Positions 1 to 64,000 of a DNA stretch of 64,000 bases are shown piece after piece. Each line of letters begins with the position of its first letter. Position 1 is the first letter of the stretch. Origin of the DNA: Desulfarculaceae bacterium. GTDB lineage: Bacteria > Desulfobacterota > Desulfarculia > Desulfarculales > Desulfarculaceae. The stretch lies in the NCBI GenBank assembly GCA_021737645.1, contig JAIPDO010000017.1:1-64000 (forward strand), read 5' to 3'. The notes under the pieces are model-generated. The model made no database searches and was not told the DNA's origin. It worked only from the letters and a program-made list of their open reading frames with translations. The position numbers and the translations under genes are program-made.

Positions 1-190
1 GGCAGGTGGCCGCGCACAGGCGCTCCATGAACGGGGCCAGGGCGCGCCGGGCGGCGGCGAACTCCCTGGCCAGGGCGCGGGCCGGGGGGGCGTCGGGGTG
101 GGTGGCCAGGGCCGCTAGGGCCTGGTTGGCCTGGAGCCACTGGCCGGGGCCGGACCAGGGAGGCCCGCTGGGCATGGGCTCGGGGGGCAT
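1..190 (-). CDS. N-terminal part of an unidentified protein, cut by the window edge
   Basis: The gene reads leftward off the window; 63 codons are visible. The ATG at 188-190 has a strong ribosome binding site (GGGAGGAGAC) directly upstream, which makes the start convincing. The visible part is proline/alanine rich, then helical, with a predicted arginine-rich amphipathic stretch and a Cys-x3-Cys pair at its visible end (ending LCAATC). A cysteine pair after such a helix could be the start of a YkgJ-type cysteine-cluster domain, but too little is visible to say. Function is unknown; the family suggestion is a guess. Confidence 0.6.
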   Translation of the reverse strand, partial: MPPEPMPSGPPWSGPGQWLQANQALAALATHPDAPPARALAREFAAARRALAPFMERLCAATC

Positions 191-226
191 GTCTCCTCCC
201 GGTGGCCGTTTGGGGCGGGGCGAGTT

Positions 227-559
227 TTAGTGGAGCGCCATGGGCTGCCGGGACGCGCCCTTGGGGGCGGCGATAAGCTCTTGGCCGGGGTTGGCCTCCT
301 GCCAACAGACGGCCAGGCCCATGCTGCGCTCGGCGTTGGGGCCGCCCAGCTTGCCGCCTTCCCAGGCCAGCCAGCTCACCGTGGCCCTGGTAGGCATGTG
401 GGATTCCTCGATCACCGCCAGCACCTCCTGGGGCGGGTACTCCAGGAGCATCTCCATGGCGGCCATGCAGGTGGCGGTCAGTACGTCCCAGTCACCCTCG
501 CCGCTCTCGATTGCCGCGATGGCCTGAATCAAATTTTCCCATGCGACGGCCACGTCCAT
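227..559 (-). CDS. Hypothetical protein, 110 residues
   Basis: A small soluble acidic protein with no signal peptide or membrane segment. The start at 559 (MDVAVAW...) is preferred because GGGGAGG lies five bases upstream; an in-frame ATG 48 bp further upstream at 607 has no clear ribosome binding site. The N-terminal half looks helical (ENLIQAIAAIESGEGDW), the C-terminal half contains two tryptophans and glycine turns. I do not recognise the family. It follows the edge gene's strand but the 36 bp gap does not prove co-transcription. Confidence 0.6.
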   Translation of the reverse strand: MDVAVAWENLIQAIAAIESGEGDWDVLTATCMAAMEMLLEYPPQEVLAVIEESHMPTRATVSWLAWEGGKLGGPNAERSMGLAVCWQEANPGQELIAAPKGASRQPMALH

Positions 560-749
560 GGCTGCCTCCCCGGCTGCGGTTGTCGGTTTGCGTTCAACTG
601 CCTTCAAAGCTACCCGGCAGGCTCGGGGCCGTCAAGAAGCTCCACCTCACCGCTACAGGCCCATGGACACCGCGCCCGCGCTTGTGCTAATCAAATGCTA
701 GGTTAGCAGGGGGTGATTTGTCCGATGCGGTCCGCGCAGGGGGAACGTC

Positions 750-1667
750 ATGAATACCATAGGCCGCATACTTGCCTGGCCCTTTGAATACCTGCTTATT
801 CTGGGCGCCCTGTTGGGCAGCAATTTTTCGCCCACCAAGCCCGCGCCCACGCCCGATCCTTGGCCTGGAGAGAACCAGGACTTCGCCCAATACTTGGGCC
901 AGGCCACGGTGCTCCTGCGCCTGGACGGCAAATACATCCTCACCGACCCCATGTTCTCCAAGCGATTTTCCTTTGGGGGGCTGGTCAAGCGGCGCACCGC
1001 CCCGCCGCTCAAGGTGGCCGAGCTGCCGCCCATCGACCTGGTGCTACTCTCCCACGCCCACGGCGACCACCTGGACCTGCCCAGCCTCAGAGCCATCGCC
1101 GCCCACAGCCCCGCCCCCCTGACCGTGGTGGGGGCGCATGGGGTGGCCGGATACGCCAAGGCCAAGCTGGAGCCCGAGCACCCGGTGCAGGCGGTCAACC
1201 TGGAGTGGCGCCAGGCGGCGGAGGTGCAGGGGCTGGGCATCACCGGATGGCCGGGCAAGCACCTGGGAGGGCGTAACTGGATCACCCTGGATTTCAAGAA
1301 ATACGGCTACGGCGGCTTCGTGCTCACATCTTCGGCCCGCACGGTCTACTATCCCGGCGACAGCGGCATGTGCCCCGCCTTCGCCGAGCTTCCCGGCGAG
1401 TTCGATATCGACCTGGGGTTGATGCCCATCGACGCCTTCAACCGGCGCGATTTCCTTCGGCCCCGCCACATGAACCCCGGCGACTCCTTGGAGGCCTTTA
1501 AGCAAAGCGGGGCCAAGCGCATGATCCCGGTGCACTGGGGGACCTTCACCCTGTGCAACGAGCCCCTGGGCCTGAGCCAAAAGCTCTTAAGCCAGGCCCT
1601 GGCCGCCGACCCGGAGCTGGCCGCCAAGGTGCACAACCTGCCCTTGGGAGGCGTGTTGACCCTATAA
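750..1667 (+). CDS. MBL-fold metal-dependent hydrolase (RomA/NAPE-PLD-like)
   Basis: A 305-residue metallo-beta-lactamase-fold protein. The metal-binding signature HAHGDHLD (about residues 109-116) follows LVLLS as in the superfamily; further expected metal or active-site positions are PGKH (about 167-170), YPGDSGM (about 204-210) and PVHWGTF (about 257-263). The N-terminus is hydrophobic (first about 25 residues), so the protein is probably membrane-tethered or exported. The arrangement matches the group containing RomA and NAPE-hydrolysing phospholipase D, so a phospholipid or lactone substrate is possible but unproven. It sits 12 bp ahead of the YiiX-like gene and is probably co-transcribed with it. 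Confidence 0.85.
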   Translation: MNTIGRILAWPFEYLLILGALLGSNFSPTKPAPTPDPWPGENQDFAQYLGQATVLLRLDGKYILTDPMFSKRFSFGGLVKRRTAPPLKVAELPPIDLVLLSHAHGDHLDLPSLRAIAAHSPAPLTVVGAHGVAGYAKAKLEPEHPVQAVNLEWRQAAEVQGLGITGWPGKHLGGRNWITLDFKKYGYGGFVLTSSARTVYYPGDSGMCPAFAELPGEFDIDLGLMPIDAFNRRDFLRPRHMNPGDSLEAFKQSGAKRMIPVHWGTFTLCNEPLGLSQKLLSQALAADPELAAKVHNLPLGGVLTL

Positions 1668-1679
1668 AGGAGGCGACCC

Positions 1680-2330
1680 ATGCCCCAGCCCAATGAGCGC
1701 ATATACGTCAAGCCGGTGTACGGCGTGAACTACGAGCCCGGCCTGGTGGGCTTCTCCTTCATGCCCGGCACCTTTGTCAGCGAGGGCATAACCATCGCCA
1801 CCGGCGACGAGGCCATAAGCGGGGTGCCGGTGTCCCACGCCTTTTTGGTGGAGGACGAGACCTACTGCATCGAGGCCACCGGCCAGGGGGTGGTGCGCAA
1901 TCATTTGAGCCACTACTTCGGCAACCAGTACGAGGTCTACTTCAAACGCCCCCAGGGCATGACCCCCAAAAGGGCCGCTCTTATTTTGGACGCGGCCCGG
2001 GCCAAGATGGGCCAGGGCTATTCCTTTGCGGGCATATTCGGCATGCTCATGGACAAGGTGGTGAAATTGGGCGACCACTGGGAAGTGCTCGCCAAATGGC
2101 GCAACCCTTTCAACAGCCGCTCCAGATGGTTCTGCTCGGAGCTGGTGGCCTTCGCCCTGCATTGCCTGCCCGAGTACCGCGAATGCACGCTGCTCAAAAA
2201 ATGGCACCCCTCGCGCATCAGCCCCCAGCGTCTGTTCGAGAGCGATCTTTTGGAGCCCTGGTCTTTACGCACGCCACAAGAGGTTCAAATGCGCTATTCT
2301 GCGTATATAAAAGATAAGGATTCAATCTAA
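1680..2330 (+). CDS. YiiX-like permuted NlpC/P60 cysteine hydrolase
   Basis: A 216-residue protein with the circularly permuted papain-like layout of the YiiX/YebB group. The conserved histidine lies in SHAFLVEDE (about residues 45-53) and the nucleophilic cysteine in the later WFCSELV motif (about 145-151); the histidine-before-cysteine order is what marks the permuted fold. There is no signal peptide. Members of the family cleave amide or thioester bonds in lipids or peptides, and the exact substrate is unknown. The ribosome binding site AAAGGAGG ends seven bases before the ATG. It is sandwiched between the MBL hydrolase and the HD-GYP gene, with gaps of 12 and 20 bp, so the three are likely one operon. 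Confidence 0.75.
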   Translation: MPQPNERIYVKPVYGVNYEPGLVGFSFMPGTFVSEGITIATGDEAISGVPVSHAFLVEDETYCIEATGQGVVRNHLSHYFGNQYEVYFKRPQGMTPKRAALILDAARAKMGQGYSFAGIFGMLMDKVVKLGDHWEVLAKWRNPFNSRSRWFCSELVAFALHCLPEYRECTLLKKWHPSRISPQRLFESDLLEPWSLRTPQEVQMRYSAYIKDKDSI

Positions 2331-2350
2331 AGCCGAAGAAAGAATGCCCC

Positions 2351-4012
2351 ATGTCCACAGAACACCTGCCCTCTGTTGACCCGGAGGTATTCCACGCACA
2401 TTACGTGGAAGCGCTGCAATCGCGCCTAAAGATCGGCTTTTTGTCCGGGGTGTTTCTGGTGCCCGCCTTTCTGGTGGTGGACTGGTTGCAGTTTCCCAAA
2501 TTTTTCCCGCATTTTGTAATCCTGCGCCTGGTCACGGCCGCCGTCATGGGGCTGATGTACGCCCTGAACCGGGCCTACCGGGCCCAGCTCTGGCAAGAGA
2601 TGCTCACCGTGGCCGGAGCCCTGGCCGTGGCCGGCATGCTGGAGATCATGCTGTTGGAGATGGGCCCCATAGGGGCCCGTTACTACTCGGCCATGATCCT
2701 GGTGCTCATCGCCGCCCTGGTGCTCATTCCGATACGCCTGGGGGTGGCGGCCATCATAGGCGGCGGGGTGCTGGCGGTGTACATCGTGCCCCAGATTGTG
2801 TTTTCCCGGAGCATGGTCCCGCCGGAGACGCTCTTGCACCACGGCGGCAACATCTTCGGCGCGGTGCTGCTATTGCTGCTGGCCAACCTGCTGCATCGCC
2901 AGGCCCTGGTGCGGCAACTTCTGCTGCGCATGCAGGTGCAGGAAAGGGAGAAAGAGCTGGCCCAGCTCAACACCTCCCTGGAGGAGCAGGTGGCCGCGCG
3001 CACCGCCGACTTGGCCCGCTCCGAGTCCCGCTACCGCTCCCTGGTGGAAAACAACCCCCAGTTCATCTATTCCCTGGACCGGGAGGGCGCCTTCAGCTTC
3101 GTGGGGCCCAAGGTGAAGCCTTTCATGGGCATGGAGCAGGATGAGGTCCTGGGGCGCGCTTTCGCCGATTTCATCCACCGCGACGACCGCTACCACTGCG
3201 TAAAGGCCTTCAAGGAGCTGCGCGACCAGGGCCACACGGTAAACGACGTGGAGTTTCGCATGATACGCAGCGACGGCCAGGAGCGCATCTTCCTGGCCTA
3301 CAACAGCCCTCTGGTGGACGAGGACGGCCAGGTGACCGGAGTCATCGGCACGGCGGTGGACATAACCCGCCAGCGCCGCCTGGCCGCCGAGCGGGAGCAG
3401 TTTCGCCGGGAGCTCAACCAGACCCTGGACCAGCTCCAGCAGGCCGCTTTCGAGATCGTGCAGGGCCTGGCCGGGGCGGTCGAGGCCAAGGACCCCTACA
3501 CTCGTGGTCACGCCGGGCGGGTGCGCCAGGTGTGCATGGCCATGGCCCAGGAAAGCGGCCTGAGCCAAGACGACCAGACCATGCTGGAGTTCGCCGCCGA
3601 ATTGCACGACGTGGGCAAGATCGGGGTGAAAGGCGAAATCCTCAATAAGAAAACCCCTCTGACCGATGAAGAGTACGAGCACATCAAAGAGCACCCGGTG
3701 ATCGCGGAGGTGATCCTAAAGGACGTGGGGCTGCTGTCCCCGGTGCGTCCCCTGATCCGGGCCCATCACGAGCGCTGGGACGGGACCGGCTATCCCGACG
3801 GCCTGGCCGGAGAGGACATCCCTTTACTGGCCCGCATCATGGCCGTGGCCGACAGCTACGACGCCATGCTCACCCAGCGGCCCTACCGCCCGCCCCTGAG
3901 CCTGGAAGACACCCTGGACGAGATCAAGCAATGCGCGGGCGGCCAGTTCGATCCCGCAGTGGTGGATCTGTTCGAAAGGGCGTTTCGCAAGGGCATGTTC
4001 GACGATATCTAA
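2351..4012 (+). CDS. Membrane-bound PAS/HD-GYP protein, probable c-di-GMP phosphodiesterase
   Basis: This 553-residue protein has about six membrane helices in residues 25-195, a short coiled coil (about 195-220), a PAS sensor domain (about 225-345, beginning YRSLVENNP and ending VDITRQR) and an HD-GYP domain (about 365-545). The catalytic HD pair is in LHDVGKIG and the signature region reads HHERWDGTGYPDGL, so the GYP motif is intact. HD-GYP proteins hydrolyse cyclic di-GMP to GMP or pGpG. The design suggests a membrane or PAS-sensed signal controlling the second messenger. No GGDEF partner lies nearby. It closes the likely three-gene operon that starts at 750. Confidence 0.88.
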   Translation: MSTEHLPSVDPEVFHAHYVEALQSRLKIGFLSGVFLVPAFLVVDWLQFPKFFPHFVILRLVTAAVMGLMYALNRAYRAQLWQEMLTVAGALAVAGMLEIMLLEMGPIGARYYSAMILVLIAALVLIPIRLGVAAIIGGGVLAVYIVPQIVFSRSMVPPETLLHHGGNIFGAVLLLLLANLLHRQALVRQLLLRMQVQEREKELAQLNTSLEEQVAARTADLARSESRYRSLVENNPQFIYSLDREGAFSFVGPKVKPFMGMEQDEVLGRAFADFIHRDDRYHCVKAFKELRDQGHTVNDVEFRMIRSDGQERIFLAYNSPLVDEDGQVTGVIGTAVDITRQRRLAAEREQFRRELNQTLDQLQQAAFEIVQGLAGAVEAKDPYTRGHAGRVRQVCMAMAQESGLSQDDQTMLEFAAELHDVGKIGVKGEILNKKTPLTDEEYEHIKEHPVIAEVILKDVGLLSPVRPLIRAHHERWDGTGYPDGLAGEDIPLLARIMAVADSYDAMLTQRPYRPPLSLEDTLDEIKQCAGGQFDPAVVDLFERAFRKGMFDDI

Positions 4013-4046
4013 CCGGGAAGCTCCCATACAAAATCAGGCGCGGCAC

Positions 4047-5582
4047 TCATGGGGCGGCAACCCTGCGGAAGCTTGCCATGGAGTCGTCGATCAAGGAGTT
4101 CACCGATCCGTCTGAGGCGATTTCAAAGGTCACCAACTCGACGCCCGGCTCTTCGATGGACCAATTTGGCCGCCTGAAGGAATTGTAATGCCAGTGGGAC
4201 AGCGGGACCTCTCTGCCCAGGTATTTTAAATACAGCACGCCGCCCCGCAAAGTTATGCTGATTTTTCCATAAAGATCGTTGCGGTATTCGCCGGCAAAGG
4301 AGGGCAACGGCAGGGTTGGGGCGGTGCCCATGCGGCGCGCCTGCAAGCTCTTGCCCATGGCCTCTTGCTCCGCCTTGCGGGCTTTGCTTGCCAGGGCCAC
4401 AAAATGATCGTTCCAATCCGTTGGTTCACGGCCCAATATCCGGTCCAGCAGGTTGTACATCAGCACGTCGCGCACGTGGGTGGCCTCCAGGTTGCTCAAA
4501 ATGACCAGCCCCGCCGATTTTTCCGGTACCAGAGCCACCAACGCGGTCATGCCGTCTATGTTGCCGCCGTGGTGGACCACCTTCACGCCATGGTAATCCT
4601 GTAAAAACCAGCCCATGCCGTAACCCAGGAAGTGGGCCCCGGGCAGGGTGGGGCAGGGATAGGGGATGGGCATGCTGATCTGAGGCGAGCGCATCTGCAA
4701 GACGGTGTGGGGCTTGACCAGAGCCTCGCCCTCCCAGGAGCAACCGGCCAACTGGAACTCGACCCACTTGGCCATGTCCACGATGTTGGAGTTGATGGCC
4801 CCGGCCGGGGCGATCATATCCACACTGCGGTAGCTTATGGGCCATATCTTGCCCTCGGCCATCAGGTGGGGCGAGGCCACGTTATCCTTGCCGGATAATT
4901 GCCTTATGCTGGTGTTGCTGTTGGTCATTCCCAGGGGAGCAAACAGCCGCGCCTTTATGAAGGCGTCCCAGGTTTTGCCGGTCACCGCCGGAATAACCTG
5001 CCCGGCGGCCAAATACATCAGGTTGTTGTAATGGAACTGAGAACGAAAAGGGTAGGACAGGGATTCGTAGCGCATGCTGGAGATGAGTTGGCCGCGGGTC
5101 AGATAGTCCTGGTTCCACACCCAAAGAATGTCCGCGCCTTTTAGCCCGCTGCGATGGGAAAGCATGTCGCGCAAGGACAAGTGGCGGCTCACCCAGGGGT
5201 CGGCAAGGCTGAAGCCGGGCAACACCCGCGCCACTGGTCCGTCCCAGGTCAACTTGCCCTGGTCCACCAGCATGGCCAAGGCGGTGGCGGTGAAGGCCTT
5301 GGTGGAGGAGCCGATGGCAAACATGGTTTGGGGGTCAACCGGGGCCGCCTCCCCTGTTTTGCGCACCCCAAACCCTTGGCTGAACACCACCTGCCCGTCC
5401 TGCACCACGGCCAGGGCCAGCCCCGGTACTTGCCAGGTTCGCATGGATTTATTTACGTAGTCCTCCAGCCCGTCCAGCGACAGGCGGGCCGCACCGGCCA
5501 GACCCGCGAAACAAAAGACAAAGACCAGAGCCCAGCAAAGGGCGAGGCCCCGAACCGGGAACCGCTTATCGGTGTGCTCCAT
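4047..5582 (-). CDS. Exported class C beta-lactamase-fold serine hydrolase
   Basis: A 511-residue serine hydrolase with a signal peptide (hydrophobic stretch about residues 8-31 ending GLAGAA). The active-site SxxK is in GSSTKAF (about 91-97), the second motif YxN is in HYNNLMY, and the place of KTG is taken by HHGG (in VVHHGGNIDG), as in many esterase- and peptidase-like members. A C-terminal beta-rich extension (about 410-505, PSFAGEYRNDLYG) resembles the DUF3471 domain. Probable role is hydrolysis of a D-amino acid peptide or ester in the periplasm; true antibiotic resistance is not implied. It is convergent with the HD-GYP gene, leaving 34 bp. Confidence 0.82.
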   Translation of the reverse strand: MEHTDKRFPVRGLALCWALVFVFCFAGLAGAARLSLDGLEDYVNKSMRTWQVPGLALAVVQDGQVVFSQGFGVRKTGEAAPVDPQTMFAIGSSTKAFTATALAMLVDQGKLTWDGPVARVLPGFSLADPWVSRHLSLRDMLSHRSGLKGADILWVWNQDYLTRGQLISSMRYESLSYPFRSQFHYNNLMYLAAGQVIPAVTGKTWDAFIKARLFAPLGMTNSNTSIRQLSGKDNVASPHLMAEGKIWPISYRSVDMIAPAGAINSNIVDMAKWVEFQLAGCSWEGEALVKPHTVLQMRSPQISMPIPYPCPTLPGAHFLGYGMGWFLQDYHGVKVVHHGGNIDGMTALVALVPEKSAGLVILSNLEATHVRDVLMYNLLDRILGREPTDWNDHFVALASKARKAEQEAMGKSLQARRMGTAPTLPLPSFAGEYRNDLYGKISITLRGGVLYLKYLGREVPLSHWHYNSFRRPNWSIEEPGVELVTFEIASDGSVNSLIDDSMASFRRVAAP

Positions 5583-5655
5583 GCTAATCCTTTAGCCCAG
5601 GTGGAAGTTGTTAGGGAGCGCCTTGGCGTGTGAAACTACCTCTTGGCAAACGGAA

Positions 5656-5678
5656 ATTGCCTCCTCGCAACGACAAGG
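5656..5678. repeat. Short family C repeat (CTCGCAACGACA core)
   Basis: A fragment of the repeat containing the core ctcgcaacgacaagg, which recurs at 10004-10040 and, diverged, in the ends of the long family C copies. It lies just outside the family A copy that follows the histidine kinase gene. Confidence 0.5.
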
Positions 5679-5687
5679 TATTTTCCA

Positions 5688-5809
5688 GCGGCACAGCCAG
5701 ACGCTGTAGGGCAAGGCGGCAGGCGAACGAGGGACGCAGGGGTAGCCAGCTTACCCCGAGGATCGAGTGACGCCGACAACGCCGCCATGCGGGGTCTGGC
5801 GAAGCCGCC
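5688..5809. repeat. Family A intergenic repeat, copy A1
   Basis: About 122 bp beginning gcggcacagccag and ending ggcgaagccgcc, the shared ends of family A. Internal shared blocks are gggcaaggcggcaggcgaac, gccgacaacgc and gccatgcggggt. Its right end touches the TAG stop codon (5809-5811) of the minus-strand histidine kinase gene. An internal dyad (gtagccagcttac) forms a variable hairpin arm. Confidence 0.85.
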
Positions 5810-6828
5810 TACTTTACTAAAGGCAACACCAACCTAAACACCGCCCCCTGAGGATGGTTGTCGCCAACCTCCAGGCGGCCGCCGTGGGCCTCGGCCACCT
5901 TGTTCACCACCGGCAGGCCCAGGCCGGTGCCTTCTTTCTTGGTGGTGAAAAAGGGGATCAGGATGTGCAGCCGCTCGGCCGGGGGAACCCCGCCCCCGTT
6001 GTCGGCCACGGCCAGCACCACTTCCTCGCCCTGACGCCAGGCGGACAGGCTCACCTCACCTTCGGGCGGCGAGGCCTGCACCGCGTTGTTGATGAGGTTT
6101 ATGAGCGCCTGTTGCAAACGCTCGGGGTCGGCCTGGACCGAGGGCAGGCCCTCCTCCAGGTCGCTGGTCAAGAGCACCTGGTGTTGCTCGGCCAAGGACG
6201 CGGTCACCTCCAGGGTGCGGGCGGCCAAGCCCCCCAAGTCCAGGTTTTGGCGATGCAGTTCCAGGGGCCTGGAAAAGTCCAGCATCTCCTTGACCATGCC
6301 CTCCAGGCGGGCGGTCTGCTCGATGACCACCTCCAGCTTGTGCTCCTCGGGGCATCCGGGCTCCAGCTTGCGCCTTACCTGGGCGGAGAAACCGCCGATG
6401 GCCATGAGGGGGGTTTTCATGTCATGGGCCACGCTGGCCACCGCCCGGCCCACGGCGGCCAGATTCTCGGCCTGGCGGGCCAGGTCCTGGTGGGACTGCT
6501 CCCGGCGGCGCAGCCAACCCACCAAGAGCCCCACAGCCACGAACAGGATCATCTGGGTGGCGGCCGAGGTCATGGTGGCCGGAGTGAGGTGGTGCACCAG
6601 GGCCACATAGGGGGCGTAGAGGCCAGACACCACCAGGGCCACGGTGAGCCCCGCCCAGGGACCCCACCAAAAGCCGGTGAGAATTATGGGCAGAAAATAA
6701 AAGTCCTGCAAAAAGACGTGGGCCACCGCCTGGTCCGGACCCAGGCGAAAGTGCAGCCAACTGATAACGGCCACCAACAGCAGCACCAAAGGCAGCCGCA
6801 AGCGGGTGTAGCGTTCCGGCAGTTTCAT
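5809..6828 (-). CDS. Membrane sensor histidine kinase
   Basis: A 339-residue orphan histidine kinase. Residues 10-110 form about four to five membrane helices (starting LRLPLVLLLVAVISWLHF). The HisKA phosphoacceptor helix is VASVAHDMKTPLMAIGG, with His about residue 137. The catalytic domain has an N box (INLINNAVQASPP), G1 (VADNGGGVPP) and G2 (GTGLGLPVV). There is no response regulator gene nearby, so the partner must be encoded elsewhere. Its stop codon abuts repeat A1. Confidence 0.87.
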   Translation of the reverse strand: MKLPERYTRLRLPLVLLLVAVISWLHFRLGPDQAVAHVFLQDFYFLPIILTGFWWGPWAGLTVALVVSGLYAPYVALVHHLTPATMTSAATQMILFVAVGLLVGWLRRREQSHQDLARQAENLAAVGRAVASVAHDMKTPLMAIGGFSAQVRRKLEPGCPEEHKLEVVIEQTARLEGMVKEMLDFSRPLELHRQNLDLGGLAARTLEVTASLAEQHQVLLTSDLEEGLPSVQADPERLQQALINLINNAVQASPPEGEVSLSAWRQGEEVVLAVADNGGGVPPAERLHILIPFFTTKKEGTGLGLPVVNKVAEAHGGRLEVGDNHPQGAVFRLVLPLVK

Positions 6829-6949
6829 GCCCCCATAATGCCACGCGTTGGGGTGGATAGCCAGCCTGGAAGCACCCTCTGTCTAGCGGGGGCTCAGGTG
6901 GGGATAACAATTCGTGCCTGGACCGGCAAAGCCAGGCGATGAGCAGGAA

Positions 6950-6984
6950 TTGTTGGGTTTCGCTTTGCTCTACCCAACCTACGC
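6950..6984. repeat. Family B intergenic repeat, copy B1
   Basis: A 35 bp hairpin-forming unit: ttgttgggttt, a short variable loop, then ctacccaacctacgc, with TTGGGT pairing with ACCCAA. The same unit recurs at 10045, 35794, 36123, 42549, 43997 and 56049. Confidence 0.85.
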
Positions 6985-7020
6985 TATTGCTCAGAGTGTG
7001 CCGCACTCGACGCATTTCCC

Positions 7021-7142
7021 AGCGGCTTTGCCGGATGTTCTTGGGCTAGGCGTCCGGCAAGGGACAGCCGGAGGCTTAGCCCAAGCTACGTCGAGGCTGG
7101 ACCGCTGCCGGCAACACAGCCCACGGGCGGCTGGCAAAGCCA
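7021..7142. repeat. Family A intergenic repeat, diverged copy A2
   Basis: A diverged copy next to A3, forming a tandem pair. It begins agcggctttgcc and ends with a small hairpin, gctggcaaagccagc. Only the general layout and blocks such as gtccggcaagggacagccgg are shared with the other copies. Confidence 0.6.
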
Positions 7143-7264
7143 GCGGCACAGCCAGACGTGGCAGGGCAAGGCGGCAGGCGAACGAGGGACGCAGATGTAG
7201 TAGAGCTACATCGAGCCTCGAACGATTTCGGTAACGCAGCCCCCGGCCGCATGGCGAAGCCGCC
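7143..7264. repeat. Family A intergenic repeat, copy A3
   Basis: A 122 bp copy with the standard ends (gcggcacagccag and ggcgaagccgcc). It contains the dyad gatgtagtagagctacatc as its variable arm. Its right end lies two bases from the stop codon of the minus-strand SHOCT gene. Confidence 0.85.
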
Positions 7265-7266
7265 CC

Positions 7267-7587
7267 CTATGATTCCAGCTCCGCCTTCATCGCCTGAAAC
7301 TCCTGGGAGCTAATCTCCCCCTTGGCGTAACGCTCCCGCAGGATGGCCAGAGAGCGGTCGTGGCCCTGGGCGGGGAATGACAAAGGCGTGGGCTGGTCTT
7401 TCTTTGAGGCGGCGAACAGCCACTTGATAAGAGCGACGCCGGCCACGATCAAAAGTATCCAGATGATTATCATGAAAGGGCCTCCCAGCCAGCCGCCCCA
7501 GCCGTACATCATGTGCCCGCCCCAGCCGGGGCCGTATTGGGCGGCGGGGGTTACCAGGGTCTCCAGGTTCAACAAATTAAAAGGCAC
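7267..7587 (-). CDS. Small membrane protein with C-terminal SHOCT domain
   Basis: A 106-residue protein starting at GTG. A glycine/tryptophan/methionine-rich segment (GWGGHMMYGWGGW) precedes one membrane helix (about residues 38-62, MIIIWILLIVAGVALIKWLF), and the last 30 residues (LAILRERYAKGEISSQEFQAMK) match the SHOCT oligomerisation motif. Proteins of this kind often accompany copper or heavy-metal oxidase genes; here it lies 21 bp downstream of the multicopper oxidase, so the two are probably co-transcribed. A metal-related role is inferred from that context only. Confidence 0.82.
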   Translation of the reverse strand: MPFNLLNLETLVTPAAQYGPGWGGHMMYGWGGWLGGPFMIIIWILLIVAGVALIKWLFAASKKDQPTPLSFPAQGHDRSLAILRERYAKGEISSQEFQAMKAELES

Positions 7588-7608
7588 GGTTTATCGCTCC
7601 CTCGGCGG

Positions 7609-9042
7609 TTAGGCCTTGGTGTAGGTCACCAGATTGGCCATGCCCGCTTCCATGTGATAGAGGTGGTGGCAATGGTGGAACCAGTCGCCGGGATTGTCGG
7701 CAATGAACTCCACGTCCAAACGGCGCATGGGTTCCACGATGGCCGTGTCCTTGACCAGCCAGCGCTCCGGAGGCAGGGCGAAGTTCACTACCCGGAAAAA
7801 ATGCCCGTGCAGATGCATGGGGTGGGGCATCATGCTGCGGTTGAAGTAGCTCAGGCGAACCTTGTCCCCCTGGGCCACGGCCAGGCGCTCACTGTTCGGA
7901 TACAACCGCCCGTTGATGCTCCAGTAGGGCGAGTGCATGCCCCCGCTAAGAACCTGGCGATAGATGCGCCGGGGAGGCCCGGTTGGGTGAGCCACCGGCC
8001 GGGCGGCGGCCAGGTCCCAGTAGGTGGCCAGGCTAAGGCCGGGGTGGAACCGTGGCCCCACCGGGTCGCGGTTTTCCGCTCCCTGATAGACCACGGCCAG
8101 GGCCAGGCCGCTTTCGCCCAGGCCGCTGTCGTGGGCCTGGAGCAGCCAGGCGCCGGGGTTGTCGGCGATGAACTGCACGTCCACCCGCTCGCCCATGGCC
8201 AGGCGCACCACGTCAAAGTCCTTGGGGATCACGTCCTGGCCGTCCAGGGCCAGCACGGTGAGCCGGTGACCGGCCAAGCTGAGGTCGTAGATGGTGGAGG
8301 AGGAGGCGTTGATCAGGCGCAGGCGCACCTTGTCGCCCTTTTTCACCTTGAGCGGTGGGCCATGGGGATACAGCCGCCCGTTGACCGCATAGCCCTGGTA
8401 ATAGGGCTCGGCCAGAGGCCCGCCGGGGGCGGCGGCGCCCCGGCCCATGCCCCGGCCCATGCCCCGGCCCATCATGCCGCCCATGGCGGGACGCCGGGGC
8501 ACCCGGGCGGTGCCCCCGCCGTCGGCCACCACCCAATCGGCCAGCAGCAAGACTTCCTCGCGGTCCCAGCCGCCCACGGCCCGATCGGGCTCCACGATCA
8601 GGGCGCCGTATAGGCCCTGGTCCAGCTGGTAACCGAAATGGGAGTGGTAAAAATAGGTGCCCGCCGGACGAGCGCGGAACTGGTAGGCAAAGCTCTCGCC
8701 CGGAGGCACGGCGGCCATGGTGACGCCTGGGACCCCGTCCATGGGATTGGGCACGGGAAGGCCGTGCCAATGGATTGTGGTGGGTCGAAGTAAGCGGTTT
8801 TTTAAGGATATGCTAAGGCTCTGACCTTCCCGCACCCTCAAGACCGGTCCCGGCGTCTGGCCGTTGTAGGCCATGGCCTTGAATTCTGGCCCCTTACCCA
8901 GATTGATCATGGACTCCTGGGCCACCAGCTCCACCTGGTGCTCGGCGGCCGCCCGCCCCGAAAGCGGCCAGAGGCCGGTAGTGGCGGCCCCGGCCAGAGC
9001 GCCCAGCGATGTCTGTAAAAACCGTCGTCTGGTGTAGTCCAT
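7609..9042 (-). CDS. Tat-exported multicopper oxidase (CopA/CueO-like)
   Basis: A 477-residue three-cupredoxin oxidase. The N-terminus carries a Tat signal (TRRRFLQTSLGALAG). All four copper motifs are present: HWHGLPVP, HSHFGYQ, HPMHLHGH and HHCHHLYHMEAGM, giving the type 1, 2 and 3 copper ligands; the last contains the type 1 Cys and an axial Met. A methionine/arginine-rich insert (MGGMMGRGMGRGMGRG, about residues 185-200) resembles the Met-rich loops that bind Cu(I) in CueO. Likely role: periplasmic oxidation of Cu(I), or of phenolic or metal substrates. An oxygen-using enzyme in an apparent anaerobe suggests oxygen or copper defence. Confidence 0.9.
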   Translation of the reverse strand: MDYTRRRFLQTSLGALAGAATTGLWPLSGRAAAEHQVELVAQESMINLGKGPEFKAMAYNGQTPGPVLRVREGQSLSISLKNRLLRPTTIHWHGLPVPNPMDGVPGVTMAAVPPGESFAYQFRARPAGTYFYHSHFGYQLDQGLYGALIVEPDRAVGGWDREEVLLLADWVVADGGGTARVPRRPAMGGMMGRGMGRGMGRGAAAPGGPLAEPYYQGYAVNGRLYPHGPPLKVKKGDKVRLRLINASSSTIYDLSLAGHRLTVLALDGQDVIPKDFDVVRLAMGERVDVQFIADNPGAWLLQAHDSGLGESGLALAVVYQGAENRDPVGPRFHPGLSLATYWDLAAARPVAHPTGPPRRIYRQVLSGGMHSPYWSINGRLYPNSERLAVAQGDKVRLSYFNRSMMPHPMHLHGHFFRVVNFALPPERWLVKDTAIVEPMRRLDVEFIADNPGDWFHHCHHLYHMEAGMANLVTYTKA

Positions 9043-9267
9043 GGGTTCAGTCCAAGGTTAAGGGGTGCTGTTGTCGCTACTTGTTGGTAGCAGCACCCGT
9101 GCCAAGAGCCCCGGCGGCCCGGCCTAAGAAAAACAAGCTGAATTATCAAATAGATAGGCAGGGCGGTCGTTTTAAGGAGCGGTGCGGGGTTTGTCTCCGG
9201 CGCATAAATTTTATGCAACCGGGCGCATGACCGGGAAAATCATTCCCGCTGCCGTGCGATATGCGGC

Positions 9268-9450
9268 TTAGGCTTTTTCCAGAGCCTCCAGTTCGCGGTC
9301 CAGCTCGGCCAGAGCCTCCTCGGCGTCCTCCACCCGCTGCCACTGCCAGGGGCGCACCGAGTGGGCCGGCAAGGCGGCCCGGGCCTGTTCCACGTCCTCG
9401 ATCAGCCTACGGCGCTGAGCCAATAATTCTTCCCGTTGCTGACTACTCAT
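9268..9450 (-). CDS. Small coiled-coil protein, 60 residues
   Basis: Starts at the ATG 9448-9450 behind a clear GCGAGGAG ribosome binding site. The product is highly charged and almost entirely helical: an N-terminal helix (SSQQREELLAQRRRLIEDV), a short link with three aromatic residues, and a second acidic helix (DAEEALAELDRELEALEKA), consistent with a helical hairpin or coiled-coil dimer. Function unknown. It is divergent from the selenoprotein candidate, sharing a 162 bp promoter region. Confidence 0.65.
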   Translation of the reverse strand: MSSQQREELLAQRRRLIEDVEQARAALPAHSVRPWQWQRVEDAEEALAELDRELEALEKA

Positions 9451-9519
9451 GTAACTCCTCGCCAACAGGTTGTTGTTATATTGTGAAGGCAAAAGCCTCG
9501 ATGATGCAAATTTCCCGCC

Positions 9520-9548
9520 CTGGCGAGGACAAAACCTCCTGGTACAAT
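9520..9548 (+). promoter_or_regulatory. Putative promoter of the selenoprotein candidate
   Basis: A good -10 (TACAAT, 9543-9548) with a weak -35 (CTGGCG, 9520-9525) at 17 bp spacing. It lies 64 bp upstream of the ATG at 9613. Only the -10 is a strong match. Confidence 0.4.
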
Positions 9549-9612
9549 AGAACAAGCGGGTTGCCATAGGGCATCCCCATAGCCCCAACCAGACAAACCC
9601 CGCGAGGTGCGC

Positions 9613-9921
9613 ATGCGCGTAGAGATCACCCCCGAGGCCCGTGAGTGGTTGGCCGCCCGAGGCAACCAGCTGACCATAATGCCCCCGGCCAAAAGCGGCG
9701 GCTGAGCCCCCGCCACCGGGGCGCGGTTCGCGCCCCAGCCGCCGGAACAGGACCAGATCCATCTTTTCAACCGGCAAGAGGTGGATGGCGTGGAGGTGTT
9801 TTTGCAGCGGGGCCTGATGCTGGCCGGACCCAAGATCTATGTCAGCCTGGGCGGCTTCTGGCGTCTGCGCTGGCTGAAGGTGGATGGCGTGGCCGCCCTG
9901 GCCGCCGCCTGCTCTTTCTAA
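9613..9921 (+). CDS. Probable selenoprotein, HesB-like / CC-Se motif type, with in-frame UGA
   Basis: The frame starts at ATG 9613 (GCGAGG six bases upstream), runs 30 codons to TGA 9703-9705, and continues open for 71 more codons to TAA. The N-terminal half (RVEITPEAREWLAARG, then LTIMPPAKSGG) and the C-terminal half (QEVDGVEVFLQRGLMLAGP) read as one protein in one frame with the same base composition as neighbours. The TGA sits where HesB/IscA-like small proteins carry a cysteine in a Gly-Gly-Cys turn, and a 7 bp hairpin follows at SECIS distance. Translated with Sec at codon 31 it gives 102 residues. Role unknown, perhaps redox or Fe-S/metal binding. The alternative is a nonsense-mutated gene, which the hairpin argues against. 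Confidence 0.72.
9718..9736 (+). promoter_or_regulatory. SECIS-like hairpin after the UGA codon
   Basis: A perfect 7 bp stem (GGGGCGC, 9718-9724, with GCGCCCC, 9730-9736) and loop GGUUC. The first loop G is 20 bases after the UGA, inside the distance range known for bacterial SECIS elements (about 16-37), and the loop carries the GU required by SelB in E. coli-type elements. It lies inside the coding frame, as bacterial SECIS elements do. Confidence 0.68.
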
Positions 9922-10368
9922 ATCGATAGCCCCGCCGCTTGGCGGTACAAGCTCACAGCTATCCCCGGACGCCTCGGGAGGGTTGGGTAACCTTCTGCGG
10001 GCAGAGATTGCTTCGTCGCTTCGCTCCTCGCAACGACAAGGGGATGTTGGGTTTCGCTGCGCCCTACCCAACCTACGCCAACTCTAAATTTCTGCTGAAA
10101 TAGACCGCCGTAAAATTTTCGCGGCATAGCCAGGCACCGCAGGGCAAGGCGGCAGGCGAACGAAGGACGCAGGGGTAGTAGCCCTACCCCGAGGACTGAG
10201 TGACACCGACAACGCAGCCATGCGGGGTCTGGCGAAGCCGCGCGGCACAGCCAGGGAGTGCCAGGCAAGGCGTTCGGCAAGCGAAAGCCGGAGGCGTGGC
10301 AAAAGCCACATCGAGGCTTGAGCTCCGCCGACAACGCGGCATGGCGCTTCCTGGCTGTGCCGCCACTT
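9922..10368. repeat. Repeat island between the selenoprotein and MFS genes (C, B, A4, A5)
   Basis: This 447 bp convergent spacer holds, in order, a short C unit (10004-10040, core cgcttcgctcctcgcaacga), B2 (10045-10079), A4 (10121-10241) and A5 (10242-10363). A4 has the standard family A ends. A5 is a full inverted-repeat version: gcggcacagccagg at 10242-10255 is repeated as its exact complement at 10350-10363. A5 ends five bases from the MFS stop codon. I see no gene in it. Confidence 0.85.
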
Positions 10369-11640
10369 CTAACCCTCGGCCACTGTCTGCCCCTCGCCGA
10401 TAGCTTTGCTGTCGGGGATGAACAGATACAGCACCCCGGCCAGGCACAGGCCCCCGGCCATGAACAGCCACACCGGCCAGTAACCATCGATGCCTTGCAT
10501 GGACGAGGGGTCACCGCCCACCAAAAATCCCGCCGTCTGCATGAGCGCCGCCGCGCCCAGCATGGTGTAGAGGTTTATGCCGGTCAAGGCCCGGGCGGCC
10601 AGATGATCGGGCAACAGCTCCTTGATATGGGGATACATCACCTGCCCCGGGGCGGACATCAGGCCCAGGCCAAAGAACAGGGCGCAGAGCACCCACACCG
10701 GCATACCCTGCATCAGTCCCAGGGAGAGGACCAGGGCGGCCCAGATGAACAGCGCCGGCAGCACCACCCATTTGCGGGTGCGCAAAACCTCGTCGCTGAC
10801 CCGGCCCCAAAAAGGCAGGCCGATCATGTAGCCGATGGTCACGAACAGCAGAATGTTGCCGGCTTGTATCTGGCTCAGGCCCAGGCCGTTCATGAGGTAT
10901 GGCCCGGCCCATAGGCCCTGCAGGGCCATTAGGCATCCGTAGCGGAAAAAGGTGCCCACGCCGATGATCCAATAATAACGGCGCCGGAATAGCTGACCCA
11001 GGCCCTTTAGGGGGCTTTCCTGGGCCACCCGGGGGAGTTCCACTCCCGGCGGTGTGTTTCGCACCACCCAATAAAAAACGGAGATGACCAAGGCGTTGAG
11101 CACGGCCACTATGACGAAAGCCCCACGCCAGCCCACGGCCTGGGAGATGTAGACCAGGGGGGTGGCGGCCAGGAACTGGCCCGCGGTGCTGATCCCCACC
11201 ACGGCCCCGGTGAGGGTGGCGAAGCGCCGGGGCGGAAACCAGGCGGCGATGAGCATCATGGCCCCCACCATGTTGCCGCTTACGCCCACCCCCAAGAGCA
11301 CCCGCCCCACCGTGGCCATGCCCGCCCCCTGGGCCGTGGCAAAGGTAAGCGCCCCGGCCACGGCCACCAGGTTGAGCAGGGTTATGGTAATCCGGGTGCC
11401 CCAGCGGTCCAGAAAAAGGCCCAGAGGAATCTGGGCGGCGGCGAAGGCATAGAAAAAAGCGGCGGACAGGTCGCTGAGCTGCGAGGGGCTGAGGCCCATG
11501 TCGGCGGTAAGCTGGGGGCTGATCACCGTGACCGAGACACGGTAGAACATGCTCAACATATAGCTGCAGATGCAGACCAGATATATGGCCCAAGCACGGC
11601 TGCTGCCGCCCGTCTGGGCGTTGAAACTCAGGTTATTCAT
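10369..11640 (-). CDS. MFS transporter
   Basis: A 423-residue major facilitator with about 12 predicted membrane helices. The loop 2-3 motif A region reads GLFLDRWGTRI, and loop 8-9 has the related FWGRVSDEV. The central cytoplasmic loop (about residues 200-220, RNTPPGVELPRVAQ) separates the two six-helix halves. The overall form resembles the anion/organic acid branch of the superfamily (NarK/OFA/ACS-like), but no residue fixes the substrate. Its stop codon is five bases from repeat A5, and the tiny lipoprotein gene ends 41 bp upstream of its start. Confidence 0.85.
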   Translation of the reverse strand: MNNLSFNAQTGGSSRAWAIYLVCICSYMLSMFYRVSVTVISPQLTADMGLSPSQLSDLSAAFFYAFAAAQIPLGLFLDRWGTRITITLLNLVAVAGALTFATAQGAGMATVGRVLLGVGVSGNMVGAMMLIAAWFPPRRFATLTGAVVGISTAGQFLAATPLVYISQAVGWRGAFVIVAVLNALVISVFYWVVRNTPPGVELPRVAQESPLKGLGQLFRRRYYWIIGVGTFFRYGCLMALQGLWAGPYLMNGLGLSQIQAGNILLFVTIGYMIGLPFWGRVSDEVLRTRKWVVLPALFIWAALVLSLGLMQGMPVWVLCALFFGLGLMSAPGQVMYPHIKELLPDHLAARALTGINLYTMLGAAALMQTAGFLVGGDPSSMQGIDGYWPVWLFMAGGLCLAGVLYLFIPDSKAIGEGQTVAEG

Positions 11641-11680
11641 GCGAGAAATGATACCCCCCGACTAGGCGACGGGCATCCCC

Positions 11681-11857
11681 CTAGGAATTTGTTATCAACA
11701 CTTCATAATTATTAAGCGGCAAAGCCCCCAGCTCGCCCGGCTCCCAATCGCCCACCCCGCCCCAAAACTCGCCCCCGCAGCCGGACGACAAAAGCAGCCC
11801 GGCCAGCAGCAGGGCGGCCAGGCACAAGCGGCGGTAATTGGGGGTGAACAAGTTCAA
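11681..11857 (-). CDS. Small lipoprotein, 58 residues, TTG start
   Basis: Read from the TTG at 11857, which follows GGAGGAG by seven bases. The product has a charged N-terminus (YRRL), a hydrophobic segment (CLAALLLAGLLL), and a lipobox LSSGC giving a lipid-modified Cys at residue 27, leaving a mature peptide of only 32 residues rich in Gly, Trp and acidic residues. This is the typical layout of tiny outer-membrane or periplasmic lipoproteins. Function unknown. It is on the same strand as the MFS gene, 40 bp upstream of it. Confidence 0.6.
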   Translation of the reverse strand: MNLFTPNYRRLCLAALLLAGLLLSSGCGGEFWGGVGDWEPGELGALPLNNYEVLITNS

Positions 11858-11912
11858 GGCAAGGCTCCTCCAGGCAGGGCTTTCTTATTATTAAGGCACA
11901 AACGCCCCGCAT

Positions 11913-11943
11913 AAAAAAGTGGGGCGGGAAAAGATCCCGCCCC
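11913..11943 (-). terminator. Rho-independent terminator after the M16 peptidase gene
   Basis: On the minus strand a stem GGGGCGGG/CCCGCCCC (8 bp, 7-base loop) is followed by A then six T. It lies 27 bp after the peptidase stop codon. Confidence 0.85.
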
Positions 11944-11969
11944 GGCGCGTTCATGATTGGCGCGGCGGC

Positions 11970-14606
11970 CTACTTGGCCTTGGGCTGGGCCTCTTTTTTG
12001 GGCGGCGGCCCGGCGATAAGCTCGGCCCGGTGCTCGGGGTTCAGGTACTGCTTCACCGTGGCCAGCACCTCATCGGCGCTCACCGCCTTTATCTTCTCCG
12101 GCACCTTGGTGTAGGCCAGCCAGCCCAGGCCGTTGAGCTCGCCCCCGGCCATGGCCGATGCCTGGGAGGCGTAGCTTTGCAGGCCGATGGCGTAGCCGCC
12201 CAGGTAGTAGGCCTTGGCCCGGGCCATCTCCTTGGGGCTGGGGGCCTGGGCGTGCATCCGGCCCAAGTGCTCGCCTATGCCCGCCAGGGCGGCCTGCTCC
12301 TTGCCCGGCCCCACGCCCATGTAGATGCCGAAGATGCCCCCGCCCTTGGCCGGGCTGTAGAAGGGCTGCACCGCGTAGGCCAGGGAGCGCTTGTCCCGGA
12401 GGTCGCCGAAGAGCCGCCCGCCCATGCCGCCCAGCACCGCGTCGGCCAGCTCCAGGGGCCAGCGCTGGGGCGACTCCAGGCCGGGAGCCACGAAGCCCAG
12501 CATGATCTGGCTCTGCTTGGCCTGGGGCTCGTCGATCTTGTCCACCTTGGGCTGGGCCGGGGTGGTCAGGGGCGCGATCTTAACCGCCGCCGCTTGGCCC
12601 TTGAGGCCGCCCAGCAGACGCTTGGCCTCGGCGATGAACTCCTGGGGGTCCACATCGCCCACCACGGCCAGCACGCAGCCACCCGGCCCACGCAGGCGGG
12701 CCATGGCCGCCTTGAGCTGGTCCGGGCCCATCTTGGCCAGAGTGGCCGGAGTGCCCAGGGGGTCGTGGCCAAAGGGATGGTCGCCGTAGACCAGGCGGCG
12801 GAAGCGCTTGAAGGCCCGAGCCACCGGCGAATTTTGCTGGGCCCGCAGGGCGGCGAGCTGCTCTTTCCTGGCCCGCTCCACCTGATCGGCCGGGAAGCTG
12901 GCCGTGGTCCAGACTTGGGTCATCAGCTCCAGGCCCCGCTTCCAGTCCTGGGCCAAAAAGCTGCCCGAGAGCCCGGCGCTGGTCTTGGAGCTAAAGCCGC
13001 TGAGCGAACCGGCCATGTCCTCCAGCTCCCGGGTCAACTCCTCGTAGCTCATGTCCTTGGCGCCCCGCTCCACCGCCCGGGACCACAGGCTGTAAAGCCC
13101 CGCCTGCTTATCGCTCTCCGCCGCCTGCCCACCCGGCGCGGCCAGCAGATAAGACACCAGGGGCACGGCCCGAGCGGGCTTGATAAGAAGAGTCAAGCCG
13201 TTTTCCAGCACCACCCGCTGGGGCTGGTCCGGGGCCGTTTTGGCCGGGGCCTGGGTGTAGGCGGCCATGGCCGCTTTCTTGAGGGCGGCCAGGTCGGGCA
13301 CCTTGGCGCCTTCGGGCACCTGGATCACCACCGAGAGCCCGGCCGGGCTCAGCCAGCGGCGGGCGGTGTCGGCCACCGCCGCCGCGTCCACCGCGTTGAA
13401 GCGCTGGGTGTAGGTGGCCATGTGCTCAAAGCCGCCCCGGAACATCTCAAAGTAGCCCAGCTCCCGAGCCTGGCCCTGCATGGTCTGGCGGGAGCGCACA
13501 AAAGAGGCGGCCAGGTTCACCCGGGCGCGTTTCAGCTCCGCGCCGGAGGGTGGCTGGGTGGCCAGGGTCATGGCCTGCTTGAGCATGGCGGGCCAGGCGG
13601 CGGCCACCTTGTCCGGGGCCAGGGAGGCCTCCACCTCGAACAGGCCCACCCCCTCGGGGGTGTAGGCAGAGGAGTCGGCGGAGTCCACCAGGCCCTGCTT
13701 TTCCTTGAGGTTGCTCCACAGGCGGCTGGTCTGGCCGTCGCCCAGGACGGTGGAGGCCATGTCCAACGGATAGACCACCGGGTCGGGCAGGCCGGGAGTG
13801 AGCCACACCATGCTTATGCTGGCCTGGCTCACCTTGTCGCGCATGATGGCCAAGCGCGGCCCCAGGGTCCGCTTGTCCGGGGGCAGAGTAAAGGCCGGGG
13901 CTGGCTTGTTTGAAACAGGGGCAAAGGCCTTGGCGATCAAGGGCAGTATTTCTGCGGTCTTGAAGTCGCCCACCGCCACCACCAGCATTCCCGGCGCGCG
14001 GTACCAGCGGGCCCGGTAGTCCAGAATGTCCTGGCGGCTGATGGCCTTGACCGAGGCGATGGAGCCGATTATGGGACGGCCGTAGGGGGAGTCGCCAAAG
14101 GCCTGGGAGAACACCTTCCAGCCCATGCGCCGGGCCGGGTTGTTCTGGTTCATGCGGATCTCTTCGATCACCACCTCTTTTTCCTTGGCCAGCTCAGCCG
14201 CGTCAAAAGAAGCGTTAACCACCGCATCGGCCAGGATGTCCAGAGCCGGGCCCGCCGAGGCGCTGGCCGCGGTCACATAATAATTGGTGTGGTCAAAGGT
14301 GGTGTAGGCGTTCACCTCGCCGCCCAGGGCCTCGATCTCGTTGGCCATCTGTCCGGCCGGGCGGCGCGGGGTGCCCTTGAAGATCATGTGCTCGATCAGA
14401 TGGGTGATGCCGTATTCGCCTTTTTTCTCGTAAATGGAACCGGCCCGCACCCATACCTGGAAGGAAACCACCGGGGCCTCGTGGTTCTCGGAGGTGATGA
14501 CCTTCAGGCCGTTGGGCAAGGTGTGGCGTTGGGGCGCGGCCCAGGCAGCCAGGGGAACCAGCAGAATTATCAGTAGAAATACCAGGATCGGCGAAAGCCG
14601 GCGCAT
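11970..14606 (-). CDS. Exported M16 family zinc peptidase, two-repeat form
   Basis: An 878-residue periplasmic insulinase-type peptidase with a signal peptide (LSPILVFLLIILLVPLAAWAA). The active zinc site is in the first half: HLIEHMIFKG (the inverted HxxEH motif) with the downstream Glu region NEIEALGGEVNAYT. The second half (about residue 430 onward) is the inactive companion repeat lacking HxxEH. This one-chain, two-repeat layout is the pitrilysin/PqqL-like form. Likely role is peptide degradation in the periplasm. The start at 14606 is chosen because GGGAGAG precedes it and the signal peptide begins there; an upstream in-frame start 51 bp away would bury the signal. Confidence 0.9.
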   Translation of the reverse strand: MRRLSPILVFLLIILLVPLAAWAAPQRHTLPNGLKVITSENHEAPVVSFQVWVRAGSIYEKKGEYGITHLIEHMIFKGTPRRPAGQMANEIEALGGEVNAYTTFDHTNYYVTAASASAGPALDILADAVVNASFDAAELAKEKEVVIEEIRMNQNNPARRMGWKVFSQAFGDSPYGRPIIGSIASVKAISRQDILDYRARWYRAPGMLVVAVGDFKTAEILPLIAKAFAPVSNKPAPAFTLPPDKRTLGPRLAIMRDKVSQASISMVWLTPGLPDPVVYPLDMASTVLGDGQTSRLWSNLKEKQGLVDSADSSAYTPEGVGLFEVEASLAPDKVAAAWPAMLKQAMTLATQPPSGAELKRARVNLAASFVRSRQTMQGQARELGYFEMFRGGFEHMATYTQRFNAVDAAAVADTARRWLSPAGLSVVIQVPEGAKVPDLAALKKAAMAAYTQAPAKTAPDQPQRVVLENGLTLLIKPARAVPLVSYLLAAPGGQAAESDKQAGLYSLWSRAVERGAKDMSYEELTRELEDMAGSLSGFSSKTSAGLSGSFLAQDWKRGLELMTQVWTTASFPADQVERARKEQLAALRAQQNSPVARAFKRFRRLVYGDHPFGHDPLGTPATLAKMGPDQLKAAMARLRGPGGCVLAVVGDVDPQEFIAEAKRLLGGLKGQAAAVKIAPLTTPAQPKVDKIDEPQAKQSQIMLGFVAPGLESPQRWPLELADAVLGGMGGRLFGDLRDKRSLAYAVQPFYSPAKGGGIFGIYMGVGPGKEQAALAGIGEHLGRMHAQAPSPKEMARAKAYYLGGYAIGLQSYASQASAMAGGELNGLGWLAYTKVPEKIKAVSADEVLATVKQYLNPEHRAELIAGPPPKKEAQPKAK

Positions 14607-14714
14607 GTTTTTCTCTCCCGCGAGGCAGCGGCCTCGGGCTGGTGTGGTTGATCGCATATGAATATAAGCTTAAGACCGATAGCCTGCCCCTTCAACCCTT
14701 GAACAGTTCTGGTC

Positions 14715-14720
14715 TATAAT
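14715..14720 (+). promoter_or_regulatory. Putative -10 element for the membrane protein at 14759
   Basis: A perfect TATAAT 38 bp ahead of the ATG; no good -35 is seen at 16-18 bp spacing, so activity may need an activator. Confidence 0.4.
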
Positions 14721-14758
14721 GGGGCCGACATCCCAACCGGCGCGACAAGGAGAGCGGC

Positions 14759-15232
14759 ATGGAGTTTAACCTGAGATTCGTCTGGCTGGGCAAGCTAGCC
14801 CTCGTGGCCCTGGCCCTGATGCTGGCCAGCGACCTGCTGCTGCTCTCCAACCTGCCCATGCATCTTTACGCCATGTATCTGGGCATCACCCTCACCCTGG
14901 TAACCGTCTACTTTGTCTCGCGGATGCGCACCGCCAAGGTCGAGGGTCGCCGGGCTTTGCCCCACGTGTACCGGCTGCTGTTCATGAACCTCACCGGCTT
15001 CGTGCTCAGCCTTGCCTGGACCCTGTGCTATTTTCGCCTGGAAGGGGCTTTCGCGGGCCTGGACCTGGACTTGTTGGGACCCAAGTTGCTGGGCATTTAT
15101 ATCTCCAACTTCACCGTAAAGGCTGTCATGCTCTCCCTGGCCGTGCTCTGCCTGGCCGATGCCTTTCAGCGGGGCAAGGGCAGTGGAGGCAAGGCGGAAG
15201 AGGAATGCGACCGGCCCGAGGGAAAGCTCTAG
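14759..15232 (+). CDS. Four-helix membrane protein of unknown function
   Basis: A 157-residue protein with four predicted membrane helices: about residues 10-30 (LGKLALVALALMLASDLLLLS), 35-55 (LYAMYLGITLTLVTVYFVS), 75-98 and 112-138. The C-terminal tail is charged and lysine/glutamate rich (GKGSGGKAEEECD). The ribosome binding site AAGGAG lies six bases before the ATG. No family recognised. It is divergent from the M16 peptidase gene. Confidence 0.7.
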   Translation: MEFNLRFVWLGKLALVALALMLASDLLLLSNLPMHLYAMYLGITLTLVTVYFVSRMRTAKVEGRRALPHVYRLLFMNLTGFVLSLAWTLCYFRLEGAFAGLDLDLLGPKLLGIYISNFTVKAVMLSLAVLCLADAFQRGKGSGGKAEEECDRPEGKL

Positions 15233-15263
15233 CAAAAGTGCTCTAGCCCTTCAGCAATAGTTT

Positions 15264-15372
15264 TCATCGCGAGGAGCATCTTGGAAAAGATGCGATGTGG
15301 CTATCTTCGCCTTCCCCCGAGCGGGGTGGGCGCGGAGGGCGGTTGGGCCGTGTCTCAGGGGCAAGGTATGAC
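15264..15372. repeat. Family C intergenic repeat, copy C1
   Basis: Begins tcatcgcgaggagcatcttg, continues through gaaaagatgcgatgtgg and cttcgccttcccccgagc, and ends near ggcaaggtatgaca. The same series of blocks occurs at 35917 and 43864. Confidence 0.8.
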
Positions 15373-15575
15373 AATCTACTGCACATGATCCGGGAGTTTC
15401 ATATGCAAGGCGAGGATGTCAAGCGACCCATGGAACGGCTGATCAGGCGGATCATCAAAGCCGCTTCCAGAATATTCTACGGTGGCCGTAGGTGGTGGGT
15501 GCCTGTGGCGTAGTTGTTTCCCCTCGCACACCATTACCGGGCAGTGTTTGTTACAGGCTGACCGGGGACAGCCGA

Positions 15576-15605
15576 TTGACCGGGAAAAATGGTCTAGTTT
15601 ACAAT
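15576..15605 (+). promoter_or_regulatory. Promoter upstream of the cysteine-rich secreted protein
   Basis: TTGACC (15576-15581), 18 bp spacer, TACAAT (15600-15605): five of six matches at each element. The predicted transcript starts about 15612 and runs about 200 bases before the next gene. Confidence 0.6.
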
Positions 15606-15814
15606 GATCAAAGTACAAGAGATTGCGACTACCGCTTTGATTTTAGTGAGAAATCGTCTCAAAAAATAGGTCGTAAGGCCTTTGGATGGTATCGGGACGA
15701 GCCACAGGCTTTACCAAAAGCATCAGAAGGCCTGAAAAAGAGGCGGCGCGGCGACTGCCGCATAATCTCGGTTGATTTCACATGACCTAAACATTAGCGA
15801 AGGGAGCCGATGGC

Positions 15815-16165
15815 ATGAAAAAGGTTGCTCTTTTGGCAACACTACTGCTTTTGACCTGTTTATTTTCCGCCGGTTCGCTTCATGCCTCTTGCATCTACAG
15901 CAGAGCCAAACACAATGTAACGGTCCTTTTTACCTGTGGCTGGGGCTGCAGCAACGATTGGTACGTCAAACCCGGCGAACATCGGTGCAGGCCGGGTAAA
16001 GGCGGAACCTACAAAGCCACCTACTGCGACACGGAGCACTTCCCCTTTATGGAATGTGATGTCTACGATGTCGATGCCCATGGCTGGGTTTCCATGCACG
16101 AGGAGTATTTGGAAAACAAGCGCCACGATGGCAGCCTTAAGAAAAAGGTGTGGTGCGTGGACTGA
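15815..16165 (+). CDS. Small exported cysteine-rich protein
   Basis: A 116-residue protein with a signal peptide (KKVALLATLLLLTCLFSAGS) and a probable cleavage after SLHA. The mature part has seven cysteines (in SCIYS, LFTCGWGC, HRCR, TYCD, MECD and KVWC), so disulphide bonds are likely in the periplasm. It is basic and rich in aromatic residues. No known family recognised. The ribosome binding site GAAGGGAG precedes the ATG. Base composition is lower in GC than its neighbours, which may point to recent acquisition. Confidence 0.65.
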   Translation: MKKVALLATLLLLTCLFSAGSLHASCIYSRAKHNVTVLFTCGWGCSNDWYVKPGEHRCRPGKGGTYKATYCDTEHFPFMECDVYDVDAHGWVSMHEEYLENKRHDGSLKKKVWCVD

Positions 16166-16180
16166 AGCACCCGGTCCACC

Positions 16181-16210
16181 TTGTGAATCCCCCCGTTCGG
16201 GGGCTCATTC
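16181..16210. terminator. Long hairpin after the cysteine-rich gene
   Basis: GTGAAT...ATTCAC flank CCCCCG...CGGGGG with a very short loop, giving an almost continuous hairpin. There is no T run directly after it, so it is a terminator or stabiliser only by position, 15 bp past the stop codon. Confidence 0.5.
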
Positions 16211-16301
16211 ACCGCAGCTTATTTCGGTTGGCTGTTTACCGCTTGATGCCCCGCCGTTTGCTGGGGGGAGTTCATAAACTCAAGGGAAAGAAAGATCAAA
16301 G

Positions 16302-16790
16302 ATGCTGAAGATAAAGTCCCAGTGCAGTCTTTGGGCGGTTCTACTGGCAGCCGTGTGCCTGCCGCTGGCCGCTTGGGCCGGCAGCCCCAAGGATAGCGCT
16401 GACAGCTTTTTCAGGGCCCTTGCCAAGGGCGATGTACAAGAAGCCAGGAAGTACTCCTCCGACAAGGTCTTGCAAGAAGCCCCGCCCCAGGGCTCCGAGG
16501 AATATCTGACCATGACTGTGTGGGGTAAGGCTTACAAAAGCTTGGAGAATGTCAAGATAAACGAGGACATCGCCACCGCCACGGTTCACCTGGACGGCAA
16601 ATTGATCGTGGACCACATGGTGAAGCTTGAACTGGAGCGTAAGAAGGCCGACACCAAGGACCAGTCCGAACTGGCCACAATTAAGGGGCATATGGAAGCG
16701 TCCGCGCCCCGCTTTGCGAAAAAGATGTCAAAGCTACCCGTGACTCTCAAAAAGCAAGGCGATACCTGGCTGATTCAGCAAATGCAGTAA
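16302..16790 (+). CDS. Exported DUF4878-like (NTF2-fold) protein
   Basis: A 162-residue protein with a signal peptide (CSLWAVLLAAVCLPLAAWA). The mature protein begins SPKDSADSFFRALAKGDVQEARKY, the characteristic opening of DUF4878/lumazine-binding-like NTF2-fold proteins, and ends with a beta strand KKQGDTWLIQQM as in that family. Such proteins are usually periplasmic or lipid-anchored and have no assigned reaction. The family call rests on sequence pattern only. The start has AAGGGAAAG upstream. Confidence 0.65.
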   Translation: MLKIKSQCSLWAVLLAAVCLPLAAWAGSPKDSADSFFRALAKGDVQEARKYSSDKVLQEAPPQGSEEYLTMTVWGKAYKSLENVKINEDIATATVHLDGKLIVDHMVKLELERKKADTKDQSELATIKGHMEASAPRFAKKMSKLPVTLKKQGDTWLIQQMQ

Positions 16791-17028
16791 AAAGAGACAG
16801 AGATGCTGGTTGCTTTGGGTCATCGTCCGTTAGGACTACTGCTTTACTAACCAGAGCCTGTCCTACTATAGGCTCCGCGACCGTACCCCGGAGTGCGTTA
16901 CTGCACAGGTCTGAGGCCAGCCAACGCCAAAAGTGGATTACCTTGAAAAGAAGTTCTTTCTCTTCCAAACAAAAATTTTCTTCGCCGTTCTTTTGGTAAA
17001 TTTCCAGAGATGGATATTTGAAATCCAT
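16747..17028 (-). pseudogene. Probable fragment of a larger foreign gene
   Basis: The 93-residue reading frame contains HFWRWLASDLCSNALRGTVA followed by EPIVGQAL. This resembles the conserved start of a family of hypothetical proteins typically written FWxWxxSDLLxNxxRGxxAEFIV, which are about twice this length and carry a nuclease-like core after that motif. Here similarity stops after VGQALVSKAV and the frame ends soon after, overlapping the 3' end of the convergent gene by 44 bp. The region is AT-richer than its surroundings. I read it as a decayed remnant, from memory of the motif. Confidence 0.4.
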
Positions 17029-17072
17029 TTCCCCCCGCTTTGCCTCCTACTCCCCGATGTTCAAGCCCATAC

Positions 17073-17130
17073 GCCGAGGAAACGAGCGCCGCCCGCAACG
17101 CCGTATGCGGAGTCGTGGCGAAGCCGGCGC
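17073..17130. repeat. Partial family A repeat (A10)
   Basis: Contains gaggaaacgagcgccg, cgcaacgccgtatgcgg and ggcgaagccgg, corresponding to the right half of family A. It ends at the base before the hemA stop codon. Confidence 0.6.
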
Positions 17131-18414
17131 CTACTTTCCGCCGTTCTCCTCCAAATTGAAAATACGCCGCACCAGAGCCAATTGCTGGCGCAGGGTGTCG
17201 GGGCTCTTGCCGTGGCTGGCTCCCTTGATGAACATGATGGGATCGTGCACCAGCTTCTTGACCAACGCCTGGGTCAGGCGGTCCAGGGCGGCGATCTCAT
17301 CCGGGCTAAGTTCGCTTAGGTCCTTGAGGGTGCGAGCCACTTCGGCGGTGCGTATCTCCTCGGCCTTGGCGGCCAGGGCGCTGATGGTGGGCACCGCGTC
17401 CAGCCCGGCCAGCCAGGTCATGAACTTGACCACCTCCTCGGCCACGATGCGCTCGGCCTGGCCCGCCTCCACCGCCCGCCCGGCCCGGTTGGCCTCCACC
17501 ACCGAGGTGAGGTCGTCGATGTCGTAGAGATAACAGCCGTCCAACTCGCCCACGGCGGATTCCACGTCGCGCGGCACGGCGATGTCGATGAAAAACAGGG
17601 GCCTGCCCCGCCGGGCCTTAAGCGCCTTGCGGGCCATCTTGGCGGTTATCACCGCCTGGGGGCTGCCGGTGGAGGCGATCACGATGTCCACATCGCCCAG
17701 CACCGCGCCCAGGTCTTCCAGGCTGATGGCGTGCCCGCCCCAGCCCTGGGCCAGCTCCACCGCCCGCTCCAGGGTGCGGTTGGCCACCTGCACCTTGCTG
17801 ACCCCCTGGGCCATGAGGTGCTCCACCGCCAGCTCGGCCATCTCCCCGGCCCCCACCACCAGGGCGCTGAGCCCCTCCAGGGAGTCGAAGATTTTCTTGG
17901 CCAGCTCCACGGCGGCAAAGGAGATGGACACCGCCGCCCCGCCGATGTTGGTCTCCGAGCGCACCCGTTTGGCCACCTGAAAGGTCTTGTGCAACAGGCG
18001 GTTGAGCACGGTGCGGGTGGTGCCCGCGTCGGTGGCGGTGCGGTAGGCCTCTTTTATCTGGCCCAGAATCTGGGGCTCGCCCACCACCATGGAATCCAGG
18101 CTGGAGGCCACCCGGAACAGATGGCGCACCGCGTCGGCCCCCTGGTAGCGGTAAAGATGCTCCCCGATCAACTCCGGGGCCTGGCCCCGGCCGCTACAGA
18201 GCCAGCCGATCAGTTCGGCCTGGTCCGCCTGGTCCTCGGTGGCGGCCAAGACCTCCACCCGGTTGCAGGTGGAGACCATCACCGCCTCGCGCACTCCGGG
18301 CAGGGCCACCAGCCGGTGCAGCTCTCCCGGCACCGCCTCGGGCGGGGGCGCCAGGCACTCACGGACCTCCAGGGGCGCGGTCTTGTGGCTCAGGCCGATG
18401 AGTTGGAGCTTCAC
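17131..18414 (-). CDS. hemA: Glutamyl-tRNA reductase
   Basis: A 427-residue enzyme reducing glutamyl-tRNA to glutamate-1-semialdehyde, the first committed step of the C5 tetrapyrrole route. The N-terminus IGLSHKTAPLEVRE and the catalytic Cys in VMVSTCNRVEVLA (about residue 50) are characteristic; the NADPH fold (LVVGAGEMAELA) and the dimerisation helices follow. The GTG start at 18414 gives the family's usual length and has GGAGGGC upstream. Its GTGA start overlaps the ccsA/hemX stop by four bases, indicating translational coupling. Its stop codon is directly followed by a partial family A repeat. Confidence 0.96.
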   Translation of the reverse strand: MKLQLIGLSHKTAPLEVRECLAPPPEAVPGELHRLVALPGVREAVMVSTCNRVEVLAATEDQADQAELIGWLCSGRGQAPELIGEHLYRYQGADAVRHLFRVASSLDSMVVGEPQILGQIKEAYRTATDAGTTRTVLNRLLHKTFQVAKRVRSETNIGGAAVSISFAAVELAKKIFDSLEGLSALVVGAGEMAELAVEHLMAQGVSKVQVANRTLERAVELAQGWGGHAISLEDLGAVLGDVDIVIASTGSPQAVITAKMARKALKARRGRPLFFIDIAVPRDVESAVGELDGCYLYDIDDLTSVVEANRAGRAVEAGQAERIVAEEVVKFMTWLAGLDAVPTISALAAKAEEIRTAEVARTLKDLSELSPDEIAALDRLTQALVKKLVHDPIMFIKGASHGKSPDTLRQQLALVRRIFNLEENGGK

Positions 18415-19256
18415 GGGCGGAGCCCTCCGAAGCCGGACATGGAACTGAAGCTGTGGTACCCGGGCATCAACAGACCCGCGCCCAGGAAGGTGATGACCAG
18501 GACGGCGAAGGCGGCCACCGAGAACCAGGCCCCGCGCCGCCCGCGCCAGCCCTGCACCAGGCGGGTGTGCAAAAGGGCGGCGTAGAGCAGCCAGGTGATC
18601 AGCGCCCAGACCTCCTTGGGGTCCCAGCGCCAATAGGAGCCCAGGGCCATCTGGGCGTACACCGCCCCGGAGATGAGCCCGATGGTCATGAGCAGGAACC
18701 CGGCCAAAAGGCTGGCTTGGTTCAGGGAATCCAGGCGGCCCAGGCTGGGCAAACGGCGGAACACCGGGCCCATCTTCTTGGCCCGGAGGGCGCGGTCCTG
18801 GGTAAGGTAGAGCACCCCGCCCAGGAAAGTGAGGGCCAGCAGGCCGTACCCGGCCATGATGCTGATGACATGCACGATGATCCAGGCGCTTTTAAAGGCG
18901 GCGGTCTTCACCGAAGGCACCACCGGCAGCACCGAGGCGGCCAGCATGAGCAGCACGCAGATGGGCCCGGCCAGGGCCCCCAGGATTTTCACCTCCAGGC
19001 GCAGGTTCACCACCAGCACCGCGCCCATGAGCGCCCAGGAGAAAACATCCAGGGACTGGCGCAGGCTGGTGGCGGGCAACACCCCGCCCTCCACCCAGGC
19101 GGCGGCCAGGGCCAGGGTGTGCAGGCCGAAGCCTAGCCACAACAGGGCCAGGCCCATGCGGTAGAGCCCCTGGCGCTGGCGCACCAAAAAGCCCAGGGAG
19201 ATCAGCGATCCCAGCACGTAGGCGGCCAGGGTTATCCAATGCAGGGTGGTGCTCAC
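18411..19256 (-). CDS. Cytochrome c assembly protein CcsA/HemX family
   Basis: A 281-residue membrane protein with eight or so helices. The haem-handling signature appears as GSYWRWDPKEVWALITWLLY (a WWD-type motif), with conserved histidines in the flanking helices (for example IIVHVISIMAGYG and LLHTRL). This family handles haem in cytochrome c maturation system II, and the HemX branch, found next to hemA as here, is also proposed to regulate HemA level. Context therefore favours HemX or an assembly factor. It overlaps its neighbours by four bases on each side. Confidence 0.88.
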   Translation of the reverse strand: MSTTLHWITLAAYVLGSLISLGFLVRQRQGLYRMGLALLWLGFGLHTLALAAAWVEGGVLPATSLRQSLDVFSWALMGAVLVVNLRLEVKILGALAGPICVLLMLAASVLPVVPSVKTAAFKSAWIIVHVISIMAGYGLLALTFLGGVLYLTQDRALRAKKMGPVFRRLPSLGRLDSLNQASLLAGFLLMTIGLISGAVYAQMALGSYWRWDPKEVWALITWLLYAALLHTRLVQGWRGRRGAWFSVAAFAVLVITFLGAGLLMPGYHSFSSMSGFGGLRP

Positions 19257-19948
19257 GCGGGCTGCCTCCCCTCTGGGGCGTTTTGGCCCAGCTTCAGGCC
19301 CAAATCCGTCAGAGTGAAGCCCGGGCCCAACACCCTGGTCAAAACCTCGTCCACCCCGGCGGGGTCACCGCCGGTAACCCGCTGCATCAGCTCCGAGTCC
19401 ACCAGCTCGTAGAACAGGGGCCGGTTCTGGGCGGCGGGCCTCCCCAGGGCGGTGAGCTTGGCCCGCGCCGCCCGAAGGATGGCCAGGTACACGCCCCACT
19501 CGGGGCCGAACTGGCCCTCCAGGGACTGGCGCAGACGCCGGGCCGCCGCCGGGCTGGCCCCGCCGGTGCTGACGGCAACCGTAAGCTCGCCCCGGCGCAC
19601 CACCGCCGGCACGATGAACGAGCACATCGGCGGCACGTCCACCACGTTGACGAACACCCTGGCCGCTTCGGCGGCCTGGGCCACCGCGCGGTTGAGGTTC
19701 TCGTCGTCGGTGGCCGAAATCACCAGCCAGGCCCCATCCACGTCCTCTGCCTGGAACCCGCGCTCAATGAGCTCCACGCCAGGCTCTCCCGTCTGATCCC
19801 GCGCCTCCGGGCACAAGCGAGGCGACACCAGGCGCACCCTGGCTCCGGCCTCCAGGAGCGAGGCCAGCTTGCGCGCGGCCACCCGGCCGCCGCCCACCAG
19901 GAGCACCAGGCGGTCTTTGATATCCAACAAGGCGGGATAAAAGGGCAA
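19253..19948 (-). CDS. Precorrin-2 dehydrogenase / siroheme synthase N-terminal type
   Basis: A 231-residue CysG-N/Met8p-type protein that oxidises precorrin-2 to sirohydrochlorin and may insert Fe2+ to make siroheme. It has PFYPALLDIKDRLVLLVGGG and VAARKLASLLEAGARV (the NAD-binding fold), then VISATDDENLNRAVAQ and FVNVVDVPPMCSFIVPA, all typical. The start is a TTG at 19948 behind GGAGG; the alternative longer frame has no ribosome binding site. Siroheme is needed by dissimilatory sulfite reductase, which fits a sulfate reducer. It is the first gene of the cys/hemX/hemA run. Confidence 0.9.
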   Translation of the reverse strand: MPFYPALLDIKDRLVLLVGGGRVAARKLASLLEAGARVRLVSPRLCPEARDQTGEPGVELIERGFQAEDVDGAWLVISATDDENLNRAVAQAAEAARVFVNVVDVPPMCSFIVPAVVRRGELTVAVSTGGASPAAARRLRQSLEGQFGPEWGVYLAILRAARAKLTALGRPAAQNRPLFYELVDSELMQRVTGGDPAGVDEVLTRVLGPGFTLTDLGLKLGQNAPEGRQPA

Positions 19949-20032
19949 GGGCTCCTCCAATATGAGTTCCCGGCAAGCATAACATCTGAGTGGCGAAGGG
20001 AAAAGGAGCAGGCCGCCCAGCGGGCGGGGAAC

Positions 20033-20064
20033 AAACAAAAGGGGCCTCCCCGAAGGAAGGCCCC
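20033..20064 (-). terminator. Terminator after the cytidylate kinase-like gene
   Basis: On the minus strand GGGGCCT and AGGCCCC form a 7 bp stem with a 10-base loop, followed by TTTTGTTTG. It separates the atp operon and its trailing kinase gene from the tetrapyrrole genes. Confidence 0.75.
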
Positions 20065-20089
20065 AAAACGATTCGCCGTTGGCCCGGGC

Positions 20090-20698
20090 CTAAAGAGCGG
20101 CCTTGATGACGCTCAGGGCCTTTTCCACGTTAAACTCCAGCGCTCCGTTGTTGAGCACCAGCTTGTAGGTGGTGGCCTCGTCCCAGGACTTTTTAAAAAA
20201 GTGCTTCACGTATCCCGAGGAAATGCCGTCTTGGCGGTGGCACTCGGCCTCGCCCTGCTCCGTGGGCAGGTTGGCCCGCCGCCCGCAACGCTCGGCCCGC
20301 TGGGCCAGGGGAGCCACCACCCTGAAGTGATGGGCGCCCGGATCATCGGCCAGGATATACTGTCCGCCCCAGCCTACGATGACCGCGTCGCCCTGGGCAG
20401 CCACGCCTTTGACCAAATCGGTCACCGCCGCGACGTAGCGGTCGTCGTCCAGGGCGGCCTCGGGCTTTTGGGCGATGCGCCGCACCGTGTGCAAAAATAT
20501 TTCGTCCACCAGCTTGAACAGGGCGTTTTCCTGTCCCCGGTGCAGAAGCTCCGCCTCGCCCTCGCTCATGTCCAGCTTTTTGGCCAGCTCGGCCAGAACC
20601 TCGCGTCCGACCAGGCGATAGCCCAGTTCTTCTGCCAAACGCTGGGCCAACTGGCGGCCACCTGAGGCGAATTCCTTGCTGATTGTAATGGTGGCCAT
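20090..20698 (-). CDS. Cytidylate kinase-like P-loop protein
   Basis: A 202-residue member of the cytidylate kinase-like family. The N-terminus ITISKEFASGGRQLAQRLAEELG has the diverged P-loop of this family (SGGR in place of GKGT), followed by YRLVGREVLAELAKK. The middle has VIVGWGGQYIL and a nucleotide-kinase LID-like region around residues 140-160. The phosphate acceptor is unknown. It lies seven bases after the atpF stop and before a terminator, so it is probably the last gene of the atp operon transcript. Confidence 0.75.
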   Translation of the reverse strand: MATITISKEFASGGRQLAQRLAEELGYRLVGREVLAELAKKLDMSEGEAELLHRGQENALFKLVDEIFLHTVRRIAQKPEAALDDDRYVAAVTDLVKGVAAQGDAVIVGWGGQYILADDPGAHHFRVVAPLAQRAERCGRRANLPTEQGEAECHRQDGISSGYVKHFFKKSWDEATTYKLVLNNGALEFNVEKALSVIKAAL

Positions 20699-20705
20699 AT
20701 GCCTC

Positions 20706-21302
20706 TTAGAGAGCCTCGCCCCGGGCGGTCAAGGCTCCATTAGCGAATTTATCCAAGAAACGGTCCTGATCCTGGGGGCTCACCGCCTCCTTGAGCTTGG
20801 CCTCGGCCAACTTGGCGGCCAACTCCACGATCTCGTGGGTAAGCTCCCGGCGGGCGCTTTGCAGGGCCATCTCGGCCTGCAGCTTGGCCCGATCCATGAT
20901 CATTTCCGACGCCTCGCGAGCTTCGTCGATCATGCGCTGGCGATCACGCTCCGCCAGTTGCCCCAGAGCCTCTTCGTAACTGGCAAGCTCCTGGGCCATG
21001 CCGGCGGTTTTTTCCTGGATGAGCTTGAGATGGGCCTCGGCCTCGGCCTTGGCCTTGTTCACCTCTTCCAACTCGGCGGCCACATTGGCCCGCGCCCCGG
21101 CCAAGAACTCCTTGAGGGGCTTCTTGGCCAGTTTGTAGATCAAAAAGGCCAGCACCAGGAAGTTGGCGATCTTCCAAGCCCAGTCCCACCAGAATCTCCA
21201 GGCGGGAGGCGGCTGCTTGGCGGCCAGGGCCGGTTCGGCCCAACCGATCAACAGCACCACCGTCACCAGAGCCAGGGCTGCTATCAGATGCAAGGCTTTC
21301 AC
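20706..21302 (-). CDS. atpF: ATP synthase F0 subunit b
   Basis: A 198-residue peripheral-stalk subunit. It has a signal-like first hydrophobic segment (IAALALVTVVLLIGWAEPALA) and a second membrane helix (WAWKIANFLVLAFLIYKLAK), then a long charged helix (residues 65-190) that would dimerise with b' and reach the F1 head. The extra N-terminal segment is common in Desulfobacterota b subunits. Its ATGA overlaps the b' gene by four bases. Confidence 0.92.
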   Translation of the reverse strand: MKALHLIAALALVTVVLLIGWAEPALAAKQPPPAWRFWWDWAWKIANFLVLAFLIYKLAKKPLKEFLAGARANVAAELEEVNKAKAEAEAHLKLIQEKTAGMAQELASYEEALGQLAERDRQRMIDEAREASEMIMDRAKLQAEMALQSARRELTHEIVELAAKLAEAKLKEAVSPQDQDRFLDKFANGALTARGEAL

Positions 21303-21727
21303 GCGACCTCCCTACCCAGGATTCGACCGGCCATTTCCTTGGCCACCCTTTCGGCCTGGGCCCGAATTTCGCCGCGGGCTTGATCCATTTCTCCTCGGAT
21401 GGAAGCCACCATCTCCTCGGCTTGGCCCTTGGCCTTGGCTTGGGCCTCATCGATGACCTGGCGCGCCTCGCTCTCGGTCTTACGGCGCACCTCTTCCAGC
21501 CGGTCCCGCACCTTTTGGCGGCCCTGACCCAGCTGTTGGCTGTAGTCGGCCTTGGTGCCCACCGCCTGCTCGCGCAGGGATGCGGCCTCGGCCATCCCGC
21601 CTTTCAAGGTAGCCGTCCGCTCGGCGACCATCTTGCTGATGGGCTTATACATCAACCGGTTAAGGATGAATATAAGCACCAGCAGATTGATGATCTGCAC
21701 AAGCAGCGTGGCGTTGATGCTGATCAT
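21299..21727 (-). CDS. ATP synthase F0 subunit b' (second b-type stalk subunit)
   Basis: A 142-residue b-type subunit with an N-terminal membrane helix (LLVQIINLLVLIFILNRLMYKPI, the hallmark of b subunits) and a long coiled coil rich in Arg, Glu and Gln. Two different b genes side by side imply a b/b' heterodimer, as in phototrophs and many Desulfobacterota. It lies 16 bp after atpE and overlaps atpF. Confidence 0.9.
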   Translation of the reverse strand: MISINATLLVQIINLLVLIFILNRLMYKPISKMVAERTATLKGGMAEAASLREQAVGTKADYSQQLGQGRQKVRDRLEEVRRKTESEARQVIDEAQAKAKGQAEEMVASIRGEMDQARGEIRAQAERVAKEMAGRILGREVA

Positions 21728-21743
21728 GGGCCCGCCCTCCGGC

Positions 21744-21992
21744 CTAGACCACGAAGATTAGCAGCAGCGCCACCACCAGGGAGTAGATGCCGGTGGACTC
21801 GGACACTGCCTGTCCCACCAGCATGGTGCGGGTCAACAGGCCCGCTTCCTTGGGGTTGCGGCCGATGGCCTCACATGCTTTACCCGCGGCGAAACCCTCG
21901 CCGACGCCGGGGCCGATGGCGCCCAGGCCCATGGCGATTCCTGCGCCCATCAGGGCGGCCGCCCTCACCAGATCCGCGCCTTCAATGGCCAT
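21744..21992 (-). CDS. atpE: ATP synthase F0 subunit c, single hairpin, Na+-type two-carboxylate signature
   Basis: An 82-residue two-helix proteolipid. Helix 1 has GPGVGEG with Glu at residue 32; helix 2 has VSESTGIY with Val63, Glu65, Ser66, Thr67 and Tyr70. These positions match the Na+ ligands of Ilyobacter tartaricus c (Gln32, Val63, Glu65, Ser66, Tyr70), except that Gln32 is Glu. The Glu32/Glu65 pair is the two-carboxylate Na+ site described for Fusobacterium nucleatum. Sodium coupling is therefore likely. It has a strong ribosome binding site (GGAGG) and follows the five-hairpin c gene by 59 bp with a hairpin between them. Confidence 0.95.
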
Positions 21993-22025
21993 TTCCTAAT
22001 TCCTCCAGTGATGAACAAGTCCTCG

Positions 22026-22043
22026 GGGCCCCCGAAAGGGCCC
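22026..22043 (-). promoter_or_regulatory. Intercistronic hairpin between the two c-subunit genes
   Basis: GGGCCC and GGGCCC form a 6 bp stem with a 6-base loop in the 59 bp gap. There is no T run, so it is more likely an mRNA stability or translation element, which could set different amounts of the two c proteins. Confidence 0.45.
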
Positions 22044-22051
22044 GGTGGTTT

Positions 22052-23272
22052 TTAAATCACAAACAAAAGCAACAGTGCCACGATGAGCGAGTAGATACCC
22101 GTTGATTCGCTCACCGCCTGGCCGACCAACATAACCCTGGTCAACAGCACGCTCACACCCTCGTAGTCGCGGGCGATGCGGTTGACCGTATAGGCCGCGG
22201 CCAGACCTTCGCCCACCCCGGGGCCGATGCCGCCGAAGCCCATGCAGATGCCGGCCGACAGCGGAGCCACCCAAGCCACCATGGACTCGGACGCTTCCCG
22301 AGGGATGAACAACAAGATCAGGCTGACCAAGAATCCGTAAATGACCGTGGACTGGGCCACGGTCTGGCCTATAAGCATGGTGGTGGTCACCGGCCCAGAG
22401 GCCTCGGGTACGCGGGCGATGCCCGCGGATGCCTCCTGTGCGGTGAAGCCATTACCGATGCCTGGGCCTATGGCGCTGAGACCGGTGGAGAGCCCGGCGC
22501 CCAAAAGGGCGGCCCAGGTGGGCCAGGGCGGGCTGTTGGACCAGTCTACGAACATAAGCATGAAAGCCACAACCATGCCGAAGATGGCCGGGGTCTGGCT
22601 GACCGCGCTGCCGATGAGCATGTTGGTGCGGATGGTGGTGGCCGCCGCGGGCTGGCGGGCCATGCCGGCGGTGGCGCTGCCCGCGGGCATGCCGGAGCCC
22701 ACGCCCGAGCCGATGGCCGCCAGGCCCACCGCGAGGCCAGCGCCCAACACCGCGGCCCAGCCGGGCCACAGGGGCTGGCTGGACCAGTCGATGAACATGA
22801 GCATGAAGGCCACGACCATGCCGAAAATGGCCGGGGTCTGGCTGACCGCGCTGCCGATGAGCATGTTGGTGGTCAGGGCACCCTGGGTGGAGGGGTTGTC
22901 GGCGATGCCCATGCAGGCCTCGGCCGCCGGGAAGCCGCCGCCGGCTCCGGAGCCGATGGCACTGAGGCCCATGGCCAGCCCCGAGCCCAACAAGGCCCAG
23001 GCTTCGATCATGGGCGCGCCTTCGGTGCTCATGAAGGCCAGGAGCATGGCGATGACCAGCGCGAAGATGCCCGCGCTTTCGGCCACCGCCTGGCCGATGA
23101 GCATGTTCTTCAGGATGGGGCCGCTCATGGCTGGGTTTTTACCGATGGCCCGGGAGGCGTTACCCGCCGCGTAGCCCTCGCCCAGGGCCGCGCCGATGGC
23201 CCCGAATCCCACCGAGAATCCGGCCCCCAAGAAGGCCGCGGCCTGTACCCAAGTTTCCGTGCTAAAGGGCAT
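22052..23272 (-). CDS. Five-hairpin fused F0 c subunit
   Basis: A 406-residue proteolipid made of five tandem c-subunit hairpins of about 80 residues (roughly 1-82, 83-163, 164-245, 246-328, 329-406), ten membrane helices in all. Each hairpin has the glycine-rich helix 1 and an ion-site helix 2. Hairpin 1 keeps Glu32/Glu65 (GALGEG-like loop and VAESAGIF); hairpin 5 keeps Glu355/Glu389 (VSESTGIY). Hairpins 2, 3 and 4 have Gln at 145, 226 and 307 and Gly112, Ser193 and Asn274 instead of the helix 1 Glu, so they should not carry an ion. It lies between atpB and the ordinary atpE, so it is probably part of a mixed ring. Frame is open with no stops or shifts. Confidence 0.92.
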   Translation of the reverse strand: MPFSTETWVQAAAFLGAGFSVGFGAIGAALGEGYAAGNASRAIGKNPAMSGPILKNMLIGQAVAESAGIFALVIAMLLAFMSTEGAPMIEAWALLGSGLAMGLSAIGSGAGGGFPAAEACMGIADNPSTQGALTTNMLIGSAVSQTPAIFGMVVAFMLMFIDWSSQPLWPGWAAVLGAGLAVGLAAIGSGVGSGMPAGSATAGMARQPAAATTIRTNMLIGSAVSQTPAIFGMVVAFMLMFVDWSNSPPWPTWAALLGAGLSTGLSAIGPGIGNGFTAQEASAGIARVPEASGPVTTTMLIGQTVAQSTVIYGFLVSLILLFIPREASESMVAWVAPLSAGICMGFGGIGPGVGEGLAAAYTVNRIARDYEGVSVLLTRVMLVGQAVSESTGIYSLIVALLLLFVI

Positions 23273-23282
23273 TAAGCGATTC

Positions 23283-23954
23283 CTACTTGGTTTGCACCGA
23301 GATATAGACCAAGGTCAGCATGGTGAACACGAAGGCCTGAATGGTTCCCACGAACAGTCCGAAGAAGGCGTTGAGCGCCGGGGGCAGCACCAAGCCGTAG
23401 ACCAGATCGCTCACCACCAAAATAATGATCGAGCCGCCCATGATGTTGCCGTAGAGACGGAAGGAGATGGAAACCACCTTGGACAACTCGCCGATTATGT
23501 TCAGCGGAGCCATGAAGAACATGGGCTGCACGTACTCGCTGAGGTATGCCTTGATCCCCTTGGCCTTTATACCGGCGTAGTGGGAGATGACAAAACCCAA
23601 CAGGCCATAAGCCAGCGGCGTATTCAGGTCTTTCGTGGGTTCACTCAGGCCCGGGATGACCCCCAGCATGTTGCTCAACCATATGAACAGGAACACGGTG
23701 AGGATCAACGGGAAGTAATGGCGGTTGCGCTCGTCCAAGGCATCGGACACCAGCCCTTGGAAAGCGTTTACCATCACCTCGCCCAGACTCTGCCAGGACC
23801 CCGGCAGGAAGGACAGCTTGCGGGTGGCCAGAAAACCGAACACCACCAGCACGCCCATCACTATCCAGGACATGATCAAGGTTTCGGAGTTGAACTCCAG
23901 GCGCATGCCGCCCAGGCTCAAATACCAGTGTGGTACGTTGGTCAGCTCGTTCAC
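23283..23954 (-). CDS. atpB: ATP synthase F0 subunit a
   Basis: A 223-residue stator channel subunit with about six membrane segments. The essential arginine lies in SISFRLYGNIMGG (about residue 166), and the C-terminal helix FGLFVGTIQAFVFTMLTLVYIS is typical. Together with the c ring it carries the ions that drive rotation. It follows atpI by four bases and precedes the five-hairpin c gene by 10 bp. Confidence 0.95.
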   Translation of the reverse strand: MNELTNVPHWYLSLGGMRLEFNSETLIMSWIVMGVLVVFGFLATRKLSFLPGSWQSLGEVMVNAFQGLVSDALDERNRHYFPLILTVFLFIWLSNMLGVIPGLSEPTKDLNTPLAYGLLGFVISHYAGIKAKGIKAYLSEYVQPMFFMAPLNIIGELSKVVSISFRLYGNIMGGSIIILVVSDLVYGLVLPPALNAFFGLFVGTIQAFVFTMLTLVYISVQTK

Positions 23955-23958
23955 GGCG

Positions 23959-24375
23959 CTATCTGCTCTCCGAGGTAGTACCCACCAAACGGCCGCCCAG
24001 GAAGCGGTCGCTCATGAGGGTGAACTGAACCGTAAAAAGTCCCACGGCGGCGGCCAGGGGCGCCACCCGCTGGGGCATGGACAGGGCCACGGCAAGGGCT
24101 ACGGCCATCAGACCGAAGCGAACCACCACTGAAACCACGGTAAAGGCCTGCCCCCGGCGTTGGGCCGGGTCCAGGGCGCGCGGCAACAGCCAAGCCATGA
24201 CCAGAAAATTTGCCGCCGAGGCCAGCCCGCCCAGGGCCAAGCCCCGAGCCCAAGCAGCCTGTCCGGCCACGGTGAGGATGAGGGCCCCGCCCACGGCAAA
24301 AAGCAGAGCACGGGTGATCACCTGCCGTACAAACAAGCCGGAGGGACCATTGGTCTTAATCACCGTTGCGCTCAA
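23959..24375 (-). CDS. atpI: ATP synthase subunit I-like protein
   Basis: A 138-residue protein with four membrane helices (from about residues 20, 45, 80 and 105). Position directly before atpB and size match AtpI, a c-ring assembly or Mg2+-supply factor that is poorly conserved in sequence. It overlaps the atpZ-like gene by 20 bp. Confidence 0.75.
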   Translation of the reverse strand: MSATVIKTNGPSGLFVRQVITRALLFAVGGALILTVAGQAAWARGLALGGLASAANFLVMAWLLPRALDPAQRRGQAFTVVSVVVRFGLMAVALAVALSMPQRVAPLAAAVGLFTVQFTLMSDRFLGGRLVGTTSESR

Positions 24376-24610
24376 CTTCGCCGTCCTCGGGCTCCAAGCC
24401 CACCTCTGAAATTTGCCGGTAAACCGTGTATCCCCCTCCGGCTATGCCCAGGAGGATGAAAACCGTTACAAACACCCCTTTGGCACCCAACCATTCGCCA
24501 AGCCAGTAGCCTATAAACAGGCAAAACAGCACCGACCCGGCGAAGGTCAGACCAACCTGCATCACCAGGGCCAAATGGTCCCAAACGGCTCGCGGCGGTC
24601 TACTCAGCAT
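24356..24610 (-). CDS. AtpZ/AtpI family small membrane protein
   Basis: An 84-residue protein with two membrane helices (about 16-36 GLTFAGSVLFCLFIGYWLG and 42-63 KGVFVTVFILLGIAGGGYTVY) and an acidic tail (EPEDGEVE). Matches the AtpZ group that accompanies atpI at the head of many F0 operons. It is the first gene after the operon promoter. Confidence 0.8.
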   Translation of the reverse strand: MLSRPPRAVWDHLALVMQVGLTFAGSVLFCLFIGYWLGEWLGAKGVFVTVFILLGIAGGGYTVYRQISEVGLEPEDGEVERNGD

Positions 24611-24656
24611 TGTGACCCGCTTCCGATATTTAAAGGTTTAGCGGGCTGACTAGGCA

Positions 24657-24685
24657 TTAATAGTCCCGCCCTGTTGGCATGTCAA
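24657..24685 (-). promoter_or_regulatory. Promoter of the F0 atp operon
   Basis: On the minus strand TTGACA (24680-24685), 17 bp spacer, TATTAA (24657-24662). The -35 is perfect and the -10 matches four of six. It lies 47 bp upstream of the atpZ-like start. Confidence 0.7.
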
Positions 24686-24823
24686 GGACAAAGTGCAAAC
24701 CGGCACAAACTATCCCCGATGTGCCTGCTCGGGTCAACACATTTGATCTTGTACCAACTTTTCACCTTATGATAGCCTAAATCTGGCAAGGGGACTCCGG
24801 CATTCGGGGGACCGGAAAAACCA

Positions 24824-24837
24824 CACCACAAGTGGTG
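24824..24837. promoter_or_regulatory. Inverted repeat upstream of the dodecin gene
   Basis: CACCAC-AA-GTGGTG, a 6 bp dyad 61 bp before the dodecin start. It could be an operator or a small RNA hairpin; nothing else supports a role. Confidence 0.3.
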
Positions 24838-24898
24838 CAACCAGTCGGTTTTAGGTTCATGCGGGGTGAACTCCCGCGGGGACATAGGGAGGTTTAGC

Positions 24899-25111
24899 AT
24901 GGGAGAAAAGCGTGTTGCCCGAGTCACCGAGATCGTGGCCGCCAGCCCGGTCAGCCTGGACGACGCCATTAAGGTCGGTTTCGAGCGGGCCACCCGCACC
25001 CTCAGGGGCATCACCGGCATGAAGGTGGTGGAGCAGCGCGTTTCGGTGATGGAGAATCAAATCTCCGAATACCGGGTACGCCTGGAAGTGATCTTCGTCC
25101 TCGAAGCCTAA
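24899..25111 (+). CDS. Dodecin family flavin-binding protein
   Basis: A 70-residue dodecin. The pattern KRVARVTEIVAASPVSLDDA, VGFERATRTLRGITGMKVVEQ and ISEYRVRLEVIFVLE is the family's one helix and three strands. Dodecins form hollow dodecamers that store riboflavin, FMN or FAD. The conserved flavin-stacking Trp seen in archaeal members is not present at VVEQR, as in several bacterial members. Start at 24899 has GGGAGG upstream. It stands alone between the atp operon promoter and the methyltransferase gene. Confidence 0.88.
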   Translation: MGEKRVARVTEIVAASPVSLDDAIKVGFERATRTLRGITGMKVVEQRVSVMENQISEYRVRLEVIFVLEA

Positions 25112-25203
25112 TTTCACGGCTGCGCCGAAAAATTCAGCGCCCATCACCACTCGCGGCTTCCCCGGCCCACCGGGGAGGCCTCTGAGCTTTATTTGGCTAT
25201 GCC

Positions 25204-26019
25204 GTGACCGTCCCACCATATCAAGACCTTTATATTTATGAACTTTTGGGCGACGCCCGTGCCCTGGCCCACGGCCTGGGGCCCGCTTACCTGGGCCTGT
25301 GGCTGGAAGGCGACACCAGCTTTTTGTTCTTCTCGGCCCCCTCGCCGGAGCCGGTGGAGCGCCTGCTGGCCGCCAGCGGCCTGAGCCTGCGCCAGCGCCA
25401 CGAACTGACCTACGAACAGTGGCAGGGCGGCCTGGAGCTAAAGCCCTGGCTGGTGGGCGACCTGTTTTTCTGCCCCTCCTGGGACCCGGCGCCGCCGCCC
25501 TCCGGAGCGCGCCGCCTGCTCATAGACCCCGGCCTGGTCTTCGGCTCTGGCCTGCACCCCACCACCCGCCATTGCCTGGAACTCTTGTGGCTGCGCCGCC
25601 AGCGGGCCCCCCTGGGGCGGGTTTTGGATTTAGGCTGTGGAACCGGTATATTGGCGCTGGCCGCCGCCGCCTGGGGGGCCGAGGAAGTGCTGGCGGTGGA
25701 CCTGAACCCCCTGTGCGTGAGCACCACGGCGAACAACGCCGAACTCAACGGCGTCGAGCTAAGGGCCGTGGAGGGCCCGGCGGGAGATTTTCTTGAAAAC
25801 CCGGCCACTTTGGTGCTGGGCAACCTGCCCTGGGCGGTGCAAAAGGACCTCTGGGCCGCGCCGCGTGATCTGGACGATTTTCCCCAGATGATCCTTTCCG
25901 GGGTCATGCGCTCCCAGGTGGGCAAGCTGGAAGACCTCTTGCGCTCCAGGGGCTACGCCATAGCCCAGCGCCGCGAGGCGGATTTCACCTGGTTCAGCCT
26001 CTGGGCCCAGAAAGCCTAG
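25204..26019 (+). CDS. PrmA-like methyltransferase (ribosomal protein L11 methyltransferase type)
   Basis: A 271-residue SAM methyltransferase with the PrmA hallmark LIDPGLVFGSGLHPTTRHCLELL ahead of motif I VLDLGCGTGILALAAA (about residues 140-155) and the acidic VDLNPL. The usual motif IV NPP/NLP is GNLPW. The N-terminal domain is shorter and weaker than in E. coli PrmA, so L11 is a likely but not certain target. The start is a GTG without an obvious ribosome binding site, so the true start could differ. Confidence 0.8.
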   Translation: MTVPPYQDLYIYELLGDARALAHGLGPAYLGLWLEGDTSFLFFSAPSPEPVERLLAASGLSLRQRHELTYEQWQGGLELKPWLVGDLFFCPSWDPAPPPSGARRLLIDPGLVFGSGLHPTTRHCLELLWLRRQRAPLGRVLDLGCGTGILALAAAAWGAEEVLAVDLNPLCVSTTANNAELNGVELRAVEGPAGDFLENPATLVLGNLPWAVQKDLWAAPRDLDDFPQMILSGVMRSQVGKLEDLLRSRGYAIAQRREADFTWFSLWAQKA

Positions 26020-26327
26020 GCCAAGCCTGGGCAACTCCTGGCTTATTCCCCCCAAAAACTCCAGGGCCGACGCTGACGAGCCGCTACCTCGGCATAAGCC
26101 GGTCGCCCGATGTTCTTGCCGCCTGAACATCACGGCGAAAACCGGCTAACTTGTTCAGTTTAAAGCCAACTATCCCCTGGTGATCATAGTCTTATCGATG
26201 CTCCGGCGGCGGATGGAATCGGTAACCACCTCGTTATAGGTGAAAAAAGCTTCAGGTCTACCGTTGACAAGCCTCGCGGCTGGTGGTAGAGCCATATGTA
26301 CTTGCGATCTGACGGAGGATCTGACCC
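26020..26327. other. Spacer ahead of the ilv operon
   Basis: No gene seen. A 7 bp hairpin (GATGTTC...GAACATC, 26108-26130) may act on the upstream transcript. The ilv promoter and the start of the leader transcript lie at the right end. Confidence 0.5.
26264..26292 (+). promoter_or_regulatory. Putative promoter of the ilv/leu operon
   Basis: Perfect TTGACA (26264-26269), 17 bp spacer, weak TAGAGC (26287-26292). It lies 36 bp upstream of the leader peptide start, a normal distance for an attenuated operon. Confidence 0.55.
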
Positions 26328-26462
26328 ATGAGGCGAAAAACAAATTCATGTAAGCCCACGCAGGCTCACCAAAACGCTCCCTTCCGTTCCGCCTCCCTTC
26401 TTGGCGCCATCCTCGGCGTAGTATTGTTGTTGGTACCCTCCGTAATTATTCTGCCCCTATAG
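26328..26462 (+). CDS. Branched-chain amino acid leader peptide (44 residues)
   Basis: ATG 26328 follows GGAGG by nine bases. The last 16 residues are GVVLLLVPSVIILPL plus a preceding Leu, so about 12 of the last 18 codons are Ile, Leu or Val, the end products of the operon that begins 148 bp downstream. This is the hallmark of ribosome-mediated attenuation as in E. coli ilvGMEDA. The N-terminal half is ordinary. The peptide has no other likely function. Confidence 0.78.
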   Translation: MRRKTNSCKPTQAHQNAPFRSASLLGAILGVVLLLVPSVIILPL

Positions 26463-26511
26463 GGGCCGAACCACTCTACCGACATCCTGACTTTTTAATT
26501 ACAGGCCGTCG

Positions 26512-26542
26512 GGTCCCCCGTAAGGCTATGCCGTCGGGGGCC
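26512..26542 (+). promoter_or_regulatory. Candidate attenuator hairpin of the ilv operon
   Basis: GG(T)CCCCCG (26512-26520) pairs with CGGGGGCC (26535-26542), with a 14-base loop. The block gccgtcggg occurs twice, at the 5' side and inside the hairpin, so an alternative fold is possible. No U run follows, so termination may be Rho-dependent or the hairpin may hide a ribosome binding site. Confidence 0.45.
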
Positions 26543-26610
26543 GGGCGCCGCAAATTCTCCGGTAAGAGCCCTCAGGCCGCCGGAAAGCCCCAAAGGGGAG
26601 AACACGCGTT

Positions 26611-28287
26611 ATGAGCTTACCCAGTGATCAAGTGAAAAAGGGCTCTGCCCGGGCCCCGCAACGTTCCCTTCTCCGGGCCCTGGGCCTTAACGACGACGAC
26701 TTGTCCCGCCCCTTGGTGGGTATCGCCAACTCCTACAACACCGTGGTGCCCGGCCACGTGCACCTGGACCGGCTGGCCAAGCTGGCCGCCGACGGAGTGC
26801 GCTCCGCCGGGGCCACACCCATGGAGTTCAACACCATCGGCATATGCGACGGCCTGGCCATGGGCCACGCCGGGATGCACGCCTCCCTGCCCAGCCGGGA
26901 GCTGGTGGCCGACAGCGTGGAGCTGATGGCCATGGCCCACGGCTTCGACGCCCTGGTGCTCATCGCCTCCTGCGACAAGATCGTGCCCGGCATGCTCATG
27001 GCCGCCTGCCGCCTGAACCTGCCCGCGGTGATGCTCACCGGCGGGCCCATGGCCGCGGGCCACCTGGACGGCAAGGCGGTGGATCTGATCACCGTGTTCG
27101 AAGGCGTGGCCAAGGTGCAGTCCGGCCAGTGGAGCGACGAGCAGCTCACCGCCCTGGAATGCGCCGCCTGCCCCGGCCCCGGCTCCTGCTCGGGCATGTT
27201 CACCGCCAACACCATGGCCTGCATGTCCGAGGCCATGGGCCTGGCCCTGCCCGGCGGGGCCAGCGCCCTGGCCCAGAGCCCCAAGCGGGCCGAGCTGGCC
27301 CAGGCCAGCGGCAAGGCTGCGGTGGCCGCGCTCAAAAAGAATCTGCGGCCTCTGGACATCCTTACTAAAGAAGCCTTTTTCAACGCCTGCCGGGTGGATC
27401 TGGCCCTGGGCGGCTCCACCAACACCTGTCTGCACCTGCCGGCCATCGCCTACGAGGCCCGGGTGGAGTTCGGCCTGGCCGATTTCGACCGATTGTCCCG
27501 CGAAACCCCGCACTTGACCAAGTTGAGCCCGGCCGGGGATCTGCGCATGGAGCACCTGGACGCGGCCGGCGGCGTGGGCGCGGTGATGAAGGCCCTGGAG
27601 CCGGTGCTGGACACCGGTTGCTTGGCCGTGGGCGGCGACACCCTGGCCGAGTACCTGGCGCCTGAAACCTCGACCTACGAAGTGGACGGCAAGCGGGTGA
27701 TCCACACCATGGAAGCTCCGCTCAGCGCCCAGGGCGGCATCGCGGTCCTTAAGGGCAACCTGGCCCCGGACGGCTGCGTGGTCAAGGCGGCGGCGGTGGC
27801 TCCTGAGATGCGCTCCTTCAGCGGCCCGGCCCGGGTCTTCGACTGCGAGGAAGACGCGGTGGCCGCCTACACCGACCAGGTCATCCAGCCCGGCGAAGTG
27901 ATCGTGGTGCGCTACGAAGGCCCCGCCGGAGGCCCCGGCATGCGCGAGATGCTGGCCCTGACCGCCTTGGTCAGCGGCGGGCCCCTGGACGGCAAGGTGG
28001 CCCTGGTCACCGACGGACGCTTCAGCGGAGGCAGCCGGGGCGCGGCCATCGGCCACGTATCCCCCGAAGCCGCCGCGGGAGGCCCCATGTGTCTTGTACA
28101 AAACGGCGACCTCATCGCCTTGGACATCGAGGCGCGCACCATTCAGTTGCGCCTGGATGAGCCGGAGATGCAACGCCGCCGCCAACAGTGGCGGCAACCC
28201 GAAGCGAAATTCACCCGCGGAGCCCTGGTCCGCTACGCAGCCCTGGTGGGCAGCGCGGCCGGGGGAGCGGTTCTCAAAGGAAACTAG
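26611..28287 (+). CDS. ilvD: Dihydroxy-acid dehydratase
   Basis: A 558-residue Fe-S enzyme making 2-keto acid precursors of valine and isoleucine. Signatures [16 protein letters not shown] (Cys about 121) and [16 protein letters not shown] (Cys about 193) are present. The position of the third Cys of the plant-type [2Fe-2S] form is occupied by VVPGHVHLD, as in E. coli IlvD, so this enzyme is likely to be of the oxygen-sensitive [4Fe-4S] type. It is the first structural gene after the leader, with AAAGGGGAG upstream. Confidence 0.96.
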
Positions 28288-28408
28288 GACAATGAGTCCC
28301 TTTAGCCATAAAAGCAATACGGCCCGCGACGAACTGGGCCTGATGCTGTCTCGACAAATAAGACTAACCCACTCTGGCGGCCCGAACAGCGGCCCAAGGA
28401 AGGACGCC

Positions 28409-30154
28409 ATGAATACCCCAGCCAAACCTCAGGACCACAAGGCCGCCTACACCGGCGCCGACGCGGTGGTGGCCTGCCTGAAACATCAAGGGGTGGAAGT
28501 GATCTTCGGCATGACCGGCGGCTCCATCATGCCGGTTTACGATGCGCTTTTCCGCGACGGCAGCATCCAGCACATGATCGTGGGCCACGAGCAAGGCGCG
28601 GCCCACATGGCCGAGGGCTATGCCCGGGCCACCGGCAAGGTGGGGGTGGTGATGACCACCTCCGGCCCCGGAGCCACCAACCTGGTCACCGGCCTGGCCG
28701 ACGCCTTCATGGACTCGACCCCCATGGTGGCCATCACCGGCCAGGTGACCAGCAACCTGCTGGGCAACGACGCCTTCCAAGAGGCGGACATGCGCGGCAT
28801 CACCATGCCCATCACCAAGCACAACTACCAGATCAGCAGCGTGGACGAGCTGCCGGGCGTGTTTGCCGAGGCCTTTTTCGTGGCCCTGTCCGGCCGCCCC
28901 GGCCCGGTGCTCATAGACCTGCCCAAGGACGTGATGACCGCGCCCTGCGACCACCTGCTGGCCGCGCCCAGCGCGCCCACCGGCTACAAGCCTCCCTACC
29001 GGGGCCATCCCCTGCAGATAGAGCGGGCGCTCAAGGTGCTGGCCCAGGCCAAGCAGCCGGTCATCCTGGCCGGCGGCGGGGTGATCATCGCCGGGGCCCA
29101 TGAAGAGCTCAGGGAACTGGCCAGGATCACCGGCATCCCGGTGAGCACCAGCCTCATGGGCCTGGGCGCCTTCCCGGCAGGCGACGAGCTTTACCTGGGC
29201 ATGCCCGGCATGCACGGCACCGGCTACGCCAACCTGGCCCTGCACCAGGCCGACCTGATCCTGTGCGTGGGCAACCGCCTGGACGACCGGGTCACCGGCC
29301 AGCTGGACACCTTCGCCCCGAACGCCCAGTTCATCCACATCGACGTGGACGCCAGCGAGATCGGCAAGAACCTGCCCTGCCTGGTGCCCATCGTGGGCGA
29401 CGCCAAGCCGGTGCTGGCCGCCATGGTCAAGGGCGTGGCGGCCTGGGATGAGAAGCCGGACTACTCCCTGTGGCGGGACCAGATCGAGACCTGGAAGAGC
29501 TGTTACCCCATGACCTACGCGGACAAGTCCCCGGCCATCGCCCCCCAGGCGGTGGTGGAGCTTCTGGGGCGCACCCTGCCCCAGGAAGCCATCGTGGTCA
29601 CCGGCGTGGGTCAGCACCAGATGTACACCACCCAGTTCTATCCCTTCAAAGAGCCCCGCACCCTGATCTCCAGCGGTGGCCTGGGCACCATGGGCTTCGG
29701 CCTGCCCGCGGCGGTGGGGGCCAAAGTGGGCGCGCCGGACAAGGAAGTGGTGCTCATCGACGGCGACGGCTCCTTCCTGATGACCATCCAGGAGCTGGCC
29801 ACGGCGGTGCGCTACAAGGTGGGCATCGTGGTGCTGATCCTCAACAACAACTTCCTGGGCATGGTTCGCCAATGGCAGGAGATGTTCCTGGACAAGCGCC
29901 AGGCCGAAACCGACCTGCAGCCGCCCCCCTACGCGCGGGTGGCCCAGGCCTTCGGCGGGCTGGGGCGCGAGGTGTCCACCACCGAGGAGCTGGTGGAGGC
30001 CATCGCCTGGGCTCGGGCCGAGGCGGCTGAAAAGCACCTTCCGGTGGTGCTGGACGTGGCCGTGGCCCGCGAGGCCCTGGTGCTGCCCATGGTGCCGCCC
30101 GGCGGCGCCAACGCCGACTTCATCCCCTGCCCCGGTCAGAAACGCGAGGAGTAG
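28409..30154 (+). CDS. ilvB: Acetolactate synthase large subunit
   Basis: A 581-residue ThDP- and FAD-dependent enzyme that condenses two pyruvates (or pyruvate and 2-ketobutyrate). The catalytic Glu is in GHEQGAAHMAEGYARATG (about residue 60), and the ThDP-Mg motif is GDGSFLMTIQEL...LNNNFLGMVRQWQ. Start at 28409 gives the usual N-terminus and has AAGGAAGG upstream. An in-frame ATG at 28292 would add 39 residues but sits too near its AGGA. It lies 121 bp after ilvD. Confidence 0.96.
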   Translation: MNTPAKPQDHKAAYTGADAVVACLKHQGVEVIFGMTGGSIMPVYDALFRDGSIQHMIVGHEQGAAHMAEGYARATGKVGVVMTTSGPGATNLVTGLADAFMDSTPMVAITGQVTSNLLGNDAFQEADMRGITMPITKHNYQISSVDELPGVFAEAFFVALSGRPGPVLIDLPKDVMTAPCDHLLAAPSAPTGYKPPYRGHPLQIERALKVLAQAKQPVILAGGGVIIAGAHEELRELARITGIPVSTSLMGLGAFPAGDELYLGMPGMHGTGYANLALHQADLILCVGNRLDDRVTGQLDTFAPNAQFIHIDVDASEIGKNLPCLVPIVGDAKPVLAAMVKGVAAWDEKPDYSLWRDQIETWKSCYPMTYADKSPAIAPQAVVELLGRTLPQEAIVVTGVGQHQMYTTQFYPFKEPRTLISSGGLGTMGFGLPAAVGAKVGAPDKEVVLIDGDGSFLMTIQELATAVRYKVGIVVLILNNNFLGMVRQWQEMFLDKRQAETDLQPPPYARVAQAFGGLGREVSTTEELVEAIAWARAEAAEKHLPVVLDVAVAREALVLPMVPPGGANADFIPCPGQKREE

Positions 30155-30158
30155 AGCC

Positions 30159-30758
30159 ATGGACAACCTAAGCCCCATATCGGTTTTGGTCCGCAACGAG
30201 CGCGGCGTCCTCAGCCGGGTCTCCGGGCTCTTCGCCCGGCGCGGTTTCAACATATATTCCCTGGCCGTGGGCGAAACCGACGACCCCAAGGTCAGCCGCA
30301 TCAGCGTGGTGGTGGCCGGAGACCCCCCGGTTATCGATCAGGTGGTCAAGCAGTTGCGCCGTCTGGTGAGCGTGATAAAAGTCAGTGACCTGACCGGGCG
30401 CCCCAGGGTGGAGCGCGGCCTGCTCATGATCAAGGTGAACGCCCCCCACGACAAGCGGGGTGAGTTGCTGCAACTGGTCCAGATTTTCCGGGCCAGAGTG
30501 GACCACGTGGACAACCAGGGCTTGATCCTGGAGGTCACCGGCAACCGCGAGAAGCTGGAGGCGTTCATAGACCTGCTCAGGCCCCACGGCATCCAGGAGA
30601 TGGCCCGCACCGGCCAGATCGCCATGGCCCGCAGCCAAGGGCCCATGGCCGACTACTGGAGCGAGTCGGCCTCGGGTTACGACATGGAAGAAGAAGGCAC
30701 CTATAATATCAGCCGGGCGGCCGAGCGCCTGGCCCAAGAGATCGATAAACAAGACTAA
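30159..30758 (+). CDS. ilvN: Acetolactate synthase small (regulatory) subunit
   Basis: A 199-residue protein starting with an ACT domain (SVLVRNERGVLSRVSGLFARRGFNIYSLAVGE), which binds valine for feedback control, followed by the second ACT-like domain (residues 80-165, LLMIKVNAPHDKRGELLQLV) that activates the large subunit. A 35-residue charged tail ends the protein. The gap to ilvB is four bases. IlvN and IlvH are equivalent names for this form. Confidence 0.94.
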   Translation: MDNLSPISVLVRNERGVLSRVSGLFARRGFNIYSLAVGETDDPKVSRISVVVAGDPPVIDQVVKQLRRLVSVIKVSDLTGRPRVERGLLMIKVNAPHDKRGELLQLVQIFRARVDHVDNQGLILEVTGNREKLEAFIDLLRPHGIQEMARTGQIAMARSQGPMADYWSESASGYDMEEEGTYNISRAAERLAQEIDKQD

Positions 30759-30791
30759 GGCGCTTAGCCTAATTTTAAGGAGAACCCGACG

Positions 30792-31787
30792 ATGAGCGTT
30801 AACATCTACTATGAGAGCGACACCAACCCCAAGCTGCTGGCCGACAAACGCATCTGCGTGTTGGGCTACGGCAGCCAGGGCAACGCCCACTCGCGCAACC
30901 TGGCCGACAGCGGCCTCAATGTGGTGGTGGGCCTGCGCGAGGGCAGCAAGACCTTCGAGGCGGTAAAGGCCGACGGCCTGGAGCCCATGGAGATCAACGA
31001 GGCGATCAAGGGCGCGGACATCATCTGCTTCCTGCTGCCCGACACCTCCCAGCCCGAGGTTTACCAGAAGTACGTGGTCCCCAATATCAAGCCCGGCGCG
31101 GCCATGCTGTTCGCCCACGGCTTCAACCTGCACTACGGCCAGATCATTCCCCCGGCGGACAACGACGTGATCATGGTGGCCCCCAAAGGCCCCGGCAAGC
31201 TGGTGCGCGACCTGTATGAGCAGGGCCAGGGCGTGCCCTGCCTGTGCGCCGTGGCCCAGGACGCCTCGGGCAACGCCAAGGACCTGGCTCTGGCCTACGC
31301 CTGGGGCATCGGCGGCGCCCGCGCAGGAGTCATCGAGACCACCTTCGAGGAAGAGACCGAGACCGACCTTTTCGGCGAGCAGGCGGTTCTGTGCGGCGGC
31401 CTGTCCTCCCTGATGAAAGCCGGTTTCGAGACCTTGGTGGAGGCGGGCTACGCTCCGGAGATGGCCTACTTCGAGTGCATCCACGAGACCAAGCTGATCA
31501 TCGACCTGATCTACCAGGGCGGCCTCAAGAAGATGCGCCGCTTCATCTCCGAGACCGCCAAGTACGGCGACATCACTCGCGGCCCCCGCGTGGTGCCCGC
31601 CGAGTCCAAGAAGGAGATGCGCCGGGTGTTGGACGAGATCCAGGACGGCCGTTTCGCCCGGGAGTGGATTCTGGAGAACCAGGTCAACCGCCCCGTGTAC
31701 AACGCCCTGTTGCGCAAGGACGAAGAGCATCAGATGGAGAAGGTTGGCGCGCAGCTTCGCGGCATGATGAAGTGGCTGGGTGAATAA
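30792..31787 (+). CDS. ilvC: Ketol-acid reductoisomerase, class I
   Basis: A 331-residue enzyme (class I length) that isomerises and reduces acetolactate with NADPH and Mg2+. Rossmann motif [13 protein letters not shown], with the cofactor loop [10 protein letters not shown] (Arg and Ser favour NADPH). The Mg2+ ligands are in [11 protein letters not shown] and [22 protein letters not shown] precedes the ATG. It ends the ilv block; a stable hairpin follows before leuC. Confidence 0.97.
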
Positions 31788-31797
31788 TTGAACCTCA

Positions 31798-31819
31798 GGG
31801 GGCGGCGCAAGCCGCCCCC
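31798..31819 (+). promoter_or_regulatory. Stable hairpin between ilvC and leuC
   Basis: GGGGGCGGC and GCCGCCCCC form a perfect 9 bp stem closed by a GCAA tetraloop, 11 bp after the ilvC stop. No T run follows, so transcription may continue into leuC; the hairpin could protect the upstream mRNA or partly reduce leu expression. Confidence 0.6.
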
Positions 31820-31920
31820 GGCCATAACCAACCGGGCCGTGATATATTTGCCGAGCGGTTTCAACTGGACGTAAATTTATTAGCGCGTCGGACCTTTGGC
31901 GGACCGAAAAGGGGAGTAAC

Positions 31921-33315
31921 GTGCCCACGCTGCTGGATAAAATCTGGGACAACCACCTGGTGCGGAGCGAACAAAGCCGCCCAGACCTCATCTACATCGA
32001 CCGGCATCTGGTGCACGAGGTGACCTCGCCCCAGGCCTTTTCGGCCATGCGCCGCGACGGCCGCAAGGTGCGCCGCCCGGACCTTACCTGGGCGGTGTGC
32101 GACCACGTGGTGCCCACCACCCACATGGCCCGACCCCTGGACGACGAGGTGGCCGAGACCCAAATGGCCGCCTTGGAGCAGAACGCCTTGGACTTCGGGG
32201 TGCCCTACTTCGCCTGGGGTGAAAACCGCCAGGGGGTCATCCACGTGACCATGCCCGAGCAGGGCATCGTCTTGCCGGGCAACACCGTGGTGGCCGGCGA
32301 CAGCCACACCGCCACCCACGGGGCCTTCGGGGCCCTGGCCTTCGGCATCGGCACCAGCGAGGTGGAGCACGTGTTGGCCACCCAGACCCTGCCCCAGGCC
32401 AAGCCTCCCTGCATGGCCGTTGAGGTAGTGGGCGATCTGCCCGCCGGATGCACGGCCAAGGACATCGTCCTGGCGGTCATCGGCCAGCTGGGCAACGACG
32501 GGGCCACCGGCTACGCCGTGGAGTACATGGGCCCGGCCATCAGCGCCCTGTCCATGGAAGGGCGCATGACCCTGTGCAACATGAGCATCGAGGCCGGGGC
32601 CCGCTCGGGCATGGTGGCCCCGGACGAGACCACCTTCGCCTGGCTGAAGGGCCGCGCCTTTGCCCCGGCGGGCGAGGACTGGGAGCGGGCGGTGGCCTTC
32701 TGGAAAACCCTGCCCAGCGACCCGGACGCCAAGTTCGACAAGCGGGTGAAGGTGGACATCAGCGCCATGGAGCCCATGCTCACCTGGGGGGTCAACCCCG
32801 GCCAGGTGGCGGGTATCGGCGGCGTGGTCCCCGAGCCCGCCTCCCTGCCCGCTGAAAGGCAAAAGGCCGCGGCCGACGCCCTGGCCTACATGGACCTGAA
32901 GCCCGGCCGAAAGTTCAGCGAAGTGCCCATCGACTACGCCTTTATCGGCTCCTGCACCAACGGCCGTTTGGAAGACCTGCGCGCCGCCGCGGCAGTGGCC
33001 AAGGGCCGCAAGGTGGCCCAAGGGGTCACCGCCATCGTGGTGCCCGGCTCCATGCAGGTGAAGGCCCAGGCCCAGGCCGAGGGCCTGGACAAGATTTTCA
33101 CGGAGGCTGGCTTTGAGTGGCGCCTGCCGGGCTGCTCCATGTGCCTGGCCATGAACCCGGACGTGTTGCCCGAGGGCGAGCGCTGCGCCTCCACCAGCAA
33201 CCGCAACTTCAAGGGCCGCCAAGGCAAGGGCGGGCGAACCCACCTGTGCAGCCCGGCCATGGCCGCGGCCAGCGCCATTAACGGCCGCCTGAGCGACCCC
33301 AGGGAGTTCATCTAA
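31921..33315 (+). CDS. leuC: 3-isopropylmalate dehydratase large subunit
   Basis: A 464-residue [4Fe-4S] aconitase-family protein of the long bacterial LeuC type. Opening [12 protein letters not shown] and the cluster-binding Cys residues in FIGSCTNGR and [11 protein letters not shown] are all present. It isomerises 2-isopropylmalate to 3-isopropylmalate with LeuD. The start is GTG behind GGGGAG. Its TAA shares one base with the leuD ATG. Confidence 0.95.
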
Positions 33316-33938
33316 TGGAAAAGTTCGTAAAGCTCACCGGAGTTGTGGTGCCCCTGGACATGGCCCACGTGGACACCGACCAGCTGGTGCCCAAGCAGTT
33401 TTTGAAGAGGGTGGAGCGCGAAGGCTACGGCGAGGTGCTGTTCTACCACCACCGCTACGACGAGGCCGGTAACCTGGTGGACGAGTTCGTGCTCAACCAG
33501 CCCCACTACCAGGGGGCCACCATCCTGCTGGCCCGGGAAAACTTCGGCTCCGGCTCCAGCCGGGAGCACGCCCCCTGGGCCTTGCAGGACTACGGCTTCC
33601 GGGCGCTGATCGCCCCCAGCTTCGCCGACATCTTCAAGGGCAACTCCTACAAGATCGGCCTGCTGCCCATCGAGTTGGAGAGCGCCCTGGTGGACGATCT
33701 GTTCAAGCGGGTGGAAGCCCAGCCGGGCTACCGCCTAACCGTGGACCTCAAGGAGCAGACCATCAGCGGGCCTGACGGCTTCGCCTGCATCTTCCCGGTG
33801 GACCCCTTCCGCAAGCACTGCCTGCTGGAGGGCCTGGACGAGGTGGGCCTCACCCTGACCCACGAGGCGGCCATCACGGCCTATGAAAAAAACCACGCCG
33901 AGCCCTGGCAGGCGGCGACCAAGGGAGACCAGCAGTGA
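33315..33938 (+). CDS. leuD: 3-isopropylmalate dehydratase small subunit
   Basis: A 207-residue LeuD. Characteristic blocks are [30 protein letters not shown] and [19 protein letters not shown]. It swivels with LeuC to complete the active site. The start overlaps leuC by one base and its end overlaps leuB by four bases, indicating translational coupling. Confidence 0.96.
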
Positions 33939-34930
33939 GCAAGCAGCATGAGATAGCGGTAATCGGCGGCGACGGCGTAGGCCCTGAGGTAACCGAGGCC
34001 GCCATGGCGGTGCTTAAGGCCACCAACGCGGAGCTCAACTTCACCCACTTTCAGGCGGGCGACGGCACCCTGGAAGCCACCGGCGTGGCCCTGCCCCAGG
34101 AAACCCTGGACGGGGCGCTGAAATCAGACGCCGTGCTCTTCGGCGCGGCCGGGGCCTGCGCGGCCCAGGTTATCCTGCGGCTCAGGGCCGAGCTGAAGGC
34201 CTGGGCCAACCTGCGCCCCAGCAAGGCCTACAAGGGCGTGGACTGCCTGCGCCCGGAAACCGACATGATGATCGTGCGCGAAAACAGCGAGGGCATGTAC
34301 TTCGGCGGCGAGGACGAGCCCGAGCCGGGCAAGGCCACCGCCACCCGCATCATCACCGACGCGGCTTCTTATCGCATCGCCCGTTGCGCCTTTGAGTTCG
34401 CCATCCAGGCGGGCTACGATACGGTCACCGCGGTGCACAAAGTCAACGTGCTCAAGAAGACCGACACCGTCTTCCTGGAGGCCTGCCGCCGGGCGGCCAA
34501 GGAATTCCCCCAGATCAAATACGAAGAGGCCCTGGTGGACTCGGTGGCCATGCGCATGGTGCTGCGGCCCCAGGACTTCCAGGTGATCCTCACCACCAAC
34601 CTGTTCGGCGACATCTTGAGCGACTTGGCCGCCGGGCTAATCGGCGGCCTGGGCATGTGCCCCAGCGCCAACCTGGGCGACGGCCCGGCCCTGTTCGAGC
34701 CGGTGCACGGCACCGCCCCGGACATCGCGGGCCAGGGCAAGGCCAACCCCACGGCGGCCATCCTCTGCGCGGCCATGCTGCTAAGGCACCTGGGCTACGG
34801 CGACATGGCCACCTCGGTGGAGGACGCGGTGGCCGCTTGCCTGGCCGCCGGCGAGACCACCGGCGACCTGGGCGGCAGCCTGGGCACCATGGGAATGGCC
34901 CAGGCGGTCATCGCGCGCATGGGGGCCTAA
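33935..34930 (+). CDS. leuB: 3-isopropylmalate dehydrogenase (isocitrate dehydrogenase family)
   Basis: A 331-residue beta-decarboxylating dehydrogenase. Key blocks are [36 protein letters not shown], the Lys/Asp catalytic pair in [10 protein letters not shown] and VDSVAMRMV, and the metal site [21 protein letters not shown]. It is shorter than E. coli LeuB and closer to the archaeal/delta type, so a related substrate is possible, but its place after leuCD supports LeuB. Homologues for leuA and ilvE are not in the window. Confidence 0.88.
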
Positions 34931-34931
34931 A

Positions 34932-35720
34932 ATGCGGGCCGGACGTTTGCTGGCCGCGCTGGCTCTGAGCCTCACCCTGGCCCTGCCCGCCATGGCCGGT
35001 GGGCCGGGCCGGGAGACCCTGTTCCAGGTCTCGCTGCTGGACGCCCTGCTGGCCGGTGACTACTACGGCTCAGTGAGCGTCGGCGAGTTGCTGGGGCACG
35101 GCGACACCGGCCTGGGCACCTTCCAGGACCTGAACGGCGAGATGGTGGTGAGCCACGGGGTGGTGTACCGGATCGACATGCAGGGCACTCCGCATGCCAT
35201 GCCGCCACAGACCATGACTCCCTTTGCCCAGGTGACCTTCTTCGACCCGGACATGACCCTGCGCCCCCCGGCGGGCCTGGATTTTCCGGGCCTTAAAAAA
35301 TGGCTGGATACCCGCCTGCCCAGCCGCAACCTGTTTTACGCGGTGCGGGTGAAGGGGCGTTTCGCGGCCATCAAGGCCCGCAGCGTGCCCGCCCAGAAGC
35401 CGCCCTATCCCCCGCTGCTGGCGGTGGTAAAACACCAGGCGGTGTTCAACTGGCAGCAGGTGGACGGCGAGCTGGTGGGCTTCATCTCCCCGGCCTATGC
35501 CAAGGGCACCGGCGCGCCGGGCTGGCACCTGCATTTCCTCAGCGCCGACAAGACCAAGGGCGGCCACCTGCTGGCCACCCGCCTGGGCAAGGTAACGCTG
35601 GAGGTGGACCTTACGCCCGAGCTGACCATCGCCCTGCCCACCCAGGGGCCGTTCCTCAAGATGGACCTGGACCAGGACCGCAGCAAGTCTCTGCATGTGG
35701 TGGAGCAGGGCAAGAAGTAG
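34932..35720 (+). CDS. Exported alpha-acetolactate decarboxylase
   Basis: A 262-residue protein that converts acetolactate to acetoin and CO2. It has the family blocks GTFQDLNGEMVVSHGVVYRI and HLHFLSADKTKGGH, the latter giving the three zinc ligands in the spacing His-x-His-x10-His seen in known enzymes. A cleavable signal peptide (LLAALALSLTLALPAMA) implies the periplasm, unlike most cytoplasmic AlsD/BudA. It begins one base after the leuB stop, so it is co-translated with the leucine operon. A strong terminator follows. Confidence 0.88.
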   Translation: MRAGRLLAALALSLTLALPAMAGGPGRETLFQVSLLDALLAGDYYGSVSVGELLGHGDTGLGTFQDLNGEMVVSHGVVYRIDMQGTPHAMPPQTMTPFAQVTFFDPDMTLRPPAGLDFPGLKKWLDTRLPSRNLFYAVRVKGRFAAIKARSVPAQKPPYPPLLAVVKHQAVFNWQQVDGELVGFISPAYAKGTGAPGWHLHFLSADKTKGGHLLATRLGKVTLEVDLTPELTIALPTQGPFLKMDLDQDRSKSLHVVEQGKK

Positions 35721-35747
35721 GTTAAGACGAAAACAGCATTGATGTAG

Positions 35748-35774
35748 GGGCGGGGCTTATCCCCGCCCTTTTTT
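35748..35774 (+). terminator. Rho-independent terminator of the ilv/leu operon
   Basis: GGGCGGGG (35748-35755) and CCCCGCCC (35761-35768) form an 8 bp stem with loop CTTAT, followed by six T. Confidence 0.9.
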
Positions 35775-36313
35775 ATTTCCGGCACAAGAGGGCTTGTTGG
35801 GTTTCGCTACGCTCTACCCAACCTACGCGAATCTAGTCCAACCGAATACTGTGCTTTCGTGTCGGCATCAATGCTCGGACAAGGCACGCAATTCCCGCCC
35901 ATGCCTCCAGCAATAGCCGTCATCGCGAGGAGCATCTTGGAAAAGATGCGACGTGGCGAACTTCGCCTTCCCCCAGGCGGGACGGCCGCATCCCCTGAAG
36001 GGAGGCATGACGAGGGAAAAGGAAGATTGCCACGGCCCGCCGCACGCAGCCCCTTTTTCAGACCGGCGCCATGGGCGGCGGACCTCGCAATGACCTGCTG
36101 TTTGCTGGATGAATCAGAAATCTTGTTGGGTTTCGCTTCGCTCTACCCAACCTACGCCAAAATGAAATCTTTATGACCGACGGCCACCCCAGCGGCACAG
36201 CCAGGGAGTGCCAGGCAAGGCGCTCGGCAAGCAAAAGCCGGAGGTGTGGCCAAAGCCACATCGAGGCTTGAGCGCCGCCGACAACGCAGCATGGCGCTTC
36301 CTGGCTGTGCCGC
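35775..36313. repeat. Repeat island between the acetolactate decarboxylase and TPR genes (B3, C2, B4, A6)
   Basis: The spacer holds B3 (35794-35827), long C2 (35917-36094, ending ctcgcaatgac as the complement-like partner of gtcatcgcgag), B4 (36123-36158) and A6 (36192-36313). A6 is an inverted-repeat form like A5: its 14-base left end is the exact complement of its right end (36192-36205 and 36300-36313). A6 touches the TPR stop codon. No gene seen. Confidence 0.85.
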
Positions 36314-36883
36314 CTAATTACTGTTGGAGAGGCGGGCTCTGAGATCCTTAACAAAATTGGGATCAGGCCGCGCCCCCAGGGCCTTGGCCTTTTTCAGGTG
36401 ACGCCAGGCGGCGTCGTAGTTGGCGGAGTAGAAAAAGTAGTAGGCCGCGTTTTCCTGCACCATGGGGTCGGTGGGGGCCAGCTCCAGGGCGCGGCGCACA
36501 TAGGGCGCGGCCATGGCCACCTTGCCCTGGGACCAATACACCACGGCCAGGTTGCCGTAGGCGTGGGTAAACTCCGGGGCCAGTTCCATGGTCTTGAGAT
36601 AGTTGGTCTCGGCCAAGTCCCAGCGCTTTTGCCGGGAGTAAACAAAGGCCTTGCCGAAATAGCCGGGGGCGAAGGCCGGGTCGATGATGGTGGCCTGGTG
36701 GAAACGGCGCAGGGCTCCGGCCAGGTCGCCCCGGTCGAAGTACTTCCAACCCTTGTCCACCGCGTAGCGCGCGGCGTAGGCTGCCTTGGCCTGCTCCAGT
36801 TGGGGCCTCGGCGCGGCCAAAACCGGGGCCGCCGCCCAGCAGCAGGCCAATCCCAGGGTCAGAATCAGCAACCACACCTTCAT
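36314..36883 (-). CDS. Exported TPR repeat protein
   Basis: A 189-residue protein with a signal peptide (VWLLILTLGLACCWAAAPVLA) and about four TPR units: residues 40-73 (GWKYFDRGDLAGALRRFHQA), 74-107, 108-141 and 142-175. TPR arrays bind partner proteins, here probably in the periplasm. Its partner is unknown. The stop codon abuts repeat A6. Confidence 0.82.
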   Translation of the reverse strand: MKVWLLILTLGLACCWAAAPVLAAPRPQLEQAKAAYAARYAVDKGWKYFDRGDLAGALRRFHQATIIDPAFAPGYFGKAFVYSRQKRWDLAETNYLKTMELAPEFTHAYGNLAVVYWSQGKVAMAAPYVRRALELAPTDPMVQENAAYYFFYSANYDAAWRHLKKAKALGARPDPNFVKDLRARLSNSN

Positions 36884-36929
36884 GCCCGTGTCCCTCCCGG
36901 CAAGTGGTGAGCGCTCTTGTGTTGTCAGG

Positions 36930-37121
36930 TCAAGGTTGTTTGTTCTCGAGCTTTTTCTTCAGTCGCCAAATCTCGGAAGCGTAAGCCGCGGCGATAACGA
37001 TCACCGCCAACACCAGGAAGGTCCACCAGGGCGTGGTTTCGCGGAAGAATAAGCGCCACAGAACGAAGCCACCCAGCAGACCGGCCGCGGCTCGGATTAG
37101 AAATACGGTGAGTTTGCTCAT
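36930..37121 (-). CDS. Small two-helix membrane protein, 63 residues
   Basis: Starts at ATG 37121 behind GAGGAG. Two hydrophobic segments are separated by a short loop (FFRETTPWW): about residues 4-24 (TVFLIRAAAGLLGGFVLWRL) and 31-50 (FLVLAVIVIAAAYASEIW), then a basic tail (RLKKKLENKQP). No known family. It lies 37 bp after the AEC transporter stop on the same strand. Confidence 0.6.
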   Translation of the reverse strand: MSKLTVFLIRAAAGLLGGFVLWRLFFRETTPWWTFLVLAVIVIAAAYASEIWRLKKKLENKQP

Positions 37122-37158
37122 CTGGTCTCCTCGATAAAATCTAACACACACCGGTTAC

Positions 37159-38088
37159 CTAGGCAAAGATCAACAGCACCGCCGAAAGGCTGAAAAAACT
37201 GAGCAAGGTGCCCAGCACGATGGCGGCCCCGGCCAGGTCGGCGTCGGAGTTCATCTGGGTTGAAAGTATGTAGGCGCTGGTGGCCGTGGGCAGGGCCAAA
37301 AAGATCATGGCCACGGTGAGCGACAGTCCTCCCACCCCGGCCAGGGTGAGCAGGCCCCAGCCCACCAGGGGCAGCACCAACAGCTTGAGCAGGCAAGACA
37401 GCAGGCTGAGCGCCACCCGGCCCTTGAGCTTGCCCAGGGCCAGGGAGCCGCCGATGGACAGCAGGGCCAGGGGCAGGCTGAGGCCGCCGGCCAGGGCCAG
37501 GGAGCGTTTCAGGAACAGGGGCAGCTCCAGGCCGGAGTGGGCCCAGGCGATGCCCGCCAGGCACGAAAGGATCAAGGGGTTGGCCAGCAGAGCCTTGAAG
37601 GCCAGCAAAGCCTTCTGGGCCCCGCTGAAGGAGGCCTGGGAATACCACACCAGGGTGGAGACGGCCAACAGGTTGATGAAGGGGATGGCCATGGAGATAA
37701 GGATGCCGAAGCGGGCCACCCCTTCCTCGCCAAAGGCGCTGAGGATCACCGCCATGCCCACATAGGTGTTGAAGCGGTAGCTCACCTGGCTGAAGGTGCC
37801 GGCCTGAAAGGGGGACACCCCGGCCAGGCGGGCGTAGACCAGGCTCAGCCCCCACACCACCACGATGGCGGCCAAGACGGCGGCCATGAGCGCCGGAGGG
37901 GCGCTGAGCTCCGCCCCGGCCGAGCCTATCTTGAGAAAGAGCAGGGCCGGGAAAAAGATGAAGTAGACGATCCGGTCCGAGGCCGCGAAAAAGGCGGGCG
38001 GGGCCCAGCCCTTGGCCATGATCAGACGGCCCAAAGCAATGAGCACGAACACCGGCAGTACGTTGTCCAGGATCTGGGCCACCGTCAT
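37159..38088 (-). CDS. AEC family transporter (auxin efflux carrier type)
   Basis: A 309-residue membrane protein with about ten helices in the two-fold inverted layout of AEC/PIN-like carriers. N-terminal VLPVFVLIALGRLI, the central basic loop, and the second-half ASTLVWY/LLANPLILSCLAGIAW blocks fit the family. Bacterial members export dicarboxylates or other organic acids; the substrate is not evident here. Confidence 0.85.
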   Translation of the reverse strand: MTVAQILDNVLPVFVLIALGRLIMAKGWAPPAFFAASDRIVYFIFFPALLFLKIGSAGAELSAPPALMAAVLAAIVVVWGLSLVYARLAGVSPFQAGTFSQVSYRFNTYVGMAVILSAFGEEGVARFGILISMAIPFINLLAVSTLVWYSQASFSGAQKALLAFKALLANPLILSCLAGIAWAHSGLELPLFLKRSLALAGGLSLPLALLSIGGSLALGKLKGRVALSLLSCLLKLLVLPLVGWGLLTLAGVGGLSLTVAMIFLALPTATSAYILSTQMNSDADLAGAAIVLGTLLSFFSLSAVLLIFA

Positions 38089-38190
38089 CCTCCCCCAGCG
38101 ATCTGCTCGAACTTAACCCGCCGTCCGCCGTCTGGCAATAGAGTTGGCTGCTCTTTTGGACAAAATCACAAACTCGGGCCGCCGCCGGGT

Positions 38191-38219
38191 TTGACCAAGG
38201 CCTGAGGCCCGGTTACACT
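38191..38219 (+). promoter_or_regulatory. Promoter of the SAM methyltransferase gene at 38363
   Basis: TTGACC (38191-38196), 17 bp spacer, TACACT (38214-38219). The predicted leader is about 135 bases long. Confidence 0.55.
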
Positions 38220-38362
38220 GGCGGGGTTAAGGGCCAATCTTCAGAAGAATCGCGGGAGGGGGTGAGTTTTTGCCGGTCGCTCTCTAGTCTGTTCAGCCCA
38301 TCAAGCAAAATACCGGGCCCTGCCCGGCGCCGATACCGCCTCAGACAGACGGGAGCATAGTT

Positions 38363-39133
38363 TTGTCCAATTTCACCTATCCCAAATCTTCCCAATACAC
38401 CGACCTGGACACCATTTACGAGCAATGCAGCGGCCCCGGCGGGCTGAAGCTGGCCGAGTTCATGGCCCACAAGATGGGCCTCCTGCCCGGCACAAGGCTT
38501 TTGGACGTGGGCTGCAACCGGGGCTGGCAGACCTGCTTCCTGGCCAAGGAGTTCGGCCAGAGCGCGGTGGGTATCGACCCCTGGGCGGACCGGGTCAGCG
38601 GGGAGCCCATGGCCGAGCACCTCAGGCGCAACGCCGAGGCCTGGGGCGTGCAGAGCTCGGTGCTGGCCCTGGAGCTGGGCGTGCCCGACACCAAGCTGGC
38701 CTCCCGCTCATTCGACTTCGCCTACTCCACCACCGCCCTGGAGATGCTGCGCGTCATGCAGGGCGAGGACGGTTACCTGGCCGCGCTCAAGGAAATCCTG
38801 CGGGTCATGAGGCCCGGCGGGGTCTTCGGCCTGGGCGAGCCCATGCACCTGGAGGTGGCGCTGCCGCCGGACCTGGAGCCCTACATGAGCCAACCGGAGT
38901 ACCCCTGGAAGGAGTGCTTTCGCGGCCTGGGCCAAACCACGGCCGCGGTGGAGCGGGCCGGGTTCACGGTGTCGGAGGCCGCCTACGCCCCTGACGCCAT
39001 GGCCTGGTGGCGCGAATACGCCGCGCACGACCCCTTTTGCAAGCAAAAGCCCGAGGAGGACCCCAAGGCCATCGAGGCCGACGGCGGCCGCTGGCTGAGC
39101 TTCGGCTACATCATCGCCCAAAAACCGGCCTGA
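38363..39133 (+). CDS. Class I SAM-dependent methyltransferase
   Basis: A 256-residue methyltransferase. Motif I is LLDVGCNRGWQTCFLA (about residues 46-61), the acidic ribose contact is VGIDPWADR, and the later DFAYSTTALEML and EILRVMRPGGVFGLGEP blocks complete the fold. The substrate is unknown. The start is a TTG preceded by GGGAG; no ATG is available nearby. A hairpin terminator follows. Confidence 0.82.
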   Translation: MSNFTYPKSSQYTDLDTIYEQCSGPGGLKLAEFMAHKMGLLPGTRLLDVGCNRGWQTCFLAKEFGQSAVGIDPWADRVSGEPMAEHLRRNAEAWGVQSSVLALELGVPDTKLASRSFDFAYSTTALEMLRVMQGEDGYLAALKEILRVMRPGGVFGLGEPMHLEVALPPDLEPYMSQPEYPWKECFRGLGQTTAAVERAGFTVSEAAYAPDAMAWWREYAAHDPFCKQKPEEDPKAIEADGGRWLSFGYIIAQKPA

Positions 39134-39140
39134 GCGTCAC

Positions 39141-39174
39141 GCGCCCGCCGGGGCCGAAAGGCCTTGGCGGGCGC
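39141..39174 (+). terminator. Hairpin terminator after the methyltransferase gene
   Basis: GCGCCCGCC and GGCGGGCGC form a 9 bp stem with a 16-base loop, itself partly paired, followed by TTATT. Confidence 0.65.
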
Positions 39175-39373
39175 TTATTGACCCACCGCCAGGAAAGGGA
39201 TATTTTAAGCAACAACGGTGTGCGGCCAACCTTATTTTTTAAGTTGGATATCACCCGGTTACCTGCCTTGCCCCTGCAGCCGGCGCAGACTGCGCGCCGT
39301 CACTCGCCACAATGGCCCCCGGCTGCATGACACTATCCTTCATGGACGCCTCCGGGCTGTCGCAGGACACCGC

Positions 39374-40204
39374 ATGTTACCCAATTTCTTGGTCATCGGA
39401 GCCCAACGCAGTGGCACCACCTCCCTTTTTCAGGTGCTCAAGCGTCATCCCCAGGTTTTCATCCCCGACGTCAAGGAAGTGAACTTCTTTTTCCACGACA
39501 ACCACTACCGCCGGGGGGTGGAGTATTACCAATCGTTTTTCAAGGGCGCACCCTCAAGCGCCCTGGCGGTATGCGAGGCCTCGCCGGGCTACATCTGCAA
39601 GCCGGGGGTGGCCCAGCGCATCCACGACCTGATGCCCCAGGCCAAGTTGGTTGCCGTGCTGCGCAACCCGGTGGACCGGGCCTATTCCCAGTACTGGGAT
39701 AACCGCCGCTTTTTGGCCGAGCCCCTTTCCTTTGAGCAGGCCATAGACGTGGCCCTCACCCCGGAATACCGCCACGGAGAGCGGGGATACTTCAGCCGGG
39801 GGGCGTACATCAACCAGATCGAAAGCTATTTGGAGCTGTTTAAGCGCGAGCGGATGCTGGTGCTGATCTTCGAGGACCTGAAGCAGGACCCGGAGGCGGT
39901 GTTTGGCCGCTGCTTCGATTTCCTGGGGGTGGACCCGAGCTTCCGCTGCCCGGAGATGACCCGGGCCTCCAACTCCTCCATGGTGTGGGACAACCCGGTG
40001 CACTCCTTTTTCCTGAAGCGCAACAAGTACCAGAAGTGGGTGCCCAAGCACTGGATCAAGCAGGCTTGCCGGGGCCCCCTGGTCAAGCGCAAGTATCCCC
40101 CCATGAGCCGCCAGGCCAGGGAGCGCCTGCTGGAGTTCTACCGGCCCTATAACCGCAGACTGGAGGCGTTCCTGGGCCGGGATTTGGAGCGCTGGAACCG
40201 CTGA
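39374..40204 (+). CDS. Sulfotransferase family protein
   Basis: A 276-residue PAPS-dependent sulfotransferase. The 5'-phosphosulfate loop is VIGAQRSGTTSLFQVLKRHP at the very N-terminus, and the 3'-phosphate motif is RNPVDRAYSQYWDN; a later block MLVLIFEDLKQDPEAV is also conserved. Such enzymes sulfate carbohydrates, lipids or peptides at the cell surface. The start at 39374 was chosen because the P-loop begins there; an upstream start would add 52 residues of low-complexity sequence. Confidence 0.86.
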   Translation: MLPNFLVIGAQRSGTTSLFQVLKRHPQVFIPDVKEVNFFFHDNHYRRGVEYYQSFFKGAPSSALAVCEASPGYICKPGVAQRIHDLMPQAKLVAVLRNPVDRAYSQYWDNRRFLAEPLSFEQAIDVALTPEYRHGERGYFSRGAYINQIESYLELFKRERMLVLIFEDLKQDPEAVFGRCFDFLGVDPSFRCPEMTRASNSSMVWDNPVHSFFLKRNKYQKWVPKHWIKQACRGPLVKRKYPPMSRQARERLLEFYRPYNRRLEAFLGRDLERWNR

Positions 40205-40336
40205 GCCACACCGGGGGACGGGGCCTAAAAAGGCCGTATCCACCTATTTGATTTATATGCCGGGCTTTTTATCTTAATATAGGTCTTCAACTTGGTCCGC
40301 GTATTTCATGAGGGCCGGGTGGTGGAGGTAAGCAGC

Positions 40337-40546
40337 ATGGAAAAAGACCCCAAACCGATTTTGAACCAGCCCCGCCGGTTGGAAGAGGGCTTCGACCCCA
40401 GCCGCGAGCTTTGGGAGCGCCTGGTGGACGACGCAATGGAGCGCGGCGGACCCTGTATGGCCACGGTGGAAAACCTGCTGCACGAGGCCTGCCATTTGCC
40501 GGCCAATCCCAGCCAACAGGACGAGGACGAGCCAAGCCGGGAGTAG
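40337..40546 (+). CDS. Small acidic protein, 69 residues, ahead of the CoA-transferase gene
   Basis: Starts at ATG 40337 behind GGAGGT. The product is soluble, acidic and helical (DPSRELWERLVDDAMERGG and ATVENLLHEACHLPA), with a charged C-terminal tail. No family recognised. It ends three bases before the TTG start of the CoA-transferase/GNAT gene, so the two are co-translated and may act together. Confidence 0.65.
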   Translation: MEKDPKPILNQPRRLEEGFDPSRELWERLVDDAMERGGPCMATVENLLHEACHLPANPSQQDEDEPSRE

Positions 40547-40549
40547 CCT

Positions 40550-42493
40550 TTGGACTGGCGCGAGGTATACCGCAAGCGGCGCATGGACGCCGACCAGGCC
40601 CTGAGCCGTTTGCGCTCGGGCAGCAGCGTATACATCGGCTCGGGCTGCGCCGAGCCGCGCCATCTGGTGGCCGCCCTGTCGCGGCGGGCTCCCTCCCTGT
40701 TGGACGTGCAGGTCATCCAGGCCATCAGCGTGGCCGCCAGCGACTACACCTCCGAGGCCTTTGCCGACAACTTCACGGCCATGCGCTTTTTCGTGGCCGC
40801 CGCCGCCCGCCGGGCGGTGAGCGAGGGCGCGGCGGACTACGTGCCCCTGCACATGAGCGACCTGCCGGACCTGATAAGCTCGGGGCGCCTGGCGGTGGAC
40901 GCGGTGCTCATCCAGGTGTCGCCGCCCGACGAGCACGGCTGGTGCTCCCTGGGGGTCTCGGTGGACGTGGCCGGCGAGGCCATTGGCCAGGCCCGCCTGG
41001 TCATCGCCCAGGTGAACCCCGAGATGCCCCGCACCCACGGCGACAGCTACATCCCGGTGAGCCGCCTGGACTGCATCGTGGAGCACACCCAACCCCTGAT
41101 TACCTTCAGCCAGACCAGCCCCGACGAGGTGGCCATAAAAGCCGCCCGCCAGGTGGCCCGGCTGATCCCCGACGGGGCCACCATCCACGCCGGTCTGGGG
41201 CGCATGGCCCAGGCGGTGTTGGGCGAGCTGGGCGGCCGCAAAAACCTGGGAATCCACAGCGACGCCCTCACCGACGCCTATCTGCCGCTGATCAAAAGCG
41301 GGGCGGTCACCGGGGCGGGCAAAGGCCTGCACCCCCACAAGGTGGTGGCCTCCTTTTGCCTGGGCGGGGAAAAGCTGTTCAGCTTCGTCAACAACAACCC
41401 CGAGGTGCTCTTGCTGCCCACCCGCGAGGTGAACAACCCGGCGGTGATCGCGGCCAACCAGCGCATGTTCAGCGTGCACGAGGCCCTGGAGGTGGACCTC
41501 ACCGGCCAAGTGTGCACCGCCGACCGCGAGGGGCGCATCTACTCGGGCATGGGCGGGGTGGTGGACTTTTTGCGCGGGGCCTCGGCCAGCCCCGGCGGCC
41601 AGGGCATCGTGGTGCTGCCCTCGCTGAGGCCCGACGGCTCCAGCCGGGTGGTGCCCCAGATCGCGCCGGGGGCGGGAGTGGCGGTGACCCGGGCCGGGGT
41701 GCGCAGCGTGGCCACCGAATACGGCGCGGTGTATCTGCACGGCCTGTCCTTGCGCGAGCGCACCGTGGCGCTCATCGACATCGCCCACCCCAACCACCGC
41801 GACGCCCTGTTGACCGCCGCCCGCGAAGGCGGGCTGATCAGCCAGCGCCAGATCCTGGCCCCGCTGTTCACCGGGGTATACCCCGACAATTACGAGCGCC
41901 ACGCCGAGCTAAAGGGCGGTGGCGAGGTTTTCATCCGGCCGGTGAAGCCCACCGATGAGCGCATGGTGCAGGAGTTCTTTTACTCCATGACCGACCGCGA
42001 GGTGTACTACCGCTTTTTGCACGCCACCAAGGCCTTCCCCAAAAAGGACATGCAGAAGATGGTCAACATCGACTATCACCGGGAGCTTTCGCTGGTGGCC
42101 CTGGCCGGGGAGTTCGGGGCCGAGCGCATGGTGGGGGTGGCCCGCTACGTATTGGGCGGTGACGGCGAGCCGGAGGTGGATTTCGCGGTGGCCACGGAGA
42201 TGCAGGGCAAGGGCCTGGGCCGGGCCCTCATGAAGGCGGTGCTGGACGTGGCCCACGACCGGGGCTACCTGGTGGCCAACGCCTACGTGATGCCCGAGAA
42301 CATGGCCAGCATGAACATCCTCAAGACCATGGGCTACGCGGTGACCGGCCTGGTGAGCCAGGGGGTCATCGAGATGAAGCTGCATTTGGACCAGCCGGTG
42401 GCCGAGCCTCAGGTGGATATGAAATACGACGAGCGCTACCGCCCCGGCAACGGCGAGGCCAAGAAGAAGGACGAACCCCTGAGCCGCATCTGA
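40550..42493 (+). CDS. Acetyl-CoA hydrolase/transferase fused to a GNAT acetyltransferase
   Basis: A 647-residue two-part protein. Residues 1-430 are a family I CoA-transferase of the acetyl-CoA hydrolase / 4-hydroxybutyrate CoA-transferase type: GSGCAEPRHLVAAL near the start, GMGGVVDFLRGA, and the active-site Glu region VATEYGAVYLHG (about residue 390). Residues 460-610 are a GNAT domain with the acetyl-CoA loop MQGKGLGRALM. This fusion is known in Proteobacteria. Probable work: transfer of CoA between short acids, with lysine acetylation of a partner or of itself. TTG start behind GGGAG. Confidence 0.88.
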   Translation: MDWREVYRKRRMDADQALSRLRSGSSVYIGSGCAEPRHLVAALSRRAPSLLDVQVIQAISVAASDYTSEAFADNFTAMRFFVAAAARRAVSEGAADYVPLHMSDLPDLISSGRLAVDAVLIQVSPPDEHGWCSLGVSVDVAGEAIGQARLVIAQVNPEMPRTHGDSYIPVSRLDCIVEHTQPLITFSQTSPDEVAIKAARQVARLIPDGATIHAGLGRMAQAVLGELGGRKNLGIHSDALTDAYLPLIKSGAVTGAGKGLHPHKVVASFCLGGEKLFSFVNNNPEVLLLPTREVNNPAVIAANQRMFSVHEALEVDLTGQVCTADREGRIYSGMGGVVDFLRGASASPGGQGIVVLPSLRPDGSSRVVPQIAPGAGVAVTRAGVRSVATEYGAVYLHGLSLRERTVALIDIAHPNHRDALLTAAREGGLISQRQILAPLFTGVYPDNYERHAELKGGGEVFIRPVKPTDERMVQEFFYSMTDREVYYRFLHATKAFPKKDMQKMVNIDYHRELSLVALAGEFGAERMVGVARYVLGGDGEPEVDFAVATEMQGKGLGRALMKAVLDVAHDRGYLVANAYVMPENMASMNILKTMGYAVTGLVSQGVIEMKLHLDQPVAEPQVDMKYDERYRPGNGEAKKKDEPLSRI

Positions 42494-42548
42494 GATCGGC
42501 GTTACCAGCGCCGACCGCCAAATATCAGCAAAAGCGATTCGTGGAGTT

Positions 42549-42584
42549 ACTGGATTTCGGGCTTCGCCCTCTACCCAACCACGC
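42549..42584. repeat. Family B intergenic repeat, copy B5 (diverged)
   Basis: Right half conserved (tctacccaaccacgctattg), left half diverged (tactggatttcgggcttcg). Same place in the cassette as the other B copies. Confidence 0.6.
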
Positions 42585-42619
42585 TATTGCTCGGTATGTA
42601 GCAGGACCGTTCCCTCTTC

Positions 42620-42722
42620 AGCGGCACAGCCAGACGCCGCAGGGCAAGGCTACCGCGAGGACCGAGTGTCGCCGACAACGCCGCCATGCGGGGTTTGGCG
42701 CAGCCGTGCGGCACAGCCGCCT
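42620..42722. repeat. Family A intergenic repeat, shortened copy A7
   Basis: Begins gcggcacagccagacgccgc, lacks the middle hairpin arm, and ends with gcggcacagccgcc. It stops three bases before the methyltransferase stop codon. Confidence 0.8.
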
Positions 42723-42725
42723 AAC

Positions 42726-43580
42726 TCACACCCAGGTGCTTATCAGCCGACACATAACCCCCACCCCCAACCCATCGGAGCGATCCGCGAAGTAGCGGGC
42801 GTTGATCTCGGCCTGGCCCAGGTCGCTCACGCGGCCAAAGCCCAGGGCGGCCAGCTCTCCGGCAAAGGCGGCGGGGTCGAAAAAGGCCTGCCAGGGCTCG
42901 CCGGATTCCTTCACTCGGCTGACTATGGCCTCCAGGATCATGCGCCCCTTGAAGTCCAGCAGCTCGGGGGAGACCACGTAGTCGAACACCACCCCGCTGC
43001 CCGGTGGGCAGGCGGCGATGTAGCCCAGGGTGGACATGATCGCCTCGGGGGTCAGGTAGGGGGTCACCCCCAGCCAGGCGAAAAAGGTGGGTTGGGTTGC
43101 GTCGTGGCCCGCCTGGGTCAGGCCCTGGGCCAGGGTCTGGTCGTGAAAGTCCAGGGGGACGAAGGTGAGGCCCTCCGGGGGGGTGATGTTCGCCTGGGCC
43201 AAGAGCCCTTGCTTCCAGGCCTGGGTGGCCGGGTAGTCCACCTCAAAGATACGCAGGGCGTCCGGGGGGTATTGGTTCCGGTAGGCAAAGGTGTCCAGCC
43301 CGGCGCCCAGCACCACGTATTGCCCCACGCCCTGGGCCACCGCCCGGCCCAGCTCGTCCTCGGCCAGGCGGCTGCGGGCCACGCTGAAGGCGCGCAGAAA
43401 CGGCGAGACGATGGAGGTCTCGGTGCCGCGGGGATCGGCCTGGATGGCCGCGGCCTGCTCCGGGCCCAGGATGGCCAGGGCCAAGGGATCGTCCAACACC
43501 TTGGGGTCGTCCAAAAGCTGGTGGGCCGCCCGGTGGGTGGCCACGCCCAAGGCGGTGCGGCTGGGTTTACCTTCGTGCAT
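42726..43580 (-). CDS. SAM-dependent methyltransferase, TIGR00027/LCM type
   Basis: A 284-residue protein of the leucine carboxyl methyltransferase-like group. It has GKPSRTALGVATHRAAHQ at the start, YVVLGAGLDTFAYR as the SAM-binding motif (about residues 90-103), FEVDYPATQAWKQ, and TFFAWLGVTPYLTPEAI, which is diagnostic. These enzymes O-methylate small metabolites, often polyketides. No polyketide genes are near. Its stop is next to repeat A7. Confidence 0.86.
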   Translation of the reverse strand: MHEGKPSRTALGVATHRAAHQLLDDPKVLDDPLALAILGPEQAAAIQADPRGTETSIVSPFLRAFSVARSRLAEDELGRAVAQGVGQYVVLGAGLDTFAYRNQYPPDALRIFEVDYPATQAWKQGLLAQANITPPEGLTFVPLDFHDQTLAQGLTQAGHDATQPTFFAWLGVTPYLTPEAIMSTLGYIAACPPGSGVVFDYVVSPELLDFKGRMILEAIVSRVKESGEPWQAFFDPAAFAGELAALGFGRVSDLGQAEINARYFADRSDGLGVGVMCRLISTWV

Positions 43581-44100
43581 GTGCCTGTCTCCTTGATAGG
43601 AGTGATCAAGAAAGCGGGCGTCCGGCCCCCCAATGAAGCGCGTCCGGCCCCCTTCTTTTAAATGTATAGGCGGGGCGAGGCAAATACAGCGGCGATAATG
43701 CTCAGGCTTTTTGGTAAAATATATACACCAATCAGGACATTGCAGGAAAGTCGGGCCGCTTCAAACAATCAACAAATATTTATGCTGTTATTGAAAAAAG
43801 TGTCCATTTAACAGAGGGGTGAGGGATTCATCCCCGCCCTGCCTTCTATCTACTATCGCAATAGCCGTCATCACGAGGAGCATCTTGGAAAAGATGCGAC
43901 GTGGTGATCTTCGCTTTCCCCCGAGCGGGAGGGCGCGGAGCATGGAGGACGGTTGGGTCCAGGTTTGGCGAGCAGAGGCATGACCAGGGAAAGGAATTGT
44001 TGGGTTTCGGGCTTGCGCCCTCTACACCAACCTACTCGATTATAGAATCTCTGTATTCCACCACTCTCCCAGCGGCGCAGCCGCACCGCGCAGCCGCCGC
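43581..44100. repeat. Repeat island between the methyltransferase and permease genes (C3, B6, A remnant)
   Basis: Holds an AT-rich 170 bp stretch, then C3 (43864-43990), B6 (43997-44037, loop altered) and a short A remnant (44070-44100, agcggcgcagccgcaccg) that ends at the base before the permease stop codon. A weak hairpin aggggtgagggattcatcccc lies at about 43815. No gene seen. Confidence 0.75.
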
Positions 44101-45438
44101 TTACAAACGCGGGGCCGGAATCGTATCGTCCTTCTGCCGCCTGAAGAACACATGCTCCAACAGCAGCGCCACCACCAGCCCCATCACGAAGCCGTTGGCC
44201 AGGATGGGCCGGACCACCGGGTGCAGGGCCTGGCGGGCCGCCTCGGGGATGAAGCTGACGATCACCCCGGTGATGAGCGCCATGCCCACCGTGGCTCCGC
44301 CGGCCCAGGTGGGCATCTTGCCGCCCTCCAAGAGCAGGTGCAGGGCGGCGTAGACGCTCTGAGCCATGAGGGTGATCAGCACCGCGCCCACCACCGGGGT
44401 GGGTACCAGGCTGAACACCGACAGGCCTCCCGGCCACATGGCCAGGGCGGCCACCGCGGCGGCCAGGGGCAGCAGGGTGTAGCGGCTGGCGCTCTTGGTG
44501 CTGATGACCACCGCCGGGCTTACCGAATAGGTAACCGGCCCCAGGGAGCCCATGAGCCCGGCGGCCACTCCGCCCAACCCGGCCACGGCCACCCCCCGGT
44601 TGGCCCGGCCGTCCATGCCCGTGGCCCCGATGAGTTGGCCGGTGGACTCGATGGTGGCCAGCTCGTTGCTGATCAGGGCCAAATAGCACAACACAAAGGC
44701 GATGATCACTCCTGGATCGAATTCCAGGCTGGTGGGAAACAGCGTCGGTATGCCGGCCATGGCCCCGCCCTGCCAAACGGGCCAGGGCTCCAGCCCCAGG
44801 GCGTAGTAGGCCAGGCTGCCCAGGAACATGCCCATGAGCAGCACCGCCGAGGACCACAGGCCTTTGAGGCGGTACTGGGCCAGAAGCATCACCAGCACCA
44901 AGCCCAGGCCGAACAGGAAGCCGCCGGAAACGGCGCCTCCCCCGGCGGCTGGGCTGTAAAGCAGGTCGCGCATGGTGGGGGTGAGGCTCATGGCTACCAG
45001 CAGCAGGGAGGAGGACAAGACCGGCGGGGTGTAGAGCCGCCCCAGGCGGGCGGCCAAGCCGGTGAACCCAGCCAGGGCGGTGAGCCCCGCGCCCACGGCC
45101 ATGGCCCCGGCCACCGAGGCGGGACCGGCGGCGATGGTGGCCAAGGTGCCTACGATGAGCACCGCCGAGGGCCCCACCTGGCCGGGCAGCTTGTGGCCCC
45201 AGAGCACCTGGGCCGCCTGGGCCGCGGCTGTGACCAAAAGCAGGCGCTGCATGTAGGCCACACGCTGGCTCGTGTCCAGGCCCCAGGCCAAGCCCACCAC
45301 ATCGCCCAATACCAGAACGCCGGGCACCAGGATCACCAGCCATTGGATGGCCAGCACCACGGTGACCCCGGCGGGAGGCCAGCGGTCCAGGGGATGGGCA
45401 ATGTCTAACGTGGCCGTTTGCTTTTGACGTTCGGACAT
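44101..45438 (-). CDS. NCS2 family uracil/xanthine permease
   Basis: A 445-residue transporter with about 14 membrane segments in the NCS2 layout: GDVVGLAWGLDT in place of the first re-entrant region, the QVGPSAVLIVGTLA block, GVAVAGLGGVAAGLMGSLGPVTYS (the core of helix 10 loop) and the conserved ALITGVIVSFIP. The substrate, uracil, xanthine or urate, cannot be told from the sequence. Divergent from the small membrane protein gene at 45600. Confidence 0.84.
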   Translation of the reverse strand: MSERQKQTATLDIAHPLDRWPPAGVTVVLAIQWLVILVPGVLVLGDVVGLAWGLDTSQRVAYMQRLLLVTAAAQAAQVLWGHKLPGQVGPSAVLIVGTLATIAAGPASVAGAMAVGAGLTALAGFTGLAARLGRLYTPPVLSSSLLLVAMSLTPTMRDLLYSPAAGGGAVSGGFLFGLGLVLVMLLAQYRLKGLWSSAVLLMGMFLGSLAYYALGLEPWPVWQGGAMAGIPTLFPTSLEFDPGVIIAFVLCYLALISNELATIESTGQLIGATGMDGRANRGVAVAGLGGVAAGLMGSLGPVTYSVSPAVVISTKSASRYTLLPLAAAVAALAMWPGGLSVFSLVPTPVVGAVLITLMAQSVYAALHLLLEGGKMPTWAGGATVGMALITGVIVSFIPEAARQALHPVVRPILANGFVMGLVVALLLEHVFFRRQKDDTIPAPRL

Positions 45439-45497
45439 GCCCCATTATGGTCCAGCCGGGGCCAAAGTGCTAGGCTTTGAGCACCGGGAAAAGCCGG

Positions 45498-45503
45498 TAT
45501 ACT
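45498..45503 (+). promoter_or_regulatory. Putative -10 element ahead of the small membrane protein
   Basis: TATACT with a TTGAGC at 15 bp spacing (45477-45482), about 97 bp before the ATG at 45600. The short spacing makes it uncertain. Confidence 0.35.
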
Positions 45504-45599
45504 ATTCAGGTAAGATAGAGTGTTTCATGAACCTTGAGCGGCTTGGCCGCTTGCGGCTTTTTACAGCGGCGGGTTGGCGCAACCAACACCGGGGAGCAC

Positions 45600-45743
45600 A
45601 TGCTGGATTTTATCCAATCCCTACCCTTGTGGGCCATCAAAGCCCTGGCCATGACCCTGGGCGTTTTGCTGGCCGTGGGGTTCGGTTTGCTCTTCTTCCG
45701 CTGGCTGCGCAAAATCAGCGCCAAGCTGCCGCCCAGGGAGTGA
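45600..45743 (+). CDS. Small single-pass membrane protein, 47 residues
   Basis: ATG 45600 behind GGGGAG. One long hydrophobic helix (about residues 8-36, PLWAIKALAMTLGVLLAVGFG) followed by a basic tail (FRWLRKISAKLPPRE), so the C-terminus is likely cytoplasmic. No family recognised. It is 76 bp upstream of purL. Confidence 0.55.
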   Translation: MLDFIQSLPLWAIKALAMTLGVLLAVGFGLLFFRWLRKISAKLPPRE

Positions 45744-45819
45744 GCCTTGCCAGGCTCCCGCCTGCTTGCTAAGATCATGTTTTCCCGATGCGATGCATGT
45801 TTAACCCATGTGAGGAACC

Positions 45820-48800
45820 ATGGCCCAGCGCCTGGAAATAGGCCTCAAGCCCCAGCTTAACGACCCCGCCGCCGATGGGCTGGTCACCAAGGCCCGCGCC
45901 TACCTGGGGCTGGCCCTGGACAAGGTTAGGGTGCTCAAGGTCTTGACCTTCGACACCAAGCTGGACCCCGCCCAATTGGAGCGGGCCCGGCAGGAAATAT
46001 TCACCAACCCGGTTACCGAGCTTAGCTCCTTTTCGCCCCTGGCGAATCAGGTTCTGCCCGGCTTCCACTGGGCACTGTGGGTGGGCTTCAAGCCCGGCGT
46101 AAAAGACAACCAGGGCGACACTGCTTTGGAGGCCATGGCAGACGTGCTGGGCCGGGGCTTCGGCTCCGACGAGGCGGTCTATTTCAGCCGCCTGTTTTTG
46201 ATCCAGGCCCCCAAGCTGGACGCCGCCGGGGCCGAGGCGATCTGCCGCCAGTTGTTGGCCAACGGGCTCATCCAGACCTGGCGCATAATCCCGCGCGGCC
46301 AGTGGGACCAGGACCAGGGCGTGGGGGTCACCGTGCCCAAGGTGCGCCTGGCCAGGGCCCCCGGCTTCAAGAGCCTGGCCATCGGCAGCGACCAGGAGCT
46401 CATGGACCTGAGCGCCGCCCGCGACCTTTTCTTGAACCAGGCGGACGTGCCGGTTATCAGGGCCTATTTCAACGACCCCAAGGTGCGCGAAGAGCGCCGG
46501 GCCGTGGGCCTGGGCGACCCCACCGACGTGGAGCTGGAATATGTAAGCCAGGCCCGCAGCGACCATTGCAACCACAACACCTTCGGCGGGCGCTTCGTGT
46601 ACCAGGATCTGGTGAGCGGCGAGCGCCGGGAGGTGGCCAACCTGTTCAAGGAGACCATCAAGGCCCCCACCGAGGAGCTGGCCGCAGCCAAGGACTGGGT
46701 GGTGAGCGTGTTGTGGGACAACGCCGGGGTGGCCAAGCTGGACCACGAGAACAACTACGTGATCACCGGAGAGACCCACAACAGCCCCAGCAACATGGAG
46801 GCCTACGGCGGGGCCATCACCGGCATCGTGGGGGTCTACCGCGACCCCATGGGCACCGGCAAGGGCTCTAAGCTGGTGGCCGGGCTGTGGGGCTTCTGCG
46901 TGGCCCCCCGGGACTACGATGGCGAGCTTGCCCCGGCCCTGCACCCGTGCCGCCTGCTCGACGGCATCATCGAAGGGGTGCGCGACGGGGGCAACAAGAG
47001 CGGCATCCCCACCGCCTCGGGCATTCTCTACTTCGACCCGCGCTATCTGGGCAAGTGCCTGGTGTTCGTCTCGGCGCTAGGGGTGATTCCCGCCAAGCTG
47101 AACAACGAGCCCACCGAGGAAAAGACCACCAAGCCCGGCCAGTTGGTGGTGATGTGCGGGGGCCGGGTGGGGGCGGACGGCATCCACGGGGTGACCGCCT
47201 CCAGCGCGGGCTACAGCGAGAACACCCCGGCGGGCCACGTGCAGATCGGCGACCCCTACACCCAGAAGAAGATGCACGACTTTCTCTTGGAGGCCCGCGA
47301 CGCCGGGTTGGTGCCCTACATCACCGACAACGGCGGCGGCGGCCTTAGCAGCTCGGTGGGCGAGAGCGCCCGCCTGAGCCCCGGGGCCGAGGTGGATCTG
47401 AAGAAGGTGCCGCTGAAGTACGCGGGCCTGGACCCCTGGCAGATATGGGTGAGCGAGAGCCAGGAGCGCATGACCGTGGCCGTGGAGCCGGGGGACATCG
47501 AGGCCTTCATGGACCTGGCCGACAAGCACCAGGTGGAGTCCACGGTGATCGGCACCTTCACCGGCGACGGCAAGCTAAAGCTCACCTACGGCGAAGACGT
47601 TTGCTGCTACGTGGATGTGGAGTTCTTGGAAGAGGGCTTCCCCCAGTGGGAGTTCGAGGCCCTATGGTCCCCGCCGGCGGCCAGGGGCCTGAGCGAGCCG
47701 GTGATCAAGCCGCCCACCGACCTCAGCGGCCTGGTGCTGGACCTGTTGGACTCGCCCAACCTCTGCTCCCGCGAGTGGATAAACCGCCAGTACGACCACG
47801 AGGTGCAGGGCACCAGCCTGGTGAAGCCCTTTGTGGGCCGGGACCAGGACGCCCCTACCGAAGCGGCGGTGATCCTGCCGGTGCTCACCTCCCGGGCGGG
47901 CCTGGCCATGGCCCAGGTGCTCAACACCGGCTACGGCGACATCGACACCTACCACATGGTCACCGCCAGCGTGGAGGAGGCCATGCGCCGCTTGGTGGCG
48001 GTGGGCGGCGATCCCGAGCAGGTGGGCGGGGTGGACAACTTCTGCTGGCCCAGCATCATCCACGACCCTCTGGGCAACCCCGACGGCCGCTACAAGGCGG
48101 CCCAACTGGTGCGCGCCTGCTGGGGCCTAAAGGACGCCTGCCTGGCCCTGGAGGTTCCTTTGCTCTCGGGCAAGGACTCCATGTACGTGGACGGCACCCT
48201 CACCGGCATCCACGGCCTCACCCAGCGGGTGAGCGGCCCGCCCACCATGATGTTCACCGCCACCGCGCCGGTGCCGGACCTGGGGGCGATCCAGACCCTG
48301 GAGCCAAAGATGGCCGGGGACTACGTGTACATGCTGGGCCTCACCCAAGACGAGCTGGGGGCAAGCGCCCTGTACGGCCTGCTGGGCCACACCGGGCTTA
48401 ACGTGCCCCAGAGCGATTTCGATGCCAGCAAGCGCCTGTGCCGGGCGGTGTACGCCGGGCTGAAGGACGGTCTGGTGGCCTCGGCCTGCGTGCCCAGCCG
48501 GGGCGGTTTGGCCCTGGCCCTGGCCCGCATGGTCCTGGCCGGGCGTCTGGGCCTCGCGGTGGAGCTGGACGGAGTGCCCGCCTACGAGGAATTGGACGCC
48601 ATGCGCCTGTTGTTCAGCGAATCCACCGGCCGCATGGTGGTGACCGTGGCTCCCAAGTGGCGGGGCGAGTTCGAGCGCTTGCTGGAAGATGTGCCCTGGG
48701 CCCAGATCGGCCAGGTCACCCGCAAACAGGAGCTTGAGGTCAGCCTGGCCGGTGAGCCGGTGCTGGCCCTCAAGGGAGCCCAGATGCGCCGGGCCTGGCG

Positions 48801-48825
48801 GCGGCGCTTCGGGAGGATGGTGTGA
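45820..48825 (+). CDS. purL: Phosphoribosylformylglycinamidine synthase, PurL part with fused PurS-like N-terminus
   Basis: A 1001-residue ATP-dependent synthase of purine biosynthesis. Residues 1-165 hold two PurS-like segments (opening AQRLEIGLKPQLNDPAADGL), as in the long PurL of some Desulfobacterota. The catalytic and ATP region begins with SDHCNHNTFGGRF and GETHNSPSNMEAYGGAITGI, then the two AIRS-type halves (GGGLSSSVGESA and LSGKDSMYVDGT). It lacks its own glutaminase domain, which purQ supplies next door. The ATG has GAGGAAC upstream. Confidence 0.93.
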   Translation: MAQRLEIGLKPQLNDPAADGLVTKARAYLGLALDKVRVLKVLTFDTKLDPAQLERARQEIFTNPVTELSSFSPLANQVLPGFHWALWVGFKPGVKDNQGDTALEAMADVLGRGFGSDEAVYFSRLFLIQAPKLDAAGAEAICRQLLANGLIQTWRIIPRGQWDQDQGVGVTVPKVRLARAPGFKSLAIGSDQELMDLSAARDLFLNQADVPVIRAYFNDPKVREERRAVGLGDPTDVELEYVSQARSDHCNHNTFGGRFVYQDLVSGERREVANLFKETIKAPTEELAAAKDWVVSVLWDNAGVAKLDHENNYVITGETHNSPSNMEAYGGAITGIVGVYRDPMGTGKGSKLVAGLWGFCVAPRDYDGELAPALHPCRLLDGIIEGVRDGGNKSGIPTASGILYFDPRYLGKCLVFVSALGVIPAKLNNEPTEEKTTKPGQLVVMCGGRVGADGIHGVTASSAGYSENTPAGHVQIGDPYTQKKMHDFLLEARDAGLVPYITDNGGGGLSSSVGESARLSPGAEVDLKKVPLKYAGLDPWQIWVSESQERMTVAVEPGDIEAFMDLADKHQVESTVIGTFTGDGKLKLTYGEDVCCYVDVEFLEEGFPQWEFEALWSPPAARGLSEPVIKPPTDLSGLVLDLLDSPNLCSREWINRQYDHEVQGTSLVKPFVGRDQDAPTEAAVILPVLTSRAGLAMAQVLNTGYGDIDTYHMVTASVEEAMRRLVAVGGDPEQVGGVDNFCWPSIIHDPLGNPDGRYKAAQLVRACWGLKDACLALEVPLLSGKDSMYVDGTLTGIHGLTQRVSGPPTMMFTATAPVPDLGAIQTLEPKMAGDYVYMLGLTQDELGASALYGLLGHTGLNVPQSDFDASKRLCRAVYAGLKDGLVASACVPSRGGLALALARMVLAGRLGLAVELDGVPAYEELDAMRLLFSESTGRMVVTVAPKWRGEFERLLEDVPWAQIGQVTRKQELEVSLAGEPVLALKGAQMRRAWRRRFGRMV

Positions 48826-49670
48826 TGCCGGGCCATGACAAGGTAAGGGCCCTGGTGCTCAGCGGCTTCGGGCTTAACTGCGACAACGAGACGGCCCACG
48901 CCCTGAATCTTGCCGGGGCGGCGGCCTCCATAGTGCACATAAGCGACCTGACCGGCACCGCCAAGCGGAGTCCCACGGAAACCCTGGACGATTACCAGAT
49001 ACTGGTGTTTGACGGAGGCTTTGCCTGGGGCGACGACCACGGGGCGGGAGTGCTTTTAGCCACCCGTCTGGGCAACCACCTCAGCGCTCAGCTAAACGAC
49101 TTCCTGGCGCGCGGCGGCCTGGTGCTGGGCATCTGCAACGGCTTCCAGGCCCTGGTGAACCTGGGGCTGTTGCCCATGCTCCAGGGGCGGCAACGCCAGG
49201 TGGCACTTATCGCCAACGACTGCGGCAACTTCCAAGACCGCTGGGTGGAGCTTTTGGCTGAAAACGGGAGCCCCTGCCTGTTCACCAAGGGTTTGGCCCG
49301 CGTGGACATGCCTATCCGCCACGGTGAAGGCAAGTTCGTCTGCGATGACGAGACCTTGCAAAGGCTGGAGAGCCAGGGCATGGTGGCGGTGCGCTACGGC
49401 AACGGCAAGGGCAAGCCCGCCCAGGGACGCCGGCCCGCCAACCCCAACGGCTCGCTCAATGATATCGCGGGCATCTGCGACCCCTCCGGGCGGGTATTCG
49501 GCCTGATGCCCCACCCCGAGGGCTTTTACCGGGCCAGCCAGCACCCCGACTGGACCTTGCACCGGGAGCGGGCCCGCCGCAACGGCCAGGAGCCTGATCC
49601 CCTGGGCCCGGGCCTGGGCCTGGCCGTGTTCACCAACGCGGTGGCCGCCGCCCAGGAGACCCTGGCATGA
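48825..49670 (+). CDS. purQ: Phosphoribosylformylglycinamidine synthase glutaminase subunit
   Basis: A 281-residue class I glutamine amidotransferase giving ammonia to PurL. The nucleophilic Cys is in LVLGICNGFQALV (about residue 101) and the catalytic His in GLMPHPEGF (about residue 230). The start is taken as the ATG at 48825, which shares one base with the purL stop; a GTG just upstream at 48822 is also possible, with GGGAGG ahead of both. Its end overlaps the next gene by four bases. Confidence 0.94.
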   Translation: MPGHDKVRALVLSGFGLNCDNETAHALNLAGAAASIVHISDLTGTAKRSPTETLDDYQILVFDGGFAWGDDHGAGVLLATRLGNHLSAQLNDFLARGGLVLGICNGFQALVNLGLLPMLQGRQRQVALIANDCGNFQDRWVELLAENGSPCLFTKGLARVDMPIRHGEGKFVCDDETLQRLESQGMVAVRYGNGKGKPAQGRRPANPNGSLNDIAGICDPSGRVFGLMPHPEGFYRASQHPDWTLHRERARRNGQEPDPLGPGLGLAVFTNAVAAAQETLA

Positions 49671-50794
49671 GTTCGGCTTCCCCCGAACTGGCCACCCTGG
49701 AGCCGGGTGAGGCCCTGGACGGCAGCTATCTGCTGCTGCGCTCCTCTCTGGGCACCACCAAAAATGGCAAATCTTACGGCATGTTGCGCTTGGGCGACCG
49801 CACCGGGGAGTTGGAGGGCCGCCTGTGGGATCAGGCTGAGGAGCTTATGGCCCCCCTGGCGCCGGGCATGGTGGTGAAGGCCACCGGACGGGTGGACTCC
49901 TACCAGGGCCGCACCCAGGTGGTGCTGCAATCCCTGGAGGCCGACCCCGATGCCGAACCAGCCTCCTTCCTGCCCGCCAGCCCGATTCCCCTGGACGAGC
50001 TGAAGGCCGGGCTGGCCGAAGTCCTGTCCTGGGTGAGCCAGCCAGACCTAAAGCAAATACTCGAAGCGTTTTTCGTGCAGGACGCCGAATTCGCCGCCGC
50101 CTTTGAGCGCGCCCCGGCGGCCAAGGGGGCTCACCACGCCTATGTGCACGGACTTTTAGAGCATACGGTGAGCACCGCCCGCTCGGCCCGCGCCCTGGCC
50201 GGTCTCTACCCAGCCGATTTGGAGCCCCAGGTGCTCATCGCCGGGGCCTTGCTGCACGACGTGGGCAAGGTGTTGGAGCTGACCATCGGCCCGCCCATCG
50301 ACTACACCGACCTGGGCCGCATGGAGGGCCATCTGGTGCTGGGCCTCAGGATGCTGGAGGGCAAGCTGGCGGGAATCCCGGACTTTCCCGCCAACCTGGC
50401 CGAGCACCTCCGGCACATGATCATCAGCCACCACGGGGCCTACGAGTTCGGCAGCCCGCGCAAGCCCAAGACCGCCGAAGCCCTGGTGCTCAACTTCATC
50501 GACGATTTGGACGCCAAGATGGCCATGGCCGGAGCCGCCCGCCGGGAAGCCGGGCCGGGCCACTGGAGCCAATACCACCGCCTCTTGGAGCGCTTTCTCT
50601 ACACCGGTCCCGGCCCCCTGGAGGGGTTGGAGCCCGGCGAGGAGCTTCCCCCCGCGCCCGGGGCCGAGGCCGCACCCCAGGCGCAGAGCGAGGCCGAGGC
50701 GGCTCCCCGCCCGGCCAAGCGCAAGAAGCGCCCCGAGCCGCCCGAGGAAACCACCCCGGGCCTTTTCGGCGGGGCGGACCAGGGAGAGGGCTAA
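49667..50794 (+). CDS. YhaM-like 3'-5' exoribonuclease / HD-domain protein
   Basis: A 375-residue protein with an OB-fold (residues 10-90, KNGKSYGMLRLGDRTGELEGRLWD), and an HD domain (residues 150-290) with the metal motif LLHDVGK and HHGAYE. The layout matches YhaM of Bacillus, a 3'-5' exoribonuclease that also cuts DNA. A proline/alanine/lysine-rich tail (residues 320-375, containing RPAKRKKRPEPPEE) is unusual and could bind nucleic acid. Its ATGA overlaps purQ. Confidence 0.82.
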   Translation: MSSASPELATLEPGEALDGSYLLLRSSLGTTKNGKSYGMLRLGDRTGELEGRLWDQAEELMAPLAPGMVVKATGRVDSYQGRTQVVLQSLEADPDAEPASFLPASPIPLDELKAGLAEVLSWVSQPDLKQILEAFFVQDAEFAAAFERAPAAKGAHHAYVHGLLEHTVSTARSARALAGLYPADLEPQVLIAGALLHDVGKVLELTIGPPIDYTDLGRMEGHLVLGLRMLEGKLAGIPDFPANLAEHLRHMIISHHGAYEFGSPRKPKTAEALVLNFIDDLDAKMAMAGAARREAGPGHWSQYHRLLERFLYTGPGPLEGLEPGEELPPAPGAEAAPQAQSEAEAAPRPAKRKKRPEPPEETTPGLFGGADQGEG

Positions 50795-51472
50795 ATGGCG
50801 GTGGAAGAAATTAAAGCCGTGCCGCCCTTCATCACTCTGGAGGGCGGCGAAGGCGTGGGCAAAAGCACCCAGCAGCGCATGCTGGTGCGCCGGGCTCGGG
50901 GCCTGGGCCTCACGGTGATTGGCACCCGGGAGCCGGGGGCCACCCAGTTGGGCGCATCGGTGCGCGATCTGCTCACCACGCCGGGGCACGACCACCCCGT
51001 TCAGCGAGCGGAGCTGTTTTTATATCTGGCCGACCGGGCCCAGCACGTGGAGCGGATCATCGCCCCGGCCCTTAGCGGAGGCCAGGTGGTGATCTGCGAC
51101 CGCTTCGCCGATTCCAGCGAGGTGTACCAGGGCCGGGCTCGCGGCCTGGGAGTGGAGTGGGTGCGCGAGCTCAACCGCTGGGCCTGCGGTGAGGTGTGGC
51201 CCGCCCTGACCATTCTACTGGACATGGAGCCGGGCAAGGGCCTACGGCGAGTCAACAAGCGCCAGGGCGAGCTGGGCCTGGCCCCGGATCGCCTGGAAAA
51301 CGAGGGCCTGGAGTTTCACCAGCAGGTGCGCCAGGGTTTTTTGGACCAGGCCGCGGCCGAGCCGGAGCGCATCAAGGTGGTGGACGCCTCCCTGCCCCAG
51401 GACGAGGTGGCCCTGGCCGTGTGGGCCCTGGCCGAACCTTTGCTCAAGGAGTTTAAGCGCTTGGCGGCGTAA
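50795..51472 (+). CDS. tmk: Thymidylate kinase
   Basis: A 225-residue dTMP kinase. P-loop region ITLEGGEGVGKSTQQRML (the E-G-x-GKST form), the DRx motif CDRFADSSEVYQGRARGLG and the LID region NKRQGELGLAPDRLENEG are present. It makes dTDP for DNA synthesis. The start is the base after the YhaM-like stop codon. Confidence 0.95.
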   Translation: MAVEEIKAVPPFITLEGGEGVGKSTQQRMLVRRARGLGLTVIGTREPGATQLGASVRDLLTTPGHDHPVQRAELFLYLADRAQHVERIIAPALSGGQVVICDRFADSSEVYQGRARGLGVEWVRELNRWACGEVWPALTILLDMEPGKGLRRVNKRQGELGLAPDRLENEGLEFHQQVRQGFLDQAAAEPERIKVVDASLPQDEVALAVWALAEPLLKEFKRLAA

Positions 51473-51478
51473 AGCATC

Positions 51479-52474
51479 ATGCACTTAACCGGTGTCATAG
51501 GCCAGCGCCGAGCGCTGTCCCAGCTGGAAGGCGAGATCGCCGCCGATCGCCTGGCCCATGCCTACATGTTCGTGGGGCCTGGCGGGGTGGGCCGCGCCAC
51601 CACGGCCCAGGCCATGTTCGCGGCGGTCAACTGCACCGAGCCCACCCCGGAGGGACCCTGCGGCTCTTGCGGCTCTTGCCACCGCCTAGCCGCCGGAACC
51701 CATGAAGACTTTCTGGTTCTGGCCCCGCCCAGCGAGGCCCGCTCCAGCCAGATCAAGGTGGAGCAGGTGCGTGAGGCCATCCGGGCCACCGGCTTCGCCC
51801 CCTTTGGCGGGGGCAAGCGCATGATCCTCATCAAGCAGGCCGAGCATTTGAACCCGGCCAGCGCCAACGCTCTGCTGAAAACCCTGGAAGAGCCGCCGCC
51901 GAACAATATTTTGGTGCTCACCGTGGGCGACGCCAAGGAGCTTTTGCCCACCCTGGTCAGCCGCTGCCGCAAGGTTGGCTTCATGCCGCTCACTGCCGAG
52001 GAGATCGCCGCCGAGCTTGTGCACCGGGGCGAGTCCCAAGCCGACGCCCGGCTCAAGGCGGGCCTGGCCGGGGGCAGCCTGGGCCGGGCCTTGGAGTTGA
52101 ACACCGCCGTGTTGCAGGCCGACCTGGAGCGCCTGGTCAGCCAACTCACCGCCGGGGGCCAAACCCTGGAGGATTGGGGCTTTGCCGAGGATCTGGTGGG
52201 AGCCCACCGGGGCGGCAAGGGCATCGACCGGGAAGGCATCAGCCAGGCCCTGGATCTTTTGGCCCTTTATTTTCGAGACGCGGCGGTTACCGCCGCCGGG
52301 CGGCAAAACATGGCCTGGCTGCCCGGCCCCAAGGCGGAGTTGAATATCGCCGACGCCTGCCGGGCCTTTGCCCAGGTGCGCCGAACCCAGGGACAAATCC
52401 TGGGCAACGCCGCGCCGGAGCTGGCCATGGTGGTGCTATTGGCGGGTCTAAAGGAGGCCCATAAGCATGCCTAA
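51479..52474 (+). CDS. holB: DNA polymerase III delta' subunit
   Basis: A 331-residue clamp-loader subunit. Features: IGQRRALSQLEGEIAADRLAHAYMF, a degenerate P-loop (GPGGVGRAT), the zinc ligands in CTEPTPEGPCGSCGSCHRL, and SANALLKTLEEPPPN. As in other delta' proteins the P-loop departs from GxxGxGKT, consistent with no ATPase activity. It follows tmk by six bases and overlaps ricT by eight. Confidence 0.92.
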   Translation: MHLTGVIGQRRALSQLEGEIAADRLAHAYMFVGPGGVGRATTAQAMFAAVNCTEPTPEGPCGSCGSCHRLAAGTHEDFLVLAPPSEARSSQIKVEQVREAIRATGFAPFGGGKRMILIKQAEHLNPASANALLKTLEEPPPNNILVLTVGDAKELLPTLVSRCRKVGFMPLTAEEIAAELVHRGESQADARLKAGLAGGSLGRALELNTAVLQADLERLVSQLTAGGQTLEDWGFAEDLVGAHRGGKGIDREGISQALDLLALYFRDAAVTAAGRQNMAWLPGPKAELNIADACRAFAQVRRTQGQILGNAAPELAMVVLLAGLKEAHKHA

Positions 52475-53459
52475 GGTAGTGGGAGTCCGCTTTTCCCGCG
52501 GCAGCAAAATATACGACTTCGACGCCGGCCTGTTCGTACTAAAAACCGGCGATCATGTCATCGTGGACACCGAATACGGCCTGGCCCTGGGCGAGGTTAC
52601 CCGTGGGCCACGCGCCCTGCCCGAGCCCCCCGAGGGCGAGGAGCCCTATGTGCTCAAGCAGGTGTTCCGCCTGGCCACGCCCGAGGACCTGGAGCAGCAG
52701 GCCAACAACGCGGTGCAGGAAAAAGAGGCCTACCGCTACTGCCAGGAGCGCATCGCCTCGCGCAAGCTGGACATGAACCTGGTGAAGGTGGAGTGCCTGT
52801 TCGACCGCACCAAGATGATCTTCTTCTTCACCGCCGAAGGCCGCCTGGACTTCCGGGAATTGGTGCGCGACATGGTGGGACGCCTGCGCACCAGGGTGGA
52901 GATGCGCCAGATCGGGGTGCGCCACGAAGCCAAGCTTTTGGGCGGCCTGGGCTCCTGCGGCCGGGAAATCTGCTGCGCCACTTTCCTCAAGGACTTCGAG
53001 CCGGTGAGCGTGAAGATGGCCAAGGAGCAGAACCTTTCGCTCAACCCCACCAAGATCAGCGGGCTCTGCGGCCGCCTGATGTGCTGCCTCACCTACGAGT
53101 TCGAAACCTACAAGGCCCTCAAGAAGGACCTTCCCAAGCTGGGCAAACGCCTGAGCCTGGCCGACGGCCGCGAGGCCAAGGTGATCCGCCAGAACGTTTT
53201 GGAAAAGCGGGTGACCCTGTACATCCCCGGCGAGGGCGAGGTGGCCGTGGGGCCCGAGGAGCTGGCCACCATGTTGACCCGGCCTCCGGGACAGGCCTCC
53301 CCACCCCCCAAAGACAACCAAGGCAAGCAAGCCGCCCCCGGCCCCAAGAGCCAGGACCAGCCCAAAGCGCCGGAGCCCGAGGCCAAGAACGGCAAGCCCG
53401 CCTCTTCCCGCCGGCGGCGGCCGCGCCGCCGGGGCAAAAAGGGACCCAAAACCACATGA
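52467..53459 (+). CDS. ricT: RicT (YaaT/PSP1 domain) family protein
   Basis: A 330-residue PSP1-domain protein. The cysteine signature GSCGREICCATFLKDF and GLCGRLMCCLTYE binds Fe-S clusters in the Bacillus Ric complex with RicA and RicF, which aids RNA processing and phosphorelay. Here the C-terminus carries an extra tail (about residues 270-330) of proline, glutamine, lysine and arginine (GKPASSRRRRPRRRGKKG). AAGGAGG precedes the start. Confidence 0.9.
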   Translation: MPKVVGVRFSRGSKIYDFDAGLFVLKTGDHVIVDTEYGLALGEVTRGPRALPEPPEGEEPYVLKQVFRLATPEDLEQQANNAVQEKEAYRYCQERIASRKLDMNLVKVECLFDRTKMIFFFTAEGRLDFRELVRDMVGRLRTRVEMRQIGVRHEAKLLGGLGSCGREICCATFLKDFEPVSVKMAKEQNLSLNPTKISGLCGRLMCCLTYEFETYKALKKDLPKLGKRLSLADGREAKVIRQNVLEKRVTLYIPGEGEVAVGPEELATMLTRPPGQASPPPKDNQGKQAAPGPKSQDQPKAPEPEAKNGKPASSRRRRPRRRGKKGPKTT

Positions 53460-55459
53460 GCCAGCCGTTTTATATAACCACCCCCATCTACTACGTGAAC
53501 GCGGAGCCCCACCTGGGCCACGCCTACACCACCATAGTGGCCGACGTGGCTTCGCGCTACCACCGTTTGGCCGGCGACGAGGTGCGCTTCCAGACCGGCA
53601 CCGACGAGCACGGCGACAAGATCGCCCAGGCCGCCGAGGAGCGGGGGGTCACTCCCCAGCAATACGCCGACCAGATAAGCGGCAAGTTCCGCCATTTGTG
53701 GCCCGAGCTGCACATCACCAACGACAAGTTCATCCGCACCACCGATGCGGATCACAAGCAGGTGGTCACCAGCATCCTGCAAAAGGTCTACGACGCAGGG
53801 GACATCTACTTCGCCAAGTACGGCGGCCACTACTGCGTGGGCTGCGAGCGCTTCCTCACCGAGCACGAAATGATCGACGGCAAGTGCCCGGACCACGGCA
53901 CGGTGCCGGTGTATCAGGAGGAAGAAAACTACTTCTTCCGCATGAGCAACTACACTGAGCAGCTCAAGGCCCACATCGAGGCCCATCCGGATTTCATCCG
54001 GCCCGAGCGCTACAAGAACGAGGTGCTCTCCATGCTGGAGCAGGGGCTGGAGGATCTGTGCATCAGCCGCCCCAAAACCCGCCTCACCTGGGGCATCGAT
54101 TTGCCCTTTGACACCGGCTATGTCACCTACGTGTGGTTCGACGCGCTGATCAACTACCTAACCGGCCTGGGCTGGCCGGACGGCGGCAACATGGCCAAGT
54201 TCTGGCCTGGCGCCCAGCACCTTATCGCCAAGGACATCCTGAAGCCCCACGCCATCTTCTGGCCCACCATGCTCATGTCCCTGGCCCGGGCCGAGGGGCG
54301 CCCGGCCCATGACTACCTGTACCAGCACCTTAACGTGCACGGCTATTGGAACGTGGACCAGGCCAAGATGTCCAAGAGCCTGGGCAACGTGGTGCGTCCC
54401 TTGGAGCTGGCCGAGATCTACGGGGTGGAGGCCTTCCGCTATTTCCTGATGCGCGAGATGTCCTTCGGCCTGGACTCCAGCTTCAGCGAACAGCTCCTGG
54501 TGGAGCGCTACAACTCGGATTTGGCCAACGACCTGGGCAACCTGTTCTCCCGAGTGCTGTCGCTGCTGCACAAGTTCCGGGGCGGAGTGGTGCCCCAGCC
54601 CGGCCCGGAGCAGCCCCAAGACGCCGAGCTTGCCGCCTTGTCCGACGCGGTGCTGGCCGAGTACCGGCGGGAAAACCAGCGCTTCGCCTTCCACAAGGCC
54701 CTGGCCTCGGTGTGGAGCCTTATCGGCGCGGCCAACAAGTACGTGGTGGTCAGCGAGCCCTGGACCCTGGCCAAGGACCCGGAGCAGGCCCCTCGCCTGG
54801 ACCGGGTGCTCCACGACCTGTGCCAACTCCTGGCCAAAGTGGCGGTGATGATTCGGCCGGTGATGCCGCTCACCGCAGAGAAGATGGCCGGGGTGCTCAG
54901 CCTGGGGCGCATAGAGCCTGGCATGTTGGCTCTGCTGGAAAAAGGCCAGGCCTTGCTGGCTCCGGGAGCCCAGACCCACCAGCCGCCCGCCCTGTTCCCG
55001 CGCATCGACACCAAGAAGGTGAAAGCCAAAGCGGCCAAGGCCGGGCAAAAGGCCGAGGCCAAGCCCGCGCCTAAGGCCGAGAAAAAAGCCAAGGCCCCGG
55101 CACCATCCCCGGAAAAGGCCGCCGGAGAGCCCGCCCAGATCAGCATCGAGCAGTTCGGCCAGGTGAAGCTCAAGGTGGCCACGGTGCTGACCGCCGAGCG
55201 CATCCCCAAGGCGGACAAGATCCTCAAGCTCACCCTGGACGCCGGGGAAGACCAGCCCCGCACCGTGGTGGCCGGGGTGGCCCAGCACTATGAGCCCGAG
55301 GAGTTGGTGGGTATGCAGGTGGTCATCGTGGCCAACCTCAAGCCAGCCAAGCTCAGGGGCATCACCAGTCAGGGCATGGTCCTGGCCGCGGTGGGGCCGG
55401 ACGGCCTGTGCGTGGTGTCGCCCAGCAAGCAGACACCTCCGGGCAGCCAGGTGCGTTAA
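53456..55459 (+). CDS. metG: Methionyl-tRNA synthetase with C-terminal tRNA-binding domain
   Basis: A 667-residue class I synthetase. HIGH appears as PHLGHAYTTIVADV, KMSKS as AKMSKSLGNVV, and the zinc knuckle as CVGCERFLTEHEMIDGKCPDHG. A lysine/alanine-rich linker (about 520-555) joins to an EMAP-like OB-fold (QFGQVKLKVATVLTAERI, about 565-667). The start ATG overlaps the ricT stop (ATGA). Confidence 0.96.
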   Translation: MSQPFYITTPIYYVNAEPHLGHAYTTIVADVASRYHRLAGDEVRFQTGTDEHGDKIAQAAEERGVTPQQYADQISGKFRHLWPELHITNDKFIRTTDADHKQVVTSILQKVYDAGDIYFAKYGGHYCVGCERFLTEHEMIDGKCPDHGTVPVYQEEENYFFRMSNYTEQLKAHIEAHPDFIRPERYKNEVLSMLEQGLEDLCISRPKTRLTWGIDLPFDTGYVTYVWFDALINYLTGLGWPDGGNMAKFWPGAQHLIAKDILKPHAIFWPTMLMSLARAEGRPAHDYLYQHLNVHGYWNVDQAKMSKSLGNVVRPLELAEIYGVEAFRYFLMREMSFGLDSSFSEQLLVERYNSDLANDLGNLFSRVLSLLHKFRGGVVPQPGPEQPQDAELAALSDAVLAEYRRENQRFAFHKALASVWSLIGAANKYVVVSEPWTLAKDPEQAPRLDRVLHDLCQLLAKVAVMIRPVMPLTAEKMAGVLSLGRIEPGMLALLEKGQALLAPGAQTHQPPALFPRIDTKKVKAKAAKAGQKAEAKPAPKAEKKAKAPAPSPEKAAGEPAQISIEQFGQVKLKVATVLTAERIPKADKILKLTLDAGEDQPRTVVAGVAQHYEPEELVGMQVVIVANLKPAKLRGITSQGMVLAAVGPDGLCVVSPSKQTPPGSQVR

Positions 55460-55501
55460 GGCTTAAAGATCGCGCCTGCCCGCGCTTAAAAGGAAGCTGT
55501 T

Positions 55502-55948
55502 ATGACCGGCTTAAAAAAGTACGCCGCGAGCCGCGCCTGCGTGTTGATGCTTTTAGCCCTGTTGGGCCTGTGCCTGGCCGGTTCGTCCTGGGCCGGTGAC
55601 AGCCAGGATCTTTTGGCTCAATCTCAGGCCAAGCACTGGCTGGGCTTGCTGGATAAGGGCAACTACGACGACGCCTACCGCCAGGCCGCGCCAGTGCTGC
55701 AACAGGCGGTGACGCCCGCCAAGTGGCGGCAGATGATGATCCAGCTGGCCGCCAAGACCGGCCCGTCCAAAGGGCGCAAGCTCTTGCACGGCCGCGCGAC
55801 CCAGGACCTGCCCGGCGCGCCCAAAAACAAGTATTACATCGCCGTGTTCGAGCCGAACTTCGCCAGACAGCCCAAGCTGTTGGAGCAGGTGGCCCTCATT
55901 CTGGGGAGCAACGGCCAGTGGCGGGTGGCGGGCTACTACCTGAAGTAG
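55502..55948 (+). CDS. Exported DUF4019 protein
   Basis: A 148-residue protein with a signal peptide (CVLMLLALLGLCLAGSSWAG). The mature part matches DUF4019: WLGLLDKGNYDDAYRQAAPVL, KWRQMMIQLAAKTGPSKGRK and the final GSNGQWRVAGYYLK. Function unknown; members are periplasmic. AGGAAG precedes the ATG. Confidence 0.78.
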   Translation: MTGLKKYAASRACVLMLLALLGLCLAGSSWAGDSQDLLAQSQAKHWLGLLDKGNYDDAYRQAAPVLQQAVTPAKWRQMMIQLAAKTGPSKGRKLLHGRATQDLPGAPKNKYYIAVFEPNFARQPKLLEQVALILGSNGQWRVAGYYLK

Positions 55949-56003
55949 GTCGGCGGCGAGGCCGGAGCGCAGAGCGCGAAACGAAATTTTATCTTGGTGT
56001 AGG

Positions 56004-56030
56004 GGCGGGGTTTATCCCCGCCTTTGCTTT
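56004..56030 (+). terminator. Terminator after the DUF4019 gene
   Basis: GGCGGGG (56004-56010) and CCCCGCC (56016-56022) with loop TTTAT, then TTTGCTTTTTT. The stem is nearly the same as the ilv/leu terminator at 35748. Confidence 0.75.
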
Positions 56031-56048
56031 TTTCGCGGCAAGAAGCAA

Positions 56049-56085
56049 TTGTTGGGTTTCGCTTCGCTCTACCCAACCTACGCCA
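56049..56085. repeat. Family B intergenic repeat, copy B7
   Basis: ttgttgggtttcgcttcg followed by ctctacccaacctacgccaa; nearly identical to B4. Confidence 0.85.
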
Positions 56086-56124
56086 ACTCTGTAATTTGCC
56101 TAAGAAAAACGCTAGGATATGTTC

Positions 56125-56259
56125 GCGGCACAGCCAGGCGCCGCAGGGCAAGGCGGCAGGCGAACGAGGGGCGCAGGCGTAGTATGCCTACGCCGAGGAC
56201 CGAGTGATGCCGACAACGCTGCCATGCGGGGTTTGGCGAAACCGCGCGGCGAAGCCGCC
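56125..56259. repeat. Family A intergenic repeat, copy A8
   Basis: Standard ends (gcggcacagccagg, ggcgaagccgcc) and a hairpin arm cgtagtatgcctacg. It ends 11 bases from the stop codon of the SpoIIAA-like gene. Confidence 0.85.
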
Positions 56260-56270
56260 CGCCCAGGCAC

Positions 56271-56651
56271 CTAGCTTCGGACAAACTCCCACGCCAACTC
56301 AATCTCCTCCACGTTGAAGTAGCGTTCGATTATCCCCCTCTTGGCGTTGGCCATGAGAAGGTTGTCCATGGTCACCAGGCTCTGGGCCATCTGGCTGTCA
56401 CCCACCACCGCGATGCGCTCCAGGTATTTCCTCTTGCTCAGGGTGCGGCGGCAATCCTCGATGTAGTTCTCCAGGGGAACCTTGCTCAACTCCAGCCTAT
56501 CCAGCCTTATCAGCAGGTTCAGCCGGCCCCCGGCCTGGGCCATCCACTGGTCCAGGGTCTGCTCAAAGGTATCGACGTCCTTCTTGGAATAGGTGCGCAG
56601 CACCTCCACCGCCAGGACACGGCCTCCGCTTTCCGGCATCACCTTGAACAT
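56271..56651 (-). CDS. SpoIIAA-like (STAS-fold) protein
   Basis: A 126-residue soluble protein whose layout (VLAVEVLRTYSKKDVDTFEQTL, LNLLIRLDRLELSKVPLENY, RIAVVGDSQMAQSLVTMDNLL) matches the SpoIIAA-like family (PF11964), which shares the STAS fold. Partners are unknown. The start at 56651 has GGGAG upstream; a longer frame to 56744 lacks one. Confidence 0.72.
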   Translation of the reverse strand: MFKVMPESGGRVLAVEVLRTYSKKDVDTFEQTLDQWMAQAGGRLNLLIRLDRLELSKVPLENYIEDCRRTLSKRKYLERIAVVGDSQMAQSLVTMDNLLMANAKRGIIERYFNVEEIELAWEFVRS

Positions 56652-56763
56652 GTCGCTTTTCTCCCAGCGTGTGCCCGCCCCACGGGCGGCGATCCTGCCA
56701 AATACTAACCTGAAACCCGGCCAAGAGACAGCCCCGCCACCCAATGTTCACCAAACGGTGGGC

Positions 56764-56792
56764 AAAAAAAGCCCCCGGCCCGTGTGGGCCGG
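56764..56792 (-). terminator. Terminator after the TraT-like gene
   Basis: On the minus strand CCGGCCC and GGGCCGG form a 7 bp stem with loop ACAC, then GGGC and seven T. Confidence 0.85.
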
Positions 56793-56820
56793 AGGTGGGA
56801 AATCTGCTGTGGATGACGCC

Positions 56821-57561
56821 TTAGATGACCCCGGCGATGGACTGGGCGATGCCCTGGCGCAGGGCGGGATAGGCCTCGGGCCACTCCAGGCCGGTCTGGC
56901 GGGCGGTGGAGATTATGCGGGTCTGGTACTTCTTCATACCGCTGGTGCTGGCCGACTGCTGGCTCACCGTGGTGTTGCCGGTGCCTTGCTGCAGGCGGGT
57001 GTTGAAGGTCTGGGAAGTGGGCGAAGCGCCCCGCTCGGAGATTTGCAGGTCGGTGACCACCGCATAGGTGTTCACCTTGACCATGGCCCCGCTGATCAGC
57101 TCGGCCGCGCCGCCGGCCACCGCACCGATGGCCGCGCCGGCCCCGGCCTGGCTGCCGCCCAGCACCGCGCCGATGGCGCCGCCGGCGATGGGCCCGCCAA
57201 AGCCTGCCATCTTTGACTTCTCCAGGGCCGACTCGTCGGTGAGCCCCACGGAGAGAACGTTGGCCTGTAGCCAGTAATGGGCCTTGTTGGGATCGTTAAC
57301 CACCGTGAAACCCTTGGCCTGCACCGCAGCCACGATGTCCGGCTGGAGGTTGAACTGCTTGTCGCTGGTGTTGCGCACCTGGATAAACACGGTGCGCTGG
57401 GCCGGAGGCACCGGGTCCATGAAGACGGAAGCGCTCATCTTGTTTTCCACCTTCAAGTCTTTGTAGCGGATTCCGGTGTAGGTGGCGGCGCAGCCTGCCA
57501 AAAGGGCCACGACCCCCAGACAGATGGCCAAGAGAGCCAGGCGGTGCACTTTAACAAACAT
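56821..57561 (-). CDS. TraT-like complement resistance lipoprotein
   Basis: A 246-residue outer-membrane lipoprotein with lipobox LLAGC (Cys about residue 23). Matches the TraT family: TGIRYKDLKVENKMSASVFMDP, VFIQVRNTSDKQFNL, the glycine-rich membrane segment GGAIGAVLGGSQAGAGAAIG (about 135-160), and the C-terminal EWPEAYPALRQGIAQSIAG. In plasmids TraT gives surface exclusion and serum resistance; in free-living anaerobes the role is unknown. Strong terminator downstream. Confidence 0.88.
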   Translation of the reverse strand: MFVKVHRLALLAICLGVVALLAGCAATYTGIRYKDLKVENKMSASVFMDPVPPAQRTVFIQVRNTSDKQFNLQPDIVAAVQAKGFTVVNDPNKAHYWLQANVLSVGLTDESALEKSKMAGFGGPIAGGAIGAVLGGSQAGAGAAIGAVAGGAAELISGAMVKVNTYAVVTDLQISERGASPTSQTFNTRLQQGTGNTTVSQQSASTSGMKKYQTRIISTARQTGLEWPEAYPALRQGIAQSIAGVI

Positions 57562-57759
57562 ACCATTCCTCCTTATTGTCTCGGCGGTCTCAGGGAGGCG
57601 TCTCCCTGGCCGTCCGTCGCGAACCCATTGGTGAACCTTTCCGGGGACCCCCTCCCCGGACGCATTTCCGTGGCCTTAATTATGGCTTACTCGGGCCGTT
57701 CTGAAAAGAGTAAGCTTTTCGCGCCCACCGAATTTTTGGGCGTACGCTCATAATAATTC

Positions 57760-57788
57760 TTGACAGGGCTCGCACCCCGCCTTAGATT
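57760..57788 (+). promoter_or_regulatory. Promoter of the DUF134/DUF5320 cluster
   Basis: Perfect TTGACA (57760-57765), 17 bp spacer, TAGATT (57783-57788). The leader before the DUF134 start is about 290 bases and includes repeat A9. Confidence 0.6.
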
Positions 57789-57918
57789 ATGGTCATAGGC
57801 TCATAACTTTTGCCTGAGTGTTTCATGAAGGTTGTGCGGTGAGAAACCACTAAATAGTACTTGTGGGGTCTTAATGAACGAAAAGACAGCAAAAAACAAA
57901 CGCGGCTTTCACCTTGGT

Positions 57919-58043
57919 CCGGCACAGCCAGCCGCCAGCAGACAAGGCGTCCGCCAAGCGAGGGCCGCAGGCGTAGCCGAAGCTACGGCGAGGTCCGAGC
58001 GAAGTCGGCAACGCAGTATGCCGATGACTGGCGCGGCCGGACG
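57919..58043. repeat. Family A intergenic repeat, copy A9 (diverged)
   Basis: Has ccggcacagccagccgcc, gacaaggcgtccgccaagcg, a hairpin arm gcgtagccgaagctacggc, and ggcaacgcagtatgccg. It is the only copy not next to a minus-strand stop codon; it lies in the 5' leader of the DUF134 gene. Confidence 0.75.
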
Positions 58044-58080
58044 CCCAACCTTCATGTAACACCCAGGCCAGGAGGACCCA

Positions 58081-58491
58081 ATGCCCAGACCCCGCCGCTG
58101 CCGTCTTGTTTACGCCGAGCCCCCGGCCCGCCGCTTCGGCCCCTACGACCGCCCCCCCGCCGGGGAAGTGGTGTTGCCGGTGGAGGGCCTGGAGGCCCTG
58201 CGCCTGGCCGAGGTGGAAGGCCTGGACCAGGAGGAGGCGGCCGCCCTCATGGGAGTGAGCCGCCAGACCTTCGGGCGGGTGCTGGCCGCCGCCAGGACGG
58301 CGGTGGCCCGCGCTCTGAGCGGCGGCATGGAGCTGGTGGTGGCCGGAGGCGACTACGAGTTGGTGCCCCCGGGGCCGGGCCGAGGCAGAGGCCATGGGCG
58401 CGGTGGCGGAGGCGGTATGGGTCGCGGCAGAGGCCGGGGCATGGGCCGAGGACGCGGAGGCCGCCAAGGTGGCGACCCCGTTCAGGACTGA
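58081..58491 (+). CDS. DUF134 family protein with glycine-rich tail
   Basis: A 136-residue protein with a helix-turn-helix (EVEGLDQEEAAALMGVSRQTFGRVLAAART, about 48-78), the mark of DUF134 putative DNA-binding proteins, after a short N-terminal RPRRCRLVYAEPPARRFGP. The tail (about 97-130) is Gly/Arg/Met rich (GRGRGHGRGGGGGMGRGRGRG). DUF134 genes often stand beside iron-molybdenum cofactor-type (NifX/MTH1175) and P-loop genes; here they stand beside two DUF5320-type genes. GGAGG precedes the ATG. Confidence 0.82.
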   Translation: MPRPRRCRLVYAEPPARRFGPYDRPPAGEVVLPVEGLEALRLAEVEGLDQEEAAALMGVSRQTFGRVLAAARTAVARALSGGMELVVAGGDYELVPPGPGRGRGHGRGGGGGMGRGRGRGMGRGRGGRQGGDPVQD

Positions 58492-58516
58492 ACTACAGAC
58501 TTAAGGAGATAAAGAT

Positions 58517-58873
58517 ATGCCTGGATTTAATGGAAGAGGACCGAATGGACAAGGAGCCATGACCGGCGGAGGCCGGGGACGCTGCAATGGATATGCCCGC
58601 ACCGGCCAGGGCCAAGCAATGGCTTGGGGAAATCCCCAGGCCCATGGCCAGGGACGGGGCATGGGCCCCTGCGGCGGCGGCCGGGCCAATGGCCGGGGAC
58701 GCGGCAGAGGCATGGGTTTCGGCATGGGACAGGGCATGGGCTACGGCCAGGGCTATGGCCAGGCGGCCACGGGCCCCACCGCTCAGGACCTGCAAGCCGA
58801 GGCCGAGGATCTGCGGCGACGCTTGGCCCAAGTGGAGGCCCGGTTGGATAGCCAGGGGCCGGATGGGCAATAA
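58517..58873 (+). CDS. DUF5320 family glycine/methionine-rich protein with coiled-coil end
   Basis: A 118-residue protein beginning PGFNGRGPNGQGAMTGGGRG, a typical DUF5320 start, followed by about 60 residues rich in Gly, Gln, Arg and Met (for example GRGMGFGMGQGMGYG), two cysteines (in GRCNG and GPCGG) and a C-terminal coiled coil (AQDLQAEAEDLRRRLAQVEARL). Function unknown. AAGGAG precedes the ATG; 25 bp after the DUF134 gene. Confidence 0.82.
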   Translation: MPGFNGRGPNGQGAMTGGGRGRCNGYARTGQGQAMAWGNPQAHGQGRGMGPCGGGRANGRGRGRGMGFGMGQGMGYGQGYGQAATGPTAQDLQAEAEDLRRRLAQVEARLDSQGPDGQ

Positions 58874-58908
58874 TAATTTTTAAAACCCCTCGAGGGGAGG
58901 TGATAGAC

Positions 58909-59109
58909 ATGCCATTTAGAGACGGAACCGGACCTCGCGGTCAAGGACGCGGCACCGGCAAGGGCCAAGGGCCCTGCGGCGGCGGCAAGAACCGCCAAGG
59001 CGGGCGCGGTCAGGGCCAAGGCCAGGGCCAAGGCCAGGGTCGGCGCGGCGGCAAGAGCCAAGGCCAGAACCCAGGCCAGGGCCAGGGCCGACGCGGCCAA
59101 AGCGCCTAA
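58909..59109 (+). CDS. Short DUF5320-like glycine/glutamine-rich protein
   Basis: A 66-residue low-complexity protein: PFRDGTGPRGQGRGTGKGQG, one Cys (GPCGGG), then repeats of GQGQGQG and RRG. The N-terminus matches short partners of DUF134/DUF5320 clusters. No coiled coil is present. Strong ribosome binding site GGGGAGG six to nine bases ahead. Together with the previous gene it could form a low-complexity assembly or metal-binding pair. Confidence 0.72.
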   Translation: MPFRDGTGPRGQGRGTGKGQGPCGGGKNRQGGRGQGQGQGQGQGRRGGKSQGQNPGQGQGRRGQSA

Positions 59110-59263
59110 GATACCGGGAGCCGGTCAAGCGAGGCATAATCACTTGACCTGAGCTCTGTTAACCCCCCCGGGCCTCCCCTAGCGGAGCGGCCTGGGGGCG
59201 CTGTTTTGGAGGGGCTGTTCATGGCGGCGTTACGGGCGCCCGGCTCTTTAGGTGCCCTGTACC
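59110..59263. other. Convergent spacer without a gene
   Basis: Contains a GC hairpin (about 59169-59196, cccgggcctccc with a partial complement) that may end the DUF134 transcript. No gene seen. Confidence 0.45.
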
Positions 59264-59303
59264 ATAAAAAATGACCGGCGAACGGGGTTGCCGTCCGCCG
59301 GTC
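59264..59303 (-). terminator. Terminator of the acs operon
   Basis: On the minus strand GACCGGCG and CGCCGGTC form an 8 bp stem (extended inside by ACGG/CCGT), followed by A and six T. It is 86 bp past the last acs-operon stop codon. Confidence 0.85.
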
Positions 59304-59388
59304 CCGGGTCCCTTGGAAGGGAGGGGCTGTGAGGCCCCTTGGAGGGATCGTCATCGGCCGGGTAAACCCGGCCTGATGGAATAGTTAG

Positions 59389-59550
59389 TTATCTCTTACT
59401 TGCCAAGACCCCGTCGCCGCGCAGGCGCCAGCGATTCAGGGATTTTTCCACGTAAGAGGCGTCGGGACCGGCCACGCCCACGGGGCGGGGCTCGCCGTAT
59501 TCCTCTTTGGGCTTCTTGGCGGCTTTGGCTTTCACCTTTTGCTCACTCAT
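59389..59550 (-). CDS. Small basic protein at the end of the acs operon, 53 residues
   Basis: ATG 59550 follows GAGAGGG. The first half is lysine-rich (SEQKVKAKAAKKPKEEYGEP), the second half (VGVAGPDASYVEKSLNRWRL) could be one amphipathic helix. No Cys, no membrane helix. It ends the acs operon, 80 bp after acsE, and is followed by the operon terminator, so it is expressed with carbon-fixation enzymes. No family recognised. Confidence 0.65.
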   Translation of the reverse strand: MSEQKVKAKAAKKPKEEYGEPRPVGVAGPDASYVEKSLNRWRLRGDGVLASKR

Positions 59551-59630
59551 AATTACCCTCTCCCACGCCAAGGCCGCCGGCAGGGCGCACCTTGGCGTTA
59601 TCAACCGCCGAAACAGCCGGAGACTGGGTC

Positions 59631-60575
59631 CTAGAGACCGTTCTCCTTGGCGTAAGCATCGGCGAATTCCACCATATCCTCCTCGGAGGCTCCGCCGTCG
59701 ATCTGGAACCAGGAGTCGGAATAGAGGATATTACCCAGGATGGCCAACGCGCCGGCCACGTAGGTGCGGCCGATGCCGGGCTCCACCGCGCCGGGGTCGC
59801 TGATTTCGCCGTCCTGGACCTTATGCACGATATCCACCAGATTCTGATGGTGGCCCTGGGCGATCTGCATGATCAGCTTGTCCTCGTAATCCACGATGGA
59901 GCTGTACATGCCCGCCCGCTCCAACATGATCATGTAGATCTGGTTGAGCGGATCACGCCAGGGGGTGCCGTTGGAGATGTTGGACAAGCCGTTGGTGCTC
60001 TTGGCGCCGGGGCAGATGTCCTGGAGCATCATCATGAAGGTCAGGTTGTTCATCAGCTGTTCTTGCTGAATGTTGACCGGGGTGATGATGGGGTCCACGA
60101 ACAACTTCTCGTTGTCGATGCCCAGCTCGTTGGCCGCGTAGCACAGCTCCACGCACAGGGCGGCGCGCTCGTTTTCGTCCCGGGGCAGACCGTCGGGTCC
60201 CCAGAGCAGAGCCACCGCCTCGGCGTTGTACTTGGCCACTATGGGCCACATGACGGTGTAGCGCTCGGGGCGGGCCATTACCGAGTTGACCAACGCGGTG
60301 CCCTTATGCACCTCAAGGCCGGCCTCGATGGCTTCGATGTTGCTGGTGTCCAGGGCCAGGGGGATGTCGTCCACCACCTCCTGAACCGTCTGCACCACCC
60401 ACTGCATCAGCTCGGGGCCGCCTTTGCGTGCGGGTCCCAGGTTGATGTCGATGTAATCCACCTTGGCGGCTTTTTCGGCCAAGGCATAGCGCTGGATCGG
60501 CTCGGGATTGCGGTCCTTGAATGCCTGGCCTATCTCAGTTTTGATTACGTTTAGGTTCTCGCCAATGGTCTTCAT
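59631..60575 (-). CDS. acsE: Methyltetrahydrofolate:corrinoid/iron-sulfur protein methyltransferase
   Basis: A 314-residue TIM-barrel of the dihydropteroate synthase fold. It moves the methyl group from methyl-THF to the corrinoid protein in the Wood-Ljungdahl pathway. Recognised blocks: VDYIDINLGPARKGGPELMQW, IPLALDTSNIEAIEAGL, LFVDPIITPVNIQQEQ and KSTNGLSNISNGTP. Longer than clostridial AcsE (about 262 residues) because of an extended C-terminus. It lies 37 bp after acsC. Confidence 0.9.
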   Translation of the reverse strand: MKTIGENLNVIKTEIGQAFKDRNPEPIQRYALAEKAAKVDYIDINLGPARKGGPELMQWVVQTVQEVVDDIPLALDTSNIEAIEAGLEVHKGTALVNSVMARPERYTVMWPIVAKYNAEAVALLWGPDGLPRDENERAALCVELCYAANELGIDNEKLFVDPIITPVNIQQEQLMNNLTFMMMLQDICPGAKSTNGLSNISNGTPWRDPLNQIYMIMLERAGMYSSIVDYEDKLIMQIAQGHHQNLVDIVHKVQDGEISDPGAVEPGIGRTYVAGALAILGNILYSDSWFQIDGGASEEDMVEFADAYAKENGL

Positions 60576-60612
60576 GTTAACCCTCTCTGCTCGGGGAAAC
60601 GCCGCCTAATTA

Positions 60613-61953
60613 TTAGGCGCTCCACTCCTTGAGGAACTTGGTCAAGTGCGCTGCCTCGCGGGGGCCCACCTGGATGTTCCAACCGGGCAGCTCCTCCTCC
60701 ACATCACCGGCGATGGCCGCGGCGTAGCCGGGAATCACCAGGGATTTGTGATTGATCTTCTCTTCGATGCCTATCTTCTTAACGAACATGCCCACGTCGT
60801 CGCCGGAGAACTTGCCGGCCGCCCACGCGGTCATGACGCTGAGCCCCTCGGTGTCCTTGATAAGCAACCAAGCGGGCACCCGGGAAGACTCTATTTCGCC
60901 GCTGACGATGAAGTAGGTCAGCGAGAAGTTGGTAGTGATGAGCAGAGGACTGTCGGGGGAAGGCCCGCCGATCTCGTAGATGCCCTCGTTCTGGGTCATG
61001 GGCCGCTGAGGGTCGGTGTAGATGTTGAGCCGCTCCAGCAGAAGCGGGAAAACACCCTCGGCGCTCAGGTCGTCCAAGACGATGATACCGGCGTACTTGG
61101 CCACCAGCATCGCCGCGGCCGCCACCTGCTCGCCCATGTCTTCGCCCAGCGCGCCGGCAAAGCAAATGGTGGGGAAGCCCAGGGTGCGGTTTTGGTTCAG
61201 CAGGGCTGAACGGCGGATGGCGATCTGATCCTGGAACATACCGACGATGTCGCGGGCGCCGCTGTCGATGACCAGGTCCTTGTGGCCGGCCTCGGTCAGC
61301 TCGTCGCTGAGCGCGATCACCTCGTCGATGTCCACCGCCTTGATGCCCAGGGGTAGCCCCAGCTCACCGGCGATGGCGCTCATCTTGTCGGCGTTGGCGT
61401 TGGTGGCGCCGTAGATCAGGGGCTTTTTGTCCTTCATGGCCTTGGCCACCGGGGCCATGACCTCGGGATCTTCGCAGGCCAGCACCAGCGACAGGTCGCT
61501 GTTATCCACCACCGCTTTGGCGGCGGCTTCGAACTTGGCGGCGTCGCCGCTGACGCACTCCAGGAACACCAGCTCCGGGCGCAGGTTCAGGCCGACGCGC
61601 TCATACTGGAACTCGGCCCATTTCTTGACCTTGTCCGCGATGTCCCCGTCGGTGTCCTTGATGCGTCCGGCTATGCCCGGAGGGTTGAAAAAGGTTTTTT
61701 CGTGGCGGAACAGAACGGTCTCGCCGCCGATCTTGAGCGCGGTGTCTCCAGTGCCCACGGTAAGGGGCCGAATGGGAGGAGCGCTGGCCTCGGCCAGTTG
61801 CTCACGCGCTTCTTCGGAAACGTAGGGGCAGGAGTCCAATTCCGCTTTGCCGGCCGCCAAGTTCATGGCGAAAGCCAAGCAAGTGGGCACCCCGCACTCA
61901 CCACAGTTGGTTTTGGGCAGAAGTTTGAAAATTTGAATTCCGGTCAGGGCCAT
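60613..61953 (-). CDS. acsC: Corrinoid/iron-sulfur protein large subunit
   Basis: A 446-residue protein with the N-terminal [4Fe-4S] motif Cys17-x2-Cys20-x4-Cys25-x16-Cys42 (in NCGECGVPTCLAF and later DSC). The central barrel and C-terminal B12-binding domain (residues 320-446, ending EELPGWNIQVGPREAAHL) carry the cobamide. It shuttles the methyl group from AcsE to AcsB. The small subunit gene (acsD) is not in the window. Confidence 0.93.
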   Translation of the reverse strand: MALTGIQIFKLLPKTNCGECGVPTCLAFAMNLAAGKAELDSCPYVSEEAREQLAEASAPPIRPLTVGTGDTALKIGGETVLFRHEKTFFNPPGIAGRIKDTDGDIADKVKKWAEFQYERVGLNLRPELVFLECVSGDAAKFEAAAKAVVDNSDLSLVLACEDPEVMAPVAKAMKDKKPLIYGATNANADKMSAIAGELGLPLGIKAVDIDEVIALSDELTEAGHKDLVIDSGARDIVGMFQDQIAIRRSALLNQNRTLGFPTICFAGALGEDMGEQVAAAAMLVAKYAGIIVLDDLSAEGVFPLLLERLNIYTDPQRPMTQNEGIYEIGGPSPDSPLLITTNFSLTYFIVSGEIESSRVPAWLLIKDTEGLSVMTAWAAGKFSGDDVGMFVKKIGIEEKINHKSLVIPGYAAAIAGDVEEELPGWNIQVGPREAAHLTKFLKEWSA

Positions 61954-62002
61954 GGTCCACTCCTCTCCGAGGAACCCGCTTGTATCATTCCATATCTCAT
62001 TT

Positions 62003-62024
62003 GGGGCCCCCCGAAGGGGGCCCC
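62003..62024 (-). promoter_or_regulatory. Ultra-stable hairpin between acsB and acsC
   Basis: On the minus strand GGGGCCCCC and GGGGGCCCC form a perfect 9 bp stem closed by UUCG. Without a T run it is more likely an mRNA processing or stability element, which could make acsB mRNA more abundant than acsC. Confidence 0.65.
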
Positions 62025-62040
62025 GCCTGAGCTTAGTTCA

Positions 62041-64000
62041 TTAGCCGGTGATGGGGTCCATTTCCATTGCGGGGTGACCCACCTTTTGCAGGTACTCCAG
62101 CACGCTGGCCTCGTCGATGCCGACGGTCTCATCGGCGATCTTGTCGATCAGGTCCGGCACGCCCATCTCTTCGCCGCGGCGCTTGAGACCCTCTTCCAGC
62201 TCTTCCTTGAGGCTCTTGGGCATCCACACCATGCGCAGCAGGCCGCCGTCGCCGACGATGAATTTGCGCTGGATGATGTTGTACTTGGAGTGGCCCACGA
62301 AGCCCGGGGAGCTCTGACCGCCGCCCATGACGCCCGCCAGGGTGGTGAACTTCATGCCGCAGGGAGTCTCGCCGGTGTAGTCGCGGTGCACGGTCATAAC
62401 GCCGTTGCAGCCGGGCAGCACCGCGGCGATGCACTCGCAGCAACCGCAGGTGGTCATGGGCTCGTTGATCAGGCTGTAGAAGTTGTAGCCTTCCACCGCC
62501 CCGCGCGACGCCTTGGACACGAAGTCGTTGACGCCCTTCCAGTTGCCCATTACCGAGTCCAGGCACTCGCCCTTTTCGATGGGCTGGTTGGGGCCGGTGG
62601 GGTTGATCTCAAAGGAAGCCTTGCAGTCGAACCAGTTGTAGGCGCCGCAAAGGCCGGTGCGCTCAGGGCTGACCACGCACACGTGGGTGGGCGCGAAGCT
62701 CTGGCACAGGGTGCAGGAGTAGTAGGTCTCCACACCCTCGTCGGTCATGTTTTCCACGCGCTCGTCGCGGGTCTTATAGGCCGCGCGCGCCTTCTTGGTG
62801 AACTCGTCCACGTCCTTGGGATCGGTGTAGATGACCACCTCGACCTTGTCCAGGATGCTGCCGAAGTCCTTGTGGAACATGTCGTGCAGGATCTGGCCGA
62901 AGTCTTTGATGGTGAAGCCCTTCTCCACCGCCGGACGGCCCAGGCGCACCCAAGCGATGTCGCGCTGGCCAATGTGCATTACGCCCTGGGCGTAGTTGAT
63001 CAGGTGGTGAATCTGGCGCTCCAGGATGGGCTCGAAGTCGGCCTGCATCTTGCGCCCGGCCACCTTGACCGAGATACCCATGGGCAAACGGCCGCCATCA
63101 TCGCCCAAGTCGGTGATGTCCTTGCCGATGACGGTGATTTTGCCGTCCTCGATCTCGTCCATCTCCGACATTTCCACCAGCTCGGTCATCTGGGTCTTGC
63201 CGCCGCCGAACTCCACGAACAGGTCGTCCTTGCGGATGCGCTCACCCTCGAAGGCCGCGCCGTAGCTGAGCGGGATTTCCACCTTGGTGATGACGGTCTT
63301 CAGGCCGCGAACCTCGACCGACTTCTGCACCATCTCGTGGGGGCCGACGTTGGCCACCACGTGCTCGTAGGTGCACACGCCGGTGGGGAGGATCTCGGGG
63401 ATGTCGGTGTCGGCGATGGTGGGGAAGCCCCAGTTCACGCAGCCGGCCGCGTTGGCGGCCCACTCGGCGTTAACCTCGCCCAGCGCGTTGACGAACGCGA
63501 ACACGCGGTCCTTGTTGTACTGCAGGATGCGACGGTAGTCGCCGGGTTTTACGCCACCGAAGGCCATGGCCGCGCGGTTGGCGAAGCCAAGGGCGAAGAC
63601 CGCGGCGCTGATGTCGGGGCCGAAGGGCACCAGGCGGGTGCCCCATCCGACCTGCACATCGGACTCCACCAATTGCTCGGTGAAGGTGGTGCCGCTTTGG
63701 TTGGCGGCCATGAACACGTACAGGTTGCGCCGCTGATACTCCTCGGCGATCTCCTTGGCCAACTCCGGCGTGGGAGCCGCGCCCACGATGGCCGCGAAGC
63801 CCGGAGCGGAGCCGTCAACGAACTCCACGCCGCGTTTACGCATGACCACGTCGTCGGCCGCGCCCAACCAGATTTTGCTCTTGGCCCAGTCCACCTTGCC
63901 CTCGGCGTCCTTGACCACCTCGCACTCCTCGGAGTGCAGGTAGAAATCGGGATCGTCGACGTAGCGGATGGCTTCGGCGATTTCCTCGGCGAACAGGGCG
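62041..64000 (-). CDS. acsB: Acetyl-CoA synthase catalytic subunit, N-terminus outside the window
   Basis: The reading frame continues to the window edge; 652 residues are visible. The A-cluster cysteines are intact: SCTLCQSFAPTHVCVVSPER with the fourth Cys in TGLCGAYNW (Cys-x2-Cys-x8-Cys-x9-Cys), and the Cys-Gly-Cys that binds the distal nickel in TTCGCCECIAAV. The enzyme joins methyl, CO and CoA. The first about 80-100 residues of the middle region are visible, the N-terminal CODH-contact domain is partly missing. Bacterial-type AcsB (about 730 residues). Leader of the operon, or following acsA outside. Confidence 0.95.
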   Translation of the reverse strand, partial: ALFAEEIAEAIRYVDDPDFYLHSEECEVVKDAEGKVDWAKSKIWLGAADDVVMRKRGVEFVDGSAPGFAAIVGAAPTPELAKEIAEEYQRRNLYVFMAANQSGTTFTEQLVESDVQVGWGTRLVPFGPDISAAVFALGFANRAAMAFGGVKPGDYRRILQYNKDRVFAFVNALGEVNAEWAANAAGCVNWGFPTIADTDIPEILPTGVCTYEHVVANVGPHEMVQKSVEVRGLKTVITKVEIPLSYGAAFEGERIRKDDLFVEFGGGKTQMTELVEMSEMDEIEDGKITVIGKDITDLGDDGGRLPMGISVKVAGRKMQADFEPILERQIHHLINYAQGVMHIGQRDIAWVRLGRPAVEKGFTIKDFGQILHDMFHKDFGSILDKVEVVIYTDPKDVDEFTKKARAAYKTRDERVENMTDEGVETYYSCTLCQSFAPTHVCVVSPERTGLCGAYNWFDCKASFEINPTGPNQPIEKGECLDSVMGNWKGVNDFVSKASRGAVEGYNFYSLINEPMTTCGCCECIAAVLPGCNGVMTVHRDYTGETPCGMKFTTLAGVMGGGQSSPGFVGHSKYNIIQRKFIVGDGGLLRMVWMPKSLKEELEEGLKRRGEEMGVPDLIDKIADETVGIDEASVLEYLQKVGHPAMEMDPITG

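Follow-up and report, generated by a model that had tools for sequence, protein, structure and literature searches.

The window analysed here, a stretch of 64,000 nucleotides from a Desulfarculaceae bacterium (GCA_021737645.1, contig JAIPDO010000017.1), carries an Fo operon in which a c subunit of five fused hairpins lies between the genes for subunit a and for a single-hairpin c. The genes identified are given below in the order of their coordinates, with the basis of each assignment in parentheses.

20706..21302, minus strand: b/b'-type stator subunit, called b by position (Pfam)
21299..21727, minus strand: b/b'-type stator subunit, called b' by position (Pfam)
21744..21992, minus strand: single-hairpin c, 82 aa, with the full two-carboxylate Na+ motif E32, E65, S66, T67, Y70 (Pfam and motif)
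22052..23272, minus strand: five-hairpin c subunit, 406 aa, ATG start (open reading frame, Pfam and AlphaFold2)
23283..23954, minus strand: Fo subunit a, stator Arg kept (SISFRLYGN) (Pfam and alignment)
23959..24375, minus strand: ATP synthase I chain, assembly factor type (Pfam)
24356..24610, minus strand: ATPase gene 1 family protein (Pfam)

Read along this one strand, the Pfam assignments give the order ATPase gene 1 type, ATP synthase I chain, a, five-hairpin c, single c, b' and b. The operon holds no F1 gene, the next gene on the same strand being cytidylate-kinase-like by Pfam. Its order (AtpI-type, a, c, c, b', b) differs from that of an N-ATPase, and N-ATPase genes are absent from it.

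The hairpins of the fused protein span approximately residues 8-81, 88-161, 169-242, 250-323 and 331-406, and their ion-site positions are as follows.

23078..23080, minus strand: Glu65, ion-site carboxylate of hairpin 1, with companion Glu32
22838..22840, minus strand: Gln145, neutral site of hairpin 2, with companion Gly112
22595..22597, minus strand: Gln226, neutral site of hairpin 3, with companion Ser193
22352..22354, minus strand: Gln307, neutral site of hairpin 4, with companion Asn274
Residues Ser308-Thr309-Tyr312: kept in hairpin 4, putative half-site for Glu389 by the junction rule described below
22106..22108, minus strand: Glu389, ion-site carboxylate of hairpin 5, with companion Glu355

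Pfam ATP-synt_C (PF00137) matched five stretches of the protein with a whole-protein E of 6e-67, which rules out a chance reading frame at 22052-23272 and bears out the five tandem c hairpins in one 406-residue chain that the initial annotation had described. The residues at the sites agreed with its account as well, both in the kept Glu65 and Glu389 and the neutral Gln145, Gln226 and Gln307 and, at codon level, in the replacement of the companion Glu by Gly112, Ser193 and Asn274 while E32 and E355 are retained. Its assignment to the F-type also stood: PF00137 (222.2 bits against a cut-off of 24) and TIGR01260 (152 against 43.95) both exceeded their cut-offs with whole-protein scores that add up over five hairpins, and the gene has atpB on one side and atpE on the other within an Fo operon. 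F-type c subunits are expected to carry one carboxylate per hairpin; here it is present in two of the five. A V/A-type subunit K was considered and rejected, the NCBIfam V-type K models falling below cut-off (119 bits against 211, and 103.1 against 188) and the neighbours being F-type a, b and b' with no V/A operon. The N-ATPase c model TIGR03322 gave the five-hairpin protein 174.9 against a cut-off of 130.85, a score summed over five hairpins, and the single c 66.2, below that cut-off.

An AlphaFold2 model built with 20 five-hairpin sequences (mean pLDDT 94.9, pTM 0.92) showed ten helical segments of transmembrane length, with kinks drawn in some of them. Foldseek returned c1 of Acetobacterium woodii (4bem_J) as the top solved match to this model, and VIA-align superposed 4bem_J onto residues 246-406 at 1.7 A over 158 residues; a designed repeat protein ranked above 4bem_J by Z in VIA-align, but at 6.1 A. 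In the sequence search 4bem_J again came first (E 2.4e-25), followed by the c subunits of Fusobacterium and Ilyobacter.

Tandem copies of this kind could have arisen in assembly or by chance. The five repeats are diverged from one another (39-71% pairwise ungapped DNA identity), and independent genomes, one of them on a single contig, carry the same gene, which rules out an assembly artefact and leaves artefact or chance with a practically negligible probability. A search of sequenced genomes and an alignment of the hairpins, named in the initial annotation as a check, found the fused c in all eight genomes of the genus searched, the window's own included (the copy in G007 is cut by a contig end). 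In the other seven it shares 89-97% protein identity with that of the window, and in G005 it lies within a single 4.5-Mb contig. The observation of a five-hairpin c with three neutral sites is confirmed. Among seven same-genus genes compared, the five site residues were identical in all seven, and the 21 pairs gave dN of 0.018-0.111 and dS of 0.235-0.548 (NG86); the gene is under purifying selection, with dN/dS well below 1. Searching 60 genomes of relatives, again including the window's own, yielded 17 with a fused c over most of its length: the eight of the genus, four other family members whose protein also has five hairpins (G008, G010, G011, G014), and five genomes at a greater distance in which it has four (G020, G021, G031, G036, G053). 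In the same search the fused c was absent from other genera of the family, such as G009 and G013.

Across the phylum, a profile made from 11 fused proteins detected a fused c of two to six hairpins in 41 of 395 sampled genomes at a threshold of E 1e-40 or better. All 41 loci were read, and in each at least two hairpins share one frame, the locus in G294 being cut by its contig end. The figure of 41 is a lower bound, because short forms score less. A scan of named genomes took in the best 80 of 290 confirmed relatives, labelled Desulfobacterota or unspecified Deltaproteobacteria, Proteobacteria or bacteria. Cultured organisms are among the carriers, such as Desulfatibacillum alkenivorans (L053), Desulfosarcina widdelii (L075) and Dethiosulfatarculus sandiegensis (L044). 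The fetched loci contained 113 different fused proteins, of which 110, a sample biased to relatives of the window protein, were used; the three that were dropped are L020/L047, whose hairpin 1 contains a small duplication, and L017/L042 and L155, cut by contig ends. In L020 (1363-2637) and L047 the duplication is a short internal tandem one, ALGEGYAAGIAAQS occurring twice, and is either real or an assembly error. Written as the residue at the ion site of successive hairpins, the 110 proteins show these patterns.

Two or three hairpins: EE 1, EQ 1, EQE 4, EQQ 4
Four hairpins: EQQQ 36, EQQE 30, EQEQ 3, EQEE 2, EQQS 1
Five or six hairpins: EQQQQ 12, EQQQE 10, EQQQQQ 6

The order noted initially, in which the middle three hairpins are neutral, thus holds in the lineage of the window and fails as a general pattern, the 22 complete five-hairpin proteins dividing into 10 EQQQE and 12 EQQQQ. 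What is general is the Glu of hairpin 1, present in 110/110. The one protein with both of its two sites kept (EE, L159) lies in a locus of reversed order, single c and then fused c, and is perhaps close to the starting state.

The surroundings of the fused gene are conserved. Subunit a lies upstream in 109/110 loci, b/b' downstream in 107/110, and a single c adjoins the fused c in 109/110, a count that stood at 100 initially and rose when ten misses were rechecked, nine being recovered, among them a fragment cut by a contig end. In all 101 entries the neighbouring single c reads EESTY, the complete motif. The exception is the locus of L094 and L097 (8001-8972), which hold an orphan four-hairpin c (EQQE) with no a, b or single c beside it, and the MAG of L094 contains a second fused c, L092. 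Among the 70 loci whose downstream sequence reaches at least 4.5 kb, F1 genes directly follow the fused-c Fo cluster in seven and are not next door in 63, as in the window. L148 and L149 have the full row of a, six-hairpin c, c, b', b, delta, alpha, gamma and beta. Since some fused-c clusters include F1 genes, the fused c belongs to F1Fo enzymes.

We then compared the residues of the ion sites across the 462 hairpins of the 110 proteins, in which the site is Glu in 162, Gln in 299 and Ser in one. The second carboxylate, the helix-1 Glu, is present with 155 of the 162 Glu sites and with none of the 299 Gln sites. The half-site residues Ser/Thr66, Thr67 and Tyr70 track the carboxylate of the next hairpin and not that of their own: over 352 junctions, hairpin i has Tyr70 in 48 of 52 cases when hairpin i+1 has Glu and in one of 299 when it has Gln, and also at the one junction before Ser. 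The usual triplet before a Gln hairpin is TPF or SAF. On the last hairpin STY is present in 110/110, whatever the site of that hairpin. Tyr70 as part of its own hairpin's site was rejected, the non-last hairpins with Tyr70 being 3 of 115 with their own Glu and 47 of 237 with their own Gln. The loss of the site in the Gln hairpins, as claimed for the window protein, was borne out, with the helix-1 Glu, the helix-2 Glu and the half-site on the neighbour gone together.

Twelve junctions break one rule. Glu stands without a preceding Tyr70 in L081, L080, L114 and L116; Tyr70 precedes Gln in L139; Glu is paired with helix-1 L, I, V, L, K and Q in L055, L058, L109, L117, L161 and L024, respectively; and Ser occupies the site in L086. 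The later hairpins of L055, L058, L109, L117, L161 and L086, with Glu (Ser in L086) and a hydrophobic or Lys helix-1 residue, are candidate decaying sites or sites for another ion. The rule counts come from related sequences, and the Fisher p of 3e-53 for the half-site association ignores relatedness. On a tree of 72 four-hairpin proteins the site of hairpin 4 changes state only three times, as does that of hairpin 3; Tyr70 co-switches in about two thirds and never in the opposite sense, which is not significant (sign test p 0.5).

The half-site rule fits the geometry of solved c rings. In the Ilyobacter ring, one subunit holds the ion through Gln32 and Glu65 and the next through Ser66 and Tyr70, and the site of Enterococcus hirae NtpK is made of Glu139 and Gln110 from hairpin 2 and Thr64 and Tyr68 from hairpin 1, as given in the part of the paper drawn on here (PMC2359735). 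In Fusobacterium, Glu32 and Glu65 both bind Na+, according to the portion of PMC3692424 consulted. A. woodii c1, part of the solved ring 4bem, obeys the rule, with E-TS-F in hairpin 1 and Q-TT-Y in hairpin 2. Taken with this geometry, the rule makes the fused hairpins look as though they followed chain order around a closed ring and the end of the chain lay against a Glu hairpin. Judged from their residues, the Glu hairpins look like working Na+ sites and the Gln hairpins like sites dismantled on both sides.

Two other explanations bear on these data. Were the Gln hairpins still to bind or pass ions, the ion ratio would not be lowered, and the retention of Gln at 299 of the 300 non-Glu sites (the remaining one being Ser) does indicate that the site position matters. 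Yet the helix-1 Glu is missing in all 299 Gln hairpins and the partner half-site is gone before Gln at 298 of 299 junctions. A neutral side chain, moreover, cannot be exchanged against the stator Arg, so that we hold ion passage by Gln to be very improbable. The fused c might otherwise be no working part of the rotor, whether a decaying or unused paralogue or an assembly regulator, as could be imagined from the one orphan copy without Fo neighbours (L094/L097). This we find unlikely in view of a dN/dS well under 1, of the occurrence in 41 of 395 genomes with the operon place kept, and of residues that interlock across junctions; the junction rule, with its fit to the geometry of solved rings, is the strongest evidence for function over decay.

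The five-hairpin c is probably a rotor subunit of a Na+-type F1Fo enzyme, sharing its ring with the single c and passing fewer Na+ per turn than the ring has hairpins. Anatomy, operon, conservation and the coupled residue rule are observations; ring membership, ring size, ion and ratio we infer, and a ring holding both c types is proposed on the precedent of A. woodii. By that analogy, the best reading would be a hybrid low-gear Na+ rotor of the A. woodii kind, extended from two hairpins to a maximum of six; the mixed ring with fewer ions per turn proposed in the initial annotation agrees with it, and that interpretation is supported in part. The five hairpins would lie side by side, in chain order, in one ring with copies of the single c of the adjacent gene. 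Hairpins 1 and 5 would each contribute half of a two-carboxylate Na+ site (Glu32-type and Glu65-type), the other half (Ser/Thr66, Thr67, Tyr70) coming from the preceding hairpin, so that Glu389 would be completed by hairpin 4 and Glu65 by the hairpin that ends the adjoining chain. Because Gln cannot be charged, hairpins 2-4 would pass the stator without an ion, and fewer Na+ would therefore be moved per turn than there are hairpins.

A ring of fused chains only, for instance two five-hairpin chains giving 10 hairpins and 4 sites, with the single c in a separate ordinary ring, is an improbable arrangement. An invariant Glu on the first hairpin and STY on the last would also close such a ring; against it, the single c is adjacent in 109/110 loci, hairpin numbers of 2, 3, 4, 5 and 6 would force differing ring sizes on close relatives, and the A. 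woodii ring mixes both kinds, the 4bem entry containing both chains.

For the mixed ring, the Na+ F-type rings characterised up to 2013 all have 11 hairpins, in the part of PMC3692424 that treats them. An 11-hairpin ring with one five-hairpin chain would have 8 sites and not 11, and would use 2.7 Na+ per ATP and not 3.7. With one fused chain in the same assumed 11-ring, sites per turn would number 11 (EE), 10 (EQ, EQE, EQEE), 9 (EQQ, EQQE, EQEQ), 8 (EQQQ, EQQQE), 7 (EQQQQ) and 6 (EQQQQQ), a series that would run, as arithmetic only, from 3.7 down to 2.0 Na+ per ATP. At a low ratio, hydrolysis can hold a steeper gradient, and synthesis needs a larger one. The authors of the Clostridium aceticum study regard the lowered ratio as an adaptation to low-energy life, in the text of PMC7911925 used here. 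A counterpoint is that three to five neutral hairpins in a row would mean no ion-driven torque over a large arc, which is awkward for a synthase.

The closest known systems, the hybrid F/V rotors of A. woodii (c1 with c2/c3; 4bem) and C. aceticum, resemble that of the window in having a single and a fused c in one F-type operon. Their two-hairpin F-type c1 likewise has Glu in hairpin 1 and Gln in the next, a Na+ motif and the same half-site order, as far as the consulted part of PMC7911925 goes. In contrast, their fused c consists of two hairpins with a single site lost, whereas that of the window has five with three lost, and its relatives up to six with five lost; the helix-1 residue is Gln in A. 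woodii and C. aceticum and Glu in the fused-c family; and the window genome, unlike these two, has a separate Fo operon without F1. The c ring of Fusobacterium nucleatum (3zk1) is similar in its Glu32 and Glu65, which are both found in the working hairpins and in the neighbouring c, and differs in being built of eleven identical single hairpins (PMC3692424, same portion). Fused hairpins, often with lost sites, are familiar from the V/A K (c) subunits, including E. hirae NtpK, three-hairpin forms of methanogens and a Methanopyrus form with 13 hairpins and all 13 sites kept, in the section of PMC2359735 concerned; these belong to V/A enzymes, and the window protein is below the NCBIfam V-type K cut-offs. 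The N-ATPase c is also a Na+-type c and occurs in the window genome as well (L147), in another operon with another gene order.

A five-hairpin F-type c is new, as far as the open-licence papers searched show. The view that such a protein beside a normal c is undescribed stands within those papers, but not as a one-off, because forms of two to six hairpins occur in 41 of the 395 genomes. Brandt and Mueller reportedly noted in 2015 twelve species with Fo- and Vo-type c in one operon, and some of these may belong to the fused-c family. In the part of ProAD available, c/K variants with two or more hairpins, with or without sites, are described and a 2-6 hairpin series is not; a 2026 paper counts two to four atpE copies in Desulfatiglans relatives and, in the part available, gives no hairpin counts (PMC13343851). 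Ions per ATP are normally set by the number of identical c subunits in the ring. In the fused-c family the ratio seems to be varied through the fusion of hairpins and the silencing of selected sites, which gives a natural series that begins with EE and EQ and ends with EQQQQQ. Its members are ready test variants for how low the ion ratio can go, for the crossing of a long chargeless sector and for whether F1 serves two Fo modules, and the rule (half-site on hairpin i, carboxylate on i+1) reads which hairpins of any fused c are alive.

To work, the window machine would have to borrow the one ordinary F1 whose genes lie elsewhere in the genome. Genes for gamma (PF00231) and for a (PF00119) were tallied in the 41 carriers and in 16 non-carriers, the latter being not random but listed near the window's genome and mostly of its own class. 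Subunit a exceeds gamma by exactly one in 38 of the 41 carriers. The exceptions are the window's genome, G000 (+2), where an N-ATPase-like cluster stops at a contig end, and G189 and G294 (difference 0), gamma being in two pieces in G189. Of the 16 non-carriers, 13 have as many a as gamma, two in which no gamma was found stand at +1, and one with no a stands at -1. The single contig of G005 holds the fused-c Fo (L150), a plain pair of a and c (L151) and an F1 cluster that includes b' and b (L152); a second, lower-scoring gamma lies near a third a and was taken as N-ATPase. In the seven plain a-c loci that were read (L146, L168-L171, L174, L175), c has S-L-Y instead of S-T-Y, and no b was recognised near the pair. 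As one missing Na+ residue means H+ (PMC11738941, in the part drawn on), the plain Fo would be proton-type and the fused Fo sodium-type. The a and gamma counts suggest two rotors sharing one F1 head. We tentatively propose, as a possibility somewhat short of even, that a single F1 fits either a proton-type Fo, whose c has Leu for Thr67, or a sodium-type Fo with the fused, part-blank rotor and its own b/b' stalk, so switching both ion and gear.

Two further loci were seen in passing. L147 (4669-8385, contig C74 of the window's genome, G000) is the N-ATPase-like cluster, with beta, a, c and the start of b before the contig end cuts it. In L146 (4160-5259), a gene resembling the redox regulator Rex, a name given by eye, comes after the plain Fo pair of a and c.
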